Assembly (NCBI RefSeq): GCF_013031245.1
Contig: NZ_WPZL01000003.1
Span: forward strand, 293,681 to 357,680
Length of the DNA stretch: 64,000 nt
Origin: Ruegeria lacuscaerulensis
GTDB lineage: Bacteria > Pseudomonadota > Alphaproteobacteria > Rhodobacterales > Rhodobacteraceae
Direction: 5' to 3'
Below are positions 1 to 64,000 of this stretch, piece by piece. Under the pieces are notes generated by a model, which made no database searches, was not told the origin of the DNA, and saw nothing but the letters and a program-made list of their open reading frames with translations. The translations under genes and the position numbers were made by a program. Each line of letters begins with the position of its first letter. Position 1 is the first letter of the stretch.

Positions 1-263
1 GTCACGAAGCCTTCGGCTTGTTTGTTATGGGTGAAATCTCGAACGGTACGGGTGAAGGCGGAGATTTCGACGCAAGGAAGTGCTATGAGAGTGCTTTGAG
101 GCTTTCGAAAAATCTTGAAATGCGTCCGCTTGCAGCACAATGCCACCTCAGGCTTGGCCACCTCAGCGCGAAATGGGATAACACAGAAGCTGCAGATCAT
201 CTGAATTTGGCTCGCCAGTTATTTGGTGAGCTTGGCATTCGGGGAAACGAGCAAACTCGATAG
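1..263 (+). CDS. C-terminal fragment of a TPR-containing cyclase/ATPase-type protein (5' truncated by window edge)
   Basis: The reading frame is open from the first bases of the window (codons from position 3) to a TAG at 261-263. The visible residues form TPR-like helix pairs, with a pattern of the type HEAFGL..MGEI, then ALRLSKNLEMRPLAAQCHLRLG, split here as ALRLSKNLEM followed by RPLAAQCHLRLG. This pattern is familiar from the C-terminal repeats of adenylate/guanylate cyclase or AAA-ATPase fusion regulators. An internal ATG at 27 is probably not the start. Only the tail is present, so catalytic domain and function cannot be read here; the family name is inference from the repeat pattern. 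Confidence 0.6.
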   Translation, partial: HEAFGLFVMGEISNGTGEGGDFDARKCYESALRLSKNLEMRPLAAQCHLRLGHLSAKWDNTEAADHLNLARQLFGELGIRGNEQTR

Positions 264-581
264 AGCGTGAGCTCTGCGGTTATTTTGAAATTTCGGTGGC
301 AAGCAGTAACTAGATGCTAATTAAAGAAGAAGTTTGAAAAACCCGTTACACTGTCATTAATGGCCTTGTCTCGCCAAGCAGACCTTCGATGGAACTAAAC
401 AAGCTTCCGAATTGAGCGTATGTTCGGCTTTCAAAAAATTTTAGTCTGACAATTAATTTTGAGGCACGTGGGCAAATGACCCGGACGCGACGTTCTCAAA
501 AAAATGGGAACCGTCAGCAGACCCAAGTCAGGAAGGCCTTGTCAGAATAACTTTGCTTGAGCGGGGTGGGGCGGTTGCGTA
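264..581. other. Intergenic stretch, no gene recognised
   Basis: AT-richer than the core genes to the right. No convincing coding frame, hairpin with a T-run, or RNA gene was seen. The flanking genes are a truncated TPR protein and a frameshifted unknown gene. Confidence 0.5.
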
Positions 582-1195
582 GTGTTCGGCCCTGACCAAG
601 GGCGTTGCCACCCTATAGTAACGAACGAATACGACGTCACGCGGCCCTGGCTCATTCTGTTCACGGAAGAGGCCCGCGACCGCCTTGATACGTTACGTCG
701 CTATGTAAGAGATTTGGAAGCCAAGGCAGACAAGCTGCTGCTCTCATATATAGGTGCTGTTCGGATCGGACGAGAGTTCATTCTTCCGACCGAATACAAG
801 AAACCTCGACTAGACACCTTGAAGAGACTTGCCGAAAAAAGGGGCTGGTATTTGGCTTCGCGGAAAACGAGTTACTCCTTTACAACGAGTTTTCTGCGTG
901 CTGCAACGCAGCCGACATATTCTTGAGAGACGCAAACCACATCAATTTCAACATCGTTGGTGTACTTAGAAATCGATTACACTCGAAGGACTTCAGGTTT
1001 ACGGTTTCGGATGATGAATGGCTTCCGTCACACTCTGCCTTCAGTCACCTGAATTCAAAATCGAGATTGCACACTGCTAACCGAACGAACCGAGACGTGT
1101 GGGTGGAATTTCTAAAAGAAAAGTGGAGTGCAGGGCCATGGCGTGGCGGTCCTGCTAGCTTTGAAGGAATCGTCGATACAGGTACCCGAGCCTAG
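582..1195 (+). pseudogene. Unknown gene interrupted by a frameshift near 836-845
   Basis: Two overlapping frames appear to make one protein. Frame A (GTG at 582) gives a helical segment ending in KRLAEKRGWYLASRK. Frame B reads through the same place as GFAENELLLYNEFSACCNAA and continues to the stop at 1195. The switch falls at a run of six A followed by four G (835-844), a typical place for an indel. With the frame corrected the product would be about 200 residues. No family is recognised. It may be a real frameshift or a sequence error. Codon use and base composition differ from the core genes downstream. Confidence 0.45.
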
Positions 1196-1513
1196 AAAGG
1201 AAACAAAATTTTTCGCACCGAAAGCTAGCAGTGTACTTCAATCGTATTGGAGTCAACAACAATTCCTACACCGCCACCAATAGTTAAGTCCCAACGTTAA
1301 TTTCCATGTGAACCGCTGCATGGCATAAGCATTCGAGTGAGGCTGCAGCTATTGGCAGTATCAGAGACGCTTAAGCTCATAGTCGATAACCGCTCGCATC
1401 TTCCTAACTGAATTTGCATAGATAGCTTGCTCTATGGGGCGGGCTAAAATGGGGGAGTAAACCATTTTTTCGCAAAAATATTCAAATATATTCAATATAC
1501 TAATGGAAAATAG
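1196..1513. other. Intergenic stretch before tRNA-Ser, no gene recognised
   Basis: Low-complexity, AT-rich sequence between the broken unknown gene and the tRNA 3' end. An open frame on the minus strand at 1361-1597 runs into the tRNA and is not credible. tRNA 3' ends are common integration points, but no repeated tRNA end was noticed in the window. Confidence 0.45.
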
Positions 1514-1603
1514 TGGCGGAGAGACAGGGATTCGAACCCTGGGTGGGCTTGCACCCACAACGGTTTTCGAGACCGCCCCGTTCGACCACTCCGGCACCTC
1601 TCC
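1514..1603 (-). tRNA. tRNA-Ser (anticodon CGA)
   Basis: The minus strand reads as a 90-base class II tRNA with a long variable arm, as expected for serine. The acceptor stem begins GGAGAGG and the 3' end carries an encoded CCA. The T arm contains GGTTCGAATCC. The anticodon loop is CTCGAAA between GCGGT and ACCGT, giving anticodon CGA, which reads UCG codons. Confidence 0.96.
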
Positions 1604-1726
1604 GCGGGGGTCTGTGAGGGGGGGATTTAGTGAGGAACGGGCAGGGGTGCAAGCAGAAAATTCCGGAAATTCACCAAGACGGGATTTTCCGTTGCCTGTC
1701 GGCGCAAAACGCCTAGGCTTCTAAAC

Positions 1727-2569
1727 ATGACATATCTTGTTCACCGCATCGCTCTGCCTTGTTCACTGTTGCTACTGGCGCTTTCCGCGTGGTCCTCGCC
1801 GTCCGCTGCCGCCGGTCGCGAACGTATTGAGGCTTTTTTGACCACGACCGGTTTTGATGTGGCTCTTGAAAGCATCGCTCTTGCATCGGCCTCTGCGCCT
1901 CAAATGCTCGGAATCGACCCGGGCGGGTTCGGCTCTGACTGGGCCCGTTTGACCGAAGAAGTGTTCGATACCGAAGACATGCACGAGACCGCGGTTTCAA
2001 TTCTGGAACAGACGCTCAGTGATGAAGCGCTGGCGCATGCCGTGGAATTTTATGCCTCTGATCTGGGCCAGCGACTGGTAGAGGCCGAGAATGACTCTCA
2101 CATGATCGAGGACGAAGATGCGAAGCAGCTGGAAGGGCAGGAGATTGTGGCCGAGCTGATTCAGCAGGGGTCAAAACGAGTTGAAAGTCTCAAGCGAATG
2201 AACAGGGCTATCGATTCCAGTGGGACGGCTTTGCGGGCACTGCAAGAGATTCAGCTGCGGTTTCTTCTGGCCGCCAGTGCCTCGGGAGTGATCGAACTGC
2301 AATTGAATGCGGATGAACTTCGGCAGATGATGAAACAGAACGAAGCCGGAATGCGGCAAGCGTTGCAGCTGTCTGCGCTGGCCGGAGCGGCCTATACCTA
2401 TCAGGATTTCTCAGATGCGGATGTGATCGCCTATGCCGAAGCGCTGGAGGAGCCGCTGATGCAGGAAGTTTACGAGTTGCTGAACGCAATCCAATACGAA
2501 ATCATGGCGATGAAATTCGAAGTTCTGGCCGCTCGGATGGCTGACCTGCACCCCGCTCAGGACATCTGA
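1727..2569 (+). CDS. DUF2059 domain protein, secreted (first of a tandem pair)
   Basis: 280 residues with an N-terminal signal peptide (hydrophobic core LLLLALSAW, cleavage likely after SAAA). The rest is alpha-helical. It contains two DUF2059-like units with the recurring core LSDEALAHAVEFYASDLGQR and a later, weaker copy around residues 215-245. DUF2059 proteins are periplasmic and of unknown function. Its stop overlaps the ATG of the next gene by one base, so the two are translationally coupled. The next protein has the same architecture, which indicates a tandem duplication. Confidence 0.8.
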   Translation: MTYLVHRIALPCSLLLLALSAWSSPSAAAGRERIEAFLTTTGFDVALESIALASASAPQMLGIDPGGFGSDWARLTEEVFDTEDMHETAVSILEQTLSDEALAHAVEFYASDLGQRLVEAENDSHMIEDEDAKQLEGQEIVAELIQQGSKRVESLKRMNRAIDSSGTALRALQEIQLRFLLAASASGVIELQLNADELRQMMKQNEAGMRQALQLSALAGAAYTYQDFSDADVIAYAEALEEPLMQEVYELLNAIQYEIMAMKFEVLAARMADLHPAQDI

Positions 2570-3369
2570 TGCGGCTGGTTGCAGCACTCTTTTTTCTTTT
2601 CGTCTGGGCTTTGCCCTTACGGGCAGAAGACAAGGTTGAACGCCTGATACTGGCCATGCAGCTGGATCAGGTCATAGATATCCTGCGAGACGAAGGCACC
2701 ACACTGGGGCAGGACCTCCAGGGCTCCTTCCTGAACAACTCTGGCGGGCCTTTGTTCGACGCTCAGGTTGAGCGAATTTATGACGCCGAAATGATGCGAA
2801 GCCAGTTCGTCGAAACGTTTCGCCAGAATCTGACCGACAGCCAGTTGGACCGCGCGATTGTGTTCTTTGAAAGCGACTTGGGGCAAACCATCGTAACGCT
2901 TGAAAACTCTGCCCGTGTTGCTATTGCCGATGAAGCGATCGAAGAAATGGCGCGTGACACCTATAATTTCGGTGATCGCGATACTGAGTTGTTCCGGCTT
3001 GTTGACGAGTTCATTCAGGTCAATGACCTGATTGAACAGAATGTTCGCAATGCCATCAGTGCCGATTACAACTTTTTTCGCGGGTTGAGCGATAGCACCG
3101 GAACCTTTGACGTTGATCTGTTGGCCGAGCTTCTGTACGAAAAGGAAAGCATGACCAAGGAGACAGAGACCTGGATCTACTCTTTTCTTCTGCTAGCCTA
3201 TCAACCCCTTAACGATGCCCAGATGCGCGAGAATATCGCGTTCTCACGCACGGAAACGGGCAGGGCAATCAATAGCGCCGTATTTGAAAGCTTTGACCTG
3301 ATGTATGACGAGATCTATTTTCGGTTGGGTCTGGCGGTATCTCAGGTCCTGAAGGGATCGGATCTTTAG
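2569..3369 (+). CDS. DUF2059 domain protein, secreted (second of a tandem pair)
   Basis: 266 residues with a clear signal peptide (LVAALFFLFVWALPLRA). The core LTDSQLDRAIVFFESDLGQT matches the corresponding core of the preceding protein, followed by a second copy near residues 210-240 (YQPLNDAQMRENIAFSRTE). The start ATG overlaps the previous stop (TGATG). Function is unknown; a periplasmic or envelope role is inferred from the signal peptide and the family. Confidence 0.8.
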   Translation: MRLVAALFFLFVWALPLRAEDKVERLILAMQLDQVIDILRDEGTTLGQDLQGSFLNNSGGPLFDAQVERIYDAEMMRSQFVETFRQNLTDSQLDRAIVFFESDLGQTIVTLENSARVAIADEAIEEMARDTYNFGDRDTELFRLVDEFIQVNDLIEQNVRNAISADYNFFRGLSDSTGTFDVDLLAELLYEKESMTKETETWIYSFLLLAYQPLNDAQMRENIAFSRTETGRAINSAVFESFDLMYDEIYFRLGLAVSQVLKGSDL

Positions 3370-3383
3370 GTCTGCATTTCATG

Positions 3384-3412
3384 TTGACTTCCCCCGGTAT
3401 TCTATGGATAAG
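3384..3412 (+). promoter_or_regulatory. Candidate sigma-70 promoter for rplU-rpmA
   Basis: TTGACT (3384-3389), a 17-base spacer and GATAAG (3407-3412) precede the ribosomal protein genes. The roughly 170-base leader that would follow contains GC-rich inverted repeats (for example around 3420-3445 and 3470-3492), so leader-mediated control is possible but not shown. Confidence 0.4.
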
Positions 3413-3586
3413 CGCGCATCCCGGCCGGTTCTTCCGCGCCGGGTCTCGTTATTATTGACCCAATGGGCAAGCCCCGGGTCTTCACACAGCCCGAAAAGGG
3501 CGCGCTGTTCGAGGTGGCTTTCAAGCAATTGAGGCCAAAACACCCGAAAGGGGACCACAGAACGCGGGTTTGAAAAGGAAAGACGC

Positions 3587-4204
3587 ATGTTTGCGGTCCT
3601 CAAGACTGGCGGCAAGCAGTACAAGGTTCAGGCGGGCGATGTGCTCCGTGTTGAAAAACTGGCTGCCGACGCAGGTGAAAAAGTTCAATTCAACGATGTT
3701 CTGATGCTGGGCGGTGACGCTCCGGTTGTTGGCGCACCGTTTGTCGAAGGCGCAGGCGTACAGGCCGAAGTGATCGAACAGATCAAAGGTGACAAGGTCA
3801 TCAAGTTCGTCAAACGCCGTCGTAAGCACAGCTCGAAGCGTACCGTTGGCCACCGTCAGAAACTGACTCTGGTCAAGATCACCGACATCCTGTCGTCGGG
3901 CGCTGACAAGTCTGGCATCAAAGCTGCAACCGGTTCGGCTCCGGCTGGCGAAGTTGCTCCGGCGGCAAAAAAGCCTGCCAAGAAAGCTGAAGCCAAAGCA
4001 GAGGCACCTGCCGCTGCTGCTGCCGCCGATGATCTGACAGCGCTGACTGGTGTAGGCCCCGCCGCTGCCAAAAAGCTGAATGAGGCCGGTATCGAGAGCT
4101 TTGCCGCTCTGGCCGCCTTGTCGGACGAGCAGATTGCTGCTATCGAAACGGTCAAAGTGAAACCCGAATGGGTTGAGCAGGCCAAAGAGCTGGCCAAAGG
4201 CTAA
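3587..4204 (+). CDS. rplU: 50S ribosomal protein L21 with C-terminal helix-hairpin-helix extension
   Basis: The first ~103 residues are a standard L21 (start [14 protein letters not shown], then [20 protein letters not shown]). The protein is 205 residues, about twice the usual length. After an Ala/Lys/Glu-rich linker (about residues 110-148) it ends in a helix-hairpin-helix-like segment with [17 protein letters not shown]. Similar long L21 forms occur in Rhodobacterales. A start at ATG 3587 is supported by AAAGGAAAG upstream. rpmA follows after 11 bases. Confidence 0.95.
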
Positions 4205-4215
4205 GGAGAGAGAGA

Positions 4216-4485
4216 ATGGCACATAAGAAAGCTGGCGGTTCCTCCCGTAACGGTCGCGACTCAGCTGGTCGCCGCCTTGGCGTGAAACTGTACGGTGGCC
4301 AAGCAGCCATCGCAGGCAACATCATCGTGCGTCAGCGCGGCACCAAGTTCTGGCCGGGCGAAGGCGTAGGCATTGGCAAAGATCATACCATCTTTGCAAC
4401 TGTCGATGGCGCCGTGAAGTTCCACAAGGGACTGAAAAACCGCACCTTTATTTCGGTCCTGCCAGTGGCGGAGGCCGCAGAGTAA
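4216..4485 (+). CDS. rpmA: 50S ribosomal protein L27
   Basis: 89 residues, the normal length for bacterial L27. It starts [16 protein letters not shown] and contains [17 protein letters not shown], the hallmark of the family. L27 reaches the peptidyl transferase centre with its N-terminus. An AAGGAGAG ribosome binding site lies just before the ATG. Cotranscribed with rplU; a strong terminator follows 33 bases downstream. Confidence 0.97.
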
Positions 4486-4518
4486 GCCGAAACCCAGAAG
4501 GTTTAAGAAAAATTCATG

Positions 4519-4555
4519 GGGGACCGGCACAAAGTGCCGGTCCCCTTTCTCGTTT
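4519..4555 (+). terminator. Rho-independent terminator after rpmA
   Basis: A perfect 12-bp stem (GGGGACCGGCAC / GTGCCGGTCCCC) with an AAA loop, followed by a T-rich tail (TTTCTCGTTTT). It ends the rplU-rpmA transcript. Confidence 0.9.
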
Positions 4556-4581
4556 TAACGCAGTCTTGATCAAACCCACCG

Positions 4582-5190
4582 ATGGCAGTCGCAACCACCA
4601 GTTTCCTTATCTTTGCCGCCAGCCAGGTCGGCACGCCGGGACCAGCCAACATGGTTCTGCTGGGTACGGGTGCGCGATACGGTTTTCGGGCAGCACTGCC
4701 ATTTGTGGCGGGCGTGATTTTGGGCAAGCAGTTGATCATCTGGCCTGTAGGCTTTGGCCTGTTGCAATTGGCGGATCAGGCGCCGATGGCCTTCACCATT
4801 CTGAAATACGCGTCAGCCGCCTATATCTGTTGGCTTGCGTGGAAAATTGCCAACCTTCGACTTTCTCTGCAGGACACGGCCAGTGAAGTTCCCGGGTTCT
4901 GGGCGGGGCTGATTGTGCATCCGCTTAATCCCAAGGCGTGGGCGATGATCATTGCTGGCTTTACGGGCTTTGTTGCCACGGGGACATCCAGCTTTGACGC
5001 AACGCTCACGATCGCTCTCTGTTTGTTGATCTGTCAGGTGATATTGCATCCGATCTGGACATTTGCCGGAGATAGAATTGCCCACGTGGTTGAAGGACGG
5101 CCTGTTGAAAAATATCTGATGTGGACGTTAGCGAGTCTCACCGTTGCGTCCGTACTTTTTGTGTTGTTCGGAGGAGGAACGCACTCATGA
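4582..5190 (+). CDS. LysE/RhtB family amino-acid exporter
   Basis: 202 residues with about five to six hydrophobic membrane segments. The N-terminal motif TPGPANMVLLGTGARYGFRA is diagnostic for LysE-type translocators. Later LNPKAWAM matches the second conserved NPK element. The substrate cannot be read from sequence; family members export amino acids or related small molecules. The ribosome binding site at ATG 4582 is weak. The stop overlaps the start of the GNAT gene (ATGA). Confidence 0.87.
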   Translation: MAVATTSFLIFAASQVGTPGPANMVLLGTGARYGFRAALPFVAGVILGKQLIIWPVGFGLLQLADQAPMAFTILKYASAAYICWLAWKIANLRLSLQDTASEVPGFWAGLIVHPLNPKAWAMIIAGFTGFVATGTSSFDATLTIALCLLICQVILHPIWTFAGDRIAHVVEGRPVEKYLMWTLASLTVASVLFVLFGGGTHS

Positions 5191-5723
5191 AACTTGAGGC
5201 AATAATAAATCAGCCGGTCATTGAAACCGAGCGCTTCGATCTGCGCCCTTTGCGCCGTTCGGATCTGGGACTTATCGAACATTATGCGGGCGATGAGCGT
5301 GTTGCACGCATGACCACCAGCATCGCACATCCACTGGCACCGGGTTCCACCGAGGCCTTTATCACCCGTTCGATGGCGGATGATCGTGATGAGGACGTCT
5401 GGGTCATGGATGCCACCAAGGACGGTGGTCCCGAACTGATCGGCCTGATCTCGCTGAAGCGGCTGGACCGCAACCAGTCCGAGGTAGGATACTGGGTCGC
5501 GCCGCTTTATTGGAACACGGGCATAGCCTCGCTGGCGGTTGAGGCGCTGGTTCTGGCCAACCCGCTGGAAAACGCGACAATGTTTGCCAGCGTGTTTCAG
5601 GACAATCCGGCGTCGGCCCGGGTACTGACCCATTGCGGGTTTGAATACCTTGGTGATGCCGAAAGCTATTCGGTGGCGCGCGATGCAAACGTGCCCACCT
5701 GGACATACAGCAAAAAACTCTGA
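5187..5723 (+). CDS. GNAT family N-acetyltransferase
   Basis: 178 residues from ATG 5187, which sits in an ATGA overlap with the preceding LysE gene and follows GGAGGA. It starts like RimJ/RimL-type enzymes (ETERFDLRPLRRSDL), has the beta-strand region LIGLISLKRL and the late motif VFQDNPASARVLTHCGFEYLG, split as VFQDNPASARVL then THCGFEYLG. Likely acetyl-CoA dependent; the substrate is unknown. An in-frame upstream ATG at 5121 lies inside LysE and is unlikely. Confidence 0.85.
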   Translation: MKLEAIINQPVIETERFDLRPLRRSDLGLIEHYAGDERVARMTTSIAHPLAPGSTEAFITRSMADDRDEDVWVMDATKDGGPELIGLISLKRLDRNQSEVGYWVAPLYWNTGIASLAVEALVLANPLENATMFASVFQDNPASARVLTHCGFEYLGDAESYSVARDANVPTWTYSKKL

Positions 5724-5751
5724 CTTGTGGCCGATGGGGCCTTTGCAGTAG

Positions 5752-7889
<2,138 letters not shown>

Positions 7890-7934
7890 TGGCGCGATGG
7901 TAGAACAGAAAAGACTGACTGAAAGGCACATGAG

Positions 7935-9197
7935 ATGAAGGATTTCGACAGCATTCCCACACTGATGGCCGATCTTGGAAAACGCGCCAAGGCGGCCTCG
8001 GCTGATTTGGCCTTTGCCACCGCCGAACGCAAGCACGCCGCTCTGATTGCGGCGGCGGATGCGGTCTGGGCCAATCGCGCGAAAATCATCGAAGCCAACC
8101 AGAAAGACCTGGAGTTTGGTCGCGAGAAAGGCCTGAGCCCAGCGATGATGGACCGTCTGATGCTGGATGAGACGCGCGTTCAGGGTATGGTTGATGGACT
8201 GCGCACAGTGGCCGATCAGGCCGATCCCGTAGGCGAAGTACTTACCGAATGGGATATGCCCTCGGGCCTTAACATCCAGCGTGTGCGTACGCCCTTGGGT
8301 GTGATCGGCGTGATCTATGAAAGCCGTCCGAATGTAACCGCGGATGCAGGCGCGCTGTGCCTGAAATCCGGCAATGCGGTGATCCTGCGGGGCGGATCCG
8401 AAAGCTTCCATTCCTCTGGCGCCATTCATGCCTGTCTGGTTGAAGGGCTTAGGGCTGCGAACCTGCCCGAAGATGCCATCCAGCTGGTGCCCACGCGGGA
8501 TCGCGCGGCGGTTCAGGAACTGCTGACCCTGACCGATTATGTGGACGTCATTGTTCCGCGCGGCGGCAAGGGTCTGGTTGGGCTGGTACAACGCGAAGCC
8601 CGCGTGCCGGTATTTGCCCATCTCGAAGGCATCGTTCATGTCTATATCGACAAAGATGCCGACCCTCAAAAAACGCTGGATGTCGTGCTGAACGCCAAGA
8701 CCCGCCGTACCGGGATTTGCGGGGCGGCGGAGTGCCTTCTGGTCCATCAGGATGTGGCTGACACGCTGGGTCGGGATGTCATCGCCGCTCTGCAAGCCGC
8801 AGGTGTTGAGGTTCATGCCGAAGGTTCGCTGGCAAATGATGGCACCGTCACTGCCACGCAAGACGACTGGGGCAAGGAGTTCCTCGACAGCGTCATCGCC
8901 GCCAAACCGGTTGCGGACATCGACGCGGCCATTGCCCATATCCGCCAATATGGCTCAAACCACACCGACTGCATCATGACCGAGGATGCGGAAGCCGCCG
9001 ACCGGTTCTTTGAACGGCTCGACAGTGCGATCCTGATGCACAATGCCTCGACTCAGTTTGCTGATGGTGGTGAGTTTGGCATGGGCGCTGAGATCGGTAT
9101 CGCGACCGGCAAGATGCACGCGCGCGGCCCGGTGGGCGCAGCACAGCTGACCAGCTTCAAATACCTCGTGCGTGGAAACGGAACGACCCGATCCTAG
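7935..9197 (+). CDS. proA: Gamma-glutamyl phosphate reductase
   Basis: 420 residues, the usual ProA length. It reduces glutamyl-5-phosphate to the semialdehyde with NADPH, the second step of proline synthesis. Seen motifs are [28 protein letters not shown], and the catalytic-cysteine region [10 protein letters not shown]. Start ATG 7935 with GAAAGG upstream. The last four bases overlap the end of the convergent chpT gene. Confidence 0.96.
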
Positions 9198-9790
9198 AAC
9201 CGGATCGCTACGCGGGTTGAGGTGGTTTCCACAGCGACCCGCCGTCCCATCGACGCGGCCGTGTCGGGCAGCAATGCAAACTGAACCTGCGCAGGCTTCA
9301 CGGCGTTGGCGAACCGGCCCGTCGGCAGGTTTTTCCACAGATCGTTGTCCAAATTCAGCTTGTCAGCTGTGCCTTTGACCATCCAGCTGTCACCGAGATT
9401 CTCGATGGTTACCTCGCCACCAAACGGCATCGCGCCTTCGCAACACATCATCGCCAGAAAAGCCAGCTTTACCTGATTACGCGGCACCGCTTCGGTCAGA
9501 TGCCAATTGATGCGCACACGGCCAGCGCGCTCGACATCCTTCAGCAATTCCGCCACTTCAGCCCGCCCGAGTGGCTGATCACTGGCCGAGCCGAAGGCAA
9601 CACGGAAGAACCGGATTCTGGCACCGGCACTGCCGACACTGCCCGAGATTAAGTCCATCTCAGGTCCCTGAACCGAGCCAACCATTTCGAGCAGTTCCAG
9701 ACCATTGGTGATCGCGCCGATCGGGCTGATCAGATCGTGACAGATCCGCGAGCCGATCAGCTCGGCCAGGTTGACGTTTGTGTTGCTCAT
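9194..9790 (-). CDS. chpT: Histidine phosphotransferase ChpT
   Basis: 198 residues. The N-terminal H-box is [19 protein letters not shown] (phospho-accepting His about residue 19), followed by a degenerate ATPase-like domain (about residues 75-198), as in ChpT. In alphaproteobacteria ChpT relays phosphate from the CckA kinase to CtrA and CpdR. AGGAGGTACGC precedes ATG 9790. Convergent with proA, tail to tail; divergent from the DUF3553 gene. Confidence 0.87.
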
Positions 9791-9831
9791 GCGTACCTCC
9801 TGCTGATCTGCCGTCGGACCGGAGCCCCTGA

Positions 9832-10014
9832 ATGACAGACCTCAATGCTATTCTTGCACCGGGCATGTATGTCCGCCACCCCGATTTCCCGGAATGGGGC
9901 GTTGGACAGGTTCAGTCCAACATCGGGGGCAAGATCACCGTCAACTTTCGCGAGCAGGGGAAAGTGGTGATTGACGGAACACGCATCGCCCTGGTGCCGG
10001 TCTTTGATCCGTGA
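9832..10014 (+). CDS. DUF3553 small protein
   Basis: 60 residues, beta-rich. It contains VRHPDFPEWGVGQVQS and GGKITVNFREQGKVVI, the pattern of the DUF3553 family, and resembles the CarD/UvrD C-terminal tudor-like fold in miniature. It is a short conserved protein in Rhodobacterales with no assigned function. It is divergent from chpT with 41 bases between starts, so the two may share a regulatory region. Confidence 0.78.
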   Translation: MTDLNAILAPGMYVRHPDFPEWGVGQVQSNIGGKITVNFREQGKVVIDGTRIALVPVFDP

Positions 10015-10112
10015 AACTGGTTTAGGAAAGGTTAACGTCGCCGCACATCTGCCCTTGTTGCCATCCCCCCGGGAACTGCGGTATCAGCGCGCAAACAAGA
10101 ACGGAACCACCG

Positions 10113-10868
10113 ATGCCGGATGCAGGCCCTTCCTTTACCGTCAAACTTGCCGAGACCGAAGCGGAACTGCGTGCCGCCCAACGGCTGCGGTATGACGTGT
10201 TCGTCCGCGAGCTGGGCGGTGGCGGAGAGATGGTCGATCACGAGGCCGGGCTGGAACTGGACAAGTTCGACAAATACTTTGACCATATGCTGGCGATTGA
10301 TGACCTGACAGGTGAAGTTGTTGGTGTTTACAGGCTGTTACCGGGCGAACGTGCAGCGGAACTGGGCCAGTTTTATTCTGAAGATGAGTACGATCTGACC
10401 GTGCTCAAGCAAAGCGGTCGCAAGCTGCTGGAACTTGGCCGTTCTTGCCTGCATCCCGACTACCGGGGCGGGACCGCCATGTATCACCTGTGGAATGGTT
10501 TGGCAGCTTACGTCACCGAGCGCGAGATCGAAGTGCTGTTCGGAGTGGCCAGTTTCCACGGCACGGATGTACGGGCACTGGCGCAACCTCTGTCGATGCT
10601 GCACCACAACCACCTTGCGCCACCGGACCTGCGGGTGCGCGCCCAGCCGAAGGTGTTTGAATCGATGGATCTGGTCGCACCTGAAATGTTAGATCGCCGC
10701 GCAGCGATGGTGCAGGTGCCCGCGCTGATCAAAGCGTATCTGCGGCTTGGGGGGTTCGTGGGCGAAGGTGCGTTTATCGACCACGCCTTCAATACTACCG
10801 ATGTGTGCCTGATCCTTGACACAGCCCGCATGAACGACCGCCAGCGGCGCATCTATGGCGGAGCCTGA
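10113..10868 (+). CDS. olsB: L-ornithine N-alpha-acyltransferase (ornithine lipid synthesis, first step)
   Basis: 251 residues of the GNAT-like OlsB/hemolysin family. Visible elements are LRAAQRLRYDVFVRELG near the N-terminus, VVGVYRLLP, and LGRSCLHPDYRGG in the middle. OlsB transfers a 3-hydroxyacyl chain from acyl carrier protein to ornithine. The gene overlaps olsA by 14 bases, so the pair forms an operon. No Pho box was found upstream, although ornithine lipids are often made under phosphate limitation. Confidence 0.87.
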   Translation: MPDAGPSFTVKLAETEAELRAAQRLRYDVFVRELGGGGEMVDHEAGLELDKFDKYFDHMLAIDDLTGEVVGVYRLLPGERAAELGQFYSEDEYDLTVLKQSGRKLLELGRSCLHPDYRGGTAMYHLWNGLAAYVTEREIEVLFGVASFHGTDVRALAQPLSMLHHNHLAPPDLRVRAQPKVFESMDLVAPEMLDRRAAMVQVPALIKAYLRLGGFVGEGAFIDHAFNTTDVCLILDTARMNDRQRRIYGGA

Positions 10869-11709
10869 ACTGGTGAGCGATTCCTCCTGGCACAGTGAAG
10901 ATGCACCCGACCCGATTGAATTGGGTTTTCTCGGCTGGGTCCTCGTCCTTTTGCGCGGCCTCCCGTTGGCCGTTCTGGTTTTTGGCGGTCTGATCATCCT
11001 TCTGACAGTGCGATTGATCGAACGGCCGCTATTTGGCGTGCGTCGGCCGATCACACCATTCATCAGCCAGTTTGTTTGCCGGAATGCCTTTCGCATTCTG
11101 GGCATCGGGTTTCGCACTTCCGGAGAATTGATGAAACAGCACGGGGCTGTGGTGGCGAACCATTCCTCCTGGCTGGATATTTTCGCGTTGAACGCCCGTA
11201 AAAGGGTTTATTTCGTTTCGAAGGCCGAAGTGGCAAAATGGCCCGCCATAGGTTGGCTGGCCCGCTCAACCGGCACCGTGTTCATCGAGAGGGATCGAAA
11301 GAAAGCCCGCGAACAGACGAAGCTGTTCGAAGAGCGCCTCTCAGCCGGGCATAAATTGCTGTTTTTTCCGGAAGGGACTTCGACGGATAACCTGCGCGTT
11401 TTGCCATTTAAAACAACGCTTTTCGCCGCGTTTTTCACCGAAGAACTGCGCGACTTTATGTATGTGCAACCTGTATCGGTCATTTTCCACGCGCCAAAAG
11501 GGCAACCCGACAGATTCTATGGCTGGTGGGGCGATATGGAGTTTGGCCCGCATTTGCTGAAAACGCTTGGTGCGCGCGGGCAAGGTTCGGTCGAATTGAT
11601 TTATCACGCGCCGTCCAAGGTCAGCGACTTCGCCGACCGCAAGGAACTGGCCCTTCACTGCGAGCAGGCTGTGCGCCACGCGCATTCGCTCGCGCGGCTT
11701 GAAAAATAA
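10855..11709 (+). CDS. olsA: Lyso-ornithine lipid O-acyltransferase
   Basis: 284 residues of the PlsC family. A hydrophobic segment (about residues 25-55) anchors it in the membrane. The catalytic motif NHSSWLD (HX4D) is followed by FIERDRKKA and FFPEGTSTD, the acceptor-binding motifs. OlsA adds the second acyl chain to the product of OlsB. The start at ATG 10855 lies inside olsB, consistent with translational coupling. A hairpin with a T-run follows about 50 bases downstream. Confidence 0.88.
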   Translation: MAEPELVSDSSWHSEDAPDPIELGFLGWVLVLLRGLPLAVLVFGGLIILLTVRLIERPLFGVRRPITPFISQFVCRNAFRILGIGFRTSGELMKQHGAVVANHSSWLDIFALNARKRVYFVSKAEVAKWPAIGWLARSTGTVFIERDRKKAREQTKLFEERLSAGHKLLFFPEGTSTDNLRVLPFKTTLFAAFFTEELRDFMYVQPVSVIFHAPKGQPDRFYGWWGDMEFGPHLLKTLGARGQGSVELIYHAPSKVSDFADRKELALHCEQAVRHAHSLARLEK

Positions 11710-11760
11710 GGTCGAAAGACCCTTGCGCCGCATTCAAACCTGCCGTATACGCGCGCCATT

Positions 11761-11790
11761 CAAACCCGCAGGCGGGGTTTGGCCTTTTTG
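11761..11790 (+). terminator. Probable terminator after olsBA
   Basis: A stem CAAACCC / GGGTTTG with a short GC-rich loop is followed by GGCCTTTTT. It separates olsBA from the rpsB leader. Confidence 0.55.
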
Positions 11791-11875
11791 AGGGAGACAT
11801 CCTCATCAAGACCGCCGGTTGGAGCATCCGCTTCTTTCACCCCCGCCCAGGCGTAAACCGGAAAAGGAAAATAGC

Positions 11876-12679
11876 ATGGCTCTTCCCGAGTTCACCATGC
11901 GTCAGCTGCTGGAAGCTGGCGTTCACTTTGGTCACCAGACACAGCGTTGGAATCCCCGCATGGGCCCGTTCATCTACGGCTCGCGCAATGGCATCCACAT
12001 CATGGACCTGACCCAGACCGTTCCGATGCTGGATCAGGCTCTGCAGGCCGTTCGTGACACGGTTGCAAAAGGTGGCCGCGTTCTGTTCGTTGGTACCAAG
12101 CGTCAGGCTGCTCAGCCGATCGCAGACGCCGCTGAAAAGTCGGCGCAGTACTACATGAACCACCGCTGGCTGGGCGGCACCCTGACCAACTGGAAAACCG
12201 TTTCCCAGTCGATCAACCGTCTGAACCAGATCGACGAAGCGATGGAATCTGGCGCTGAAGGCCTGACCAAGAAAGAGCGTCTGGGCATGGAGCGTGACCA
12301 GGCCAAGCTGCAGGCTTCGCTGGGTGGTATCCGCGAGATGGGCGGCGTTCCTGACCTGCTGTTCGTTATCGACGTCAAGAAAGAAGCACTGGCTATCGCC
12401 GAGGCCAACAAACTGGGCATCCCGGTTGTGGCCGTTGTCGATACCAACTGCTCGCCTGACGGCGTAGACTACATCATCCCCGGCAACGACGACGCAGCCC
12501 GTGCAATCGCACTGTACTGCGATCTGGCCGCACGTGCCGCTCTGGACGGCATGACCGCTCAGATGGGTGCAGCAGGCGTTGACCTGGGCGCGTTCGAAGA
12601 AGCACCGGTTGAAGAAGCTGTTGCGGAAGAAGCGCCCGCTGCAGAAGAAGCAGCGCCGGAAGTCAAAGCCGAAGCGTAA
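11876..12679 (+). CDS. rpsB: 30S ribosomal protein S2
   Basis: 267 residues. It starts [20 protein letters not shown] and contains [14 protein letters not shown] and [15 protein letters not shown], classic S2 signatures. An acidic Ala/Glu tail (last ~30 residues) extends beyond the core fold, common in alphaproteobacteria. ATG 11876 follows AAAAGGAAAATAGC; an upstream in-frame ATG at 11819 would add 19 unrelated residues. tsf follows after a hairpin. Confidence 0.97.
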
Positions 12680-12703
12680 GCTGCCCGTTACCTAAATGAC
12701 ATA

Positions 12704-12735
12704 TGGGGCAGGGTAGACCTGCCCCAATTCCGTTT
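12704..12735 (+). terminator. Intercistronic hairpin between rpsB and tsf
   Basis: A perfect 9-bp stem (TGGGGCAGG / CCTGCCCCA) with a five-base loop is followed by AATTCCGTTT, a weak T tract. It probably acts as a partial terminator or mRNA stabiliser that sets the rpsB:tsf ratio. Confidence 0.5.
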
Positions 12736-12755
12736 GAATTGAGGAGAGCCAAAAG

Positions 12756-13631
12756 ATGGCAATCACAGCAGCAATGGTTAAAGAACTGCGCGACTCGACC
12801 GGCGCAGGCATGATGGACGCAAAAAAAGCGCTGACCGAAACCGGCGGCAACATGGACGAAGCCGTTGACTGGCTGCGCACCAAAGGTCTGGCCAAAGCGG
12901 CCAAGAAATCCGGCCGTACCGCAGCAGAAGGTCTGGTTGCAGTCCACGTTGCCGGTGGCAACGGTGTAGCTGTCGAAGTGAACTCGGAAACTGACTTTGT
13001 CGCGAAAAACGCTGAGTTCCAGGAAATGGTTGGCAAGATCGCATATGCCGCAGAGGGCGTCGATAACGTCGAAGCTCTGCTGGCCGCTGACCTGGGCGGC
13101 AAGTCAGTTGCTGACACCCTGACCGACAAGATCGCCACCATCGGTGAAAACATGTCGGTTCGCCGCATGTCCAAGCTGTCAGGCGATACCGTTGTGTCTT
13201 ATGTCCACAATGCAGCCACCAACGGCATGGGTAAGATCGGCGTTCTGGTTGCTTTGTCGGGCGGTGACGAAGCCATCGGCAAACAGGTTGCGATGCACAT
13301 CGCCGCCGTGAACCCGGCGGCCCTGTCCGAAGCGGACATGGACCCGGCGATTGTCGAGAAGGAAAAGCAGGTTCAGATGGACATCGCCCGCGAATCCGGC
13401 AAGCCGGAGCAGGTGATCGAAAAGATGATCGAAGGCCGCATGAAGAAATTCGTTGCGGAAGCGACTCTGCTGAACCAGCAGTTCGTCGTGAACCCTGACC
13501 TGACCATTGAAGCTGCGGCCAAAGAAGCTGGTGCGACTATCACTGGTTTCATCCGTCTGGAAGTTGGCGAAGGCATCGTTGTCGAAAAAGAAGATTTCGC
13601 AGCCGAAGTTGCCAAGGCCGCTCAAGGCTAA
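12756..13631 (+). CDS. tsf: Translation elongation factor Ts
   Basis: 291 residues. It is the nucleotide exchange factor for EF-Tu. The N-terminal signature [20 protein letters not shown] and [10 protein letters not shown], then [15 protein letters not shown], are all present. TGAGGAGAGCC precedes ATG 12756. Standard rpsB-tsf order; a strong terminator follows. Confidence 0.97.
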
Positions 13632-13672
13632 ACAAGATAAGTTCCGGCCCAATAGGGGCCTGACATCCTGCA

Positions 13673-13709
13673 AAGACCGGTTTCGCGACGCGAAGCCGGT
13701 CTTTTTTTT
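13673..13709 (+). terminator. Rho-independent terminator after tsf
   Basis: A 14-bp stem (AAGACCGGTTTCGC / GCGAAGCCGGTCTT, one G-U pair), a three-base loop and a run of eight T. Confidence 0.93.
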
Positions 13710-14016
13710 GTTCAGACACAAAAAAGAGCGCCAGAGCGCCCGTCGACAAACTGATAAAAATTGAATTGAGGGGCCCCGCATGATGGGGATGGTCGAGGCC
13801 CCCCAAAATTTCCGACAAAGGTACGTGGACGAATAGACGCCCCTGTGTCAGAGCGACCGGAGAGCTTTGGTATTACAAAGGTCCGACCAAATGTTCCCTG
13901 GCTAAAGCCACCACTCACGGAACAATATCACTTTGCAACTAAGGTCCCAGATTCGGAAAGTCATGTTTTCCTTACCTAGCGTAAATTGACGCATTTTAGC
14001 GTCAGTCATTCAGGCG
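13710..14016. other. Intergenic stretch between tsf terminator and convergent luxR-type gene
   Basis: No coding frame is convincing. On the minus strand a GC hairpin (GGGGCC...GGCCCC, about 13,770-13,805) is followed by a T-rich tract and could end the leftward luxR-type transcript. A short inverted repeat TGACGC/GCGTCA lies at about 13,990-14,007, just past the luxR-type stop. Confidence 0.4.
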
Positions 14017-14772
14017 CTATGCCTCCATTATGAACATCTGATTCTGGAGAGCAGCCTTCAAGACAGCCTGCGCGGTCGTCTCAACCGACAGGGCCTCACG
14101 TGCAAGTCTCAGGTGCTTTTCGACAGTTGCTGCCGTAAGCCCCATCAACAGCGCAATATCCTGAGTTGTCTTTCCGTCTCCGACCCATTGCAACGCCTCA
14201 CGCTGCCGCTTGGTCAAAGCGCGGTTTGGCGCGTGGTAGGGCAGGGTAAGGATCTTAAGATGCGCGACATTGTTCATCAGCAGGATGTCGTCGCCATGTT
14301 CTTCCCAAAGGGAATCTACCTCGTCCTGACTGGTTGCACCACCAGCAGACAGAGAAATCGCACCTTTCGACCGCATGGACACTGACGTAAAGCTGACCGT
14401 GTAACCTGCGACAACGCCCTGTGATTTATTGAACTCTAGGACCGCACGCTCCTGCGCTGTCATGGTGCCGTCGGTGACCGTCTCCTGGGCGATGTTCCAG
14501 CTCGCCGCACCCTCATTGTGCAAAGCCCACTTCAACATCGGCGCGTGGAAATACAAACCGTCGCGCAGGAAACCATCCAGATAGGGTTTTTCATGATTGG
14601 TCAGAATCACAAAATCCTCTGGGTCACCCAGAGATGTTTCCGTGCGATATTTGGTATGCCCGTAGAGCAGACGGTCGAACCCATACTCCGCCATCTGGCG
14701 GCAATGGGCATCCCAAAGCTCTTCCAATGTCTTTGTATAGCTCAGGAAATGTAGGTATTCGGCCAGCTTCAT
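14017..14772 (-). CDS. LuxR-family regulator with autoinducer-binding-type domain (no luxI nearby)
   Basis: 251 residues. The N-terminal ~165 residues resemble an autoinducer-binding domain (FDRLLYGHTKY, then a WNIAQE region). The C-terminal HTH has LTKRQREALQWVGDGKTTQD and LMGLTAATVEKHLRLARE, typical of LuxR/GerE domains. No autoinducer synthase is in the window, so it is a candidate 'solo' receptor. Its ATG overlaps the aroQ stop by four bases (ATGA), so it is made from the aroQ transcript. Confidence 0.85.
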   Translation of the reverse strand: MKLAEYLHFLSYTKTLEELWDAHCRQMAEYGFDRLLYGHTKYRTETSLGDPEDFVILTNHEKPYLDGFLRDGLYFHAPMLKWALHNEGAASWNIAQETVTDGTMTAQERAVLEFNKSQGVVAGYTVSFTSVSMRSKGAISLSAGGATSQDEVDSLWEEHGDDILLMNNVAHLKILTLPYHAPNRALTKRQREALQWVGDGKTTQDIALLMGLTAATVEKHLRLAREALSVETTAQAVLKAALQNQMFIMEA

Positions 14773-15218
14773 GCAGGCCCTCCACCATTCAGATGTGCCG
14801 CCAGGGCATCCAGTGCAAGCACATATCCCTGAGCACCAAACCCGCAGATCATCCCAACAGCGACCTTAGAGATATAGGATGTGCGCCGGAATTCTTCGCG
14901 CGCATGGATATTTGACAGGTGGACTTCAATGACCGGAAGCCCGACCGATGCTATCGCATCCATCAGGGCGATGGAGGTATGCGTATAGGCGCCGGCATTC
15001 AGAACGATCCCGTCCTGCGCGCCTTTGGCTGTATGGATGGCATCGATGAGCTCACCTTCGTGGTTGGATTGAAAACACGAAACCTCAAACCCAATGGATC
15101 TTCCATGGGTCAGGCACAAATCCTCGACCATCTTCAGTGTTGTGCTGCCGTAAACCTCAGGCTGGCGAGTGCCCAGCAGGTTGAGGTTCGGTCCGTTCAA
15201 AATCAGAGCTTTACGCAT
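14769..15218 (-). CDS. aroQ: 3-dehydroquinate dehydratase, type II
   Basis: 149 residues, normal for the type II enzyme of the shikimate pathway. Motifs seen are LILNGPNLNLLGTRQPEVYG, FQSNHEGELID, NAGAYTHTSIAL and EVHLSNIHAREEFR, which include the catalytic Tyr, Asn, Glu and His positions. ATG 15218 is chosen because it begins directly before the conserved strand; an upstream ATG at 15281 adds unrelated residues. It is followed by the overlapping luxR-type gene. Confidence 0.94.
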   Translation of the reverse strand: MRKALILNGPNLNLLGTRQPEVYGSTTLKMVEDLCLTHGRSIGFEVSCFQSNHEGELIDAIHTAKGAQDGIVLNAGAYTHTSIALMDAIASVGLPVIEVHLSNIHAREEFRRTSYISKVAVGMICGFGAQGYVLALDALAAHLNGGGPA

Positions 15219-15317
15219 TATTTCACTGTTCCCATAACAAGTTCTTAAACGCGATTTGGTGTGGATGTCCACCGGGAACACTTTTTACGGGAATGCGACA
15301 AAATATCGGCTTGGGTC

Positions 15318-15870
15318 TCAGTTGGTCGTCACCACTATTTTCCCAAGTGTCGAGCTTTCGGACAGGTGCGTCAGCACTTCAGCTGCGCCGACTAGGGGGT
15401 ACCTTTGGCCGATATGTGGTTTGATCTGATTATCGGAAAATAACCTGAGCAATTCATTGACATTTTCCGCAGTTCCCCGGGACTCGAAACAGCTAAGAAC
15501 CCCATGATCCGGCACCCTTTAAGCAATGTCAGATTGAACGGGATATTGAGGATGCCGCGATGAAGCCAAACAACAGGGTAGCGGCCATTCCGGGCAATGC
15601 TGTGCAGCGCGGGCACGGTATAGTCGTCTACAATAGCATCAGAGCGCCACTTGGACCTTCCAGAACTTTGATTTCACGCGAAAATACCTTTTGCAAAGCC
15701 TTGTCCAACCCCCATGGTTTTTTGATCGTTTCCTCCACGCCGATGCTTCGGCAGAATTCCGCCTTGGCTTGTGACGATACCGCAGCGATCACGCGCGCGC
15801 CCATGGCCTTGCCGATCTCGACGACGGCCGATCCAGTTCCTCCTGCAGCGCCCAGAGCCAGCAGTGCTCA
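15318..15870 (-). pseudogene. Decayed NADPH:quinone reductase / zinc-type alcohol dehydrogenase gene
   Basis: The minus strand shows pieces of an MDR-type quinone reductase in different frames. The Rossmann motif LALGAAGGTGSAVVEIGKA begins near 15,870; LHSIARNGRYPVV and FNLTLLKGCRIMGF lie near 15,500-15,610; the tail HIGQRYPLVGAAEVL ends at 15,318. Frame changes and stops separate them, and the N-terminal catalytic half is missing. It is a truncated, frameshifted remnant. Confidence 0.75.
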
Positions 15871-15982
15871 TCAGGCCGGATTGCGACTTGGTCCCTTAGT
15901 TCCTGCCAGGGCGTTCCATAGCTGAACCGGGCCATCCCGATATTTGCGTAATACGAAATCGCGGCGCTGAAGAAACTGACTA

Positions 15983-16588
15983 TTAAGAAGAACGCGACAA
16001 TTCCAGTTCAAGGTTACTAAGACTGTTTTTGCCAAAAAACATCTCGGACCCGGCAAACATGCTGGGCACGCCAAAAACGCCATTTTTTACGGCAGCCTTG
16101 GTCTTTTCCTTCAGACTCTGCTTTACGTCAGCATTTGTCATGGCTTCCCGTATTTTTCGGACCGGCAGTTCGTTGTCGTGTAATATTTCAGACAGAACTC
16201 CAAGTTCATCAGCTTTTTGACCGTGCACCCAGATCGCATCAAAAATTGCATCTACGTATTTGGATTCCCAAGGCTTCCCGGACGCGAAAATCGCGCCACG
16301 CATGGCAAATTTTGTATTTATTGGAAAGTGCGGGCTCATATGAAAGCTCAACCCGCGCGAACGTGCAAATCGATGCAGGTCGTAAGTGAGATAGGCGGTT
16401 TTCTGACGGTTCTCGGAAAACGCCTGAAAAGGGCTTTGATTGTTGGTCGCTTTGAAAATGGTTGTCAGCAATACAGGTACATAGTTCAAACGGGCACTGT
16501 GCTTTGCCGCCAGATCTGGCAATACCTTGTGTGCGAGGTAGGCGTTGGGACTGCAGAAATCGTACACAAAATCGATATGTTGCGCCAT
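15983..16588 (-). CDS. 2-hydroxychromene-2-carboxylate isomerase / DsbA-family protein
   Basis: 201 residues of the kappa-GST/DsbA-like family. It starts MAQHIDFVYDFCSPNAYLAH, with the FCSPNAYLA active-site region typical of HCCA isomerases, and ends with the cis-proline motif GVFGVPSMF. ATG 16588 is preceded by GGAGGAGAAAC, which fixes the start; the open frame reaches further upstream. The family isomerises naphthalene-pathway intermediates using glutathione, but here the substrate is unknown. The broken quinone reductase lies downstream. Confidence 0.82.
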   Translation of the reverse strand: MAQHIDFVYDFCSPNAYLAHKVLPDLAAKHSARLNYVPVLLTTIFKATNNQSPFQAFSENRQKTAYLTYDLHRFARSRGLSFHMSPHFPINTKFAMRGAIFASGKPWESKYVDAIFDAIWVHGQKADELGVLSEILHDNELPVRKIREAMTNADVKQSLKEKTKAAVKNGVFGVPSMFAGSEMFFGKNSLSNLELELSRSS

Positions 16589-16781
16589 GTTTCTCCTCCG
16601 GAATGTGGCCAAGATATTGAACCCACCCGTACTCAGCGAATCTGTTGAAACATCAGTGTAACAGGCTGGCAGGCCAACACGTACCGTCGACATTCAACAG
16701 AAATGGCCTAGAGTCGATTTCCCTGTCAATTCAGTGCGTAAGTCCGCAAACTCCCCAAGTGAACCAGAGGCCCGACCACCC

Positions 16782-18002
16782 ATGATAAAGTTCGACCCGA
16801 AGCGGTTAAACCGTATCCCAGACTGGATGCAGCGATATGTGGACCAGCGGAAATATGCTGGCAGTTCGCTGCTGCTGAAACACTGCGGAACGGAGGTATT
16901 TTTCCACTCATGCGGGTTACGAAACGTTGAAATGGGTTTGCCATTCCAAAGGGACACAATCGCTCGCATCTATTCGATGACAAAGCCCGTGACATCAGTG
17001 GCGCTGATGATGTTAGTCGAGCGTGGATTGATTCATTTGGACGCGGCGCTTTCTGATTTCATTCCCGACTTTCAGAACATGCAGGCCTTGATTCCGGGTG
17101 CCGAAAGTTTGGATCAGACAGAAAGTGCGCCAACGCCGACCCTGCACCATTTGCTGACACATACAAGTGGGCTCAGTTACCCGTTCAATCCAGGGGTTCT
17201 TCCTGAGGCGATGGACGAACAAGACCTCATATTCGCACCCGATCAAGGCCTTCTGGCGGATCGCGTCGCTGCTCTTGCAAATCTCCCGTTGGCGTTTCAA
17301 CCCGGAACCAGGTGGGAGTATTCCGTAGGCATAGACGTCATTGGCCGCGTCATCGAAGTGGTGACGGGCCAGCCTTTGGACCAGTTCTTTGCGCGGGAAA
17401 TCTTTGAACCTCTTGGAATGCAGGAAACCGGTTTTTCGGTACCATCGGGGGCAGGGGATCGATTTGCGTCGCTTTACACTCCGTTGGCCGGGGACGCGAT
17501 GGATCTGAATTCGGCCGAAACCGGTGGCAACACCCTGCGACTTGTGGATCAGGCAGGCGCGTCGCCCTTTGAAGCCGCCACCACGTTCTCGGGCGGAGGT
17601 GGTCTGGTCGGTACGATCGAAGACTATTCACGCTTTGCCGAAATGCTGCGTAACCGCGGGCAGGGTGACGGGCACCGCTTGCTTGGCCCCAAGACTGTAG
17701 ATTTCATGATGCGCAACCACTTACCGGGTGACATTGCATCAATGGGACCACAGAGTTTTGCAGAGCAGCCCATGGAAGGAACAGGTTTCGGGATAGGCGG
17801 CGCGGTCGTCACCAACCCGGGCAGAACCCGCGTTCCGGGTTCAATGGGAGATTTCAGTTGGGGCGGCATGGCGTCGACTTTTTTCTGGATCGACCGGCTC
17901 AACGATCTGACTGCCATTTTCTTTACACAGCTGTCCCCATCAAGTTCTTACCCGTCGCGTGCTGAGTTAAAGGCGCTTATCCTAGGGGCAATAATTGAAT
18001 GA
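16782..18002 (+). CDS. Serine hydrolase of the beta-lactamase (class C)/esterase family
   Basis: 406 residues from ATG 16782; a GTG at 16734 is an alternative start. The catalytic S-x-x-K motif is SMTK (in ARIYSMTKPVTS), the tyrosine motif is YSVG (in WEYSVGIDVIG), and HLLTHTSGLSYPF is typical of the EstB/LACTB group. No signal peptide is evident, which favours a cytoplasmic esterase over a beta-lactamase. tesB lies 50 bases downstream and may be cotranscribed. Confidence 0.85.
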   Translation: MIKFDPKRLNRIPDWMQRYVDQRKYAGSSLLLKHCGTEVFFHSCGLRNVEMGLPFQRDTIARIYSMTKPVTSVALMMLVERGLIHLDAALSDFIPDFQNMQALIPGAESLDQTESAPTPTLHHLLTHTSGLSYPFNPGVLPEAMDEQDLIFAPDQGLLADRVAALANLPLAFQPGTRWEYSVGIDVIGRVIEVVTGQPLDQFFAREIFEPLGMQETGFSVPSGAGDRFASLYTPLAGDAMDLNSAETGGNTLRLVDQAGASPFEAATTFSGGGGLVGTIEDYSRFAEMLRNRGQGDGHRLLGPKTVDFMMRNHLPGDIASMGPQSFAEQPMEGTGFGIGGAVVTNPGRTRVPGSMGDFSWGGMASTFFWIDRLNDLTAIFFTQLSPSSSYPSRAELKALILGAIIE

Positions 18003-18052
18003 CCATCTGAGCGCTGATACCCAGGCATTGAATTTCGAATGGAGACCCGGAC

Positions 18053-18916
18053 ATGACCGAAGCAGAACGTATTCTTCTGGAGCTTTTGGACATCGAAAGA
18101 CTGGAAGTCGACCTGTTTCGGGGTACCGGATCCGGCGGCGAAACGCCTACGCGGATATTTGGTGGGCAAGTCATCGCACAAGCGCTGGCCGCAGCCTATC
18201 GAACTGTGGAAGACCGTATGTGCCACTCACTTCACGCCTATTTCATTCGAGCCGGAGATCCATCTATTCCCGTTATTTATCAAGTTGATAGAGCTCGAGA
18301 TGGAGGCTCTTTGACAACCCGGCGTGTCGTTGCGATTCAACATGGCAAGCAAATTCTAAACATGTCGGCATCGTTTCACGTTGAGGACGAAGGCTGGGAT
18401 CACCACCATGCAATGCCGCAGGTCGAAGCGCCCGAGCATTATCCGTCGCGAACAGAATTGCGGCAGAGATACCTCGATCAGGTTCCTGAAAAATTGCGTG
18501 GAGAGTTGATGCGCGAGCGTCCCATCGAAGTTCGTGAGGTCAACCACCTGAATCCGTTCACTCCGGAAATATCCGACGACCGTAATCAGACGTGGTTTCG
18601 CATGCGGGCCGCTGTCAGTGCGGATCCTGTAACTCAACACCTTGTTCTGGCTTACGCCTCTGACATGCACCTGATGAGCTCGGGAACGCGGCCACATGGG
18701 TTGAGCTGGTTTTCCGGAGAAGTAAATGGTGCAAGCCTTGACCACGCTTTATGGTTCCATGCCCCGGTTCATTTTGAAAACTGGCATCTTTACTCGATGG
18801 ATTCCCCGTGGAGCGGGCATGGGCGGAACTTTAATCGAGGATCGATTTACGCTGAAGATGGCACTCTGGTTGCATCCGTCGCTCAAGAAGGTCTGATGCG
18901 AAAAGCCAGAAAGTGA
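18053..18916 (+). CDS. tesB: Acyl-CoA thioesterase II
   Basis: 287 residues, the usual TesB length with two hotdog domains. It contains RIFGGQVIAQALAAAYRTV, SLHAYFIRAGDP and, near the C-terminus, HFENWHLYSMDSPWSGHGR, all TesB signatures. It hydrolyses acyl-CoA to free acid and CoA. ATG 18053 has GGAGACCC upstream. Confidence 0.93.
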   Translation: MTEAERILLELLDIERLEVDLFRGTGSGGETPTRIFGGQVIAQALAAAYRTVEDRMCHSLHAYFIRAGDPSIPVIYQVDRARDGGSLTTRRVVAIQHGKQILNMSASFHVEDEGWDHHHAMPQVEAPEHYPSRTELRQRYLDQVPEKLRGELMRERPIEVREVNHLNPFTPEISDDRNQTWFRMRAAVSADPVTQHLVLAYASDMHLMSSGTRPHGLSWFSGEVNGASLDHALWFHAPVHFENWHLYSMDSPWSGHGRNFNRGSIYAEDGTLVASVAQEGLMRKARK

Positions 18917-19147
18917 CAAGAAGAAACATCTCTAAACTGTTGTTTTAAAAGTTTTATGAGACTCAATTGAAGCCTAGCGCGTTACCACCAATGGCCTGAA
19001 AACAGCTCGCTCACCACGGGCCAGCCTTTACCAACACCTCGTGCAGTATTGATAGCAAGTACAGTTTCCCGCTCAACACAATCAGGTCTTCGATTCTTCA
19101 TTTAAGAAGATCCTTTTACGCATTGATTTATTTAGAAAAGTTGTACT

Positions 19148-19188
19148 TTCGTGTAATCGATATTTTACCATAATACCGATTACACGAA
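19148..19188. repeat. Perfect 12-bp inverted repeat downstream of gcdH and tesB
   Basis: TTCGTGTAATCG (19148-19159) and CGATTACACGAA (19177-19188) are exact reverse complements separated by 17 AT-rich bases. It lies 12 bases past the gcdH stop in a non-coding stretch of about 284 bases between two convergent genes. No strong T-run follows on either side. It could be a bidirectional terminator or a protein site. Confidence 0.7.
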
Positions 19189-19200
19189 CTTCGAATTACT

Positions 19201-20430
19201 TTAATAGAAGGCCTGCAAACCGGTTTGAGCCCGCCCCAGGATCAGAGCATGCACGTCGTGCGTGCCTTCATACGTGTTCACGGTCTCAAGGTTGACCATG
19301 TGACGAATAACCTGGAACTCAAGCGAGATTCCGTTGCCGCCATGCATGTCCCGCGCCATGCGCGCGATATCCAATGCCTTGCCGCAGTTGTTACGCTTGA
19401 CGATCGAGATCATCTCGGGCGCAGCTTCGGCCTGATCCATCAGACGTCCAACGCGCAGGCTTGCCTGAAGCGCCAACGCAATTTCGGTCTGCATATCTGC
19501 CAGTTTGCGTTGGAACAATTGTGTCTGCGCCAACGGACGGTTGAACTGTTTGCGATCCAAACCGTATTGGCGCGCAGCGTGCCAGCAGCATTCGGCCGCG
19601 CCCATAACGCCCCAGCTGATGCCATAACGCGCCCGGTTCAGGCAACCAAACGGACCTTTCAGACCCTGAACATGCGGCAGCAACGCATCCTCGCCAACTT
19701 CAACACCATCCAGAACGATTTCCCCGGTGATCGACGCACGCAGGCTCAATTTGTTCTGGATTTTTGGCGCGCTCAGCCCCTTAAGACCTTTTTCAAGGAC
19801 AAAGCCGCGGATTTTACCGTCATGCGCATCCGATTTGGCCCAGACCACAAAGACATCCGCAATCGGCGAATTCGAAATCCACATTTTGCTGCCGGTCAGA
19901 CGATAACCACCTTCAATCTTCTCCGCCCGCGTTTTCATGCCTGCCGGATCAGAGCCGGCATCGGCTTCGGTCAGGCCGAAACATCCAATCCATTCGCCGC
20001 TGGCCAGTTTGGGCAGGTATTTCCGCCGCTGCTCCTCGGTGCCATATGCGTAAATCGGGTACATGACCAAAGAGCTTTGAACGGACATCATGGATCGATA
20101 GCCCGAGTCGACACGCTCAACCTCACGCGCGACCAGCCCGTAGGATACATACCCTGCCCCCAAGCCGCCGTACTCTTCGGGAATCGTGGTACCCAGCAGG
20201 CCCATTTCACCCATCTCGCGAAAGATTTCGGGGTCGGTTTCTTCGTTTTGAAACGCGTCCGTCACTCGTGGCTGAAGATTTTCCTGCGCGTATGCGTTCG
20301 CGCTGGCGGCGATCATGCGTTCGTCTTCGTTCAGCTGATCCGACAGTCGAAACGGGTCATCCCATGCGAAATTGCCCATGTCAGGTGCATCTTTAGCGCG
20401 TAATGCAGGCTTGGTGTCAGGGGCGTTCAT
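19201..20430 (-). CDS. gcdH: Glutaryl-CoA dehydrogenase (acyl-CoA dehydrogenase family)
   Basis: 409 residues. It has the acyl-CoA dehydrogenase signatures [17 protein letters not shown] and [12 protein letters not shown] and ends with [16 protein letters not shown] then [16 protein letters not shown], which together are characteristic of glutaryl-CoA dehydrogenases (catalytic Glu in YEGTHD). The N-terminal [19 protein letters not shown] also fits. ATG 20430 is chosen because GGAGAAG lies just before it. The enzyme acts in lysine/tryptophan breakdown. No gcdR or CoA-transferase neighbour is in the window. Confidence 0.9.
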
Positions 20431-20508
20431 ATTGCTTCTCCGCTCAATCAACTTTGACGCAAACTACCCCGACCCACCGACAAAAAACAGCAAGAGTTTT
20501 GCATCTGC

Positions 20509-20527
20509 CTATGAGCATTACTCATAG
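20509..20527. promoter_or_regulatory. Candidate operator upstream of gcdH
   Basis: CTATGAG-CATTA-CTCATAG is a perfect 7+5+7 palindrome about 80 bases upstream of the gcdH start and 32 bases past the phoB stop. Its geometry suits a dimeric regulator (LysR-type T-N11-A is also satisfied). It could instead help end the phoB transcript, but no T-run follows. Confidence 0.4.
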
Positions 20528-20558
20528 CATTATGCCACTCCCCCTGCCCCGCATCGAA

Positions 20559-21248
20559 TTACCCTAATGCGTAGCCAGCCCCCCGGACCGTACGCACCGG
20601 GTCATCTCCGCCATATTGGGTCAATGCCTTGCGCAGACGGCCGATGTGGACATCGACGGTGCGTGTATCGACATAAATATCGCGCCCCCACACCCGGTCG
20701 AGCAATTGTTCACGGCTCCAGACACGACCAGGTTTCTCCATGAAAGTGCTGAGCAGCCGGAACTCGGTCGGACCCAGTTTCAGGGGTTTGCTGTCGCGGC
20801 TGACTTTGTGCGTCTCAGAATCCAACACGATATCATCATATTCAAGTCGCAGCCCGACCGTAGCGGGCCGTACCCGGCGCAATTGGGTACGCACACGTGC
20901 CATAAGCTCGACGACCGAATACGGTTTGACCACATAGTCATCCGCACCGGTTTCCAGCCCACGCACCTTATCGACCTCTTCGGTACGGGCCGATAGCATG
21001 ATGATTGGGATAGATCGCGTATCCGTACGGGATTTCAGGCGGCGGCAGACTTCGATACCGCTCAGGTTCGGCATCATCCAGTCCAGTACGATGATGTCCG
21101 GGTACTCCTCATCAACCAACAGCATGGCTTCGTCGCCGCTGGCGGCCTTGAACACTCGGAACCCTTCAGCTTCGAGGTTGTAGCCCAGCACTTCGCGCTG
21201 GGCCAGTTCATCCTCGACAACAAGAACTGTTGGCTGATCGGCGGACAT
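20559..21248 (-). CDS. phoB: Phosphate regulon response regulator PhoB
   Basis: 229 residues. The receiver domain has the acidic pair and phospho-Asp in VLDWMMPNLSG and the lysine in VVKPYS. The OmpR-type winged helix has LGPTEFRLLSTFMEKPGRVWSR, split as LGPTEFRLLSTF and MEKPGRVWSR, with VDVHIGRLRKAL. It is the last gene of the phoR-pst-phoU-phoB block, 12 bases after phoU. PhoB activates the Pho regulon when phosphorylated by PhoR. Confidence 0.95.
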   Translation of the reverse strand: MSADQPTVLVVEDELAQREVLGYNLEAEGFRVFKAASGDEAMLLVDEEYPDIIVLDWMMPNLSGIEVCRRLKSRTDTRSIPIIMLSARTEEVDKVRGLETGADDYVVKPYSVVELMARVRTQLRRVRPATVGLRLEYDDIVLDSETHKVSRDSKPLKLGPTEFRLLSTFMEKPGRVWSREQLLDRVWGRDIYVDTRTVDVHIGRLRKALTQYGGDDPVRTVRGAGYALG

Positions 21249-21260
21249 TCTTCAGTTCTC

Positions 21261-21962
21261 CTAGACGGATTGCGAGGTAATATCAGCTTTCGGCCGCGCC
21301 TCAGTCGGGCGTTCACCTGTGACAAGGTAGACAACCTGCTCGGCGATGGCCGTAACATGGTCGCCCATGCGTTCGATGTTCTTGGCGATGAAATGCAGGT
21401 GCATGCAGGACGAAATGTTCCTCGGATCCTCGGCCATGAAGGTCAGGAATTCACGGAAAAGACCGTTATACATCTGGTCCACTTCCTCGTCGCGTTCGAT
21501 GACATCTGCGGCCAATTCGGCGTCGCGCTGAATATAAGCGTCCAGCGCGTCCCGCAACATACGCTCAACCTCACGCGCCATGCGGCGCAGGGCGGCGGCA
21601 CTGCCGTTGATCTCACCTGCGTTCACCAGAACGGTTGTACGCTTGGCGATGTTCTTGGAATAGTCGCCGATACGTTCCAGGTTGGCCGAAACCTTCAGTA
21701 CCGAGAGTACCAGCCTCAAGTCGCCTGCGGTCGGCGCGCGCAATGCGATCAGCCGCGCCGTTTCTTCGTTAATCAGATCTTCCAGCGCGTCGATGGCTTT
21801 GTCGCCCTGACGGACTTCCTGCGCCAGTTCTTCGTCTCGTGTCTCGAGAGACCGCGCCGAGTTCACGATAGCGGCTTCGACCAGACCACCCATTTTCATG
21901 ATATGGGCCTGAATTGCTTCGAGATCGCGGTCAAAAGCGGATGCAATATGTTGTTCGGTCAT
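21261..21962 (-). CDS. phoU: Phosphate signalling protein PhoU
   Basis: 233 residues, all helical, with two PhoU repeats. The start region HIASAFDRDLEAIQAHIMKMGG and the repeat motifs RIGDYSKNIAKR and RMGDHVTAIAEQ show the metal-binding E/DxxxD pattern. ATG 21962 is chosen because the family N-terminus begins there; the open frame extends upstream into pstB. PhoU links the Pst transporter to PhoR and represses the regulon under high phosphate. Confidence 0.94.
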   Translation of the reverse strand: MTEQHIASAFDRDLEAIQAHIMKMGGLVEAAIVNSARSLETRDEELAQEVRQGDKAIDALEDLINEETARLIALRAPTAGDLRLVLSVLKVSANLERIGDYSKNIAKRTTVLVNAGEINGSAAALRRMAREVERMLRDALDAYIQRDAELAADVIERDEEVDQMYNGLFREFLTFMAEDPRNISSCMHLHFIAKNIERMGDHVTAIAEQVVYLVTGERPTEARPKADITSQSV

Positions 21963-21978
21963 CAGAAAATACCTGTCT

Positions 21979-22791
21979 TCAGCCAATACGGCCGGTGATG
22001 TAGCTTTCGGTGCGGGGATCTTCGGGGTTGGTAAAGATCTGACCGGTCTCACCGAATTCAACCAGATTGCCCAAATAGAAAAACGCTGTTTTCTGGCTGA
22101 CACGCGCGGCCTGCTGCATCGAGTGGGTCACGATCACCACCGAATAACGCGAGCGCAGTTCATCAATCAGTTCTTCCACCTGAGCTGTTGCGATGGGGTC
22201 CAACGCCGAGCATGGCTCGTCCATCAACAGAACTTCAGGCTCGGTCGCCACGGCACGAGCGATGCACAGACGCTGCTGCTGACCGCCGGAAAGCCCGGTT
22301 CCGGGCGCATCCAGACGGTCCTTGACCTCATCCCAGATTGCGCCGCGCCGCAGGGACTTCTCAACGATTTCATCCAGTTCGGCCTTGTTCTTGGCAAGGC
22401 CGTGGATGCGTGGGCCATAGGCAACATTGTCATAAATGGACTTTGGGAACGGATTCGGCTTCTGGAACACCATGCCCACCTTGGCGCGCAGCTGGACCGG
22501 GTCGACACGCTTGTCATAGATGTCTTCACCATCCAGTTTGAATGACCCTTCGACGCGTGCGATATCGATGGTGTCGTTCATCCGGTTCAGACAACGTAGA
22601 AACGTAGACTTACCGCAGCCGGACGGCCCAATAAACGCGGTAACGGTCTTGTCCTCGATATCGACACTCACATCTTTGATGGCGTGAGTGTCACCGTAGT
22701 AAACTTGGCAGTCACGGCAGTCCAGCTTGATATCCTTGGTGTCCACTTGTTTCTCCACTCGCGACATGTCGTTCATTGTCGTGCCCTTCAT
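21979..22791 (-). CDS. pstB: Phosphate ABC transporter ATP-binding protein
   Basis: 270 residues. Walker [10 protein letters not shown], signature [14 protein letters not shown] and Walker [14 protein letters not shown] are present; [14 protein letters not shown] is typical of PstB. The start ATG 22791 overlaps the pstA stop (TAATG); ATG 22776 and 22767 are alternatives. It energises phosphate import with PstA and PstC. Confidence 0.95.
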
Positions 22792-24122
22792 TACCAGCGG
22801 CGTTCAAAACGGCGGCGCAGGATGATTGCGATGATATTCATTGTCAGCAGGAACATCAGTAGGATGATAATCCCGCCCCATGCCTTTTCATAGAACCCGG
22901 CGTCAGCACGTGCAGCCCAGGTGTAAATTTGGGCCGGCATGGCCGAGTTCGGTTCGGTAAAGCCAGCCAGGAAACCATCCGGATATCCGCGCGCAACAAA
23001 GCCAACCATCCCGATCAACAGCAGCGGCGCCGTTTCTCCGAGAGCCTGTGCCAGACCGATGATTGTACCTGTCAGAATACCCGGCGCAGCCAGCGGCAAT
23101 ACATGGTGGAACACCGCCTGCATTTTTGAGGCCCCTACCCCCAGCGCGGCATCGCGTATCGAAGGCGGAACCGCCTTCAGCGACGCACGGGTCGAGATGA
23201 TGATCGTTGGCAACGTCATCAGCGTTAGGACAAGACCACCAACCAGCGGGGCCGATTGCGGCAGGTGCATGAACTGGATGAACACTGCCAGACCCAGAAT
23301 ACCGAACACTATGGACGGCACGGCGGCAAGGTTTGAGATGTTGACTTCAATCAGGTCGGTGAACCTGTTCCGCGGCGCAAATTCTTCGAGGTAGATCGAT
23401 GCAGCCACACCAATTGGCAATGACAGCCCCAATACCACCAACATCATGAAGAACGATCCAATCACCGAGGCACCTATTCCTGCCCCGCCCGGATTGTCCA
23501 CACCAGAGTCAGCACCGGTGATGAAGGGCCAGTTGAAAGCCTGCTTGATGATGCCGGCTTCTTCCAGAGCATCCACGAGTTCGAGGTCACTCTTCTGCAG
23601 GAAGCGGCTGTCCTGAATGGTATCACGAGACACACGGCCTTTAAAATACCCGTCCACCCGGCTGGAGGCCGCCAAATCGAACTCTATCTGTTCACCAATT
23701 TTGTCCGGGTTTTGAGTGTAGAACGTTCGGATTGTTCCACCGACCTTACCGAGAAGACGTTCGATAGCCACCTCATCCACTTCGGTGTTCAACCCACGTT
23801 CATCCAGCTTGCTTTTGAGTGCCGTGATAAACAGGTCCGAGTATGCTTTTGTTTTTAACAATACGCCTTCGGATTCTTCACGTTGTTGTTCGGTCAACGT
23901 GAAATCCACACTCACCACAGTGCGGGTAAATGCGGGAATTCCCTCTTTGAGGATCGATGTGAACAGCACCACCAGGAAGAAAAGCCCTGTTGCGATTGCT
24001 ACGATTCCATAGGCGCGAAAGCGCTTTTCAGCTCTGGCCCGTTTGCGGGTATGCTCGTCTGTGGCCATTAGCGAGACGGAGTGACGACCCGGTTCAGCGT
24101 TCTGCATGCTTGCGTCGGTCAT
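22791..24122 (-). CDS. pstA: Phosphate ABC transporter permease PstA, long form
   Basis: 443 residues, well above the ~290 of E. coli PstA. A first membrane segment (about residues 38-58) is followed by a soluble region (about 70-215, DUF3333-like) and then the usual permease core with [20 protein letters not shown]. The EAA-type loop lies near [19 protein letters not shown]. The start overlaps the pstC stop by four bases. The long periplasmic insertion matches a form known in alphaproteobacteria. Confidence 0.93.
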
Positions 24123-25591
24123 TCGTACTGCTCCCGATACTTACGCACGATGTAGAGGGCAAAGACATTGAGGCCCAGCGTGAGGATGAAAAGGGTCATG
24201 CCAAGCGCGAAAGCGACCAGCGCCTCGGGCGATGCGAAGTCAGCGTCACCCGTCAGCTGGCTGACGATTTTTGCAGTGACTGTTGTCATGGCTTCGAACG
24301 GGTTGAGGCTGAGCCGCGCCGCAGCCCCTGCCCCAAGCACCACGATCATGGTTTCACCAATCGCGCGCGATGCCGCCAGAAGGATCGCGCCGACGATCCC
24401 CGGCAAAGCCGCAGGCAGGACAACCTGGCGGATCGTCTCGGACTGAGTCGCGCCCAGGCCATAAGAACCGTCCCGCATGGCTTGGGGCACGGCATTGATG
24501 ATGTCGTCCGACAGCGATGACACAAACGGGATGAGCATGACGCCCATGACAAGACCGGCTGTCATCACGGCCGTACCTGCTTTCATCCAGCCCAGACCAT
24601 CGTCGCCAAATACGCTCAGCAACAGTGGCCCGACAGTCAGCAGGGCAAACAGGCCGTACACGATGGTCGGAATACCGGCCAGAATCTCCAGCAGTGGCTT
24701 GGCAACGGCACGCACTCGCGGCGACGCGTACTCACTGAGGTAGATCGCAGCGAACAAGCCGATCGGAACAGCCACCAAAAGCGCGACAAGCGAAATGTAG
24801 AACGTACCCCAGAGCAACGGCAAAATGCCAAGCGCAGAAGAACCGCCGCGACCTGAAAAGCTTGGCGACCAGGTCAGGCCAAAAAAGAATTCGGACGCAG
24901 GATAAAGCTTGAAGAACTCCCACGTATTAAAGACCAGCGACAGAACGATCCCGACAGTGGTGAGAACGGCGATTGATGCCGCTGCAAGGAGAAGTACACT
25001 GACACCTTTCTCAACGACATTGCGGGCGCGGTAATCGGAACGGGTTTGCCGCCAACTTACGACAGCCCCAGCCAGTGCAAGTAAAACCAGGACAATGGAC
25101 ATTACCCAGTGACCCTTGGCATTCATGCTCCGATAACTTTGCGCAGCGTTCAGAATTGGCTGAGTAATCTCTGATGTGACAACCTGCCCGGCGTCCTTCA
25201 GACCTTGCGTTATTTCCGCAATATCGGCATTCGCGTTGCGCGCGACCTGTTCGGTCATTTGCCCCTGCGCCACGGCGGCATCCAGACCGGCGGCGGTGCG
25301 CCGTACCTCGGCCATGACGAGACTGCGCGAAGACCCATCCTTGATGGCGGTATCCGGGATCATGCCGGAAACCTGAGAATTCACAAATAGCGGCTGTGCC
25401 AGCAGCCACAAAACCAACAGACCAAAGGCGGGTATTGCGGCTTTCAGAGCAACATTCGCTCCGTAGAAATTTGGCAGCGAGTGCAGGTTACGTATTTCGC
25501 CACCAGCGCTTTGCATCGCGCGCGACCGCCCCGACACAAATCCGACCGCCGAGATCGCGATGACAATCAGAATGAGCCAAAGTACTGGCAT
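24119..25591 (-). CDS. pstC: Phosphate ABC transporter permease PstC, long form
   Basis: 490 residues versus ~320 in E. coli. The N-terminal third holds two membrane helices and a soluble loop (about residues 70-130), followed by a third helix and then the core permease with FGLTWSPSFSGRGGSSALG and SYGLGATQSETIRQVVLPAA. It pairs with the long PstA downstream. A 91-base gap with a hairpin separates it from pstS. Confidence 0.93.
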   Translation of the reverse strand: MPVLWLILIVIAISAVGFVSGRSRAMQSAGGEIRNLHSLPNFYGANVALKAAIPAFGLLVLWLLAQPLFVNSQVSGMIPDTAIKDGSSRSLVMAEVRRTAAGLDAAVAQGQMTEQVARNANADIAEITQGLKDAGQVVTSEITQPILNAAQSYRSMNAKGHWVMSIVLVLLALAGAVVSWRQTRSDYRARNVVEKGVSVLLLAAASIAVLTTVGIVLSLVFNTWEFFKLYPASEFFFGLTWSPSFSGRGGSSALGILPLLWGTFYISLVALLVAVPIGLFAAIYLSEYASPRVRAVAKPLLEILAGIPTIVYGLFALLTVGPLLLSVFGDDGLGWMKAGTAVMTAGLVMGVMLIPFVSSLSDDIINAVPQAMRDGSYGLGATQSETIRQVVLPAALPGIVGAILLAASRAIGETMIVVLGAGAAARLSLNPFEAMTTVTAKIVSQLTGDADFASPEALVAFALGMTLFILTLGLNVFALYIVRKYREQYE

Positions 25592-25635
25592 GACACCCCC
25601 AAATGGTCTCGTTTGAGAATTCCGGAAACAAGCAT

Positions 25636-25660
25636 GGGAGCGGCACCAAATGCCGCCCCC
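25636..25660 (-). terminator. Intercistronic hairpin between pstS and pstC
   Basis: A GC stem (minus strand GGCGGCA / TGCCGC with flanking G/C pairs) lies between pstS and pstC, without a strong T-run. It fits a partial terminator or 3' stabiliser that keeps the binding protein more abundant than the membrane parts. Confidence 0.5.
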
Positions 25661-25682
25661 TGCAATCCGAACAAAGCCGGGA

Positions 25683-26723
25683 TCAGCTGCCCGAACCCAA
25701 GGTTACTTCGTTGGCGATTTCGTCCTGAGTTTCCTTCAGTTCGGGATCGGCAACCAGACCATAGTTGGCCAGCGGGCCCGAACCACCGGCGATTTCGTCA
25801 GCAGTGAAGAACTGAGCGTATTCCTTCAGGCCGGGGATCACTCCGATGTGGGCTTTCTTGACGTAGAAGAACAGCGGGCGCGACACAGGGTATTCACCCG
25901 ATGCAATGGTCTCGGTCGAAGGAGCGACACCGCCCATCGTGGCGACTTTCAGCTTGTCGGTGTTGTTCTCGTAAAACGCCAGACCGAATACGCCGATGCC
26001 GTTCTTGTTGGTGTCGATACGAGCCAGGGTCTCGGTGTAGTCACCGTCGATGTCGACCGACTTACCGTCCGTGCGTACGTCCAGGCATGCGTCTTCCGCG
26101 TCATCTTCGCTCATGCCACCAGCAATCATGGCTTCCATTGCGCCAGTAGATTCGCAACCGGCAAGCAGAACTTTGTCTTCAAAGACTTCGCGGGTGCCGT
26201 GCTTGGTACCGGGGATGAACATCGCGATTTCAACGTCCGGCAGTTCACCGTTGAATTCAGCCCAGCTGTTGTAGCTGTTATCTGCCAGTGCGCCATCTTT
26301 CATGACTTTCGCGCCGATGGCGTTGTAGATGTCTGCTGGTTGGAACGCGGTGAACTCAGGACCCGACTGCTGGCTTGCAAAAACGATCCCGTCATAGCCA
26401 ATGCGGACTTCCATGATGTCGGTCACGCCATTTTCGGCACAGGCTTTGACTTCTTTTTCGCGGATCGCGCGCGATGCGTTTGCAACGTCAATGGTGTTTT
26501 CGCCAACACCTTCGCAAAAACGTTTCAGACCGGCGGACGAACCACCCGATTCAACGACCGGCGTCGGGAAATCGGTGTTTTCTCCAAACAGTTCTGCGAC
26601 GATCGATGCATAAGGCAGCACAGTCGACGAACCTGCAACCTGAACGTTGTCACGCGCCGCAGCGGTGGTGGCCGAAACGGCAGCGATGGCCAGTGCAGAA
26701 GCCGACAGTTTTACAAAGGACAT
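25683..26723 (-). CDS. pstS: Phosphate-binding periplasmic protein
   Basis: 346 residues with a signal peptide (LSASALAIAAVSATTAAA). The mature part begins DNVQVAGSSTVLPYA and contains GGSSAGLKRFCEG, the phosphate-site pattern of PstS/SphX-type proteins. ATG 26723 follows GGAGACTGAA; an earlier ATG at 26762 would place 13 residues before the signal peptide. Expression is likely PhoB-controlled through the Pho box about 85 bases upstream. Confidence 0.94.
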   Translation of the reverse strand: MSFVKLSASALAIAAVSATTAAARDNVQVAGSSTVLPYASIVAELFGENTDFPTPVVESGGSSAGLKRFCEGVGENTIDVANASRAIREKEVKACAENGVTDIMEVRIGYDGIVFASQQSGPEFTAFQPADIYNAIGAKVMKDGALADNSYNSWAEFNGELPDVEIAMFIPGTKHGTREVFEDKVLLAGCESTGAMEAMIAGGMSEDDAEDACLDVRTDGKSVDIDGDYTETLARIDTNKNGIGVFGLAFYENNTDKLKVATMGGVAPSTETIASGEYPVSRPLFFYVKKAHIGVIPGLKEYAQFFTADEIAGGSGPLANYGLVADPELKETQDEIANEVTLGSGS

Positions 26724-26805
26724 TTCAGTCTCCTTGAGAAATATTTTTGCGATCATCCCCATGATGATCCTGCGCGAACCTCTACGAGTCGTGCGTAAGC
26801 CTTTT

Positions 26806-26834
26806 GTGACACCCGTGTAACAGCTTTATGACAG
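26806..26834 (-). promoter_or_regulatory. Pho box upstream of pstS
   Basis: On the minus strand three 7-base units, CTGTCAT, CTGTTAC and GTGTCAC, are spaced every 11 bases (26834-26828, 26823-26817, 26812-26806). The first two match the PhoB consensus (CTGTCAT, four bases, CTGTCAY) closely. It lies 83-111 bases upstream of the pstS start. Confidence 0.88.
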
Positions 26835-26927
26835 CAGCTAAGAAATCGGGCTGTCGCAACGCAAAGCTGCCATGCTGTGTTCACATACCAGCGGCCCGCC
26901 GGACAATAGGAGACGCCGTCTGAGGGT

Positions 26928-27962
26928 TCAGCGAGGCAGGATAACGGTAAATGTTGCGCCCTTGCCCAGGTTGCTTTCAACACGCAAGCGTCCGCGGTGT
27001 CGATTGATAATGTGTTTTACAATTGCCAGGCCCAATCCCGTACCACCCAATTGCCGGGATCGGTGGCTGTCGGCACGGTAAAACCGCTCGGTCAATCGCG
27101 GAAGATGGACTGTTTCTATTCCGGGACCTTTGTCGATAATCTGGACCCGAACCGCAGGACCGCGCATGGCGGTGTCGCGCTCGGACGAGATGACATTGAC
27201 TTCGACACTGCCTCCGCTGCCACCGTATTTGATGCCGTTTTCGATCAGGTTGGTAAAAACCTGACGCAACTGATCGCTGTCCCCGATCAAGGACATCGGG
27301 TCCTGAGGCGCATTCAGCATCAGTTCCACGCCCGCATCTTCGGCCAAAGGACGCAAAGAATTCAGTGTAGACTCCAGCAAACCCGTCAGCTCAAGCTGTT
27401 CCTTTGGCCGGACACGCTCTTCGCTTTCCACCCGGTTCAGGGACAGAAGATCGCCTACCAGCCTGTTCATGCGGTTTGCTTCCTCTGTCATGATCATGAG
27501 AAAGCGGTCTTGGGCCGCGACATCATTGCGCGCGGGTCCGCGCAGCGTTTCGATGAAGCCCATCAAAGCCGTCAGCGGGGTGCGCAATTCATGGCTGACA
27601 TTCGCCACGAAATCACGACGCATCTGGCTGGCCTGCTCAATATGCGTGACGTCATAAAACGTAGCCAGCACCGCCCCACCCACAGCGTTCACATAGCGGC
27701 ACTCGACCTCGAAGGTTGTATCCTGCGCCCCATCATTCGACAGATGGCGCGTCTTTGACGGACCCTTGGAGCGCAAGCATTGTTCCATCGCCTCAATGAC
27801 CTGCGGCTGCCTGAGAATTGTCGCGAAATGCCTGCCGACGATATTCTGACCCACCAATGTCCTGCCATCGGCATTCGCCGCGATGATCCGCTCGTTCTGG
27901 TCGACCATTAGGGCCGGTATCGGAATGGCCGAGACGATTTCGGCAAGCAGGTCGTCGGACAT
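26928..27962 (-). CDS. phoR: Phosphate regulon sensor histidine kinase PhoR
   Basis: About 344 residues from ATG 27962; a TTG at 27983 is an alternative. An N-terminal PAS domain (about residues 5-105) is followed by the H-box FVANVSHELRTPLTAL, N-box NLIENGIKYGG, DKGPGIE and GGTGLGLAIVKHI. No membrane helix is visible, so this is a cytosolic form that must be sensed through PstSCAB/PhoU. It is the gene upstream of pstS, 205 bases away, and lies 31 bases after the carbonic-anhydrase-like gene. Confidence 0.92.
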   Translation of the reverse strand: MSDDLLAEIVSAIPIPALMVDQNERIIAANADGRTLVGQNIVGRHFATILRQPQVIEAMEQCLRSKGPSKTRHLSNDGAQDTTFEVECRYVNAVGGAVLATFYDVTHIEQASQMRRDFVANVSHELRTPLTALMGFIETLRGPARNDVAAQDRFLMIMTEEANRMNRLVGDLLSLNRVESEERVRPKEQLELTGLLESTLNSLRPLAEDAGVELMLNAPQDPMSLIGDSDQLRQVFTNLIENGIKYGGSGGSVEVNVISSERDTAMRGPAVRVQIIDKGPGIETVHLPRLTERFYRADSHRSRQLGGTGLGLAIVKHIINRHRGRLRVESNLGKGATFTVILPR

Positions 27963-27993
27963 GATCTCGATCTCGTGACGCAACCGGGTCGTT

Positions 27994-28518
27994 CTAGGAA
28001 ACAGGCTTCATCGTGTCGCGGAACTTGCGCATGTTTTCCTGATAGTGCAGTGCGCTGAGCGTGATCCGATGTGCCGTCGACTCGTCTACCTGCCGCACGA
28101 CCTTTCCAGGAGATCCCATGACAAGAGCGTTATCCGGGATTTCCTTGTTCTCGGTAATCAGCGCCCCTGCCCCGATAAGACAATTCTTCCCGATCTTCGC
28201 CCCGTTCAGAACGATGGCCCCCATCCCGATCAGCGTATTTTCCCCGATCGTACATCCGTGCAGCATGACCTTGTGCCCGATGGTGCAGTTCCTGCCGATA
28301 GTCAGTGGGAACCCAGCATCGATATGCATGACGCAGTTTTCCTGAACATTGCTGCCTTCGCATACGCGGATTTCTTCGTGATCTGCGCGGATGGTGCAGC
28401 CGAACCAGACCGAGGCACCCTGCTCCAACACCACCTTGCCAATAAGGTTGGCGTCCGGTGCGACCCAGGAATCCTCGTGGATTTGCGGCGCGTGTTCGCC
28501 CAGAGCGTAAATGGTCAT
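27994..28518 (-). CDS. Gamma carbonic anhydrase family protein
   Basis: 174 residues of left-handed beta-helix hexapeptide repeats, e.g. [20 protein letters not shown]. Zinc-ligand-type histidines appear in [17 protein letters not shown]. Family members (PaaY/YrdA/CaiE group) bind metal; activity as an anhydrase is not assured. ATG 28518 overlaps the gmk stop (ATGA). Confidence 0.88.
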
Positions 28519-29156
28519 GACAACCCCTCAAATTCGCTTTGCAGGGTTCGAACATGGTTTTGCAGTTTGGGCTGCTGAATACGGCGCATCCGCTCGGCGC
28601 TGACGATGGTTTTCAGTTTATCTTCAGTGGCGTCCAGGTCGTCGTTAATCAGGACATAGTCGTAGTAGCCCCAGTGGCTGATCTCATCCCAGCTTTTGAG
28701 CATCCGCTTGGAGATCACTTCGGCACTATCCTGTCCCCGGCCTTCCAGCCTGCGGCGCAGCTCGGGGATCGACGGCGGTAGGATAAAGATCGACAAAGCA
28801 TGTTTGCCAAGATCAGAATTACGGATCTGAACCTCGCCCTGCCAGTCGACATCGAAAAGGACGTCCTTGCCGCTGTTGATAGACTCGCGAACAGGCCCGG
28901 CCGGCGAGCCATAGAAGTTTCCGAATACGTGGGCGTGTTCCAGCATCTGACCCTCGGAAACCTGCTGTCTGAAGGCGTCTTCACTGAGAAAAAAGTAATC
29001 GCGCCCATGCTCTTCGCCCGGTCGCGGCGCGCGGGTCGTGGCCGACACCGAGAATTGCAACCCTGTGTCCCACTGCATCAGCCGTTTCGCCAGAGTGGAT
29101 TTGCCGGCCCCCGAAGGCGAGGACAGAATGATTAAAAGGCCGCGTCTATCCGCCAT
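28515..29156 (-). CDS. gmk: Guanylate kinase
   Basis: 213 residues from ATG 29156, chosen because AGGAGC lies nine bases before it; ATG 29174, which overlaps the yicC stop, is an alternative. P-loop [32 protein letters not shown] (split as [11 protein letters not shown] and EEHGRDYFF) and VDWQGEVQI are present. It converts GMP to GDP. Confidence 0.95.
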
Positions 29157-29173
29157 TTCGGGCGCTCCTGTCA

Positions 29174-30064
29174 TTATTCTATGTTCTGCACTTGCTCGCG
29201 CATCTGGTCTATTACGGCCTTCAACTCAAGCCCTGCCGAAGTCAGATCGGCACTTTGAGCTTTCGAACACAGCGTGTTGGCCTCGCGGTTGAACTCCTGC
29301 ATCAGGAAATCCAGCTTGCGTCCGACCGCAGCATCCTGAGTCAGCAGATCGCGCGCTGCCGCAATGTGGGCTTTCAGGCGGTCAATCTCTTCGGTGATGT
29401 CCGCTTTGACCACAAGCAAAGCAAGCTCCTGCGCCACCCGGTCGGGATCAGCGCCCTGAGCGTTGTCCAGAACGCGCGCCAGATTCTCGCGCAGCGCCTC
29501 GGCCATCTTGTCCTTGCGTTGTTCGGCCAACTTTGCGGCTTTCGCTGTCAGGTCTGCAACCTGGCTGAGTTGTCCATCAAGAATTTCTGCCAACGCCTGC
29601 CCTTCGGACTCGCGCATCTCGATAAAAGCCGCCAAAAGGTCCGCGAACTCAGCCGTCAATTGGGCAGTTAACGGCCCAGGATCATCCACGTCACTTCCCG
29701 CATCCAACATCCCTTTGATGGCAATCAGATCCGCCGCCGAGGATGGCACCAGCGTCACTCCGGACGCCGCGGCCAGTTCCTGCGTGCGGGCCAGAGCTTT
29801 GAGCGCGGCCTCCATCGCCCCTTCGTTCAGAACGAGATCCGGCGCGGCTTCATCCCGGCTCAGCCGCAGTGACAAAGTAACGTTTCCGCGGCTCAGGGAT
29901 TTGGACATCTGAGAGCGCAGGGCACCCTCCAACCCGGTCAGCCACTCGGGGACGCGCAGTCGCATGTCCAGCCCTTTGCCGTTCACACTGCGCAGTTCCC
30001 ACGCCCAGCTATGCGGCCCGAACGCCCCCTTGCCCGAGGCGAAACCGGTCATGGATCTGATCAT
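29174..30064 (-). CDS. yicC: YicC family endoribonuclease-like protein
   Basis: 296 residues. It starts [13 protein letters not shown], the family hallmark, and ends with the DUF1732 tail [20 protein letters not shown], then SKAQSADLT. YicC proteins are RNases that act on small RNAs in E. coli. ATG 30064 is preferred over a longer open frame because the conserved start lies there. Usual partner of gmk, whose ATG overlaps or follows its stop. Confidence 0.93.
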
Positions 30065-30302
30065 GCCTGCCCTTTCTATGGCTACCCGTTTAAGCTTGCT
30101 TGCCGCACCTAATGCTATCGGCAGGCGCAGGGCAAGTGTTTGCTGAGTTTGGCAAAGCACGCCAGAAGTTAACCATTCATTAAAGAATTCCTCCAAAATT
30201 GATTTAACCCGTGTCAATCTGGCCAAACCGGGGGCTGGTCAGGCATGAATGGCCCCGATATCTGGCATTTTAAGAAAATGACGGTCGATTGGCGTTAGGG
30301 TG

Positions 30303-30983
30303 ATGAAAATGAAAACCTTTTTCGGGAACGGTTCCGGGTCAAATTTTGGAAAGATCGTCGCAATGGATCGTTTTGACAGTGGGCGCAGCCTCTCGCCCAT
30401 CCGGCAGGCCGAGGCGTACTGGACTGCGTTGCTGACGGGCGACAGTGTTCCGATGCGGTCGCAGATCGATCCGCGCGGGCTCGAGAACATTCTGGAATAC
30501 ACATTCATTTTAGAACGTATCGCGCCCGGCCTGGCCCGGTTTCGTCTGGCTGGTAGCCATTTGAACAATCTGGCAGGAATGGAAGTACGCGGAATGCCTC
30601 TGACGGCTTTCTTTGAACCCAGCGCACGCGGCCAGATCACTGACATTCTGGAACAGGTTTTCGCCAAACCCGCAATTGCTGAACTGGGGCTTGCATCCAC
30701 GGGAAAGCTGGGACGGACACAGATGCAGGCGCGGATGATCCTGCTGCCCTTGAAAAGCGATCTTGGCGATGTCAGCCGCGTTCTGGGCGTGATGGTCAGT
30801 GACGGCGTGATTGGAACAACACCCCGCCGGTTCACCATTCCGGACAACCGGGTGCGTGCGGTCTCTGACGTTCAGGCTCCGAACAATGTAGCGCAACAAA
30901 CCGCACCTGAATTTGCCGAGGATCAGGCAGAATTTAAGCCAACCGGGTCGCATCTTCGATTGGTCGCGTCGCGGGACGATTAA
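30303..30983 (+). CDS. PAS domain protein (DUF1457/PAS_5)
   Basis: 226 residues. The core EAYWTALLTGDSVPMRSQID and the region GLENILEYTFILERIAPGLA match the DUF1457 pattern, common in alphaproteobacteria and predicted to form a PAS-like sensor without an output domain. ATG 30303 is taken as the start with TAGGG upstream. Function is unknown. Convergent with aroG, sharing a terminator region. Confidence 0.78.
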   Translation: MKMKTFFGNGSGSNFGKIVAMDRFDSGRSLSPIRQAEAYWTALLTGDSVPMRSQIDPRGLENILEYTFILERIAPGLARFRLAGSHLNNLAGMEVRGMPLTAFFEPSARGQITDILEQVFAKPAIAELGLASTGKLGRTQMQARMILLPLKSDLGDVSRVLGVMVSDGVIGTTPRRFTIPDNRVRAVSDVQAPNNVAQQTAPEFAEDQAEFKPTGSHLRLVASRDD

Positions 30984-30986
30984 ACG

Positions 30987-31012
30987 AAAAAAAGCGGGCC
31001 AGCCGGCCCGCC
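30987..31012 (-). terminator. Terminator after aroG (probably bidirectional)
   Basis: Stem GCGGGCC / GGCCCGC with a four-base loop. On the minus strand it is followed by a T-run of seven; on the plus strand by CTTTCCC, weaker. It lies between two convergent genes. Confidence 0.85.
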
Positions 31013-31038
31013 TTTCCCATTTCTAAGCACCTTGGTTC

Positions 31039-32409
31039 TTAGCTGACGGCACGCTTGCTGCCGTTGCGACGCAGGTTGGTCAACTCTTCCGCGACCAGGA
31101 AAGCCAGTTCCAGAGATTGCGTTGCATTCAGACGCGGATCGCAAGCGGTATGGTAGCGGTCCGAAAGGTCCTCTTCGGTCACGGCACGGACGCCACCGGT
31201 GCATTCGGTTACATCCAGACCCGTCATCTCGAAATGCACACCGCCGGGGATGGTGCCCTCGGCCTCGTGCACGCCGAAGAAGTCACGCACTTCGCGAAGA
31301 ACCGAGTCAAACGGACGGGTCTTGTACCCGGTCGCCGACTTGATCGTATTGCCATGCATCGGGTCGCAGACCCAAGTGACTTTGGCACCCTCTTCCTTGA
31401 CCGCTTTGATCAGACGCGGCAGATGCTCGCCCGCCTTGCCCGCGCCGAAGCGTGCGATCAGGGTCAGGCGACCCTCTTCGTTTTCCGGGTTTAGCTTGGA
31501 CATCAGAACCTTAAGGTCATCGGCAGTTGTCGTCGGACCACATTTCAGACCAATCGGGTTCAGAACTCCGCTGCAGAATTCCACATGTGCACCGTCGGGT
31601 TGACGGGTACGGTCACCAATCCAGATCATGTGGCCGGAACCGGCCAGCCAATTTCCGGAGGTCGAATCAAGACGCGTCAGTGCCTCTTCATATTCCAGCA
31701 GCAGGCTTTCATGGCTGGTGTAGAACTCGACCGTTGAGAATTCATGTGTAGTGTCAGCCGTGATCCCCGCCGCATTCATGAAGTCGATCGTATCCTGAAT
31801 TCGATCGGCGATTTCCGAGTATTTCTGAACGTCCTGCTCATCCGTGAAACCAAGAGTCCAGGAATGCACCATGCTCATATCCGCGAAACCACCGGTCGAG
31901 AACGCGCGCAGCAGGTTCAGCGTCGCGGCGGCCTGCGTATAAGCCTGCAGCATCTTGTTGGGATTCGGAATTCGCGCCTCAGGCGTGAAGGCCAATTCGT
32001 TAATGATGTCACCGCGGTAGCTGGGCAGCTCCACGCCATCCACGACCTCGGTCGGGGCGCTGCGCGGTTTGGCAAACTGGCCCGCCATGCGGCCCACTTT
32101 AACCACAGGCACTTTGGCGCCGTAGGTCAGCACCATCGCCATCTGCAACATCACTTTGAACGTATCACGGATCGCATCCGCGCTGAACTGTTCGAAGCTT
32201 TCAGCACAATCCCCACCCTGTAGCAGGAAGGCCTCGCCGCGACCGGCGGCACCCAGATGTTGCTTGAGACGCCGCGCCTCGCCGGCAAAGACCAGCGGGG
32301 GATACTGTGAAAGCTGGCCCTCGACCTTGGCCAAAGCGGCCTCGTCGGTATAGTCTGGCATCTGAACCCGGGGCTTGTTGCGCCAGTTCGTTTTTTGCCA
32401 TTCGGTCAT
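31039..32409 (-). CDS. aroG: 3-deoxy-7-phosphoheptulonate (DAHP) synthase, class II
   Basis: 456 residues, the size of plant-type class II DAHP synthases. It begins TEWQKTNWRNKPRVQMPDY and has LLQGGDCAESFEQF, GRMAGQFAKPRS and WVCDPMHGNT, all class II signatures. It is the first step of the shikimate pathway. ATG 32409 follows GGAGATCAAAGCT; the open frame extends to 32472. Confidence 0.94.
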   Translation of the reverse strand: MTEWQKTNWRNKPRVQMPDYTDEAALAKVEGQLSQYPPLVFAGEARRLKQHLGAAGRGEAFLLQGGDCAESFEQFSADAIRDTFKVMLQMAMVLTYGAKVPVVKVGRMAGQFAKPRSAPTEVVDGVELPSYRGDIINELAFTPEARIPNPNKMLQAYTQAAATLNLLRAFSTGGFADMSMVHSWTLGFTDEQDVQKYSEIADRIQDTIDFMNAAGITADTTHEFSTVEFYTSHESLLLEYEEALTRLDSTSGNWLAGSGHMIWIGDRTRQPDGAHVEFCSGVLNPIGLKCGPTTTADDLKVLMSKLNPENEEGRLTLIARFGAGKAGEHLPRLIKAVKEEGAKVTWVCDPMHGNTIKSATGYKTRPFDSVLREVRDFFGVHEAEGTIPGGVHFEMTGLDVTECTGGVRAVTEEDLSDRYHTACDPRLNATQSLELAFLVAEELTNLRRNGSKRAVS

Positions 32410-32578
32410 AGCTTTGATCTCCGCTGAAATAGTCAGGTCGTCTCTATACAAAATGCATTGAAGACTGACCATATACGATTTGGACCTCTTGACGCGGGAA
32501 ACAAGCTTTGATCATGGTGACTGTCAAACCTGTGCCCGGGTAAGACACTGCCACGCGCCGAATCAAGGACGCCTCGCC

Positions 32579-33583
32579 ATGAAAGAGCAACGCCAAGTTG
32601 TCACGGTGGAAGACACTGCGGCCAACCCCCGCAATTTCGTATTTGTCCTTCTGGACAAATTCTCTTTGCTGTCGTTTGCGTCAGCTTTGGACAGCCTTCG
32701 GATCGCGAACCGTATGGCGGACAAACCGTTATACACTTGGACACTTGCCGGTGAAGGCGGTGAGACGGTCAGCTGCTCGGCCGGGACCACTTTTGCGCTG
32801 GACTCCGATCTGATCGAGCTTCAGCGCGACGAGGTCGTTCTGATTTGTGGCGGCGTGGACGTGCAGGCAGCGACCACAAAGAAAGTATTGAACTGGGTGC
32901 GCCGCGAGGCGCGCCGTGGATTGCGCATCGGTGGTCTTTGCACAGCCGCCTATACGCTGGCCAAAGCGGGGCTGCTGGATGGCAAACGAGCCACGATTCA
33001 TTGGGAAAATTCGGACAGTTTCGTCGAGGAATTTGACGAGGTCGAACTAACCAAGTCTGTCTTTATCGTCGACGGCAACCGGATGACCACGGCAGGTGGA
33101 ACGTCTTCTATTGACCTGATGCTTAAAATCATTGCCGACGACTATGGCGAAGACCTGGCCAACGCGGTGGCGGACCAGATGATCTATTCCTCGATCCGCA
33201 CCGATCAGGACACGCAGCGTCTGTCCACTCCGACCCGGATCGGTGTGCGACACCCCAAGCTGAGCCAGGTCATCCTGATGATGGAAAAGAACATCGAAGA
33301 GCCGATCTCGCCCTCTATCCTGGCCAAAGATGTCGGAATGTCGACACGGCAGCTGGAACGGCTGTTCCGCCGTTATCTGAGCAGGTCGCCCAAACGGTAC
33401 TACATGGAGCTTCGGCTGCACAAAGCACGCAATCTTCTGATGCAGACAGACATGAGCGTCATCAACGTTGCGCTGGCCTGTGGCTTCGCCAGCCCGTCCC
33501 ATTTCTCGAAATGCTACAGGGCGCATTACAACACCACGCCCTATCGTGAGCGTGGTGCGCAGAGTGGTCGTTTATCGGTCTGA
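32579..33583 (+). CDS. GlxA family transcriptional regulator (DJ-1/PfpI domain plus AraC HTH)
   Basis: 334 residues. The N-terminal ~200 residues form a DJ-1/PfpI-like domain (FVFVLLDKFSLLSFASALDS; GLCTAAYTLAKAGLLDGKRA with the elbow cysteine). The C-terminal AraC domain has SILAKDVGMSTRQLERLFRR and ALACGFASPSHFSKCYRAHY. ATG 32579 with AAGGA upstream is chosen over 32480. Such regulators often control amine, arginine or betaine use; the ligand here is unknown. Confidence 0.9.
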   Translation: MKEQRQVVTVEDTAANPRNFVFVLLDKFSLLSFASALDSLRIANRMADKPLYTWTLAGEGGETVSCSAGTTFALDSDLIELQRDEVVLICGGVDVQAATTKKVLNWVRREARRGLRIGGLCTAAYTLAKAGLLDGKRATIHWENSDSFVEEFDEVELTKSVFIVDGNRMTTAGGTSSIDLMLKIIADDYGEDLANAVADQMIYSSIRTDQDTQRLSTPTRIGVRHPKLSQVILMMEKNIEEPISPSILAKDVGMSTRQLERLFRRYLSRSPKRYYMELRLHKARNLLMQTDMSVINVALACGFASPSHFSKCYRAHYNTTPYRERGAQSGRLSV

Positions 33584-33590
33584 TTCAGAC

Positions 33591-34688
33591 TTAAACTCCC
33601 GGGGTCATGCGATAGACAGCCCCCTCACCAACAGAAATGAACCAGATAGACCCGTCAGGTGCCTCTACGATATCCCGAACACGCCCGGTCTCGGGCCCTT
33701 TGATCTGTTCGACCTCGCGCAGAGGTGATCCCTCAAGCCGCGCGATATAGTCGAACTTGAGTGATCCGACGAAGATATCGCCCTTCCATTCCGGCCAGAG
33801 CTTGCCGGAATAAACCATCAGCCCGGACGGTGCTATGGACGGGTCCCAATAGTGCCTGGGCTGTTCCATGCCGGGTTTTGAGGTACCCTCACCGATCTTC
33901 TGACCGGAATAATGCACGCCGTAGGAAATTACCGGCCAGCCGTAGTTCTTTCCCGGCTGAACCAGATTGACCTCATCCCCGCCCTTTGCCCCATGCTCCG
34001 AAATCCAGAGGCGGCCTTGTGCGTCCAGCCCCGCCCCTTGCGGGTTCCGATGGCCAAATGACCAGATTTCAGGGCGAACACCGGCTTCCCCGACAAAAGG
34101 GTTGTTGGCGGGCACTGTCCCATCACGGTTTACACGGATGACTGACCCCATATGATTGGATTTGTTCTGCGCATTTGGCCGATCTCCCCGATCGCCTATC
34201 GTCAGGAAAAGCGTGCCGTCATTGGCCTCAACCACCCGAGAACCAAAATGACGCCCCCCTGATCCTCCCGGCGTTGCTTCAAATATCACGCGGAGGTTGC
34301 TCAACCGATCGCCACTTTCTGACAGGCGCGCGACGGCTAGCGCAGTTCCGGCCCCGCCCCGTTGGCGTTTTGAGAAGGTCAGAAATATCTCTCGGGTCTG
34401 CAAAAAGTCGCGCGCCACGGTTACATCCAAAAGGCCACCCTGCCCTTTCGCGGCAACCTTGGGCACACCCTTCACCCGTTTCGCCTGCCCGTCCGCCACA
34501 TAAAGAATGTCACCGTCACGTTCCGTAACCAGAAAAGCGCCCCCGGGCAAAATTCCGATGGCCCATGGTGTATCCAGCCCTTCAACCATAGTGTTGAGCT
34601 GGACCGGACCAGCCGAAGTCTGCAATACGTCAGCGCTGACCAGACCAGCCTTTACGGACAGCAGTAGAATCGCGAAAGCCCTTAACAT
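33591..34688 (-). CDS. PQQ-dependent soluble sugar dehydrogenase (Asd/YliI type)
   Basis: 365 residues with a signal peptide (MLRAFAILLLSVKAGLVSA). The beta-propeller has VEGLDTPWAIGILPGGAFLV, WSFGHRNPQGAGLD and LWISEHGAKGGDEVN, conserved in aldose sugar dehydrogenases. ATG 34688 is preceded by AGGAGAGC; a longer frame lacks a ribosome site. Likely periplasmic oxidation of aldoses with PQQ. Convergent with the GlxA-type gene. Confidence 0.88.
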   Translation of the reverse strand: MLRAFAILLLSVKAGLVSADVLQTSAGPVQLNTMVEGLDTPWAIGILPGGAFLVTERDGDILYVADGQAKRVKGVPKVAAKGQGGLLDVTVARDFLQTREIFLTFSKRQRGGAGTALAVARLSESGDRLSNLRVIFEATPGGSGGRHFGSRVVEANDGTLFLTIGDRGDRPNAQNKSNHMGSVIRVNRDGTVPANNPFVGEAGVRPEIWSFGHRNPQGAGLDAQGRLWISEHGAKGGDEVNLVQPGKNYGWPVISYGVHYSGQKIGEGTSKPGMEQPRHYWDPSIAPSGLMVYSGKLWPEWKGDIFVGSLKFDYIARLEGSPLREVEQIKGPETGRVRDIVEAPDGSIWFISVGEGAVYRMTPGV

Positions 34689-34855
34689 TTTGCTCTCCTG
34701 TCTCAGAACGCAGGCTACCCTGCAAAACGACAAACCCAACAAAACAAATAGGATTGTGCAGAGCAAAAACACAATTTCGTTAGGACTTTTCTTTTCCGGA
34801 CGGCTTGCCTAGGGTCGTGCCCAGAACGAAAACGTTCCAATATGGGAGTAACCTA

Positions 34856-36037
34856 ATGAAAAAGCTGCTTACTGCAACTGCAGCAACTGTTCTGCTGGCT
34901 GGCACCGCCATGGCCGAAGATGTGACTCTGGGCGTGTTGTTTGGCTTCACAGGCCCGATTGAATCGCTGGCACCGGCGATGGGCTCGGGCGCGGAACTGG
35001 CAATGGCCGAAGTCACCGAGTCCGGCAAACTGCTAGATGGTTCTAAAGTCAGCGCGTCCCGCGCCGATACCGGCTGTATCGACAACGGTCTGGCAACCTC
35101 GAACGGCGAACGCATGATCGCGGACGGCGTTGCCGGCATCATCGGCGGCGACTGCTCGGGCGTGACCGGCGCGATCCTGCAGAACGTTGCGATCCCGAAC
35201 GGCATGGTCATGATTTCACCGTCGGCAACCTCGCCCGGTCTTTCGACCATGGAAGACAACGGCCTGTTCTTCCGCACCGCCCCGTCGGACGCGCGTGAAG
35301 GTCAGGTTATGGCTGACATCCTGAAGGACCGCGGAATCAACTCGATCGCTCTGACCTATACCAACAATGACTACGGCAAAGGTCTGGCCGACGCGATCCA
35401 GTCCTCGTTCGAGGAAGCAGGTGGTGAGGTCACCATCGTAGCCGCGCACGAGGACGGTAAGGCAGACTATTCGGCTGAAGTCGGAGCGCTGGCATCGGCC
35501 GGCGGCGACATTCTGGTCGTCGCGGGCTATCTGGACCAGGGCGGTCTGGGCATCATCCAGTCGTCGCTGGACAGCGGCGCCTTTGACACCTTCGGTCTGC
35601 CAGGCGGCATGATCGGCGACTCGCTGCCGTCCAACGTCGGCCCCGACCTGAACGGCTCGTTCGGCCAGATCGCCGGTTCGGGTGGTGAAGGTGCTGAAAA
35701 GTACTTTGCCATGGCCGAGGCCGCAGGTTTTGACGGCTCGTCGCCCTACTCGCCTGAATCCTACGACGCCGCTGCGCTGTTCATGCTGGCCATGCAAGCT
35801 GCCGGGTCGACCAACCCTGCCGAGTATGGCGCAAAGATCATGGACGTGGCCAACGAACCGGGTGAGAAAATCTATCCGGGTGAACTGGCCAAGGGTCTGG
35901 AACTGCTGGCCGCAGGCCAGGACATCGACTATGTCGGCGCCTCCGGCGTTGAGCTGATCGGCCCCGGCGAAAGCGCGGGGTCCTACCGCGAGATCGAAGT
36001 CACCGACGGCGAGAACAAGACCGTCAACTTCCGTTGA
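34856..36037 (+). CDS. livJ: Branched-chain amino-acid-type ABC transporter substrate-binding protein
   Basis: 393 residues with signal peptide (LLTATAATVLLAGTAMA). The mature part begins EDVTLGVLFGFTGPIES, contains IIGGDCSGVTGAIL and ALTYTNNDYGKGLADAI, typical of Peripla_BP_6 proteins. It is followed by a terminator-like hairpin, then the two ATPases. The exact substrate (Leu/Ile/Val or other) cannot be set from sequence. Confidence 0.9.
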   Translation: MKKLLTATAATVLLAGTAMAEDVTLGVLFGFTGPIESLAPAMGSGAELAMAEVTESGKLLDGSKVSASRADTGCIDNGLATSNGERMIADGVAGIIGGDCSGVTGAILQNVAIPNGMVMISPSATSPGLSTMEDNGLFFRTAPSDAREGQVMADILKDRGINSIALTYTNNDYGKGLADAIQSSFEEAGGEVTIVAAHEDGKADYSAEVGALASAGGDILVVAGYLDQGGLGIIQSSLDSGAFDTFGLPGGMIGDSLPSNVGPDLNGSFGQIAGSGGEGAEKYFAMAEAAGFDGSSPYSPESYDAAALFMLAMQAAGSTNPAEYGAKIMDVANEPGEKIYPGELAKGLELLAAGQDIDYVGASGVELIGPGESAGSYREIEVTDGENKTVNFR

Positions 36038-36063
36038 TCCCGCATCTATCGTCATAAAAACAA

Positions 36064-36093
36064 GCAGCCCGGGCCTTGTGTCCGGGCTGTTTC
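36064..36093 (+). terminator. Partial terminator between livJ and livG
   Basis: Stem CAGCCCGG / CCGGGCTG followed by TTTC. Probably an attenuating hairpin that keeps the binding protein in excess over the membrane complex. Confidence 0.6.
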
Positions 36094-36168
36094 AGTGAAA
36101 AAAGGCCGCACCTCTCATTTGGGAGTGAGGAAACAAAAGAACGCCGAAAACGGCGGCTAGGGGAAAAG

Positions 36169-36957
36169 ATGATCGTCGTCGAAGACGTGCACAAGCATTT
36201 CGGCGGTTTTCACGCGGTGGATGGGGCGTCGCTGGAAATCGAAAAGGGTTCGATCACAGGCCTGATCGGGCCGAACGGGGCCGGAAAAACCACTCTGTTC
36301 AACGTGATCGCGGGCGTGCTGCCACCGACCAGTGGCAAGGTGTTCATGGATGGTGAGAACATCACCGGCCTGCCGCCGCATGATCTCTTTCACAAGGGCC
36401 TGCTGCGCACGTTCCAGATCGCGCACGAGTTTTCCTCGATGAGCTGCCGCGAAAACCTGATGATGGTGCCCGGTGCCCAATCCGGGGAATCGCTGTGGAA
36501 CACTTGGTTTGGCCGCAAGCGCATCGCCGATGAAGAACGCGCCCTTAAAGCCAAGGCCGATGAGGTTTTGGAGTTCCTGACCATCGAACATCTGGCCGAC
36601 CACAAGGCGGGTCAGGTCTCGGGCGGTCAGAAGAAATTGCTCGAACTCGGCCGCACCATGATGGTCGACGCCAAGATCGTGTTTCTGGATGAAGTCGGCG
36701 CAGGCGTAAACCGTACCCTGCTGATGACCATCGCCGACACAATCCTGCGCCTGAACAAAGAACGCGGTTACACGTTCGTCGTCATCGAGCACGACATGGA
36801 TTTCATCGGCAAGATCTGCGACCCGGTTATCTGCATGGCCGAAGGCAAGGTTCTGGCCGAAGGCACCTTAGACGAGATCAAGGCCAACGAGCACGTGATC
36901 GAGGCCTATCTGGGCACCGGCCTGAAGAACAAAGACAAGCTGGAGGCCGGGGCATGA
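36169..36957 (+). CDS. livG: Branched-chain amino-acid ABC transporter ATP-binding protein LivG
   Basis: 262 residues. Walker A GPNGAGKTT, signature VSGGQKKLLELGR and Walker B IVFLDEVGAGVN are seen. The usual Pro of the D-loop region is replaced (DEVGAG), a known variant of this family. ATG 36169 follows GGGGAAAAG; 36076 would add a non-homologous start. The last four bases overlap livF. Confidence 0.92.
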   Translation: MIVVEDVHKHFGGFHAVDGASLEIEKGSITGLIGPNGAGKTTLFNVIAGVLPPTSGKVFMDGENITGLPPHDLFHKGLLRTFQIAHEFSSMSCRENLMMVPGAQSGESLWNTWFGRKRIADEERALKAKADEVLEFLTIEHLADHKAGQVSGGQKKLLELGRTMMVDAKIVFLDEVGAGVNRTLLMTIADTILRLNKERGYTFVVIEHDMDFIGKICDPVICMAEGKVLAEGTLDEIKANEHVIEAYLGTGLKNKDKLEAGA

Positions 36958-37784
36958 GCGACAATCCCTATCAGGATGACAAGGGCAACAAGGACGCGTC
37001 GATCACCAACACTCATGGTGTCGGCACGATGACGCCAGCGCATTCCAAAAGCGGCGAGACGCATTATGTCGGCGGCGGCCCCTTCCTGATCGGTGACACG
37101 ATGACCGGCGGCTATGGCAAAGGACCCGACATCCTGCATGACTGTACCATCGCCGTGGACAAGGGCGAGATCGCCGTGATCGTCGGCCCCAACGGTGCCG
37201 GGAAATCCACCGCGATGAAGGCCGTATTCGGGATGCTTGACGTCCGCGCGGGTTCGGTGCGTCTGGACGGAGAGGACATCACCAACCTGTCCCCGCAGGA
37301 TCGCGTGATCCGGGGCATGGGTTTCGTTCCGCAAACGCAGAACATCTTCACCTCGATGACGGTCGAGGAAAACCTTGAGATGGGAGCGTTTATCCGACGC
37401 GATGACATCAGCCAGACGATAGAGCAGGTCTATGACCTCTTCCCCATCCTGCGCGATAAACGCAATCAGGCGGCCGGAGAGCTGTCGGGCGGTCAGCGCC
37501 AACAGGTCGCCGTCGGTCGCGCGCTGATGACCCAACCGAAGGTGCTGATGCTGGACGAACCGACTGCCGGTGTTTCACCCATCGTAATGGATGAACTGTT
37601 CGACCGGATTATCGAAGTCTCGCGGACCGGGTTGCCGATCCTGATGGTGGAACAGAATGCCCGTCAGGCGCTGGAGATCGCGGACAAGGGATATGTTTTG
37701 GTTCAGGGGCGCAACGCCTATTCCGGCACGGGCAAGGAACTGCTGGCAGACCCCGAGGTACGGAAGAGTTTCTTGGGGGGGTGA
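36954..37784 (+). CDS. livF: Branched-chain amino-acid ABC transporter ATP-binding protein LivF, N-terminally extended
   Basis: 276 residues; usual LivF is ~235. The first ~55 residues are polar and Gly-rich. The ATPase core follows with VGPNGAGKSTAMKAVFG, LSGGQRQQVAVGRA and LMLDEPTAGVSP. Starts in an ATGA overlap with livG. The extension places MTGGYGKGPDILHDC where the first strand normally starts. Confidence 0.92.
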   Translation: MSDNPYQDDKGNKDASITNTHGVGTMTPAHSKSGETHYVGGGPFLIGDTMTGGYGKGPDILHDCTIAVDKGEIAVIVGPNGAGKSTAMKAVFGMLDVRAGSVRLDGEDITNLSPQDRVIRGMGFVPQTQNIFTSMTVEENLEMGAFIRRDDISQTIEQVYDLFPILRDKRNQAAGELSGGQRQQVAVGRALMTQPKVLMLDEPTAGVSPIVMDELFDRIIEVSRTGLPILMVEQNARQALEIADKGYVLVQGRNAYSGTGKELLADPEVRKSFLGG

Positions 37785-37786
37785 AG

Positions 37787-38209
37787 ATGAGAGCTAGTTT
37801 TTTGGTTTTTGCTCTTGCGATTACTCAGGCCAATGTCAGTTTGGCCGACGTGGTTTTTCCACCGCTCAAAGTTCTAGAATGTCAGGCAACAAGGCTTTGT
37901 GAACTAGGTCAAAATTGCATCGATGTTTCTAGGGCTGGAACTATCGCGATAATCGGTCCTGATGATCCGTCCTTGAAAAGTGATGCTCGGCATTTTGCGA
38001 ATTTCTCGTCAACATCCGATGCGATTGGCCGGGAATATCTGACCGCATATCAATACATGTTTCGCGAACGAGTGAAACTGTCTGATCCGGACATTCAATC
38101 TCTCCAGTTTTCTTGGATAATAGAAGTCGGTATGAACGGAGACTTCGTCGTCGTCGATCGGGAACAACGTTTGATCGTAAAATGTGATCAGAATTCGAAG
38201 TTTAACTAA
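37787..38209 (+). CDS. Unknown small secreted protein inside the liv cluster
   Basis: 140 residues from ATG 37787, two bases after the livF stop, with a G-rich ribosome site inside livF. A signal peptide (FLVFALAITQANVSLA) is clear, then a soluble domain with three cysteines near the N-terminus (LECQATRLCELGQNC) and one near the C-terminus. No family is recognised. The codon use is more AT-rich than in livF and livH, which suggests later gain. Confidence 0.65.
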   Translation: MRASFLVFALAITQANVSLADVVFPPLKVLECQATRLCELGQNCIDVSRAGTIAIIGPDDPSLKSDARHFANFSSTSDAIGREYLTAYQYMFRERVKLSDPDIQSLQFSWIIEVGMNGDFVVVDREQRLIVKCDQNSKFN

Positions 38210-38509
38210 CTGACTTCCACAACGCCCTTGTGGCGCTCTCCAACTTTGTCCTTGTTCCCACAAACGTCTAATGTCGCCCGTTCAACAGGATTGAGGCCAA
38301 ACTGTGATCATGCTTAGCGATAATAATACTGCGACCCACTAAAATTATTCATTTACAACGCCCTGAAACCTTTTCAACGACCTCCTGATCACTCTTTCCG
38401 CGGCTAAAGTTTCGCCACGTTCCCCCCTTACTCACGGCCTGCGAACAGCGGGAATCGGGCGTCCGATTCTCAACACTTTCGGGCAATCGCCCCTTTCAGG
38501 AGACATACT
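38210..38509. other. Intergenic stretch inside the liv cluster, no gene recognised
   Basis: 300 bases between two small secreted-protein genes. AT-rich near 38,310-38,350. No hairpin plus T-run or convincing promoter was found, though an AGGAGA ribosome site closes it at 38,498. Confidence 0.45.
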
Positions 38510-38887
38510 ATGAAATATCTGGCAGCCCTTGCCGCCGTCGTTCTGCCCGCCGCCGCGCAGGCCGTGACGCAAACCCCCGCGCAAGGTGAATTTGTTTACG
38601 AGTGCCAGATTACCGAGACATGCAAAGCCAGCGGTTGCACTCCGCTCGACCCCGTGCAGCTGGTTACGCTAAAACGGGTGGATGGCCAATCCAAAGGTGT
38701 GCTTGTGGTTGACGGCCAGGAACATGAGGTACTTGTGTATCCCAGCCTTGGCGCGCAGGAATTCCTTCAGGTTCTTACCGGCGGCAGCGTCGGTTACACG
38801 GTGGATTCCGACTCTGGCGAACTTGCTATACGGGCGTCAGGTGCGAAACAGCGGAACGAACGCGGCACCTGTTCAATGCCTCACTGA
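38510..38887 (+). CDS. Unknown small secreted protein
   Basis: 125 residues with a signal peptide (YLAALAAVVLPAAAQA). The mature part has cysteines in YECQITETCKASGC and a final C near the end (GTCSMPH). The cysteine-pair arrangement ECQxTxxCKxxGC resembles the preceding unknown protein's LECQATRLCELGQNC, so the two may be distant relatives. No family recognised. A good terminator follows. Confidence 0.72.
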   Translation: MKYLAALAAVVLPAAAQAVTQTPAQGEFVYECQITETCKASGCTPLDPVQLVTLKRVDGQSKGVLVVDGQEHEVLVYPSLGAQEFLQVLTGGSVGYTVDSDSGELAIRASGAKQRNERGTCSMPH

Positions 38888-38929
38888 GACCACCGTAACG
38901 ACCCTTTCCGCAGAATCAGTTAACCGCCC

Positions 38930-38968
38930 CCCCGGAGGATTTTGACATATCTCCGGGGTTCTTCTTTT
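38930..38968 (+). terminator. Rho-independent terminator before livH
   Basis: Stem CCCCGGAG / CTCCGGGG with a 13-base loop, followed by TTCTTCTTTT. It separates the small secreted gene from livHM, which must have their own promoter. Confidence 0.8.
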
Positions 38969-39105
38969 CAACCCGGCTTGGCGACTGCCGTCACCGCGTT
39001 TTGTTCGTTTTTTTCTGGTGTTTTGAACCATCTTGCGCAGCGGAATTGTTGTGTTTTCACTCGGCCGCATGCCATAAGGTCGCACTCGGACAGTGAGAAG
39101 AATTC

Positions 39106-40116
39106 ATGGACTTACTCAACGCGCTTGTTGCGCTTGCGAATTTTGTGTTGGTGCCCGCAATCGCCTATGGCAGTCAGTTGGCACTCGGAGCGCTGGGGGT
39201 CACTCTGATCTACGGCATTTTGCGGTTTTCGAACTTTGCCCATGGCGACACGATGGCCTTTGGCGCAATGATCGCCGTGCTGGTCACATGGGGGCTGCAG
39301 GCCGTCGGAGTCAGCTTTGGTCCGCTGCCGACCGCTCTGCTGGCCCTGCCCTTTGCCATTCTGGGCTGTATCGTTCTGGTGCTGATCACAGATCGGTTGG
39401 TTTATCGGTTCTACAGGGAACAAAAGGCCAAACCGGTTATTCTGGTGATCGTCTCGATGGGCGTCATGTTCATCATGAACGGGCTTGTGCGATTCATAAT
39501 CGGGCCGGATGATCAGCGTTTCTCGGACGGGGCGCGGTTCCTGATTTCCGCACGCGATTTTAGGGCCATGACCGGTCTGAACGAAGGGCTTGCGATCCGA
39601 ACGTCTCAGGCGCTTACTGTGGTCGTTGCCGTCGTTGCGGTGGCGCTGCTGTTCTGGTTTCTCAACAAAACACGGACCGGCAAATCGATGCGCGCCTATT
39701 CCGACAATGAGGATCTGGCACTGTTGTCCGGTATCAACCCGGAACGTGTGGTGATGATCACCTGGATCATTGTTGCGGCGCTGGCGACAACCGCTGGAGT
39801 CCTTTACGGGTTGGACAAGAGTTTCAAACCGTTCGTCTATTTCCAGCTTCTGCTGCCGATCTTTGCGTCGGCCATCGTGGGCGGCCTCGGCAACCCGTTG
39901 GGTGCCATCGCAGGCGGGTTCATCATCGCCTTTTCCGAAGTCACGATCACCTATGCCTGGAAAAAGGTGCTGACCTATATAGCACCGGAAAGCCTTGCTC
40001 CGTCTGGCTTGGTGCAGTTCCTGTCCACCGATTACAAATTTGCCGTCAGCTTTGTCATCCTGCTGATCGTGCTTCTGTTCAAACCTACGGGTCTGTTTAA
40101 GGGGAAAGTGGTATGA
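39106..40116 (+). CDS. livH: Branched-chain amino-acid ABC transporter permease LivH
   Basis: 336 residues with about eight membrane helices. GALGVTLIYGILRFSNFAHG is the diagnostic LivH segment. The ATPase-contact loop lies in FLNKTRTGKSMRAYSDNEDLA, split as FLNKTRTGKSM and RAYSDNEDLA. It overlaps livM by four bases. Confidence 0.93.
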   Translation: MDLLNALVALANFVLVPAIAYGSQLALGALGVTLIYGILRFSNFAHGDTMAFGAMIAVLVTWGLQAVGVSFGPLPTALLALPFAILGCIVLVLITDRLVYRFYREQKAKPVILVIVSMGVMFIMNGLVRFIIGPDDQRFSDGARFLISARDFRAMTGLNEGLAIRTSQALTVVVAVVAVALLFWFLNKTRTGKSMRAYSDNEDLALLSGINPERVVMITWIIVAALATTAGVLYGLDKSFKPFVYFQLLLPIFASAIVGGLGNPLGAIAGGFIIAFSEVTITYAWKKVLTYIAPESLAPSGLVQFLSTDYKFAVSFVILLIVLLFKPTGLFKGKVV

Positions 40117-41453
40117 CCGAGTCCGTCAAAAACACGCTGCTTTTCGTAGTCGTTGCCGGGTTAATCCTGTTAAGCGGGTTCACGCAGAGCTGGAACACCG
40201 CGATCCTGATTCTGAACATGGGGCTGATCTCGGCCATCATGGCGATCGGGGTGAACCTGCAATGGGGCTTTGCAGGCCTGTTCAACGTCGGTGTCATGGG
40301 CTTTGTCGCGCTGGGTGGGCTGGCGGTTGTGCTGGTGTCTACGCCTCCGACGCCAGGGGCCTGGTCCTCGGGCGGATATGGGATCGTACTGTCGTTGCTG
40401 CTGGGCGCGGCAACTGTTGTGGCTTGTGTGCTGGTTGCACAGAAATTGCCAAAAGGCCGGGTACAGACGCTGTCGATCATCGGCATTCTGGTTGTCGGTT
40501 TCTTCATCTATCGCGCTGTATTTGATCCCAGCGCGGCGGCGGTCGAGGCGATCAACCCTGCCGTGGCTGGAAACCTCGGTGGATTGAACTTCTGCACCGA
40601 GGCCCGATATTGCGGCTGGTTGGTTGTTCTGGCTTGGTTTGCCGGCGGTCTGTTAGCAGCAGGTGCGGCTTGGCTAATCGGGAAAACAGCTTTGGGATTG
40701 CGCTCGGATTATTTGGCGATTGCAACGCTAGGTATTGCCGAAATTATCATTGCGATCATGAAAAACGAAGACTGGCTGGCCAGAGGGGTCAAGAACGTCT
40801 ACGGCATTCCTCGCCCGTACCCGGTCGTGGGCTATGAAGTAGAGCTGCAAAACGATCCTGGTTTTCTTACGCGCGCCGATTGGTTTGGGCTTGATCCGGT
40901 CACAGCCTCGACTCTCTCCGTCAAACTCGGATACTCGCTTCTGTTTACGATCGTCTTGCTGGCGCTGCTCTGGATGGCGCAGATGGCGCTCAAAAGCCCA
41001 TGGGGCCGCATGATGCGCGCGATCCGAGATAACGAAGTCGCGGCCGAGGCGATGGGTAAGGATGTAACACGCCGCCACCTCCAGATCTTTGTTCTGGGGT
41101 CCGCAATTTGCGGAATCGCCGGCGCGATGATGACCACACTGGACGGGCAGCTTACGCCAGGCACGTATAACCCCCTGCGCTTTACCTTTCTGGTTTGGGT
41201 CATGGTGATCGTCGGCGGGTCGGGAAACAATTTTGGAGCGGTTCTGGGCGCTTTCCTGATCTGGTTCCTGTGGATTCAGGTTGAACCCATTGGGCTGTGG
41301 CTGATGAACCTGATAACCTTGGGTCTGCCCGATGGCAGTGCACTCAAGTCGCACCTGATTGACAGCGCAGCACATATGCGCCTGTTCACTATGGGTCTGA
41401 TCCTGCTGATTGTTCTCAGATTCAGTCCCAGAGGCCTGATCCCTGAGAAGTAG
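40113..41453 (+). CDS. livM: Branched-chain amino-acid ABC transporter permease LivM
   Basis: 446 residues. It has ISAIMAIGVNLQWGFAGLFN and the loop LKSPWGRMMRAIRDNEVAAE, signatures of LivM. It is longer than the ~320-residue norm, with an extra membrane segment and soluble loop (about residues 90-175) between the first helices. A terminator follows. Confidence 0.92.
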   Translation: MTESVKNTLLFVVVAGLILLSGFTQSWNTAILILNMGLISAIMAIGVNLQWGFAGLFNVGVMGFVALGGLAVVLVSTPPTPGAWSSGGYGIVLSLLLGAATVVACVLVAQKLPKGRVQTLSIIGILVVGFFIYRAVFDPSAAAVEAINPAVAGNLGGLNFCTEARYCGWLVVLAWFAGGLLAAGAAWLIGKTALGLRSDYLAIATLGIAEIIIAIMKNEDWLARGVKNVYGIPRPYPVVGYEVELQNDPGFLTRADWFGLDPVTASTLSVKLGYSLLFTIVLLALLWMAQMALKSPWGRMMRAIRDNEVAAEAMGKDVTRRHLQIFVLGSAICGIAGAMMTTLDGQLTPGTYNPLRFTFLVWVMVIVGGSGNNFGAVLGAFLIWFLWIQVEPIGLWLMNLITLGLPDGSALKSHLIDSAAHMRLFTMGLILLIVLRFSPRGLIPEK

Positions 41454-41476
41454 GTCTATTTTCTCCCAAATACCTG

Positions 41477-41507
41477 AACCGCGCCGATTATTCGGCGCGG
41501 TTTCTTG
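41477..41507 (+). terminator. Rho-independent terminator after livM
   Basis: An 11-bp perfect stem (AACCGCGCCGA / TCGGCGCGGTT), four-base loop and T-rich tail (TTCTTG). Ends livHM. Confidence 0.88.
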
Positions 41508-41640
41508 ATTCCTGACCTAATCTTTATTAGAGGCAACCATCGTTAGACTAATTCTGAATTTATAAAGGTCGACGTTCACGCCAAATTAGCTAATCGACGT
41601 TACTGGTTCAGGCTAACTCTTGAGAATAAGAAGACGACAC

Positions 41641-41892
41641 ATGAAAGCCACTCTTGTTACCAAAATCCTTATGTTGCTGCTTGTTGCAAGTCTGGCCGCA
41701 TGTATCCCTTCGCCGGAAGATCTGGAAACCACGCCGGTAAAGGTTCAGACCCCCAAAGGTGAAGTGACATGTCAGCTTTACCGCCAGGACCGTGTGACGT
41801 GGGATCGGGCCATCAACTTCCCTGCAACCAAAATGTCGGTACCTGAGGCGGATGCATATTGTCGGCAGGAAGGGCAACGTCGTCTTAAGTAG
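41641..41892 (+). CDS. Small lipoprotein, unknown function
   Basis: 83 residues from ATG 41641. The signal ends in a lipobox LAAC (in LLVASLAACIPSPED), so the mature protein is lipid-anchored at Cys21. The rest is ~62 residues with two more cysteines (VTCQLY, DAYCRQ). No family recognised; an in-frame codon at 41620 is an unlikely start. Confidence 0.75.
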   Translation: MKATLVTKILMLLLVASLAACIPSPEDLETTPVKVQTPKGEVTCQLYRQDRVTWDRAINFPATKMSVPEADAYCRQEGQRRLK

Positions 41893-41937
41893 TGCTATGG
41901 GCGACGGGCAACAGACCGGTTGCTCGACGCCCGAACG

Positions 41938-43479
41938 TCACCGGTTCTTGAACAGACCGCCAAGGATACCGCGGACAATCCGGCGCCCGGTGGTTCCCTT
42001 AAGTTCCTTGATGACAGCTTCGGTCATAGCGGTGGCAAACGTATCTTTCTGGCGGGTCACCCGCGACGACGAGCGCCCGACCCGGCTGCCGGAAAACCGG
42101 CGCGCGGTAGCGAATTCACGCTCGGCCACGGATTGTGTTTCTTCCTGCTCTTCCGCCACGGCGGCAGCCTGTGCTGCCGCGTCCGCGCGGGCTTGAAGAA
42201 TTTCAAAGGCCGATTTCCGATCCGTCAACGTGCCATATTTGGCATTCATTTCAGACGCATCTATCAAAGCCTGGCGTTCTGAATCCGTAATCGGTCCAAG
42301 CTGTGATCCTGGTGGCCGAATGAGTGTGCGCTCAACAATCCCGGGCACACCCTTTTTCTGCAGCATGGATGTCACCGCTTCTCCCACGCCAACCTCGCGG
42401 ATCACCGCTTCTGTATCGAAGGCAGGGTTCTCGCGATAGGTTTCGGCTGCAAGGCGCAGGTTCTTTCGGTCGCGCGCTGTAAACGCACGCAGCGCGTGCT
42501 GAACGCGATTGCCGAGCTGACCCAGAATATCTTCGGGAATATCCGCTGGGTTTTGCGAAATGAAATATACACCAACGCCTTTGGACCGGATCAGCCGCGC
42601 AACTTGCTCGACCTTGTCTACAAGAACCTTCGGCGCATCCTCGAACAACAGATGTGCCTCGTCAAAAAAGAAGACCAGTTTGGGTTTTTCCGGGTCGCCG
42701 ACTTCGGGCAGTTCCTCGAACAATTCGCTCAGCAGCCACAATAAGAACGTCGCGTACAGACGCGGAGATCCCATCAACTTATCGGACGCCAGGATATTCA
42801 CTATTCCCTGCCCGTTTTCGTCGGTTCGCATCAAATCGGCCAATTCCAGAGCCGGTTCACCGAACAGGTTTGTTCCACCCTGGTTTTCCAGCACCAGCAA
42901 GCGCCGCTGAATTGCTCCGATCGAGGCCGTGGACACATTCCCATAGCGCAAAGACAACTGCGCCCGGTTTTCTCCAATCCAGACCAACAGGGACTGCAGG
43001 TCCTTAAGATCCAGCAGCGGCATACCCTCTTCGTCTGCCACGCGGAAAGCGATATTCAGAATGCCTTCCTGCGCCTCGCTAAGGTCCATGAGACGTGACA
43101 ACAGCAAGGGGCCCATTTCGGTAACGGTCGTTCGGACCGGATGCCCCTGCTCCCCGAACAAATCCCAGAACGTAACCGGGCATGCGACGTATGAATAATC
43201 CGCAAATCCAATGCGCTGGGCCCGGTCCTGAAACGCCTGGTGCAGTTTGTGAGTTTCACTGCCTGCCTTTGCCAACCCGGACAAATCCCCTTTGACGTCA
43301 GACAGAAAAACCGGGACACCGGCCTGCGAGAATCCTTCAGCCAGGATCTGCAGCGTCACTGTTTTACCTGTTCCCGTCGCCCCGGCAATCAAACCGTGCC
43401 GATTGGCATATTTCAGCGTCAGGGTTTGAGGCTGGCTATAGTCTTCACCTGCGCCGCCCAGAAAGATAGTTTTGTCCAT
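41938..43479 (-). CDS. DUF853 HerA-like P-loop ATPase (YjgR type)
   Basis: 513 residues. Walker [13 protein letters not shown] near residue 35, Walker [14 protein letters not shown], and the downstream [21 protein letters not shown] match the YjgR/DUF853 group of HerA-related ATPases. The C-terminal ~70 residues are basic and helical. The role is unknown; a chromosomal housekeeping type, not part of the island HerA. A start at ATG 43479. Confidence 0.88.
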
Positions 43480-43604
43480 GAATGTAAGGCCTTAATTTCC
43501 ACCGATCTGCCCCCAGCATACAAACTTAACCTTTAACTGCGATAGTCCAATCGCAGCCTTCGCCTTCACAGGTGCACGGTTGCAAACTTCCTCCCTGTCG
43601 ACTG

Positions 43605-43631
43605 GCCGCGCCTCCGGGCGCGGCTTTTTTT
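43605..43631 (+). terminator. Orphan Rho-independent terminator, plus strand
   Basis: Stem GCCGCGCC / GGCGCGGC, loop TCCG, seven T. No plus-strand protein gene lies within 1.7 kb upstream. A second plus-strand terminator lies 117 bases downstream. It may end a small RNA transcribed from the 43,480-43,604 region, which also holds a small hairpin (CTGCGAT / ATCGCAG). Confidence 0.85.
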
Positions 43632-43671
43632 AACGAATCCTTGTTTAGGCATTAAAATTTCAGGTTTGCAG

Positions 43672-43700
43672 TTGACCAGTGCGTTCCCCTTTCGTAACGT
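43672..43700 (+). promoter_or_regulatory. Candidate sigma-70 promoter of a small RNA
   Basis: TTGACC (43672-43677), a 17-base spacer, and TAACGT (43695-43700). It would start transcription near 43,707, 40-70 bases before a strong terminator. Confidence 0.55.
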
Positions 43701-43706
43701 CTGCGC

Positions 43707-43776
43707 ATAACTAAGTCGGCCAGTCCGACGGGGAGAAAAGTCTTTGGAAGGGAGCCGCTCCACCGGCTCCCTTTTT
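43707..43776 (+). ncRNA. Candidate ~70-base small RNA
   Basis: Bounded by the promoter at 43672-43700 and a terminator (stem AAGGGAGCCG / CGGCTCCCTT, 43748-43773, then T-run to 43776). A first hairpin is GTCGG-CCAGT-CCGAC (43715-43729), followed by the single-stranded purine-rich GGGGAGAAAAG. No open frame. It would be independent of the ialB-like gene, whose start is 140 bases beyond the terminator. Confidence 0.45.
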
Positions 43777-43916
43777 CATTGGACACAGCGGGCGATCTGC
43801 CTGACGTTATGGCAAGAATCCGTCTACATCCAACGAATGACACACCTTACTGCCTGACAGTATCGCCCAAGGGTGATAGACGGGATCAAAAGCTCAATCA
43901 CATTGCCGAGGCATCC

Positions 43917-44525
43917 ATGATCAAGAACACCCTATCTCTCAGCTTTGTTGCCGCTGCCCTCTGGTGTGGTGCCGCTTATGCTCAGGAAGCAACTCAGGAG
44001 GCTGAGACATCGGCTGAAACTCCGCAAACCGAAGTTGGGTCCGATTTGGATCTGGGCGAAGCCGGACCCCGTGTTGGCGAGCAATATGTCAAAGAAGAGG
44101 TGGGGAGCTGGGCGATAACCTGTCTCAAGACCGAAACCGATACAGATCCCTGCCTGATGAGGCAGGTGCTGTCGGGGCCGGAAGGCCAACCCATCGCTGA
44201 TATCACGATAACCAAACTACCCGAGTCTGCGCCGGCCGTTGCTGGCGCTACCGTTATCGTGCCCCTCGAAGTTTTTTTGCAAGCCCAACTGGCGCTGTCG
44301 ATCGACGGGGCACCGGGCAAGCGCTATAATTTTCACCACTGCAACCCGGTTGGTTGTATTGTGCAATTGGGCTTTACCCAGGGCGACGTAGACGCAATGA
44401 AAGCCGGAACCAAAGCGAACATTTCGGTAGTGTCCGTTCTGGCTCCTAATCAACTTTTGGATATTGAAGTGTCGCTGGCAGGGTTCACCGCCGGGTTCGA
44501 CGGGCTGAGTGTCAACCAAAACTAA
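43917..44525 (+). CDS. IalB-like (invasion associated locus B) periplasmic protein
   Basis: 202 residues with a signal peptide (SLSFVAAALWCGAAYA), then an acidic stretch (residues ~24-55). The domain has GSWAITCLKTETDTDPCLM and FHHCNPVGCIVQLGFTQGD, the cysteine pattern of the IalB family (PF06776). ATG 43917 is preferred over one at 43779 inside the terminator. Function in free-living bacteria is unknown. Confidence 0.85.
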   Translation: MIKNTLSLSFVAAALWCGAAYAQEATQEAETSAETPQTEVGSDLDLGEAGPRVGEQYVKEEVGSWAITCLKTETDTDPCLMRQVLSGPEGQPIADITITKLPESAPAVAGATVIVPLEVFLQAQLALSIDGAPGKRYNFHHCNPVGCIVQLGFTQGDVDAMKAGTKANISVVSVLAPNQLLDIEVSLAGFTAGFDGLSVNQN

Positions 44526-44593
44526 GCCCGAACCAAACCAAAATTGCCGCCCGATTACACTGGCGGCGTTTTCATGTTCAATTGAAATTTTTG

Positions 44594-45802
44594 TCAGATC
44601 CGTTTTAGCGCCAGAACCGCATTCAGCCCGCCAAAGGCGAATGCGTTGCTGAGCGCTACATCGACCTTAGCTTCTCGGGCGTCGTTGGGCACCACGTCCA
44701 ATGCGCATTCCGGGTCGGGCTCTTCATAACCAATCGTCGGAGCGATTACGCCATCGCGCAGCGCCATAATGCACGCCAGCAATTCCACTGCGCCAGTACC
44801 ACCAATCAGGTGGCCGTGCATGGATTTCGTCGACGAGATCATAAGGTCATCTGCATGCGGGCCAAAAACGTCGGCGACCGCCGCGCATTCGGTTTTGTCA
44901 TTTGCCGCTGTGCCGGTGCCATGCGCATTGATATAGCCGACCTGATCCGCGTTCAGACTCGCATCCGCCAAAGCGCCGGACATCGCCCGCGCAGCGCCCT
45001 GCTTACTGGGCATCACGATATCAGAGGCGTCCGAGGTCATCGCAAATCCGACAACCTCGCACAATATGTCTGCACCGCGCGCGCGGGCATGTTCGTATTC
45101 TTCGAATACGAAGACGCCTGCGCCCTCGCCCTGAACCATTCCGTTGCGATTGGCGCTGAAGGGGCGGCAAGCGTCCTTGGACATGACGCGCAACCCTTCC
45201 CAGGCTTTCACGCCGCCAAAGCACAACATGGATTCCGACCCACCGGTGATCATCGCCGGAGCCGCTCCACTGCGCACCATTTGAAAGGCAAGCGCCATCG
45301 CATGGTTCGAAGACGCGCATGCCGTCGACACCGTAAAACTAGGACCTTTGAGGTTATGCTCCATCGAAACGTGGCTGGCTGCCGCGTTGTTCATCAATTT
45401 GGGAACAACAAAGGGGTGAACGCGGTTCTTGCCGTCCTCGTACACCGATCGGTAATTGTCATCCCAGGTTGAAACACCGCCACCGGCGGTGCCCAAGACG
45501 ACACCGGATCGCGCCGCAAGATCACCGTGGAACTCGATCCCCGACTGATCAATTGCTTCTTTCGTTGCCGTCAAAGTAAATTGGGTGAACCGGTCATACA
45601 GGGTCATCTGCTGACGGTTGAAACGCCCTTCTGCCTCGAACCCGCGCACCTGACCACCGATCTTGATCGCCAGACGATCGACATCGCGGAACTCCAGCTC
45701 GGAAATACCGCAGCGACCTTCGCGCATGGCCTCCAGAGTATCGGGAACGGAGTGGCCCAGCGAGTTGATCGTCCCGGCCCCGGTAATGACAACGCGTTTC
45801 AT
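44594..45802 (-). CDS. Beta-ketoacyl-ACP synthase (FabF-like)
   Basis: 402 residues of the thiolase fold. Catalytic Cys162 is in VSTACASSNHA; His294 in NAHGTGTAANDKTE; Lys326 and His331 in TKSMHGHLIGG. It lies 9 bases after an acyl carrier protein and downstream of lpxD, suggesting chain extension on that dedicated carrier for a special lipid, not bulk fatty-acid synthesis. Confidence 0.9.
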   Translation of the reverse strand: MKRVVITGAGTINSLGHSVPDTLEAMREGRCGISELEFRDVDRLAIKIGGQVRGFEAEGRFNRQQMTLYDRFTQFTLTATKEAIDQSGIEFHGDLAARSGVVLGTAGGGVSTWDDNYRSVYEDGKNRVHPFVVPKLMNNAAASHVSMEHNLKGPSFTVSTACASSNHAMALAFQMVRSGAAPAMITGGSESMLCFGGVKAWEGLRVMSKDACRPFSANRNGMVQGEGAGVFVFEEYEHARARGADILCEVVGFAMTSDASDIVMPSKQGAARAMSGALADASLNADQVGYINAHGTGTAANDKTECAAVADVFGPHADDLMISSTKSMHGHLIGGTGAVELLACIMALRDGVIAPTIGYEEPDPECALDVVPNDAREAKVDVALSNAFAFGGLNAVLALKRI

Positions 45803-45811
45803 GGTCTTATG

Positions 45812-46069
45812 TCAGACCTTTTCCGACACAAGCTTTTCGATACCGGCAATGATTGCGGCGACGTTCGAGATGTCGAAATCACTGGCCGTCGGTTCGTTGG
45901 CATTAAACGGTACCGAGATGTCGAATTCTTCCTCAATTGCAAAAATGCTCTCGACAAGGCCCAGGCTGTCGATTCCCAGATCCTCGAGCGTACTTTCGGG
46001 CGTCACATCCGAAGGCTCCAACACGGCCTGCTCAGCAATGATGGCGATGACGCGGTCGGTGATGCTCAT
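45812..46069 (-). CDS. Acyl carrier protein, dedicated type
   Basis: 85 residues. The phosphopantetheine site is Ser35 in DLGIDSLGLVES. The helix II/III region FAIEEEFDISVPF resembles AcpXL-type carriers, which load very long chains on lipid A in rhizobia. The position between lpxD and a ketoacyl synthase supports a lipid-A-linked or other specialised carrier role. AGAGGATCGAC before ATG 46069. Confidence 0.88.
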   Translation of the reverse strand: MSITDRVIAIIAEQAVLEPSDVTPESTLEDLGIDSLGLVESIFAIEEEFDISVPFNANEPTASDFDISNVAAIIAGIEKLVSEKV

Positions 46070-46101
46070 GTCGATCCTCTGATTATCACGTTGATTGTGA
46101 C

Positions 46102-47193
46102 TTAATCGCTCGGAGGCTGTTTGAAAACAGCCTTTTTCAACGCCTCAACGTCACGTGCCATGCGGGGCAAACGGCGCTGCGCCTTGTAAATATCTGTATG
46201 GGTTTCCATTTTTATTCCCGGATAGCCCATAATTACACGGCCGGCCGGCACGTTCGACAGGATTTTGGTCCCCCCGCCAGCGATAACGCCATCGCCGATA
46301 AATATATTATCGACGACACCTGTCTGACCACCCAGAACAACGTTGTTGCCGATCTCGACCGAACCCGAAACACCGGTCTGGCCGCAGAGCAGGCAATCCT
46401 CCCCGACACGGGTGTTGTGGCCAACATGTACAAGGTTATCCAATTTTGATCCGTTGCCGACACTGGTATTGCGAATGGTTCCGTTGTCGACGGTACAGTT
46501 CGCCCCAACCTCAACGTCATCGCCAATTTCGACAGCACCGAGCGAGTGGATACGAAGCCAGCTTTGCGCCCTTGCGCCGCCCTGATCGCCCATGGTTTTG
46601 CGGGCGTTTTCGGCCCCCGAAACCTCAGGCGTGACAAAGCTGAAACCGTCACCACCGATCCGGGCACCGGGTTGAGCAATGAACCGATCGCCGATCCGCG
46701 CCCGCGCGCCAATGCTGACCATCTCGCGCAGCAACGCATTTTCACCCAGCACGGCATCCATACCGATCACACAATGCGCTCCGATGATCGCACCCTTTCC
46801 GATGCGGGCCCGGGCACCAATGACCGTCAGCGGGCCAATTGCCACGTCTTCGGCCAGTTCAGCAGTTGGATCGATCACAGCCGAGGTGTGAATACCAGGC
46901 TCAACACCCTGCCCGCCATCCAGCATGGACGTGATCCCCGCCATAGCCATACGTGGACGAGGCACGAAGATCGCGGCTGCCAGACCCAGAGCTTGCCAGT
47001 CAGCGCCTTCCCACAGAACTGCTGCACGGGCAGAGCCATTGCTCAGCGCCTCAGCGTATTTCGGTGACATTGCCATAGCCAGATCAGACGCGCCTGCGTC
47101 GGACGGTTCAGCAGCGCGCTCGATCATCAGGCTTGTTTCACCCTGACATTCCGCTCCAAGAGCTTCGGCGATTTGCTGAATGGTATATTGCAT
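46102..47193 (-). CDS. lpxD: UDP-3-O-acylglucosamine N-acyltransferase
   Basis: 363 residues. An N-terminal LpxD domain is followed by hexapeptide repeats (IGKGAIIGAHCVIGMDAVLG) and the catalytic-His region LDNLVHVGHNTRVGED. LpxD adds the second primary acyl chain in lipid A synthesis. In most bacteria it sits beside fabZ-lpxA-lpxB; here it heads an operon with an ACP and a ketoacyl synthase. An arginine-rich tail replaces the usual end. Confidence 0.93.
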   Translation of the reverse strand: MQYTIQQIAEALGAECQGETSLMIERAAEPSDAGASDLAMAMSPKYAEALSNGSARAAVLWEGADWQALGLAAAIFVPRPRMAMAGITSMLDGGQGVEPGIHTSAVIDPTAELAEDVAIGPLTVIGARARIGKGAIIGAHCVIGMDAVLGENALLREMVSIGARARIGDRFIAQPGARIGGDGFSFVTPEVSGAENARKTMGDQGGARAQSWLRIHSLGAVEIGDDVEVGANCTVDNGTIRNTSVGNGSKLDNLVHVGHNTRVGEDCLLCGQTGVSGSVEIGNNVVLGGQTGVVDNIFIGDGVIAGGGTKILSNVPAGRVIMGYPGIKMETHTDIYKAQRRLPRMARDVEALKKAVFKQPPSD

Positions 47194-47228
47194 AATGGGC
47201 TTCCCGTTTTAAGGACCTGCCCTGGTGA

Positions 47229-48857
47229 TTACCCCTGAACGTCCGGCAGGGCCACCCCTGCTTTCTGCAGAGCCTCCCAGATTTTCTGATCCCGTCCATA
47301 GACATCCCGGCGGTACTGAACCTGCCCCTTCGGCCCGATATAGGCCGTGCGATAGATCAGGTGGACAGGAACATGCTGTTCCAGTTGGACATTAGTTTCT
47401 TTGCCGGTGGCCAGAACACGATGGAAGAATGCTTTCGGATCTTCTTCCTGCCGGGCCAGTAGCGCATAGGCAAAATCGAATGGTTGCGCCAACCGGATAC
47501 AGCCGTGCGAGAATGCCCGCACCTCACGCGCGAACAAACTTTTCTGAGGCGTATCATGCAGATAGATGTTGTACTTATTGGGGAACATGAACTTCACTAG
47601 CCCCAAAGCGTTGCTCTTGCTGGGTGGCTGACGCATCGCAAACGGGAAGTTGCGGGCGTTGAATTGGGTAAAGTCCACGGCTCCGCGATTTACCTGTCGG
47701 CCGCCGCGATCTGTGATCTGGATATGACCGACGGCGTTTGGATTTGACTGCAACTTTGGCAGGTATTCCTTGGTGATGATCGAGCGCGGAACATACCAGC
47801 TCGGGTTGATGACCATATGCTCCATCTCATCCGAGAATTCGGGGCTGCGGCGGTCATGCGTGTTCTTGCCGATTACGGCGCGTGTTTCAAATGTGACCAG
47901 CCCGTCATCCACAATCTTCGCGGAAAAATCCGTCTGGTTCACCAGAATGTGCCGTTCACCCCGCTCACGCGGCAGCCAGCGTTCCCGTTCCAGCGCGACA
48001 TGGACGGCTTTTAGCCTTTCCGAGGCGCTACGATTGATTTCTGTCAGTGTTCCCTGCCCAGCCACACCATCTGATGCGAGGCCATGATCAACCTGAAACG
48101 CCTGAACGGCGGCCAGCAAGGCGTCATCGAAATCCGGGCTGGCCGTCGGTTTGAGATACCCCATCGAAACCAACCGGTTGCGCAGCTTAATTACAGCAGG
48201 TCCAGTATCACCATATTCCAGCTTCGACACAGGAACTGTCGCACCCCAACCGCCCTGATTTACCAAGTTCTCCAGAGCGATTTTTTGCTTCATCAACGCC
48301 CGGTATTGGGTCGATTGTGGTGCCAGTTGATCAAAATAGGTGCCGTTTTTCGCAGAAACGACGCCCTGCAAGTGAACTTTTGCCGGCGCCCGTTCAACTT
48401 TTCGAACCAACCCCTCGTCAATATCAGATGGGCGCAAAGCCCCGGATTGGAGGTTTCTGGCGTATTCGACAAAGGCGCGGGACAAATTGATTTCGACTGA
48501 CCCCAGGTCACGGGTCGTGCGCGCGTCCTGCATCTGATCCAGAAGCGTCTGAACACTCTGGGACCCTTCGGGCAATCCGTGCATATGAGTCGTCGACAAC
48601 GCGTTGATCAATCGTGCGCGTCGCGCCGCGTGCTCAGGTGTTTTACCCACCCAGATCGGAGAAAACCCGTTACTTCGGTAATATTCGGCGATTCCCGACC
48701 CTGAAGGGGCAAATTCGGCCACAGCCATCTGAAACGCCGTCGCCGTCTTGGACTCGGTATTGGCGATTGCCGCCGAAGCCAGAAAACATGCGGTAAAAAC
48801 AATACTGGTACGCATTCGAAAAACTGAGAGCATGAGATGGCCTTGATTATTCAACAT
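47229..48857 (-). CDS. L,D-transpeptidase (YcbB-like)
   Basis: 542 residues if ATG 48857 (GGAAG upstream) is used; 48833 is another option, and the frame continues to 49103. Signal segment MRTSIVFTACFLASAAIA. A peptidoglycan-binding domain (about residues 190-255; LRNRLVSMGYLKPT) precedes the YkuD catalytic domain with AFSHGCIRL near residue 445. It cross-links peptidoglycan (3-3 links) or attaches proteins to it. Confidence 0.9.
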   Translation of the reverse strand: MLNNQGHLMLSVFRMRTSIVFTACFLASAAIANTESKTATAFQMAVAEFAPSGSGIAEYYRSNGFSPIWVGKTPEHAARRARLINALSTTHMHGLPEGSQSVQTLLDQMQDARTTRDLGSVEINLSRAFVEYARNLQSGALRPSDIDEGLVRKVERAPAKVHLQGVVSAKNGTYFDQLAPQSTQYRALMKQKIALENLVNQGGWGATVPVSKLEYGDTGPAVIKLRNRLVSMGYLKPTASPDFDDALLAAVQAFQVDHGLASDGVAGQGTLTEINRSASERLKAVHVALERERWLPRERGERHILVNQTDFSAKIVDDGLVTFETRAVIGKNTHDRRSPEFSDEMEHMVINPSWYVPRSIITKEYLPKLQSNPNAVGHIQITDRGGRQVNRGAVDFTQFNARNFPFAMRQPPSKSNALGLVKFMFPNKYNIYLHDTPQKSLFAREVRAFSHGCIRLAQPFDFAYALLARQEEDPKAFFHRVLATGKETNVQLEQHVPVHLIYRTAYIGPKGQVQYRRDVYGRDQKIWEALQKAGVALPDVQG

Positions 48858-49187
48858 TTTACGCTTCCGAGGATCACGCCGACCAAATATGGTTTCGCGT
48901 CGGTCAAATTGTCTATTCACAAATGCATCACTTTGGTGCTTCTGTCTGCGCATGATGCTCGTTTGCATCGGCTCGCGCGGACCAGCAGGTAATTGCCTGT
49001 TGATTATACCTAATTGCATCACCTGCGCAAAAAACTGCCGAAATTTCCCCCTTGAATAGGCGAAAATGAAAGACTTCTTGGCGGAGATTTGCGTCTGTGT
49101 CATAAATCCCGCATCTGGGATGGGAAAAAATTAAGAACGCGCGCGTAACATCGTGCGCAGGCAGGAACTGTACGGGACGAAACTAAA
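48858..49187. other. Divergent intergenic region between L,D-transpeptidase and DUF882 gene
   Basis: 330 bases shared by two divergent cell-wall genes. It contains an imperfect palindrome and partial repeat around 48,989-49,025 (TAATTGCCTG and TAATTGCATC, 20-25 bases apart), a candidate site for a common regulator. No gene seen. Confidence 0.4.
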
Positions 49188-49757
49188 ATGACGATGAGCA
49201 GTACTTCGGGTTTGACCCGGCGTGCCCTACTGGGCGCATTTGCGGCTACAGCAGTCGTGGCGGCACCGACCTATTCCAATGCAGCAGGGTTTCTTCGCGG
49301 CGGTGGCGATATCCGGCGCATACGCATGTATTCCGGTCGCACCGGCGAGCGGATCGACATGATCTATTGGGTCGATGGAAAATACATCAAAGACGCCGTG
49401 AAAGAAGTGAACCATTTCATGCGCGACTGGCGGACTGATCAGGTCAAAGACGTGGACCTGCGCACAATCGATATCATGGCCGCATCGCACAATCTACTGG
49501 ACGTCAACGAACCCTATATGCTGCTCTCGGGATACCGTTCCCCGCAAACCAACGCGATGCTTCGGTCCCGCTCGCGCCGGGTGGCGAAAAACTCGCTGCA
49601 TATGAAGGGTCAGGCAGCTGACCTGCGGCTGGCTTCGCGGTCTGTGTCACAAATGGCCAAAGCCGCCATGTCCTGCCGCGCCGGCGGCGTCGGCAAGTAC
49701 TCCCGCTCGAATTTCGTTCATATGGATTGCGGCGAAGTCCGTTCCTGGGGTGGCTAA
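49188..49757 (+). CDS. DUF882 (YcbK-like, M15-type) cell-wall peptidase, Tat-exported
   Basis: 189 residues. A twin-arginine signal (GLTRRALLGAFAATAVVAA) is followed by a domain with SGYRSPQTNAMLRSRS, KNSLHMKGQAADLRL and NFVHMDCGEVRSWGG: the HxxxxxxD and HxD zinc-ligand pattern of DUF882/M15 peptidases. Divergent from the L,D-transpeptidase gene, so both act on peptidoglycan. A terminator follows. Confidence 0.9.
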   Translation: MTMSSTSGLTRRALLGAFAATAVVAAPTYSNAAGFLRGGGDIRRIRMYSGRTGERIDMIYWVDGKYIKDAVKEVNHFMRDWRTDQVKDVDLRTIDIMAASHNLLDVNEPYMLLSGYRSPQTNAMLRSRSRRVAKNSLHMKGQAADLRLASRSVSQMAKAAMSCRAGGVGKYSRSNFVHMDCGEVRSWGG

Positions 49758-49785
49758 CCCAACTAATGCATGACTATTCAATGAC

Positions 49786-49812
49786 GAGCGCCATTTGGCG
49801 CTCTTTGTTTTT
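49786..49812 (+). terminator. Rho-independent terminator after the DUF882 gene
   Basis: Stem GAGCGCC / GGCGCTC with a four-base loop and TTTGTTTTT. It marks the end of the core chromosomal block; accessory genes begin beyond it. Confidence 0.85.
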
Positions 49813-50029
49813 GATGAATAGAGAACCAGCGCCGTAATTTGCCGGGCATAATCGACAGAATCGCCAGCCATTTGATAAGTGTGTTCGATGTGGCCGTATT
49901 GTCGTGGCCTCGCGCCATACGACATTAGTTTATTTTGACCGTTATTGGACCGTATCTGAACCAGCTATTCGACAGGTGTCACCCATCAGCGCGCATTAGC
50001 CACACAAGGCGTTGAAAATAATTACTTTT

Positions 50030-50037
50030 GCAGGATG
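50030..50037 (-). promoter_or_regulatory. Candidate relaxase nick site upstream of mobC (weaker of two)
   Basis: The minus strand reads CATCCTGC, matching the MOBP-type nick consensus YATCCTGY, 106 bases upstream of mobC. A loose inverted repeat (CTCGAA ... TTCGAG, about 50,049-50,081) lies on its 5' side. Position suits an oriT but the eight-base match can occur by chance. Confidence 0.3.
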
Positions 50038-50039
50038 GT

Positions 50040-50162
50040 ATGGCGCGCCTCGAAGGAGAAAGTTCGAACACTCTTTTCGAGACGCTTGAGGAATGGGAAC
50101 GGCATCTCACGCAACTAGACCTTGATGGTCGGAGGTGCGTCGATGAAGTATCCAGACAATGA
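50040..50162 (+). CDS. Possible 40-residue small protein overlapping mobC start
   Basis: ATG 50040 to TGA 50160. The product is acidic and helical (SSNTLFETLEEWERHL, then QLDLDGRRCVDEV), looks protein-like, and ends 20 bases inside mobC in another frame, which would couple the two. CAGGA precedes it closely. No family known. Confidence 0.35.
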   Translation: MARLEGESSNTLFETLEEWERHLTQLDLDGRRCVDEVSRQ

Positions 50163-50601
50163 AATCAAAAACTTAAATAACCCTGAGCCCAAAAAGGAGC
50201 GTGAACCGACCTTTCCGGTGCCGTTTTCGCTGCGGCTAAGCTTTGAGGAGCGTGCGCAGCTAGAAAACGAGGCGGCTGGGATTCCGGTCGGTGCGTATAT
50301 CAGGCAAAGACTGTTCCGCGACAAGGAGACCCCGCGCAAGAGGCGCGGCAAGTCTCCGGTGAAGGATCATGTCGCGCTTGGCCGTGTGCTTGGGGCGCTC
50401 GGCCAGTCGCGGATTTCCAATAATCTAAACCAGCTTGCCAAGGCCGTGAATACCGGCTCGCTACCCGTCACGCAGGAAACCGAGGACGCGATCAAGCAGG
50501 CTTGCGATGATGTCAAAGCCATGCGGCAAGACTTGCTGCTGGCGCTTGGTGTCTGCAATTCGGGTTCAGGTTCGAAAACTGGACCGAGCCTGACACCATG
50601 A
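50143..50601 (+). CDS. mobC: MobC-type relaxosome protein
   Basis: 152 residues from ATG 50143 (GGAGG upstream). A ribbon-helix-helix-like start (PFSLRLSFEERAQLENEA) and the MobC signature GQSRISNNLNQLAKAVNTG are present. MobC helps the relaxase open DNA at oriT. It overlaps the relaxase gene by four bases. Confidence 0.88.
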   Translation: MKYPDNEIKNLNNPEPKKEREPTFPVPFSLRLSFEERAQLENEAAGIPVGAYIRQRLFRDKETPRKRRGKSPVKDHVALGRVLGALGQSRISNNLNQLAKAVNTGSLPVTQETEDAIKQACDDVKAMRQDLLLALGVCNSGSGSKTGPSLTP

Positions 50602-51884
50602 TCCTGCAAGCCAAGGAACGCGGTGATGGTCCGCAGCTCGCCAGATACCTTCTCGCCATGCGGGACAATGATCATGTCGAGTTGCATGAAGTGCGCGGTT
50701 TTATCGGCGATGATCTTCTGGATGCATTTCATGAGACGGATGCGATTGCCAAAGGGACGCGGTGCGAGAACTATCTGTTTTCGATGAGCCTGAACCCGCC
50801 GCAAGGCGAACAGGTATCGACGGAATCCTTTGAAAATGCAGCGAATGAGATCGAGCAAAAGCTGGGACTCGAGGGTCAGCCCCGCGCGATTGTCTTTCAT
50901 GAAAAAGACGGGCGGAGGCATGCTCATTGTGTTTGGTCGCGCATTGATGCTGAGTCGATGACCGCAATCAACCTGCCGTTCTATAAGCGCAAGCTCATCG
51001 AGCAATCACGGAAGCTGTTTCTTGAGCATGGCTGGGACATGCCGGAAGGCTTTCAGCACTGGACGCTGCGTGATCCTCTGAACTTCAACCGCGCTGAATG
51101 GCAACAAGCCAAGCGCGTCAAGCTTGATCCGCGCGAGCTCAAGGCGCTGTTCAGAAATTGCTGGGAGTCAACCGATTCAAAATCTGCGCTGCAAAACGCC
51201 TTGCAGGAACGCGGCTTCTGGCTGGCTCAAGGTGATCGGAAGGCTTTTGTCGCCATCGACTACCGTGGAGAAATCTATTCGCTCTCCAAATGGTCTAGTG
51301 TCCGCGTCAAGGATGTGAAGGCACGCCTTGGCGATCCGAAAGACTTGCCGTCTGTCGAACAGATCAAAACCCGTATCGGCGAGCGTATGACGGGGGCGCT
51401 ATCGCGCTTTGTCAAAGACATGGAAGCGGATGCGCGGCGACGCTCGGCAAGCCTTGAGTTCAGGCGAAGCGAAATGGCTGGTCGGCATCGCGAAGAGCGA
51501 AAGGCGCTCAAGGCCGCGCTGGAAAAGCGCTGGATTGCAGAAACCAAGGCCCGCGCTGCCCGCTTGCCGCGCGGCATGAAAGGCATCTGGCACAGGATCA
51601 CGGGGCGTTATTCCGAGATCAAGCGGCGGAACGAGCGCGAATCCTGGGACGCCCATCGGCGCGATCAGGCAGAAACCGACCGCTTGATCCTGCGGCAGCT
51701 TGAGGACCGGCGTGTGCTGCAAATCGAGATCAGGGAACACCGCAAGCAGGAGCAAGAAGAACTACTGGACCTGCGGGCCGATATCGCGCGTTACCAAGAC
51801 CTCAGTGAGGAGCGCGAGGCCGAACCATCGCGAGACAAAGACAGAGGGCGCAAACGAAACCGTCCGCACCGCCCAAGACGATAG
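50598..51884 (+). CDS. Relaxase/mobilisation nuclease (MOBP-like)
   Basis: 428 residues. The N-terminus GDGPQLARYLLAMRD places a tyrosine (Y17) where MOBP relaxases carry their nucleophile; the metal-binding motif is HEKDGRRHAHCVWSRID (about residues 99-115). The C-terminal half is long, charged and helical. It likely nicks the element's oriT. No type IV secretion genes are visible, so the element would be mobilised by a helper. Confidence 0.87.
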   Translation: MILQAKERGDGPQLARYLLAMRDNDHVELHEVRGFIGDDLLDAFHETDAIAKGTRCENYLFSMSLNPPQGEQVSTESFENAANEIEQKLGLEGQPRAIVFHEKDGRRHAHCVWSRIDAESMTAINLPFYKRKLIEQSRKLFLEHGWDMPEGFQHWTLRDPLNFNRAEWQQAKRVKLDPRELKALFRNCWESTDSKSALQNALQERGFWLAQGDRKAFVAIDYRGEIYSLSKWSSVRVKDVKARLGDPKDLPSVEQIKTRIGERMTGALSRFVKDMEADARRRSASLEFRRSEMAGRHREERKALKAALEKRWIAETKARAARLPRGMKGIWHRITGRYSEIKRRNERESWDAHRRDQAETDRLILRQLEDRRVLQIEIREHRKQEQEELLDLRADIARYQDLSEEREAEPSRDKDRGRKRNRPHRPRR

Positions 51885-51892
51885 GAGAAAAA

Positions 51893-52165
51893 ATGACCGA
51901 GCCACTATGCACCCTGTATGTTCCCGTTCGGGTTCTGGCGCTTTACGAAGCCATTGAAGCGCTCAAGAAGCCGGACACGGAAGACCATGTACGAAAAAGT
52001 GCGGAAATCGTTGCGCATAACGCAACCGAAGACGAGCACTACGATGCCTGGTGCTACATGCATTTGCACGAGAATCAGGACTTGATGGGTCCTGTGCGGA
52101 CCATCGCCATCGACGATCCAGCCGTGAAACGTATGGAAACAGTCTATTCCTCGGAAGTAATCTGA
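51893..52165 (+). CDS. Small element protein, unknown
   Basis: 90 residues, 8 bases after the relaxase, with AGGAGAAAAA upstream. It starts TEPLCTLYVPVRVLALYEAI and contains HENQDLMGPVRTIAIDDPAV. No known domain. Probably cotranscribed with mobCA. Confidence 0.6.
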   Translation: MTEPLCTLYVPVRVLALYEAIEALKKPDTEDHVRKSAEIVAHNATEDEHYDAWCYMHLHENQDLMGPVRTIAIDDPAVKRMETVYSSEVI

Positions 52166-52220
52166 ACGGTCTTGGCGCGGTGTCAATAAATTGGGGCGCT
52201 ATGCGCGCCCCTTTTGCGTT

Positions 52221-52448
52221 TCAGCGATTTTGGCCGCTTTCCGGTTCGTCAAGCGGTTGGCGCAGAACGATGCGGCCATTGATCGGGACGACTTCGAGTT
52301 GGAGCGTGTAGCCTTTGTCGTCCTTGTGCCGCCATGCCGCGCCGACTTTGTTCCAGAACGATTTCTCGCCTTTGTCTATAACGTGCCAGGCCAAAAAGTC
52401 GGGCGCGTTGGGTTGCGGGGATTCAGGTTTTGAGTTGTTGCGTGCCAT
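52221..52448 (-). CDS. Small conserved element protein
   Basis: 75 residues. FWNKVGAAWRHKDDKGYTLQ and LEVVPINGRIVLRQP form a small beta-sheet domain often found near relaxase genes in alphaproteobacterial elements and similar in layout to DUF736-like proteins. AAGGAGAACC precedes ATG 52448. Function unknown. Confidence 0.7.
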   Translation of the reverse strand: MARNNSKPESPQPNAPDFLAWHVIDKGEKSFWNKVGAAWRHKDDKGYTLQLEVVPINGRIVLRQPLDEPESGQNR

Positions 52449-52880
52449 GATGGTTCTCCTTGGTTTGTGGTTGGCTCGTTACGCCATTCCGCAAGACCGG
52501 ACGGAGTAGGTTCAGGCGTCATATCCCACACGGTCCGCTGCTCGCTGCGGAGTGGTGCGGGCAGGATATTGAGGGCTGGCCGCGTTCGGTCAGGAATTCA
52601 GGCAAAAGAAACGAGACGTATCGCAAGCCAAGCATGATCCTTTGCATGCAATGCGTTGATCTATGATCCCGTAATCCGTGCGCCGCTCTTTTCCGCAGGC
52701 GTCCGGCCACAGGTCTTCAAGTCATCAGTTCTGGCAGAAAGGCCCGTGCAAACGGACAAGGCGATGAATGCCTGCTCCACGATGTTGCGCCCGCGAGGGT
52801 GTCCTATAAGGCCGCTTTCTACGCCTCCCGATTCCGAGAAGAGCCGGATGGACCGGTTCGAAACGGAAAAGGAGGATCGC
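52449..52880. other. Noncoding region with candidate oriT
   Basis: 432 bases between opposite small genes. It holds the TATCCTGCCCG nick-like sequence (minus strand, 52,558-52,568), a nearby inverted repeat TCCGC/GCGGA (about 52,534-52,551), and otherwise no coding signal. The location between the mob genes and toxin-antitoxin genes fits a transfer origin. Confidence 0.45.
52558..52568 (-). promoter_or_regulatory. Candidate oriT nick site (IncP-like)
   Basis: Minus-strand TATCCTGCCCG matches both the MOBP consensus YATCCTGY and the longer RP4 nick-region core TATCCTGCCCG. The predicted cut is after TATCCTG, between 52,562 and 52,561. It lies 0.7 kb downstream of the relaxase gene. Confidence 0.5.
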
Positions 52881-53075
52881 ATGATCACGTTTATCACAAT
52901 GCACGAATTGCAAAGCCTGACGGATCAGGAGCTTGGCGAGCTGTACCAGCTTTTTACGCTGCTGCTTTCTGAAACTGAGCCGCACACGCCGGATCACCGC
53001 CGCATTCGGGCAACGCTTGAGAATATCCGCAACTTGCTTGGGCAACCACGGCAACGGTGCATCCGCCGCCCTTGA
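52881..53075 (+). CDS. Small element protein, unknown
   Basis: 64 residues from ATG 52881 with AGGAGG just upstream. MHELQSLTDQELGELYQLFT and RRIRATLENIRNLL form two helices; similar short proteins accompany mob genes in this type of element. The frame extends further upstream but the ribosome site fixes this start. Function unknown. Confidence 0.65.
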   Translation: MITFITMHELQSLTDQELGELYQLFTLLLSETEPHTPDHRRIRATLENIRNLLGQPRQRCIRRP

Positions 53076-53087
53076 TACTGAGCGAAA

Positions 53088-54005
53088 TTATCCCTCGCGG
53101 CCAAGCGATTGCTCAAGTAATGCAACCAGCTCAGCGCGGCGTTCCGGCGGCAGGGAGTCGAGATTTCGTTGCCGCCATTTGACGGCGGGTAATTCGCTGG
53201 CATGCGGGGTTCTGATCAATGACCAATCCGGCTCTCCGTGCTCAAAACGGATCAGAAATTTCCGATGTTTGTCTGGCATGTTGCCGATCAGATCAGCGAT
53301 CAAGTTTTGCTGCGTCTGAATGAGGTCTTCGATGCCAACGGCGGTTTCTGTCATGCCGTCGAAACCGTCCCTGAATTCATCGGCAAGGTCTTTGACGCGG
53401 CCAGACAGCACCTCTCCCATTGGGCGGTTGTGGCTGAGAAGATAAACAAGGAAAGCTTCGCGCAGCGCGTCGGTCAGCCCCTCATTGGAAAACAGATCGC
53501 GAACGTCGAACAAGTCTCGCGGATGCTGGCGGTCTAGGGCGGCGACGAGCTTGCCCGCATAGAGGTCTTCGAAGGACACAACGGCGATTTCCGCATACCC
53601 GAAAGCGTCTTCGACGGCCTCGGTCACGGGTTGGACGCTTGGTTCTTTGACAACACCGCGTAGCACGGGTGAGACTTCAATCTTGACCTGCGTGCGTTCC
53701 GCCGAAACCACCAAACGCAAAACAGTGCCTTCGCTGACGCTCTGTGTTGTTCGCGATCCTGGGATTTCAGCGAGTATGGTGGCCTCGATCCATTTCATTG
53801 CCGCGTCAATTCCGGCAAGCGCTTCCGGTCTTGCGTGCATTGGCAGATACATCAGGTCGATATCCACGGAGAGGCGCGGCAGATTGCGAACAAACAGGTT
53901 GATTGCCGTGCCGCCTTTGAGCGCAAAACAATCTTCGCGCGCCGCAATCGGCAGAAGGCGCATCAGCAAGCGGACTTGATGTTCGTAGTGTTCACGAAAG
54001 GCCAT
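53088..54005 (-). CDS. abiEii: AbiEii-type nucleotidyltransferase toxin
   Basis: 305 residues. The nucleotidyltransferase core has FALKGGTAINLFVRNLPRLS and the metal-binding VDIDLMY, with VSFEDLYAGKLVAALDRQHP and RDLFDVRDL further on, all features of AbiEii/MenT toxins (type IV toxin-antitoxin). It follows the antitoxin with a 14-base overlap. AbiE systems block phage by abortive infection and stabilise mobile elements. Confidence 0.92.
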   Translation of the reverse strand: MAFREHYEHQVRLLMRLLPIAAREDCFALKGGTAINLFVRNLPRLSVDIDLMYLPMHARPEALAGIDAAMKWIEATILAEIPGSRTTQSVSEGTVLRLVVSAERTQVKIEVSPVLRGVVKEPSVQPVTEAVEDAFGYAEIAVVSFEDLYAGKLVAALDRQHPRDLFDVRDLFSNEGLTDALREAFLVYLLSHNRPMGEVLSGRVKDLADEFRDGFDGMTETAVGIEDLIQTQQNLIADLIGNMPDKHRKFLIRFEHGEPDWSLIRTPHASELPAVKWRQRNLDSLPPERRAELVALLEQSLGREG

Positions 54006-54843
54006 CGAGGTCCTCCGGAACGGTGATCAGATAGGCTGGATCAAGTCGCCCGCCTTTCACGAGCATCCGCTTGCCCTTGCCAAGATCAACGGCGTCTTTG
54101 TCGAGCCGCTTTAGCCACGCATGGTCGTGACGGTCGGCAAAGTAGAAGAAAAGGCGCTTGACCTTGATGCTGGCGCAGTCGGTCAGAAGTTTTTGCAAGC
54201 GGCGCGGGCTAAAGTTTGCGGCCCCCTGCATGAACATATCGGCCTGATGAAAACTCTCGTTGCTTGGCAACTCGTCCAGCATTTCCAGATAGGCTCGCTC
54301 TGGTCTCGATAGGGTCAGCGGCCAGTCCCATTGTCCCCATGCCAATGTACCCAAGCTTCCGCCCTGAAAACGTTCAAGATCACGCCCCGTTCCTTTGGAG
54401 ATATCCCACGCGAGGTTTCCCAGCCCGAGGGTGATCGGTTGGTTTCGAAACAGGGTTTCGCTGTTGTGATAGACGAAGCGTTGCGGAAGGCTCAGCTTGT
54501 TGAGCCAGCTTGGCGGCTTGTCAGGGCCGTATAGATGGGTCGTTTTGGTTTCATGCACGAGGTAGTGGGCGAAGCCTTGAAGCTCTAACGCTGTTCGGCC
54601 TCCAACTACGAGTGGCACTGCGAGCAGAGTTTGGAGTGATATCACGACCTGCTGCCAACTGAGCGAGCCGCGTGGACGACGGTAAACACCGCGTGCGGCC
54701 TGCTCCAACCATCCGTTTTTGACGTAGTATGAACGTAGATTGCTGGCGATATTGCGCTTCTCAAGCCATGCAGCATCGACCACCAACCCTTCGGGCAGGT
54801 CTTTCTCCAATCGGTTTAGGTGTGACGATCTTTGCTCACTCAT
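53992..54843 (-). CDS. abiEi: AbiEi-type antitoxin
   Basis: 283 residues. An N-terminal winged helix (SNLRSYYVKNGWLEQAARGV, then YRRPRG) binds DNA; the C-terminal part carries LLAVPLVVGGRTALELQG and NFSPRRLQKLLTDCASIKVK, typical of AbiEi. It represses its own promoter and neutralises AbiEii. The -10 element ends seven bases before ATG 54843, so the transcript may be leaderless. Confidence 0.9.
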   Translation of the reverse strand: MSEQRSSHLNRLEKDLPEGLVVDAAWLEKRNIASNLRSYYVKNGWLEQAARGVYRRPRGSLSWQQVVISLQTLLAVPLVVGGRTALELQGFAHYLVHETKTTHLYGPDKPPSWLNKLSLPQRFVYHNSETLFRNQPITLGLGNLAWDISKGTGRDLERFQGGSLGTLAWGQWDWPLTLSRPERAYLEMLDELPSNESFHQADMFMQGAANFSPRRLQKLLTDCASIKVKRLFFYFADRHDHAWLKRLDKDAVDLGKGKRMLVKGGRLDPAYLITVPEDLDGLS

Positions 54844-54844
54844 A

Positions 54845-54905
54845 TTGAGTATTTTACATGAAGTTCAAACCGGTAGCAAGTTTGATATTTCCAATATTTA
54901 CTCAA
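54845..54905 (-). promoter_or_regulatory. abiE promoter and operator
   Basis: Minus-strand TTGCTA (54879-54874), 17 bases, TAAAAT (54856-54851). Two nested inverted repeats surround it: TTGAGTA / TACTCAA (54,845-54,851 and 54,899-54,905) and TCAAAC / GTTTGA around the -35/-10 spacer. This matches AbiEi autoregulation by paired inverted repeats. Confidence 0.6.
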
Positions 54906-55003
54906 CCATACTGACGATAACGCACACTCCTCAAACCAAGCTTGCGCCCGCCTTGTGAGAAGCCAACGCGGCTGGCCGAAGTGCCAGCCGAAAATTTTTC
55001 CCC

Positions 55004-55264
55004 TCAAAATAGCGATAACTGCGCTCCCTTCCAGCGGGTGCGATTGGCTTCATGATCCAGCCATGCGGTAACGAAGGCGACCGCGCCGCCGTGCTGTTCG
55101 ACATGGCCAAGCGGCAGAAAATTGGAGCGGTAGCCGGTTTCTGTGACGGGCAGCGGTGTCTTGTTTTCGGTGCGCAATTCGACGTGATCGGTCATCCCGA
55201 ATTCTTCCGGTTTATAGGTGATTTCGACCGCGATGCCGCGCCAAATTATGTTGTGTTTTTCCAT
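55004..55264 (-). CDS. Small element protein, unknown
   Basis: 86 residues. IIWRGIAVEITYKPEEFGMT and LPVTETGYRSNFLPLG are seen, features of short proteins that accompany ArdC in integrative elements. AAGGAATTACACC precedes ATG 55264. It lies 48 bases after the ArdC-like gene on the same strand. Function unknown. Confidence 0.65.
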   Translation of the reverse strand: MEKHNIIWRGIAVEITYKPEEFGMTDHVELRTENKTPLPVTETGYRSNFLPLGHVEQHGGAVAFVTAWLDHEANRTRWKGAQLSLF

Positions 55265-55312
55265 GGTGTAATTCCTTTCTTTGAAAATTGATGGGGGTGG
55301 CCGAGCCGCCGC

Positions 55313-56218
55313 TTACGCGGCGACTCCTTCCTGCTGCTCGGTTTCTTGCTCTTGGAAGCTGTGTAGGTAATCCGCTGCCTGCTGTGCGTGCGCTGCCGCG
55401 CTAAAGATTGCCCGCTTGTCATTCTTCAAGACTTTCAGCCAGCTCTGGATATACGCCGCGTGATCTGTTCCGGCTTCGGGCGTCAGGGACAGATCGGCAC
55501 AAAGGAAAGCTGCGCCAAGCTCGGCAACAAGTTCTTCTCTTGCATAACCTTCATCACCCCATTTTTTGCGTCCGAAGTCGCGATCAAGGCGGCTCTTGTG
55601 CTTTGTCCAGTGGGTCAATTCATGGGCAAGGGTCGCGTAGTAGCTTTCAGGGCTGCGGAAGCTCTCGAAATAAGGCATTTGCACATGATCTGTGCCGCCG
55701 CTGTAATGGGCAGAATTCCCGCCATGGCGAATATCTGCGCCTGTGGCTGCAAAGAAGGTTTCGGCGTGTTCGATCCGCTCGGCAGGATCAATCACGGGTT
55801 CTGGCTTGGCATAGAAATGCTCTGGCAGTCCTTCGATCTGCTCCACGTTGAACACGCTATAGCCTTTCATGAACGGGATTTTCCGTTCTTCTTCGCTGCC
55901 GTCGTCCTGTTCTTCTGTCTTGGTGATGGTGTTGGCATAAACGACCAGATTGCCGCGTTCGCCCTTGCGCACATGCGCCCCGAATTCCTTGGCTTGGCGG
56001 TAGGTCATCCAGAATGGGGAGAGATAGCCGCCTTCCATCGCCGCACCCCAGAGCATCAACACGTTGATGCCGTTATAGGGCATGCCGTTGTGACGGAGCG
56101 GCTTGATAATCCGCCCTTCCATGTTTCCGGCTGACCACGGCTTGAGCCATGTCAGTTCGCCTTGCTCAAGATCGGCAATGATCTTGTCTGTCACTTTTTG
56201 ATAAATGTCTTGTTTCAT
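55313..56218 (-). CDS. ArdC-like antirestriction protein (ssDNA-binding plus zincin)
   Basis: 301 residues from ATG 56218, preceded by GAGGAGGAAAAGACC. The N-terminal domain (ELTWLKPWSAG, YNGINVLMLW, FGAHVRKGERG) is the ArdC ssDNA-binding domain. The C-terminal metallopeptidase has YYATLAHELTHWTKHKSRLD with HELTH, and EELVAELGAAFLC. Such proteins protect incoming DNA from restriction during transfer. Confidence 0.9.
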   Translation of the reverse strand: MKQDIYQKVTDKIIADLEQGELTWLKPWSAGNMEGRIIKPLRHNGMPYNGINVLMLWGAAMEGGYLSPFWMTYRQAKEFGAHVRKGERGNLVVYANTITKTEEQDDGSEEERKIPFMKGYSVFNVEQIEGLPEHFYAKPEPVIDPAERIEHAETFFAATGADIRHGGNSAHYSGGTDHVQMPYFESFRSPESYYATLAHELTHWTKHKSRLDRDFGRKKWGDEGYAREELVAELGAAFLCADLSLTPEAGTDHAAYIQSWLKVLKNDKRAIFSAAAHAQQAADYLHSFQEQETEQQEGVAA

Positions 56219-56557
56219 TGGTCTTTTCCTCCTCTTTAAAAGCCGGTTGCGCATGCAACCGGACTAGGCCCGCGCCAATGAGCGGGGGGAGACCGTCAGG
56301 ACCGCAGACAGCGGAGGGGGATCACCCGCCCTGCACAAACGCAGAGCGGAAGGACGGGGATACCGCTGGCTGCGCCCGCAACCAATGTGAAGGGCTTGGT
56401 CTTGACGGAGGACGGGGTCGCAGACCCCAACAAAAGAAAGAACGTCAGCCCGTCAGGGCTGGCAATAAACGCGCAAGGGATGGACGCCGCTTGGCCGAGA
56501 CCGCCAAAGGCGGGCTCGGTTCACGACAGCCCGCCCCGCAGGGGTGCGCCGAGAAAC
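56219..56557. other. GC-rich structured noncoding region
   Basis: 339 bases without a convincing gene. Hairpins: CCGGTTGC-GCAT-GCAACCGG (about 56,241-56,260), GGGGTC-GCA-GACCCC (about 56,414-56,428), CAGCCC-GTCA-GGGCTG (about 56,447-56,462), and CCGCC-AAA-GGCGG (about 56,502-56,514). It lies between the ArdC leader side and the 3' end of the defence operon. Candidate noncoding RNA, replication or recombination site. Confidence 0.45.
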
Positions 56558-57415
56558 CTACCACAGGGCAATATCTGTGGAGTCCGGCTCAGAATCCGGC
56601 AGCAATACCTGAACAGGCATGGTCATGGGAGTATCAAGACCAATTACAAGGGCTTCTCCCTGTCCGAGTATTGGAAGGAAAGCTGCCGCTGAAGCATCGA
56701 GGCTACCGCAAGCTCGCTCTACGATCTGACGATCTTTCTCGTTTATCAGACGATGCACGATGAACATCCCCATCTGGCTTAAAACGTCCTCGGGGATGTC
56801 GCGAGGGCGCTGCGTCGATAGCACAGTCAGCAGACCATACTTCCGGCCTTCTTTGGCGATCAGGCCGAACGACTCCAGCCGAAATCGGTTATAGTCGTCG
56901 CCAACTGACTTGTTAAGAAACTGATGCGCTTCATCGAGCACGGTCAACACTGGCTGCGCTCGAAATGCGCCAGAGCGCGCTTTGGTCAGCAAATAGCGCC
57001 CGAAGCCGTTAGCCACCAGTTCGCGTGTATTGTGCTCAAAGGGTAGGTCTTCCATCGAAATTCGCAAGATGCTTTGATCTTCATTGGCGAGGAACTCGTC
57101 AAGCACTGCCGTAAGATCGTGTGCTCCAGCAGGCGCGAAAATACATGCCATCTCTCGCGAGGCAATTTGAACAGCGATACGACTGACGAGTGTTGTACAA
57201 TACCCCCGACTGTTCTGGTCGTAACCTCCCCAGCTATTGGCATTGCCACCGTGAGCGGTCGGCCAGACACATTCTTCATAAATTTGATCAGGTAGCTTTG
57301 TGATATCGTAGATAGCGCCAGGCTCCCGTATGCCCGCAGCGTGTTGAGCGAGCGCGGCGTTGAACGCGGCCTTCGCAGCGTTTGCCTTTAGTAGAAGTCC
57401 ATTGTTGTTTGCCAA
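56558..57415 (-). pseudogene. HerA ATPase, C-terminal half after an in-frame stop
   Basis: Same frame as the upstream half, separated by TAG (57,424-57,422) and two codons. A TTG at 57415 could start it but lacks a clear ribosome site. It holds Walker B LTVLDEAHQFL (about residues 157-167 of this half), LLTVLSTQRPRDIPEDVL and the late catalytic region GMFIVHRLINEKDRQIV of the HerA/FtsK group. Without the Walker A half it cannot be an ATPase. Confidence 0.82.
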
Positions 57416-57421
57416 TGCGGG

Positions 57422-58246
57422 CTACAACGCGAGAAGCTTCAAGCTAATCAGAGCTTCGCGAAGTTTCGGTGACTGTGATCCTCCGCTCGGTTGAAACATT
57501 GCGAAGAGATCACTTTCCGACAAATGGCGGTAAGGGAAAGAGACAAACTCTCGTTGATCATCGGCATCCACAGGTTCACCACCCAAGTAAACATGTCGCA
57601 CGCGCTCATTGAGCGTGTGAAATTCTCCGCTTGGATCGAACAGAATTGCTTTGCCGTGGTTACGCGCGACTTCTCCAAGCATGCGGGCAACGGTCCAACT
57701 CTTCCCACCGCCTGTTGTACCAAGCACAGCACAATGGCGTCCAAAAAGTGCGGACGGTGCGAAAGTGACGTGCGTGGTGGGTGATGAAGGCACATGCGCA
57801 AGGTCAACATGCCGATCCTGATCGCCGCGGCGATCTTCGATCGCATGCTTTACTAGGTCTGGATGTGCCGCGTAGGCGTACTGCCCGATACGCGGATGCT
57901 CGGGAACACCACGGACGGTCTCGCCGGAGGCCAATTCGATCGAGAGCAAAAGCTGCACGATACCGACGGGATTTACGGGCGTCTTCGCGTTTTCTCGTGA
58001 TGGCTCAACGGTCAGTCTCTCTCCCTCGGGCAGGCGTACCTGAGTTAAGCGGCCCAAGACCGCATGTGTCTCGCCTTCAATTAGAACGAACTCTCCAACT
58101 TCGCCCCTTCCGATACGATGCCCAGAATAGCTGGATGATGCGGCGGCATAACCATGAGGCAAATTTAAACGCACAGACGCGGGCTCGATTTGCGTGACGG
58201 ACCCCAAGTATCGCTTTGTCTCGAATGGCGCAGTCGGAAGTGACAT
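57422..58246 (-). pseudogene. HerA ATPase, N-terminal half ending at an in-frame stop
   Basis: About 274 residues from ATG 58246 (GTG 58252 overlaps the SIR2 stop and is an alternative). The N-terminal HAS-barrel (SVRLNLPHGYAAASSSYSGH) is followed by Walker A in CAVLGTTGGGKSWTVARML. It ends ...SLKLLAL at TAG. The joined protein would be ~560 residues, normal for HerA. A single C-to-T change of CAG (Gln) or similar would explain the stop. Confidence 0.82.
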
Positions 58247-58248
58247 GA

Positions 58249-59454
58249 TCACCCCCCTCGAACGGCGCGGACCCGTTCGACGTGACGCTCCAAGTCTGTC
58301 ATTGCCGTCAGATCGGGAACAATGGGTACAATGTCTTCAAAGGTTGCGCCAATCATAGACAGGCGAGCATCGCCCTGATTGATCAGTTCCGAAATCTTGG
58401 ATAGATGTCCGTTCGCCCCTGAGTGTTCCTGCACATTTGGCGAAACTACAACAACCTTCAATGCCAGATTGGTCTCGATTGCGGCAAGGATGGGCTCAGC
58501 GATGTGATTGTCATTGAAACCAAATCCAACGACAAGCAGCCCCGTGTCGCGTTTCCGAATTGCAGACTGGAAGGACGAAATCATTTCTAGATAGGGTTGC
58601 GCGAAAGCTAGCTCATATTTGGTGTTTCGCGGGTAAATAAGGAGTGGCCTGTCTGCGCTTGGAACCCTATTAATTTTGCTGGCATCTTCATCGAACTCCC
58701 AATCTATTGAGCCGTGGATCTTGTATAATTGGAATAGATTTTCGATGTAGTCTGGCGCATCCGACTCGCTACCGCGACGGACGATATCATAAGAAAAGTG
58801 CATCGGATCAAATGTCGACGGCTGCGAGAGCGTAAATCCGTCCATTACAACGAAGCCAGCACGCTGCCCCGCATGCTCGAAACACCGATCATAATTGGTG
58901 GTGAAGAGCCTAAGTCGTTCGCGCCTTACAGAACGTCGAGCGAGCCGTCGAAGGAATGACTCATGCAAGGGCAACTGCTCATTGGAGTCAAGAAAATCAA
59001 CTTTTCCCCTAATAATCCGCTCCGCATCCGCTATGAAGCGACTAATTTTCTCTTGCTCTTCGCCAGCTTCGAAAGATTCTGCGATCTTAGCTCTAGAAAG
59101 TAGTTCTTCGATGTCAGTGTTGCCTTCGGGGTGGCGAGCTATCTGAAGAACTTCATTCCATGTGGGATACCCCTCTCGTGCCTCCGCATAGGCTTGCTGT
59201 ACGGCTTGCCAAAGTACCCCCATCGTTGGCGCTTTCACGTTGCCGCCGTCATCCTTTACGCAAAGTGACGTACCTAGACCCGTGAGGACGATCAAATTCT
59301 TCGAGCGAACGATGTCCGAAAGGACTCTATCGATCTCCTGACGTGCGGGATCAGGCCGATCTCGGCCATCGGCTGCCTCACCTTCAAACTCTTCGGCAGG
59401 CTCAGCTTCCTCTTCTAGCCATTCCTGGTTCGTCATGTAAGTCTTGATTCTCAT
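58249..59454 (-). CDS. SIR2-domain protein of a SIR2-HerA defence module
   Basis: 401 residues. The NAD pocket has LTGLGTSL (58-65), LFTTNYD (183-189) and KIHGSIDW with H247, plus LLVVGFGFNDNHI (306-318). The N-terminal ~35 residues are strongly acidic. SIR2 effectors paired with HerA degrade NAD to stop phage. It overlaps the nuclease gene upstream by four bases and the HerA start downstream by four (GTGA). Confidence 0.88.
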   Translation of the reverse strand: MRIKTYMTNQEWLEEEAEPAEEFEGEAADGRDRPDPARQEIDRVLSDIVRSKNLIVLTGLGTSLCVKDDGGNVKAPTMGVLWQAVQQAYAEAREGYPTWNEVLQIARHPEGNTDIEELLSRAKIAESFEAGEEQEKISRFIADAERIIRGKVDFLDSNEQLPLHESFLRRLARRSVRRERLRLFTTNYDRCFEHAGQRAGFVVMDGFTLSQPSTFDPMHFSYDIVRRGSESDAPDYIENLFQLYKIHGSIDWEFDEDASKINRVPSADRPLLIYPRNTKYELAFAQPYLEMISSFQSAIRKRDTGLLVVGFGFNDNHIAEPILAAIETNLALKVVVVSPNVQEHSGANGHLSKISELINQGDARLSMIGATFEDIVPIVPDLTAMTDLERHVERVRAVRGG

Positions 59455-60644
59455 CGGGCTTTCCTCTCCACAAGGCGGGCCTCGTGAGTTTCGTAAGTAT
59501 AATTCTTGATTGTTCCGTCCTTGATTTTCTCGACTGCTTCATCGATGGCATAGAGAGGCACTAAAAACCATTCTCTTGGGACCACTGGTCGCCCGAACCG
59601 ATCCATGATCTCGATTTCTAGTCGGGCTGGCGCGAATATGCGATGGATGAGGTTTTCAAGCTTGGTGCGGTTGATATTGTAAAGCTCGTAGGTCGCTACG
59701 ACTTCAACATCCGCCATAAGAAACGTCGATTGCAGCCTAGCTCCTGCAATCCGTTTCTCTACGCTCATGTTTGTGACGCCGATCTTGTGCACAAGATCGC
59801 GGTTTTCGGCGACAAGTGGGTGATCAGACTTGCTGCGCAATACATAGATCGTGCCGCTGGCCTCGTCGCCGTCGATCGTGTGATCAGAGAAGAGCGGACC
59901 AGCAGTCGGATCGGTGATGCGTCTTCCTGCTTCGTCCTTGTTCAGCGCGCGCTGAAGGGAGCGCATGAGCATGTTGCTCTCCGTTCCGTTGTCGAAGATC
60001 ACGCGGAGCCTGGCGTCTGTTCGGCCTTGATCGGTCAACGTCATTTCGCCCATCTCTGCGACGTACGCCTTCTGGCCGCCGACAATGAAAAAACGGCCTT
60101 TCTCGATTTCGGCTTTCATCTCGAAGGGGCGCGTCTCGCGAAGGCCTGAGGTGAGTTCCTTCTGAACTTGTTCGAAGAGCGGTTTGAAGGTCTCGAAATC
60201 TTCGCACTTTTCGCGTCCGGCGACTTCTTCCGCAGCCTTCTTCTCGGCGCTGGATCGGACGTGCTTCAGCACGGTCAGGGGTGACGCTTCAGCCTCAATG
60301 CCCAGCTCGGCGAGCAACGCGTCGTCGTCAAGCTCTTCCTCGTTGACCGGAACAGGCTGTGCTCCACGCAAAAGCCCCTGATGATCCAGAGGCTCGACCA
60401 GTTCCATGCAATCTTGCTGCTCGCGGATGCGATCTAGGCGCACGGCGTAGAGCCGCTCAAAAATATCGCGGTCCTCGCCATGTTGCGGCGATCGGCCATG
60501 CTCTTCCACGAAACGCTGGATTTCTTCGAAGCCTGCGATGATCCGTTCCTCTCGTGGGGTACGGGCTGCGGTCTTCTTTTCTTCGACCTCGACACCCAGC
60601 TCGGCGAGAAGGGCATCATCTTCTTCGGTGAACTGCTTAGCCAT
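59451..60644 (-). CDS. GIY-YIG-type nuclease (T5orf172-like) protein
   Basis: 397 residues. The C-terminal domain has GTIYVLRS (264-271, GIY position), DLVHKIGVTN (283-292, YIG position), Arg298, Glu330 and His334 in LENLIHRIF, and PREWF (356-360): the T5orf172/GIY-YIG layout. The N-terminal 150 residues are acidic and carry a repeated DDALLAELG motif. The start overlaps the helicase stop by eight bases. Confidence 0.82.
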   Translation of the reverse strand: MAKQFTEEDDALLAELGVEVEEKKTAARTPREERIIAGFEEIQRFVEEHGRSPQHGEDRDIFERLYAVRLDRIREQQDCMELVEPLDHQGLLRGAQPVPVNEEELDDDALLAELGIEAEASPLTVLKHVRSSAEKKAAEEVAGREKCEDFETFKPLFEQVQKELTSGLRETRPFEMKAEIEKGRFFIVGGQKAYVAEMGEMTLTDQGRTDARLRVIFDNGTESNMLMRSLQRALNKDEAGRRITDPTAGPLFSDHTIDGDEASGTIYVLRSKSDHPLVAENRDLVHKIGVTNMSVEKRIAGARLQSTFLMADVEVVATYELYNINRTKLENLIHRIFAPARLEIEIMDRFGRPVVPREWFLVPLYAIDEAVEKIKDGTIKNYTYETHEARLVERKAR

Positions 60645-62688
60645 TTGCGGCCTCCGCCTTCATGCGGGCGAGGAACGCTACACCTTCCGCCATCTTCCGT
60701 TCCCAGGCATCCGGCGACGTGATGGAGGGAAGCCTCCCGCGTTCCTGCTTGAATTTTACAGCGCGGCGGGCAAGGTCGCGGGCTTCCTCGGGTGTGAGCT
60801 GCACCTTCTTTGCCGAAATGATTGCCTGAACCTGCTTCAGGCTCTCCTCGCTCATTGTCTTCGCGAGGATAGCATAGGCTTCTGCGAATGGGTTGATCCG
60901 GTCGATCAGATCAATATCCAGCTCGCGGACATCCATCGCGAACTTGCGCACGCCGTCGATCAACGCCGTGTTGCCCTTTGCAGTGTCGTCATCGTCACTG
61001 CCTAGCGCGACCTCTTTTGCCTTCTGGGTCAAGTTCAGTGCAGCGATCGCATGCTGGCGCACGGCTTCTTGATCCTCATCGTCCAGTTCGGGATACTTGT
61101 CCTTGATGATCTTGCCCATGCGCACCTGAGTCAGTTCTTCGGGAACCAGCTCTTCATCAAAAAGGCCACGCTCGACGGCGGTTTTGTCCTGAGCAAAGGC
61201 GGCAATCACCTCGTTTAGGTCTTGCTGGCAAATGCGCTCGGCTTCCTTGCTCTTGGGTTCGGCGAGTCCCTTGATTTCGATCTGGAACTGGCCGCTTTCT
61301 TCGCTGAAGCCGACATTGCATTTCTCGGGATCGTAGCCGCCCTCGCCGTAGTCGAAACCTTCCTGCGGCCCGCTGGCTTGAGCTTTCGGCGTGAAGTTGA
61401 AACGTGGGGCGAGGACCGGTTCCATGAGCAAACTCGCAGCGATCGCCTTGAGCGTGTCGTTGACGGCCTCAGTCACGGCCTCTTCGGACGCGTCAGGCTC
61501 GGCAATCAGATTCGTGAAGCGGGCGCGCGTCTTGCCCTCGGCATCACGTGTGGCTCGGCCAATGATCTGTACGATTTCGGTCAGGCTGGTGCGGTAGCCG
61601 ACCGTCAGCGCATGCTCACACCAAATCCAGTCGAAGCCTTCTTTCGCCATGCCGAGGGCAATGATGATGTCCACATAATCGCGATTGTTCTTCTGCGTGG
61701 GGTCTTTAAGGGCTGCCGAAACCTTTTCCCGCTTGGCATCATCATCCACGAGGTCGGCAATACGCAGCACGCGGCCTTCCGGTGTCTTCACAAGCTGGAA
61801 GCCCGTGGCAGGGTCGGTGCCTTGCCACTCGCCCAGCTCTTCGATGATGTGCTCGACTTCCCTGATCTTGTCCTTCGTGCTCTCGCGCGAATTGACCGAA
61901 GGGATGTGAATGATCGTCTTCTCGCTCGAGTCGAGCACTTTCAGGATGTCGTCGGCATAGGGTCCGGTGTAGAAGTAGTACCCGATATCAAGTGTTTTCA
62001 GATACTTATAGCCGTTGAGCTGTTCATAGTAAGTGTAGGTCACAGTCTCGAACCGCGCCTCGTCATGGGGTAGCAGCACAGGCTCGGCGTCGCCACGGAA
62101 GTATGATCCCGTCATGGCGACTACATGCACCTTGTCGCGCGCGATCAGGTCGGCGAGTTGCGCGCCTAGCTTGTTGTCGGGGTTGGCCGAGACGTGGTGA
62201 AACTCGTCCACGGCGACAAGGCAATCATCAAAGGCTTCAACGCCGAACTTTTCGACAGCGTTGCGGAAAGTTGCGTGCGGGCAGACCAAGACCTGATCGG
62301 CGCTTTTCAGAAAGGCTCCGACAGACTCCGCCTTACTCCGCTCGGAGCCTGGCGCATTGCAGAGGTTCCATTTTGGCTCGACATGCCAATCAGCCCAGAA
62401 GCCGAACTTTGCCAACGGTTCATCGGCGAAACTCGACCCGATCGACTTCTCTGGCACGGTGATGATCGCCTTGCGGACACCCTGATTGTGAAGCTTGTCC
62501 AGCGCGATGAACATCAGCGCGCGGCTCTTGCCCGAGGCAGGTGGCGATTTGATCAGAAGATATTGCTCTCCGCGCTTTTCGTAGGCACGCTCCTGCATCG
62601 GACGCATGCCAAGCTCATTCGACTTGGTAGAGCTGCCAGTCTGGGCGTACTTTACCGAAACGGAAGGGACATTTTTATCGCTGCTCAT
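60637..62688 (-). CDS. DEAD/DEAH-like superfamily 2 helicase
   Basis: 683 residues from ATG 62688, two bases after the upstream gene's stop (TGAGATG). Walker A SPPASGKSRAL (48-58), motif II VDEFHH (160-165), motif III MTGSYF, motif V GMAKEGFDW and motif VI QIIGRATRD (374-382) are seen. The C-terminal 280 residues hold a helical region without a known domain. It most resembles restriction-type translocases. Confidence 0.87.
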   Translation of the reverse strand: MSSDKNVPSVSVKYAQTGSSTKSNELGMRPMQERAYEKRGEQYLLIKSPPASGKSRALMFIALDKLHNQGVRKAIITVPEKSIGSSFADEPLAKFGFWADWHVEPKWNLCNAPGSERSKAESVGAFLKSADQVLVCPHATFRNAVEKFGVEAFDDCLVAVDEFHHVSANPDNKLGAQLADLIARDKVHVVAMTGSYFRGDAEPVLLPHDEARFETVTYTYYEQLNGYKYLKTLDIGYYFYTGPYADDILKVLDSSEKTIIHIPSVNSRESTKDKIREVEHIIEELGEWQGTDPATGFQLVKTPEGRVLRIADLVDDDAKREKVSAALKDPTQKNNRDYVDIIIALGMAKEGFDWIWCEHALTVGYRTSLTEIVQIIGRATRDAEGKTRARFTNLIAEPDASEEAVTEAVNDTLKAIAASLLMEPVLAPRFNFTPKAQASGPQEGFDYGEGGYDPEKCNVGFSEESGQFQIEIKGLAEPKSKEAERICQQDLNEVIAAFAQDKTAVERGLFDEELVPEELTQVRMGKIIKDKYPELDDEDQEAVRQHAIAALNLTQKAKEVALGSDDDDTAKGNTALIDGVRKFAMDVRELDIDLIDRINPFAEAYAILAKTMSEESLKQVQAIISAKKVQLTPEEARDLARRAVKFKQERGRLPSITSPDAWERKMAEGVAFLARMKAEAANG

Positions 62689-62689
62689 C

Positions 62690-63559
62690 TCAAATTGACT
62701 TTCTTTGGTTATATCGGCGGAGGAACAGGCGAGCAGTGACGAGCGAAATCTGTAGTCTGAAAGCCGCGTCTTCCTCCTCGGACAGTCCAGGGTGTCCCCC
62801 ATGAGGATGCATCCTGTTCATTAATCCTTGAACAAACTGCGGTTTTTGATTGTTGCTATGCCATTCGTTGTAGTCCGAGAGCAGGAACGGCGGTTGCAAG
62901 CCACCGAGAAAATCGCGCTTCGCCTTGCTGTCGTCGCTGCCTGTATATCCAAGACCTACGGCCATCTCGTTCAGATAGCTTTCGTAGAAATTTCGCAGCT
63001 CGCCATTGGCCGAAGACCATTCACCCCTTTGGAATGCGGACATTGCTTGGCTCAAGTGCCCCTTCGCCACACCGAATCCGTGCCCATCGAGTAACTGAAC
63101 AATTTCGCTCTCGGCTTCCCTAAAATTCAAACCTGAAACATCTGCGGGGAGCATTCGCGTCAACTCAAGCGCTGTCACCAAACGGTCGCCGCCAAAGAGA
63201 GACTCTCGACCGTTCGGGTCCGTAACCTGTTTCTCAACCAGCTCGAACCCGTCAAATCGAAGCCCCGCGACCAATCTCAACCATGCGCCATGTTTGCCGC
63301 GCCGAACATTCTCGTCCGCGCCCGTTGCAAGCTCGATCATCGCGCGTTCCAGCGGCTGAAGCCCGTTCAGGGTATGGACGGTTGGGTTCTCATTGATGGC
63401 TACGTGCGCCATTGCATTGACCTTTGACTGAACGGAGCCAGACCTACACCTATCTTCGACGCCCCATTGCAGCGCGAGAGAAGTGAATGCAGCCTGCGTT
63501 TTCATACCTTCGATAATCTCGGCGGCAGCGACGACGGTCATGCGGTTAAACTCGCTCAT
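62690..63559 (-). CDS. Unknown defence-operon protein with Abi_C/HEPN-like tail
   Basis: 289 residues. The region HLSQAMSAFQRGEWSSANGE then LRNFYES (168-194) and the tail RMHPHGGHPGLSEEEDAAFR (about 246-265) with a long following helix recall the Abi_C/HEPN-type helical tail found in abortive-infection proteins. It lies between a methyltransferase and a helicase with a four-base overlap on the 5' side. Function unknown; the family match is a visual guess. Confidence 0.6.
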   Translation of the reverse strand: MSEFNRMTVVAAAEIIEGMKTQAAFTSLALQWGVEDRCRSGSVQSKVNAMAHVAINENPTVHTLNGLQPLERAMIELATGADENVRRGKHGAWLRLVAGLRFDGFELVEKQVTDPNGRESLFGGDRLVTALELTRMLPADVSGLNFREAESEIVQLLDGHGFGVAKGHLSQAMSAFQRGEWSSANGELRNFYESYLNEMAVGLGYTGSDDSKAKRDFLGGLQPPFLLSDYNEWHSNNQKPQFVQGLMNRMHPHGGHPGLSEEEDAAFRLQISLVTARLFLRRYNQRKSI

Positions 63560-64000
63560 GCCGCCCCCTTCGTCTTTGTCACCTTCGTGTATAGCTCGAA
63601 GAGCTTTTCGAGGCGCTCTGTATCGTTCTTAAAACGGCGACCGATATAGATGCGTTCAAGCACCTCGTCGTTGCGATCATGCGCGGCGCGCAGATCGGCG
63701 GGCATCTTCGCGGGGTCGTAGAGATCGGCAATGGTCGTTGGGAAATGTGCCTCACGAGCTAGAAGAATATTTTGGCTACAACGCTGGAGATCGGCCATAT
63801 TTTTTTCGGTCAATTTTGGAAGAGGGAAAGAATTGTAAACAATAGTTGCGGCATAACGTACGCCATTGCCGAGACGTCCAGCAACTGTCTCCGCCCAAGC
63901 GCGATGTAGTGTGGAGACCAGCACCGCCAGCTCATGCCCGACGGGTGATCCTCCCCCTCTGAAGTGGTCCGCCGTTATGGTTAAGAAAACGGAGGAACCA
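63556..64000 (-). CDS. DNA methyltransferase (MmeI-like type IIG), C-terminal part, cut by window edge
   Basis: The frame is open from the right window edge to the stop at 63,556. The visible ~147 residues include LHRAWAETVAGRLGNGVRYA, ATIVYNSFPLPKL and TIADLYDPAKMPADLRAAHD, which match the C-terminal recognition/tail region of MmeI-type and related class I methyltransferases. The catalytic NPPY domain must lie outside. It overlaps the next gene by four bases (ATGA). Confidence 0.8.
   Translation of the reverse strand, partial: GSSVFLTITADHFRGGGSPVGHELAVLVSTLHRAWAETVAGRLGNGVRYAATIVYNSFPLPKLTEKNMADLQRCSQNILLAREAHFPTTIADLYDPAKMPADLRAAHDRNDEVLERIYIGRRFKNDTERLEKLFELYTKVTKTKGAA

What the first reader, a model, noticed from the sequence alone, without database searches (positions are those of the whole stretch)
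56558..64000. Composite six-gene defence operon: methyltransferase, unknown, helicase, GIY-YIG nuclease, SIR2, HerA
Seen: six consecutive minus-strand genes with four junctions overlapping by 4-8 bases and one gap of a single base, so they look like one translationally coupled operon. Known: SIR2-HerA pairs defend against phage by NAD depletion; methyltransferase plus helicase resembles restriction or Hma-type systems. Inference: the module may join DNA modification-based self recognition with an NAD-depleting abortive effector. The gene order with a GIY-YIG protein and a HEPN-like unknown is not one I recognise as a named system.
Basis: partly seen in the sequence, partly recalled or inferred. 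Interest (0 to 1): 0.85.

Follow-up and report, generated by a model that had tools for sequence, protein, structure and literature searches.

The report
Swappable-cassette restriction operon, broken here
A three-gene DNA-methylation operon carries different extra genes in different bacteria at one fixed spot between its methylase and its helicase, here a gene with a predicted RNA-cutting fold; it is likely a layered defence against viruses, and in this bacterium it appears broken, with a stop codon in one gene and another gene split at the ends of a repeated, probably mobile, DNA element.

Summary
The six minus-strand genes and their tight junctions are real. They are three modules, not one new system. 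(1) The core is methylase, helicase and GIY-YIG nuclease, known as DnmA-YeeB-YeeC. (2) Gene 2, with a predicted HEPN-like C-terminal fold, sits between methylase and helicase. (3) A SIR2-HerA pair follows the nuclease. The more interesting pattern is positional. Of 76 cores with a methylase end, 52 carry 0.4-7 kb of extra DNA between methylase and helicase; 0 of 80 carry any between helicase and nuclease. The inserts' co-directional ORFs fall into 19 clusters, and content changes at least 35 times on the helicase tree. Three insert families are HEPN or HEPN-like. In this genome HerA has an in-frame stop, and the methylase is split between two contigs that end in a multi-copy IS-like repeat. 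Embedding of defence genes at the matching junction of Type I systems is in print; my searches listed no report for this core. Best reading: restriction plus plug-in back-up toxins; functional coupling is inferred.

The parts
63556..63945 (-). gene 1: C-terminal part of MmeI-family DNA methylase (DnmA/YeeA-like); the rest is on contig C44, about 56-2399
   Evidence: PF20466 MmeI_TRD and PF20467 MmeI_C; PADLOC type IIG model E 3.5e-42; N-terminal part found on C44, with NPPY at residue 492
63946..64000 (.). end of a multi-copy IS-like repeat at the contig end, inside the methylase gene; CCCG duplication at 63942-63945
   Evidence: same 55 bases at 6 contig ends, and the partner end at 5 contig ends; flanks seen
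62690..63559 (-). gene 2: embedded gene, 289 aa, predicted HEPN-like C-terminal domain (about 156-289), unknown N-terminal half
60637..62688 (-). gene 3: SF2 helicase, YeeB-like (ATG at 62688; the longer ORF to 62802 is not conserved in most relatives)
   Evidence: PF00270; most relatives align from about residue 30-45 of the longer frame
59451..60644 (-). gene 4: GIY-YIG nuclease, T5orf172/MUG113 domain, YeeC-like
   Evidence: PF13455 and PF10544; IYVL at 266, KIG at 287, KRI at 297, LENLIH at 329
58249..59454 (-). gene 5: SIR2-domain predicted NADase
   Evidence: PADLOC SIR2 PDLC04075 E 1.9e-90; PF13289; TNYD at 186 and HGS at 247
56558..58252 (-). gene 6: HerA ATPase, interrupted reading frame
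   Evidence: both parts match PADLOC HerA PDLC04103, E 1.6e-76 and 5.2e-98; collinear with 8 uninterrupted homologues
57422..57424 (-). in-frame TAG stop inside HerA
   Evidence: sequence; 8 of 9 plasmid homologues have no stop, the ninth has one elsewhere

Best explanation
The locus is a DnmA-YeeB-YeeC core (MmeI-family methylase, helicase, GIY-YIG nuclease) with two add-on modules that differ between relatives, an embedded gene with a predicted HEPN-like domain and a trailing SIR2-HerA pair, and it would give layered phage defence: predicted Type I-like restriction first, and a likely suicidal RNA- or NAD-destroying back-up second. Proposed steps: the methylase marks host DNA (inferred from DnmA); the helicase moves along unmarked DNA and the GIY-YIG protein cuts it, needing the methylase for targeting (inferred); the protein made from the methylase-helicase junction is kept quiet while restriction works and attacks RNA when a phage blocks it, as PrrC does (inferred from position and fold only); SIR2-HerA empties NAD on its own trigger (inferred from Nezha). 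Shown here: module boundaries, one-junction insertion, cassette turnover, and a stop in HerA and a split methylase in this genome. The operon as found is therefore probably not fully working.
For: Core order kept in relatives and in print as dnmA-yeeB-yeeC. Insertion at methylase|helicase in 52 of 76 loci, against 0 of 80 at helicase|nuclease, Fisher p 4e-23; loci are related, so p is only descriptive. 63 co-directional insert ORFs in 19 clusters; the first starts with a 4-base overlap with the methylase stop in 38 of the 45 loci that have one. At least 35 content changes on the helicase tree. The nearest core to the window (L004, helicase 87.9% DNA identity) has a PLD-like gene in slot 1 and a short-Argonaute pair in slot 2. 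HEPN-like folds in two insert families that did not cluster together and PF05168 HEPN in a third. SIR2-HerA stands without the core in 9 of 9 loci inspected. Deleting herA cost V. cholerae Nezha its immunity (passage).
Confidence: 0.55

Rival explanations
1. Passive stacking: the methylase|helicase junction and the end of the operon are merely tolerant landing sites in a mobile defence island. Each module works alone, and nothing passes from the core to the inserts.
For: Gene 2 and SIR2-HerA both occur without the core. Slot content turns over often. Slot 2 of some loci holds complete stand-alone systems: DRT3, Gabija, Shedu, short Argonaute. TgvAB, embedded in a Type I locus, protects on its own and independently of HsdR's restriction activity (passages).
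Against: Insertion is confined to one of two equally tight junctions, and most inserts keep a start/stop overlap with the methylase. The full V. cholerae cluster protected better than tgvAB alone against several phages (passage).
Confidence: 0.33
2. One dedicated six-gene system.
For: Tight junctions in the window.
Against: 3 of 80 cores have a detectable SIR2-HerA, none of the three with gene 2's family as well; 9 of 9 inspected SIR2-HerA loci lack the core.
Confidence: 0.03
3. The core is not defence but an orphan methylase for gene regulation, and the inserts are hitch-hikers.
For: Authors of the B. subtilis studies call DnmA part of a non-functional RM remnant with effects on gene expression.
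Against: Helicase and nuclease stay beside the methylase in plasmid cores of distant bacteria. Deletions in V. crassostreae raised sensitivity to some phages, as told in PMC9973331.
Confidence: 0.06
4. Embedded genes are accessory subunits or regulators of the core (specificity, anti-antirestriction), not toxins.
For: Some inserts look like RhuM or membrane proteins; a second T5orf172-like protein sits in 3 loci.
Against: 24 of 76 cores have no insert, so the core does not need one; several inserts are nuclease- or HEPN-like.
Confidence: 0.12

Closest known systems
DnmA-YeeB-YeeC (yeeABC) cluster of Bacillus subtilis; Vibrio crassostreae homologues
   Same: methylase of MmeI family, then helicase, then T5orf172 protein, same order
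   Different: here an extra gene lies between methylase and helicase and a SIR2-HerA pair follows; the methylase is split at a repeat
Nezha / SIR2-HerA
   Same: SIR2 then HerA, 4-base overlap, catalytic-type N and H motifs in SIR2
   Different: HerA has an in-frame stop; SIR2 scores 91.8 bits against NCBIfam's cut-off of 500, so it is another branch
PrrC-EcoprrI and DarTG2- or TgvAB-in-Type I loci
   Same: a toxin or effector gene embedded in a methylation-based restriction operon; DarTG2 sits between hsdS and hsdR (passages)
   Different: core is not Type I hsdMSR; gene 2 has no ABC-ATPase part and no tested activity
Putative defence candidates found by guilt-by-embedding (Payne et al. 2024, bioRxiv; not read, known from citing passages)
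   Same: defence genes embedded inside another system; two other slot-1 inserts match PADLOC PDC-S05 and PDC-S11
   Different: gene 2 matches no PADLOC model at E 0.001

Membership tests
DnmA-YeeB-YeeC | MmeI-family methylase with an amino-methylase motif | tested here: met
   MmeI_TRD and MmeI_C in the window part; NPPY in the C44 part; NPPY/F in 65 of 67 full-length relatives
DnmA-YeeB-YeeC | no PD-ExK nuclease motif in the methylase N-terminus | tested here: inconclusive
   a loose pattern was found in 7 of 67 relatives and not checked structurally; the C44 part was not tested for it
DnmA-YeeB-YeeC | helicase then T5orf172 GIY-YIG gene directly downstream, same strand | tested here: met
DnmA-YeeB-YeeC | restriction or phage protection | not testable with these tools
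   needs experiment; B. subtilis negative, V. crassostreae positive for some phages, as told in PMC9973331
Nezha (SIR2-HerA) | SIR2 protein with catalytic N and H | tested here: met
   PADLOC PDLC04075 E 1.9e-90; TNYD 186, HGS 247
Nezha (SIR2-HerA) | intact HerA partner | tested here: not met
   in-frame TAG; a draft-assembly error is not excluded
Nezha (SIR2-HerA) | NCBIfam equivalog NF042942 score at or above its cut-off | tested here: not met
   91.8 bits against 500
HEPN superfamily (gene 2) | HEPN four-helix fold | tested here: inconclusive
HEPN superfamily (gene 2) | RX4-6H motif before the last helix | tested here: inconclusive
   R249-x6-H256 present and invariant in 46 sequences; H256 invariant but R249 lost in distant relatives
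PrrC/RloC | ABC-ATPase fused to HEPN nuclease | tested here: not met
   no ATPase domain match in gene 2, 289 aa
Hma | Hma helicase, methylase and ATPase proteins | tested here: not met
   no Hma model among the PADLOC matches shown (SIR2's table showed 25 of 26 families; of the methylase only the C-terminal part was scanned)

The most novel reading that the evidence does not exclude
The methylase-helicase junction of DnmA-YeeB-YeeC operons is a dedicated effector socket: the core senses failed or blocked restriction, and its helicase complex unleashes whichever toxin is plugged in there, so unrelated HEPN, Schlafen-like, PLD-like and RhuM cassettes are interchangeable warheads on one sensor.
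Probability: 0.22. Interest if true: 0.8.

Novelty: new variant of a known kind. Interest (0 to 1): 0.55.

Why it matters
If the core silences and releases the embedded protein, a little-studied operon family, whose helicase was found in 24 of 295 genomes of the host's family (the window's own included), becomes a general sensor with exchangeable warheads. The rule of where cassettes sit (after the marking enzyme, before the motor) would be shared with Type I restriction loci. It also gives a way to find new toxins: read what lies between methylase and helicase. Gene 2 is one such family, without a match in Pfam, NCBIfam or PADLOC.

Tried and rejected
Single six-gene system: rejected. Hma or DISARM membership: weak DrmMI/DrmD matches of the methylase part only, no Hma. 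A Pfam or PDB sequence match for gene 2: none convincing. Foldseek against PDB for gene 2: nothing at E <= 0.001, so the HEPN call rests on the second-look aligner, whose rows 9 and 17 are nucleotidyltransferase chains and row 19 a designed protein. That TT1696 and P95883_SULSO are HEPN proteins is recalled; that AbiA and LsoA carry HEPN domains is in PMC3710099 passages. The N-terminal half of gene 2 was not searched alone. The RX4-6H pattern by itself is weak: a simple search also found it in many insert proteins, and L010's PF05168 HEPN lacks it. Gene 2 in the host class: 2 of 385 genomes including its own, too few for context. SIR2 in the family: 12 of 198 genomes including its own; their short loci were not used.

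Tree count: 13 of 81 rows had no label and were left out (4 loci without a methylase end, 9 occupied loci without a named family); loci with two inserts got one label; the tree is a quick one with 21 of 78 inner branches weakly supported. Slot-1 families are named from one tested member per cluster. Seven of 52 occupied loci have no co-directional ORF by my caller, L073 of the pair L058/L073 among them. One search left out 5 loci (L008, L014, L024, L034, L060). Slot 2: 17 of 33 loci were tested with PADLOC, 6 with a full-length match; no background rate was measured. HerA: one search used 8 of the 9 plasmid homologues; the one left out, L113, was looked at and has its own in-frame stop. Five helicase-nuclease distances were an artefact of an upstream stop and were recomputed; one (L167) likewise, +28 by arithmetic.
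Full report
What is there. The window is the end of contig C30 of a 5.27 Mb draft genome. Pfam and PADLOC give: an MmeI-family methylase C-terminus; an unknown 289-aa protein with no match; an SF2 helicase; a T5orf172/MUG113 GIY-YIG protein; a SIR2 protein; and a HerA ATPase. The helicase most likely starts at the ATG at 62688, because most relatives align from about residue 30-45 of the longest frame.

Two genes look broken in this genome. HerA has an in-frame TAG at 57422-57424; both sides match the same HerA model collinearly. Of 9 plasmid homologues, 8 run through; the ninth, L113 from Phaeobacter inhibens, has its own in-frame stop at codon 201, another place, so HerA loss is not unique to this genome. 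The methylase is split: residues 1-736 of a relative match contig C44 (to about 780-800 with weaker similarity) and about 770-906 match the window end. The two contig ends carry sequences that begin alike (TGATC..CCCC), occur at 5 and 6 places in the genome, all 11 within 17 bases of a contig end, and are flanked by the same four bases CCCG. That is how a draft assembly shows a multi-copy insertion sequence inside a gene. I read the methylase as interrupted by one copy; long reads would settle it. A sequencing error in HerA cannot be excluded either.

The core is known. B. subtilis dnmA-yeeB-yeeC has the same order: methylase, helicase, T5orf172 protein (passages of PMC9973331 and PMC7261158). 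Those papers report m6A methylation by DnmA, no restriction of transformation and no protection against three phages in B. subtilis, and cite raised sensitivity to some phages on deletion in V. crassostreae. The helicase is widespread: a scan of species genomes gave at least 574 relatives, of which the best 80 were kept; 264 plasmid records match, and 24 of 295 genomes of the host's family, the own one included.

Do the six genes belong together? In the 80 loci the nuclease follows the helicase in 80, and a methylase end is found in 76. Gene 2's family is present in 10. SIR2-HerA, detectable by tblastn at 1e-5, follows in 3 (L015, L017, L020) at 24-26% SIR2 identity. More distant SIR2-HerA pairs could be missed. 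In plasmids 395 records match the SIR2. I inspected 9, mostly among the best hits: in 9 of 9 a HerA homologue follows the SIR2 (in L113 interrupted), and tblastn finds no core gene in the stretches held. Gene 2's family is in 38 plasmid records. In 7 its coordinates fall at the junction of a core found (H67-H73 against H1-H6 and H11). Ten others that I fetched, chosen among those not annotated beside a methylase, have no core gene by tblastn; annotated neighbours include AbiEii-type genes and a queC-like gene on the other strand.

The positional rule. Between methylase and helicase, 24 of 76 loci have -4 to 63 bases and 52 have 399 to 6978 bases; between helicase and nuclease all 80 have -29 to +4 (Fisher p 4e-23, descriptive because the loci are related). 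A second sample from viral contigs gave 7 of 18 occupied at the first junction, by a cruder measure and with some near-copies, and 24 of 24 between -29 and +28 at the second. Six plasmid cores inspected by annotation gave 1 of 6 occupied: a Synechococcus plasmid with toxin-antitoxin-type genes in the slot. An Acinetobacter record among the six has a small gene before a short nuclease gene, which may be a split nuclease. The 80 loci are the best-scoring ones and mostly alphaproteobacterial, so the 68% rate holds for close relatives, not for the whole family.

What fills the slot. The 63 co-directional ORFs form 19 clusters, 15 with a member of at least 130 aa. In 38 of the 45 loci with such an ORF the first one starts by a 4-base overlap with the methylase stop. 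Families, each named from one tested member: Schlafen AlbA with an HATPase domain (12 loci), gene 2's family (10), a 135-147 aa family without match (7), a 277-aa family (5), RhuM (5), PLD-like (4, weak match), a 260-264 aa family (4), T5orf172-like (3, weak match), PF05168 HEPN (2), membrane-like proteins and singles. RhuM matches PADLOC PDC-S05, and an insert of L048 matches PDC-S11. On a helicase tree of 81 rows, 68 labelled, slot content needs at least 35 changes; the least possible is 10 and the shuffled mean 41.3, with 0 of 200 shuffles as low, so content is weakly clustered but turns over often. Gene 2's family alone needs 7 changes (shuffled mean 10.3). Of 26 pairs with helicases 90% or more identical in DNA, 22 share content (21 of them inside one group of seven near relatives, in which L040 lacks a detectable gene 2) and 4 differ: L058/L073, L006/L007, L015/L022, L010/L061 (5 loci left out). 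The window's nearest core, L004 from Tranquillimonas rosea (87.9% DNA, 95% protein), carries a PLD-family gene in the slot and a short-Argonaute pair after the nuclease.

Behind the nuclease, 33 of 72 loci with enough sequence have a co-directional ORF of 100 aa or more within 100 bases. Of 17 such loci tested with PADLOC, 6 gave a full-length match to a defence model: short Argonaute pair (L004), DRT3 (L006), Gabija (L037), Shedu (L077), PDC-S06 (L041), PDC-M41B (L019) (one search used a stricter limit). I have no background rate, so this is a description, not an enrichment.

How it would work. I infer a methylation-guided restriction core whose nuclease needs the methylase. Loss of DnmA gave no growth defect in B. 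subtilis, and here a methylase apparently broken by an insertion coexists with open helicase and nuclease frames, which an independent nuclease might not allow; loss of expression through the insertion is an equally simple reason. The slot lies after the marking gene and before the motor, which is where Type I loci carry DarTG2 (between hsdS and hsdR; PMC12255303) and, by recall, PrrC. The HEPN survey of 2013 proposed that HEPN proteins linked to RM systems are second-line RNases released when restriction fails (PMC3710099 passages). The guard model for gene 2 follows from that analogy. The rival, passive stacking, stays strong: TgvAB protects alone and without HsdR's activity, although less than the full cluster against several phages (PMC11411939 passages).

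Setting. The operon is probably cargo of an integrative mobile element: MobC and relaxase genes, an ArdC anti-restriction gene and an AbiE pair lie beside it in the window, and a coupling protein and a serine recombinase lie on C44, followed by genes that look like suf genes (my reading of the translations, no family search).

Novelty. Embedding of defence genes is in print for Type I and Hma loci and beside BREX (passages). My searches for the DnmA core, or for embedding together with HEPN, MmeI or GIY-YIG terms, listed no paper on cassette exchange in this core, in a library that lacks most subscription papers and bioRxiv. I therefore rate it a new variant of a known kind.

Noticed in passing
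53088-54843, minus strand: AbiEi/AbiEii toxin-antitoxin pair with open frames next to the operon.
   Followed up: partly
55313-56254, minus strand: ArdC-type anti-restriction protein beside the restriction core.
   Followed up: partly
50122-51884, plus strand; C44:4703-9590 (L150): MobC and relaxase genes, and on the neighbouring contig a coupling protein and a serine recombinase: probably an integrative mobile element.
   Followed up: partly
63946-64000 and 10 other contig ends of G000: A multi-copy IS-like repeat breaks the assembly; its family was not determined.
   Followed up: partly
L113:9203-11035 (Phaeobacter inhibens plasmid): The HerA frame of this SIR2-HerA pair also holds an in-frame stop (codon 201), at a different place from the window's. 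Repeated decay, or something that tolerates stops in HerA.
   Followed up: partly
L016:9573-9992 and relatives (7 loci): A 135-147 aa slot-1 family with no Pfam or PADLOC match and a QLKGR stretch in the two members read, possibly nuclease-like.
   Followed up: no
L148 (Synechococcus elongatus plasmid): Slot 1 holds RelE/ParE-type toxin-antitoxin genes by annotation.
   Followed up: no
L061, L056, L074: Helicases 80-89% identical to the window's in contigs binned as Verrucomicrobia, Opitutales or Bacteroidetes; recent transfer or wrong binning.
   Followed up: no
L040 against L036: Helicases 99.6% identical in DNA, but gene 2's family is not detected in L040 while the Schlafen-type insert is kept.
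   Followed up: no
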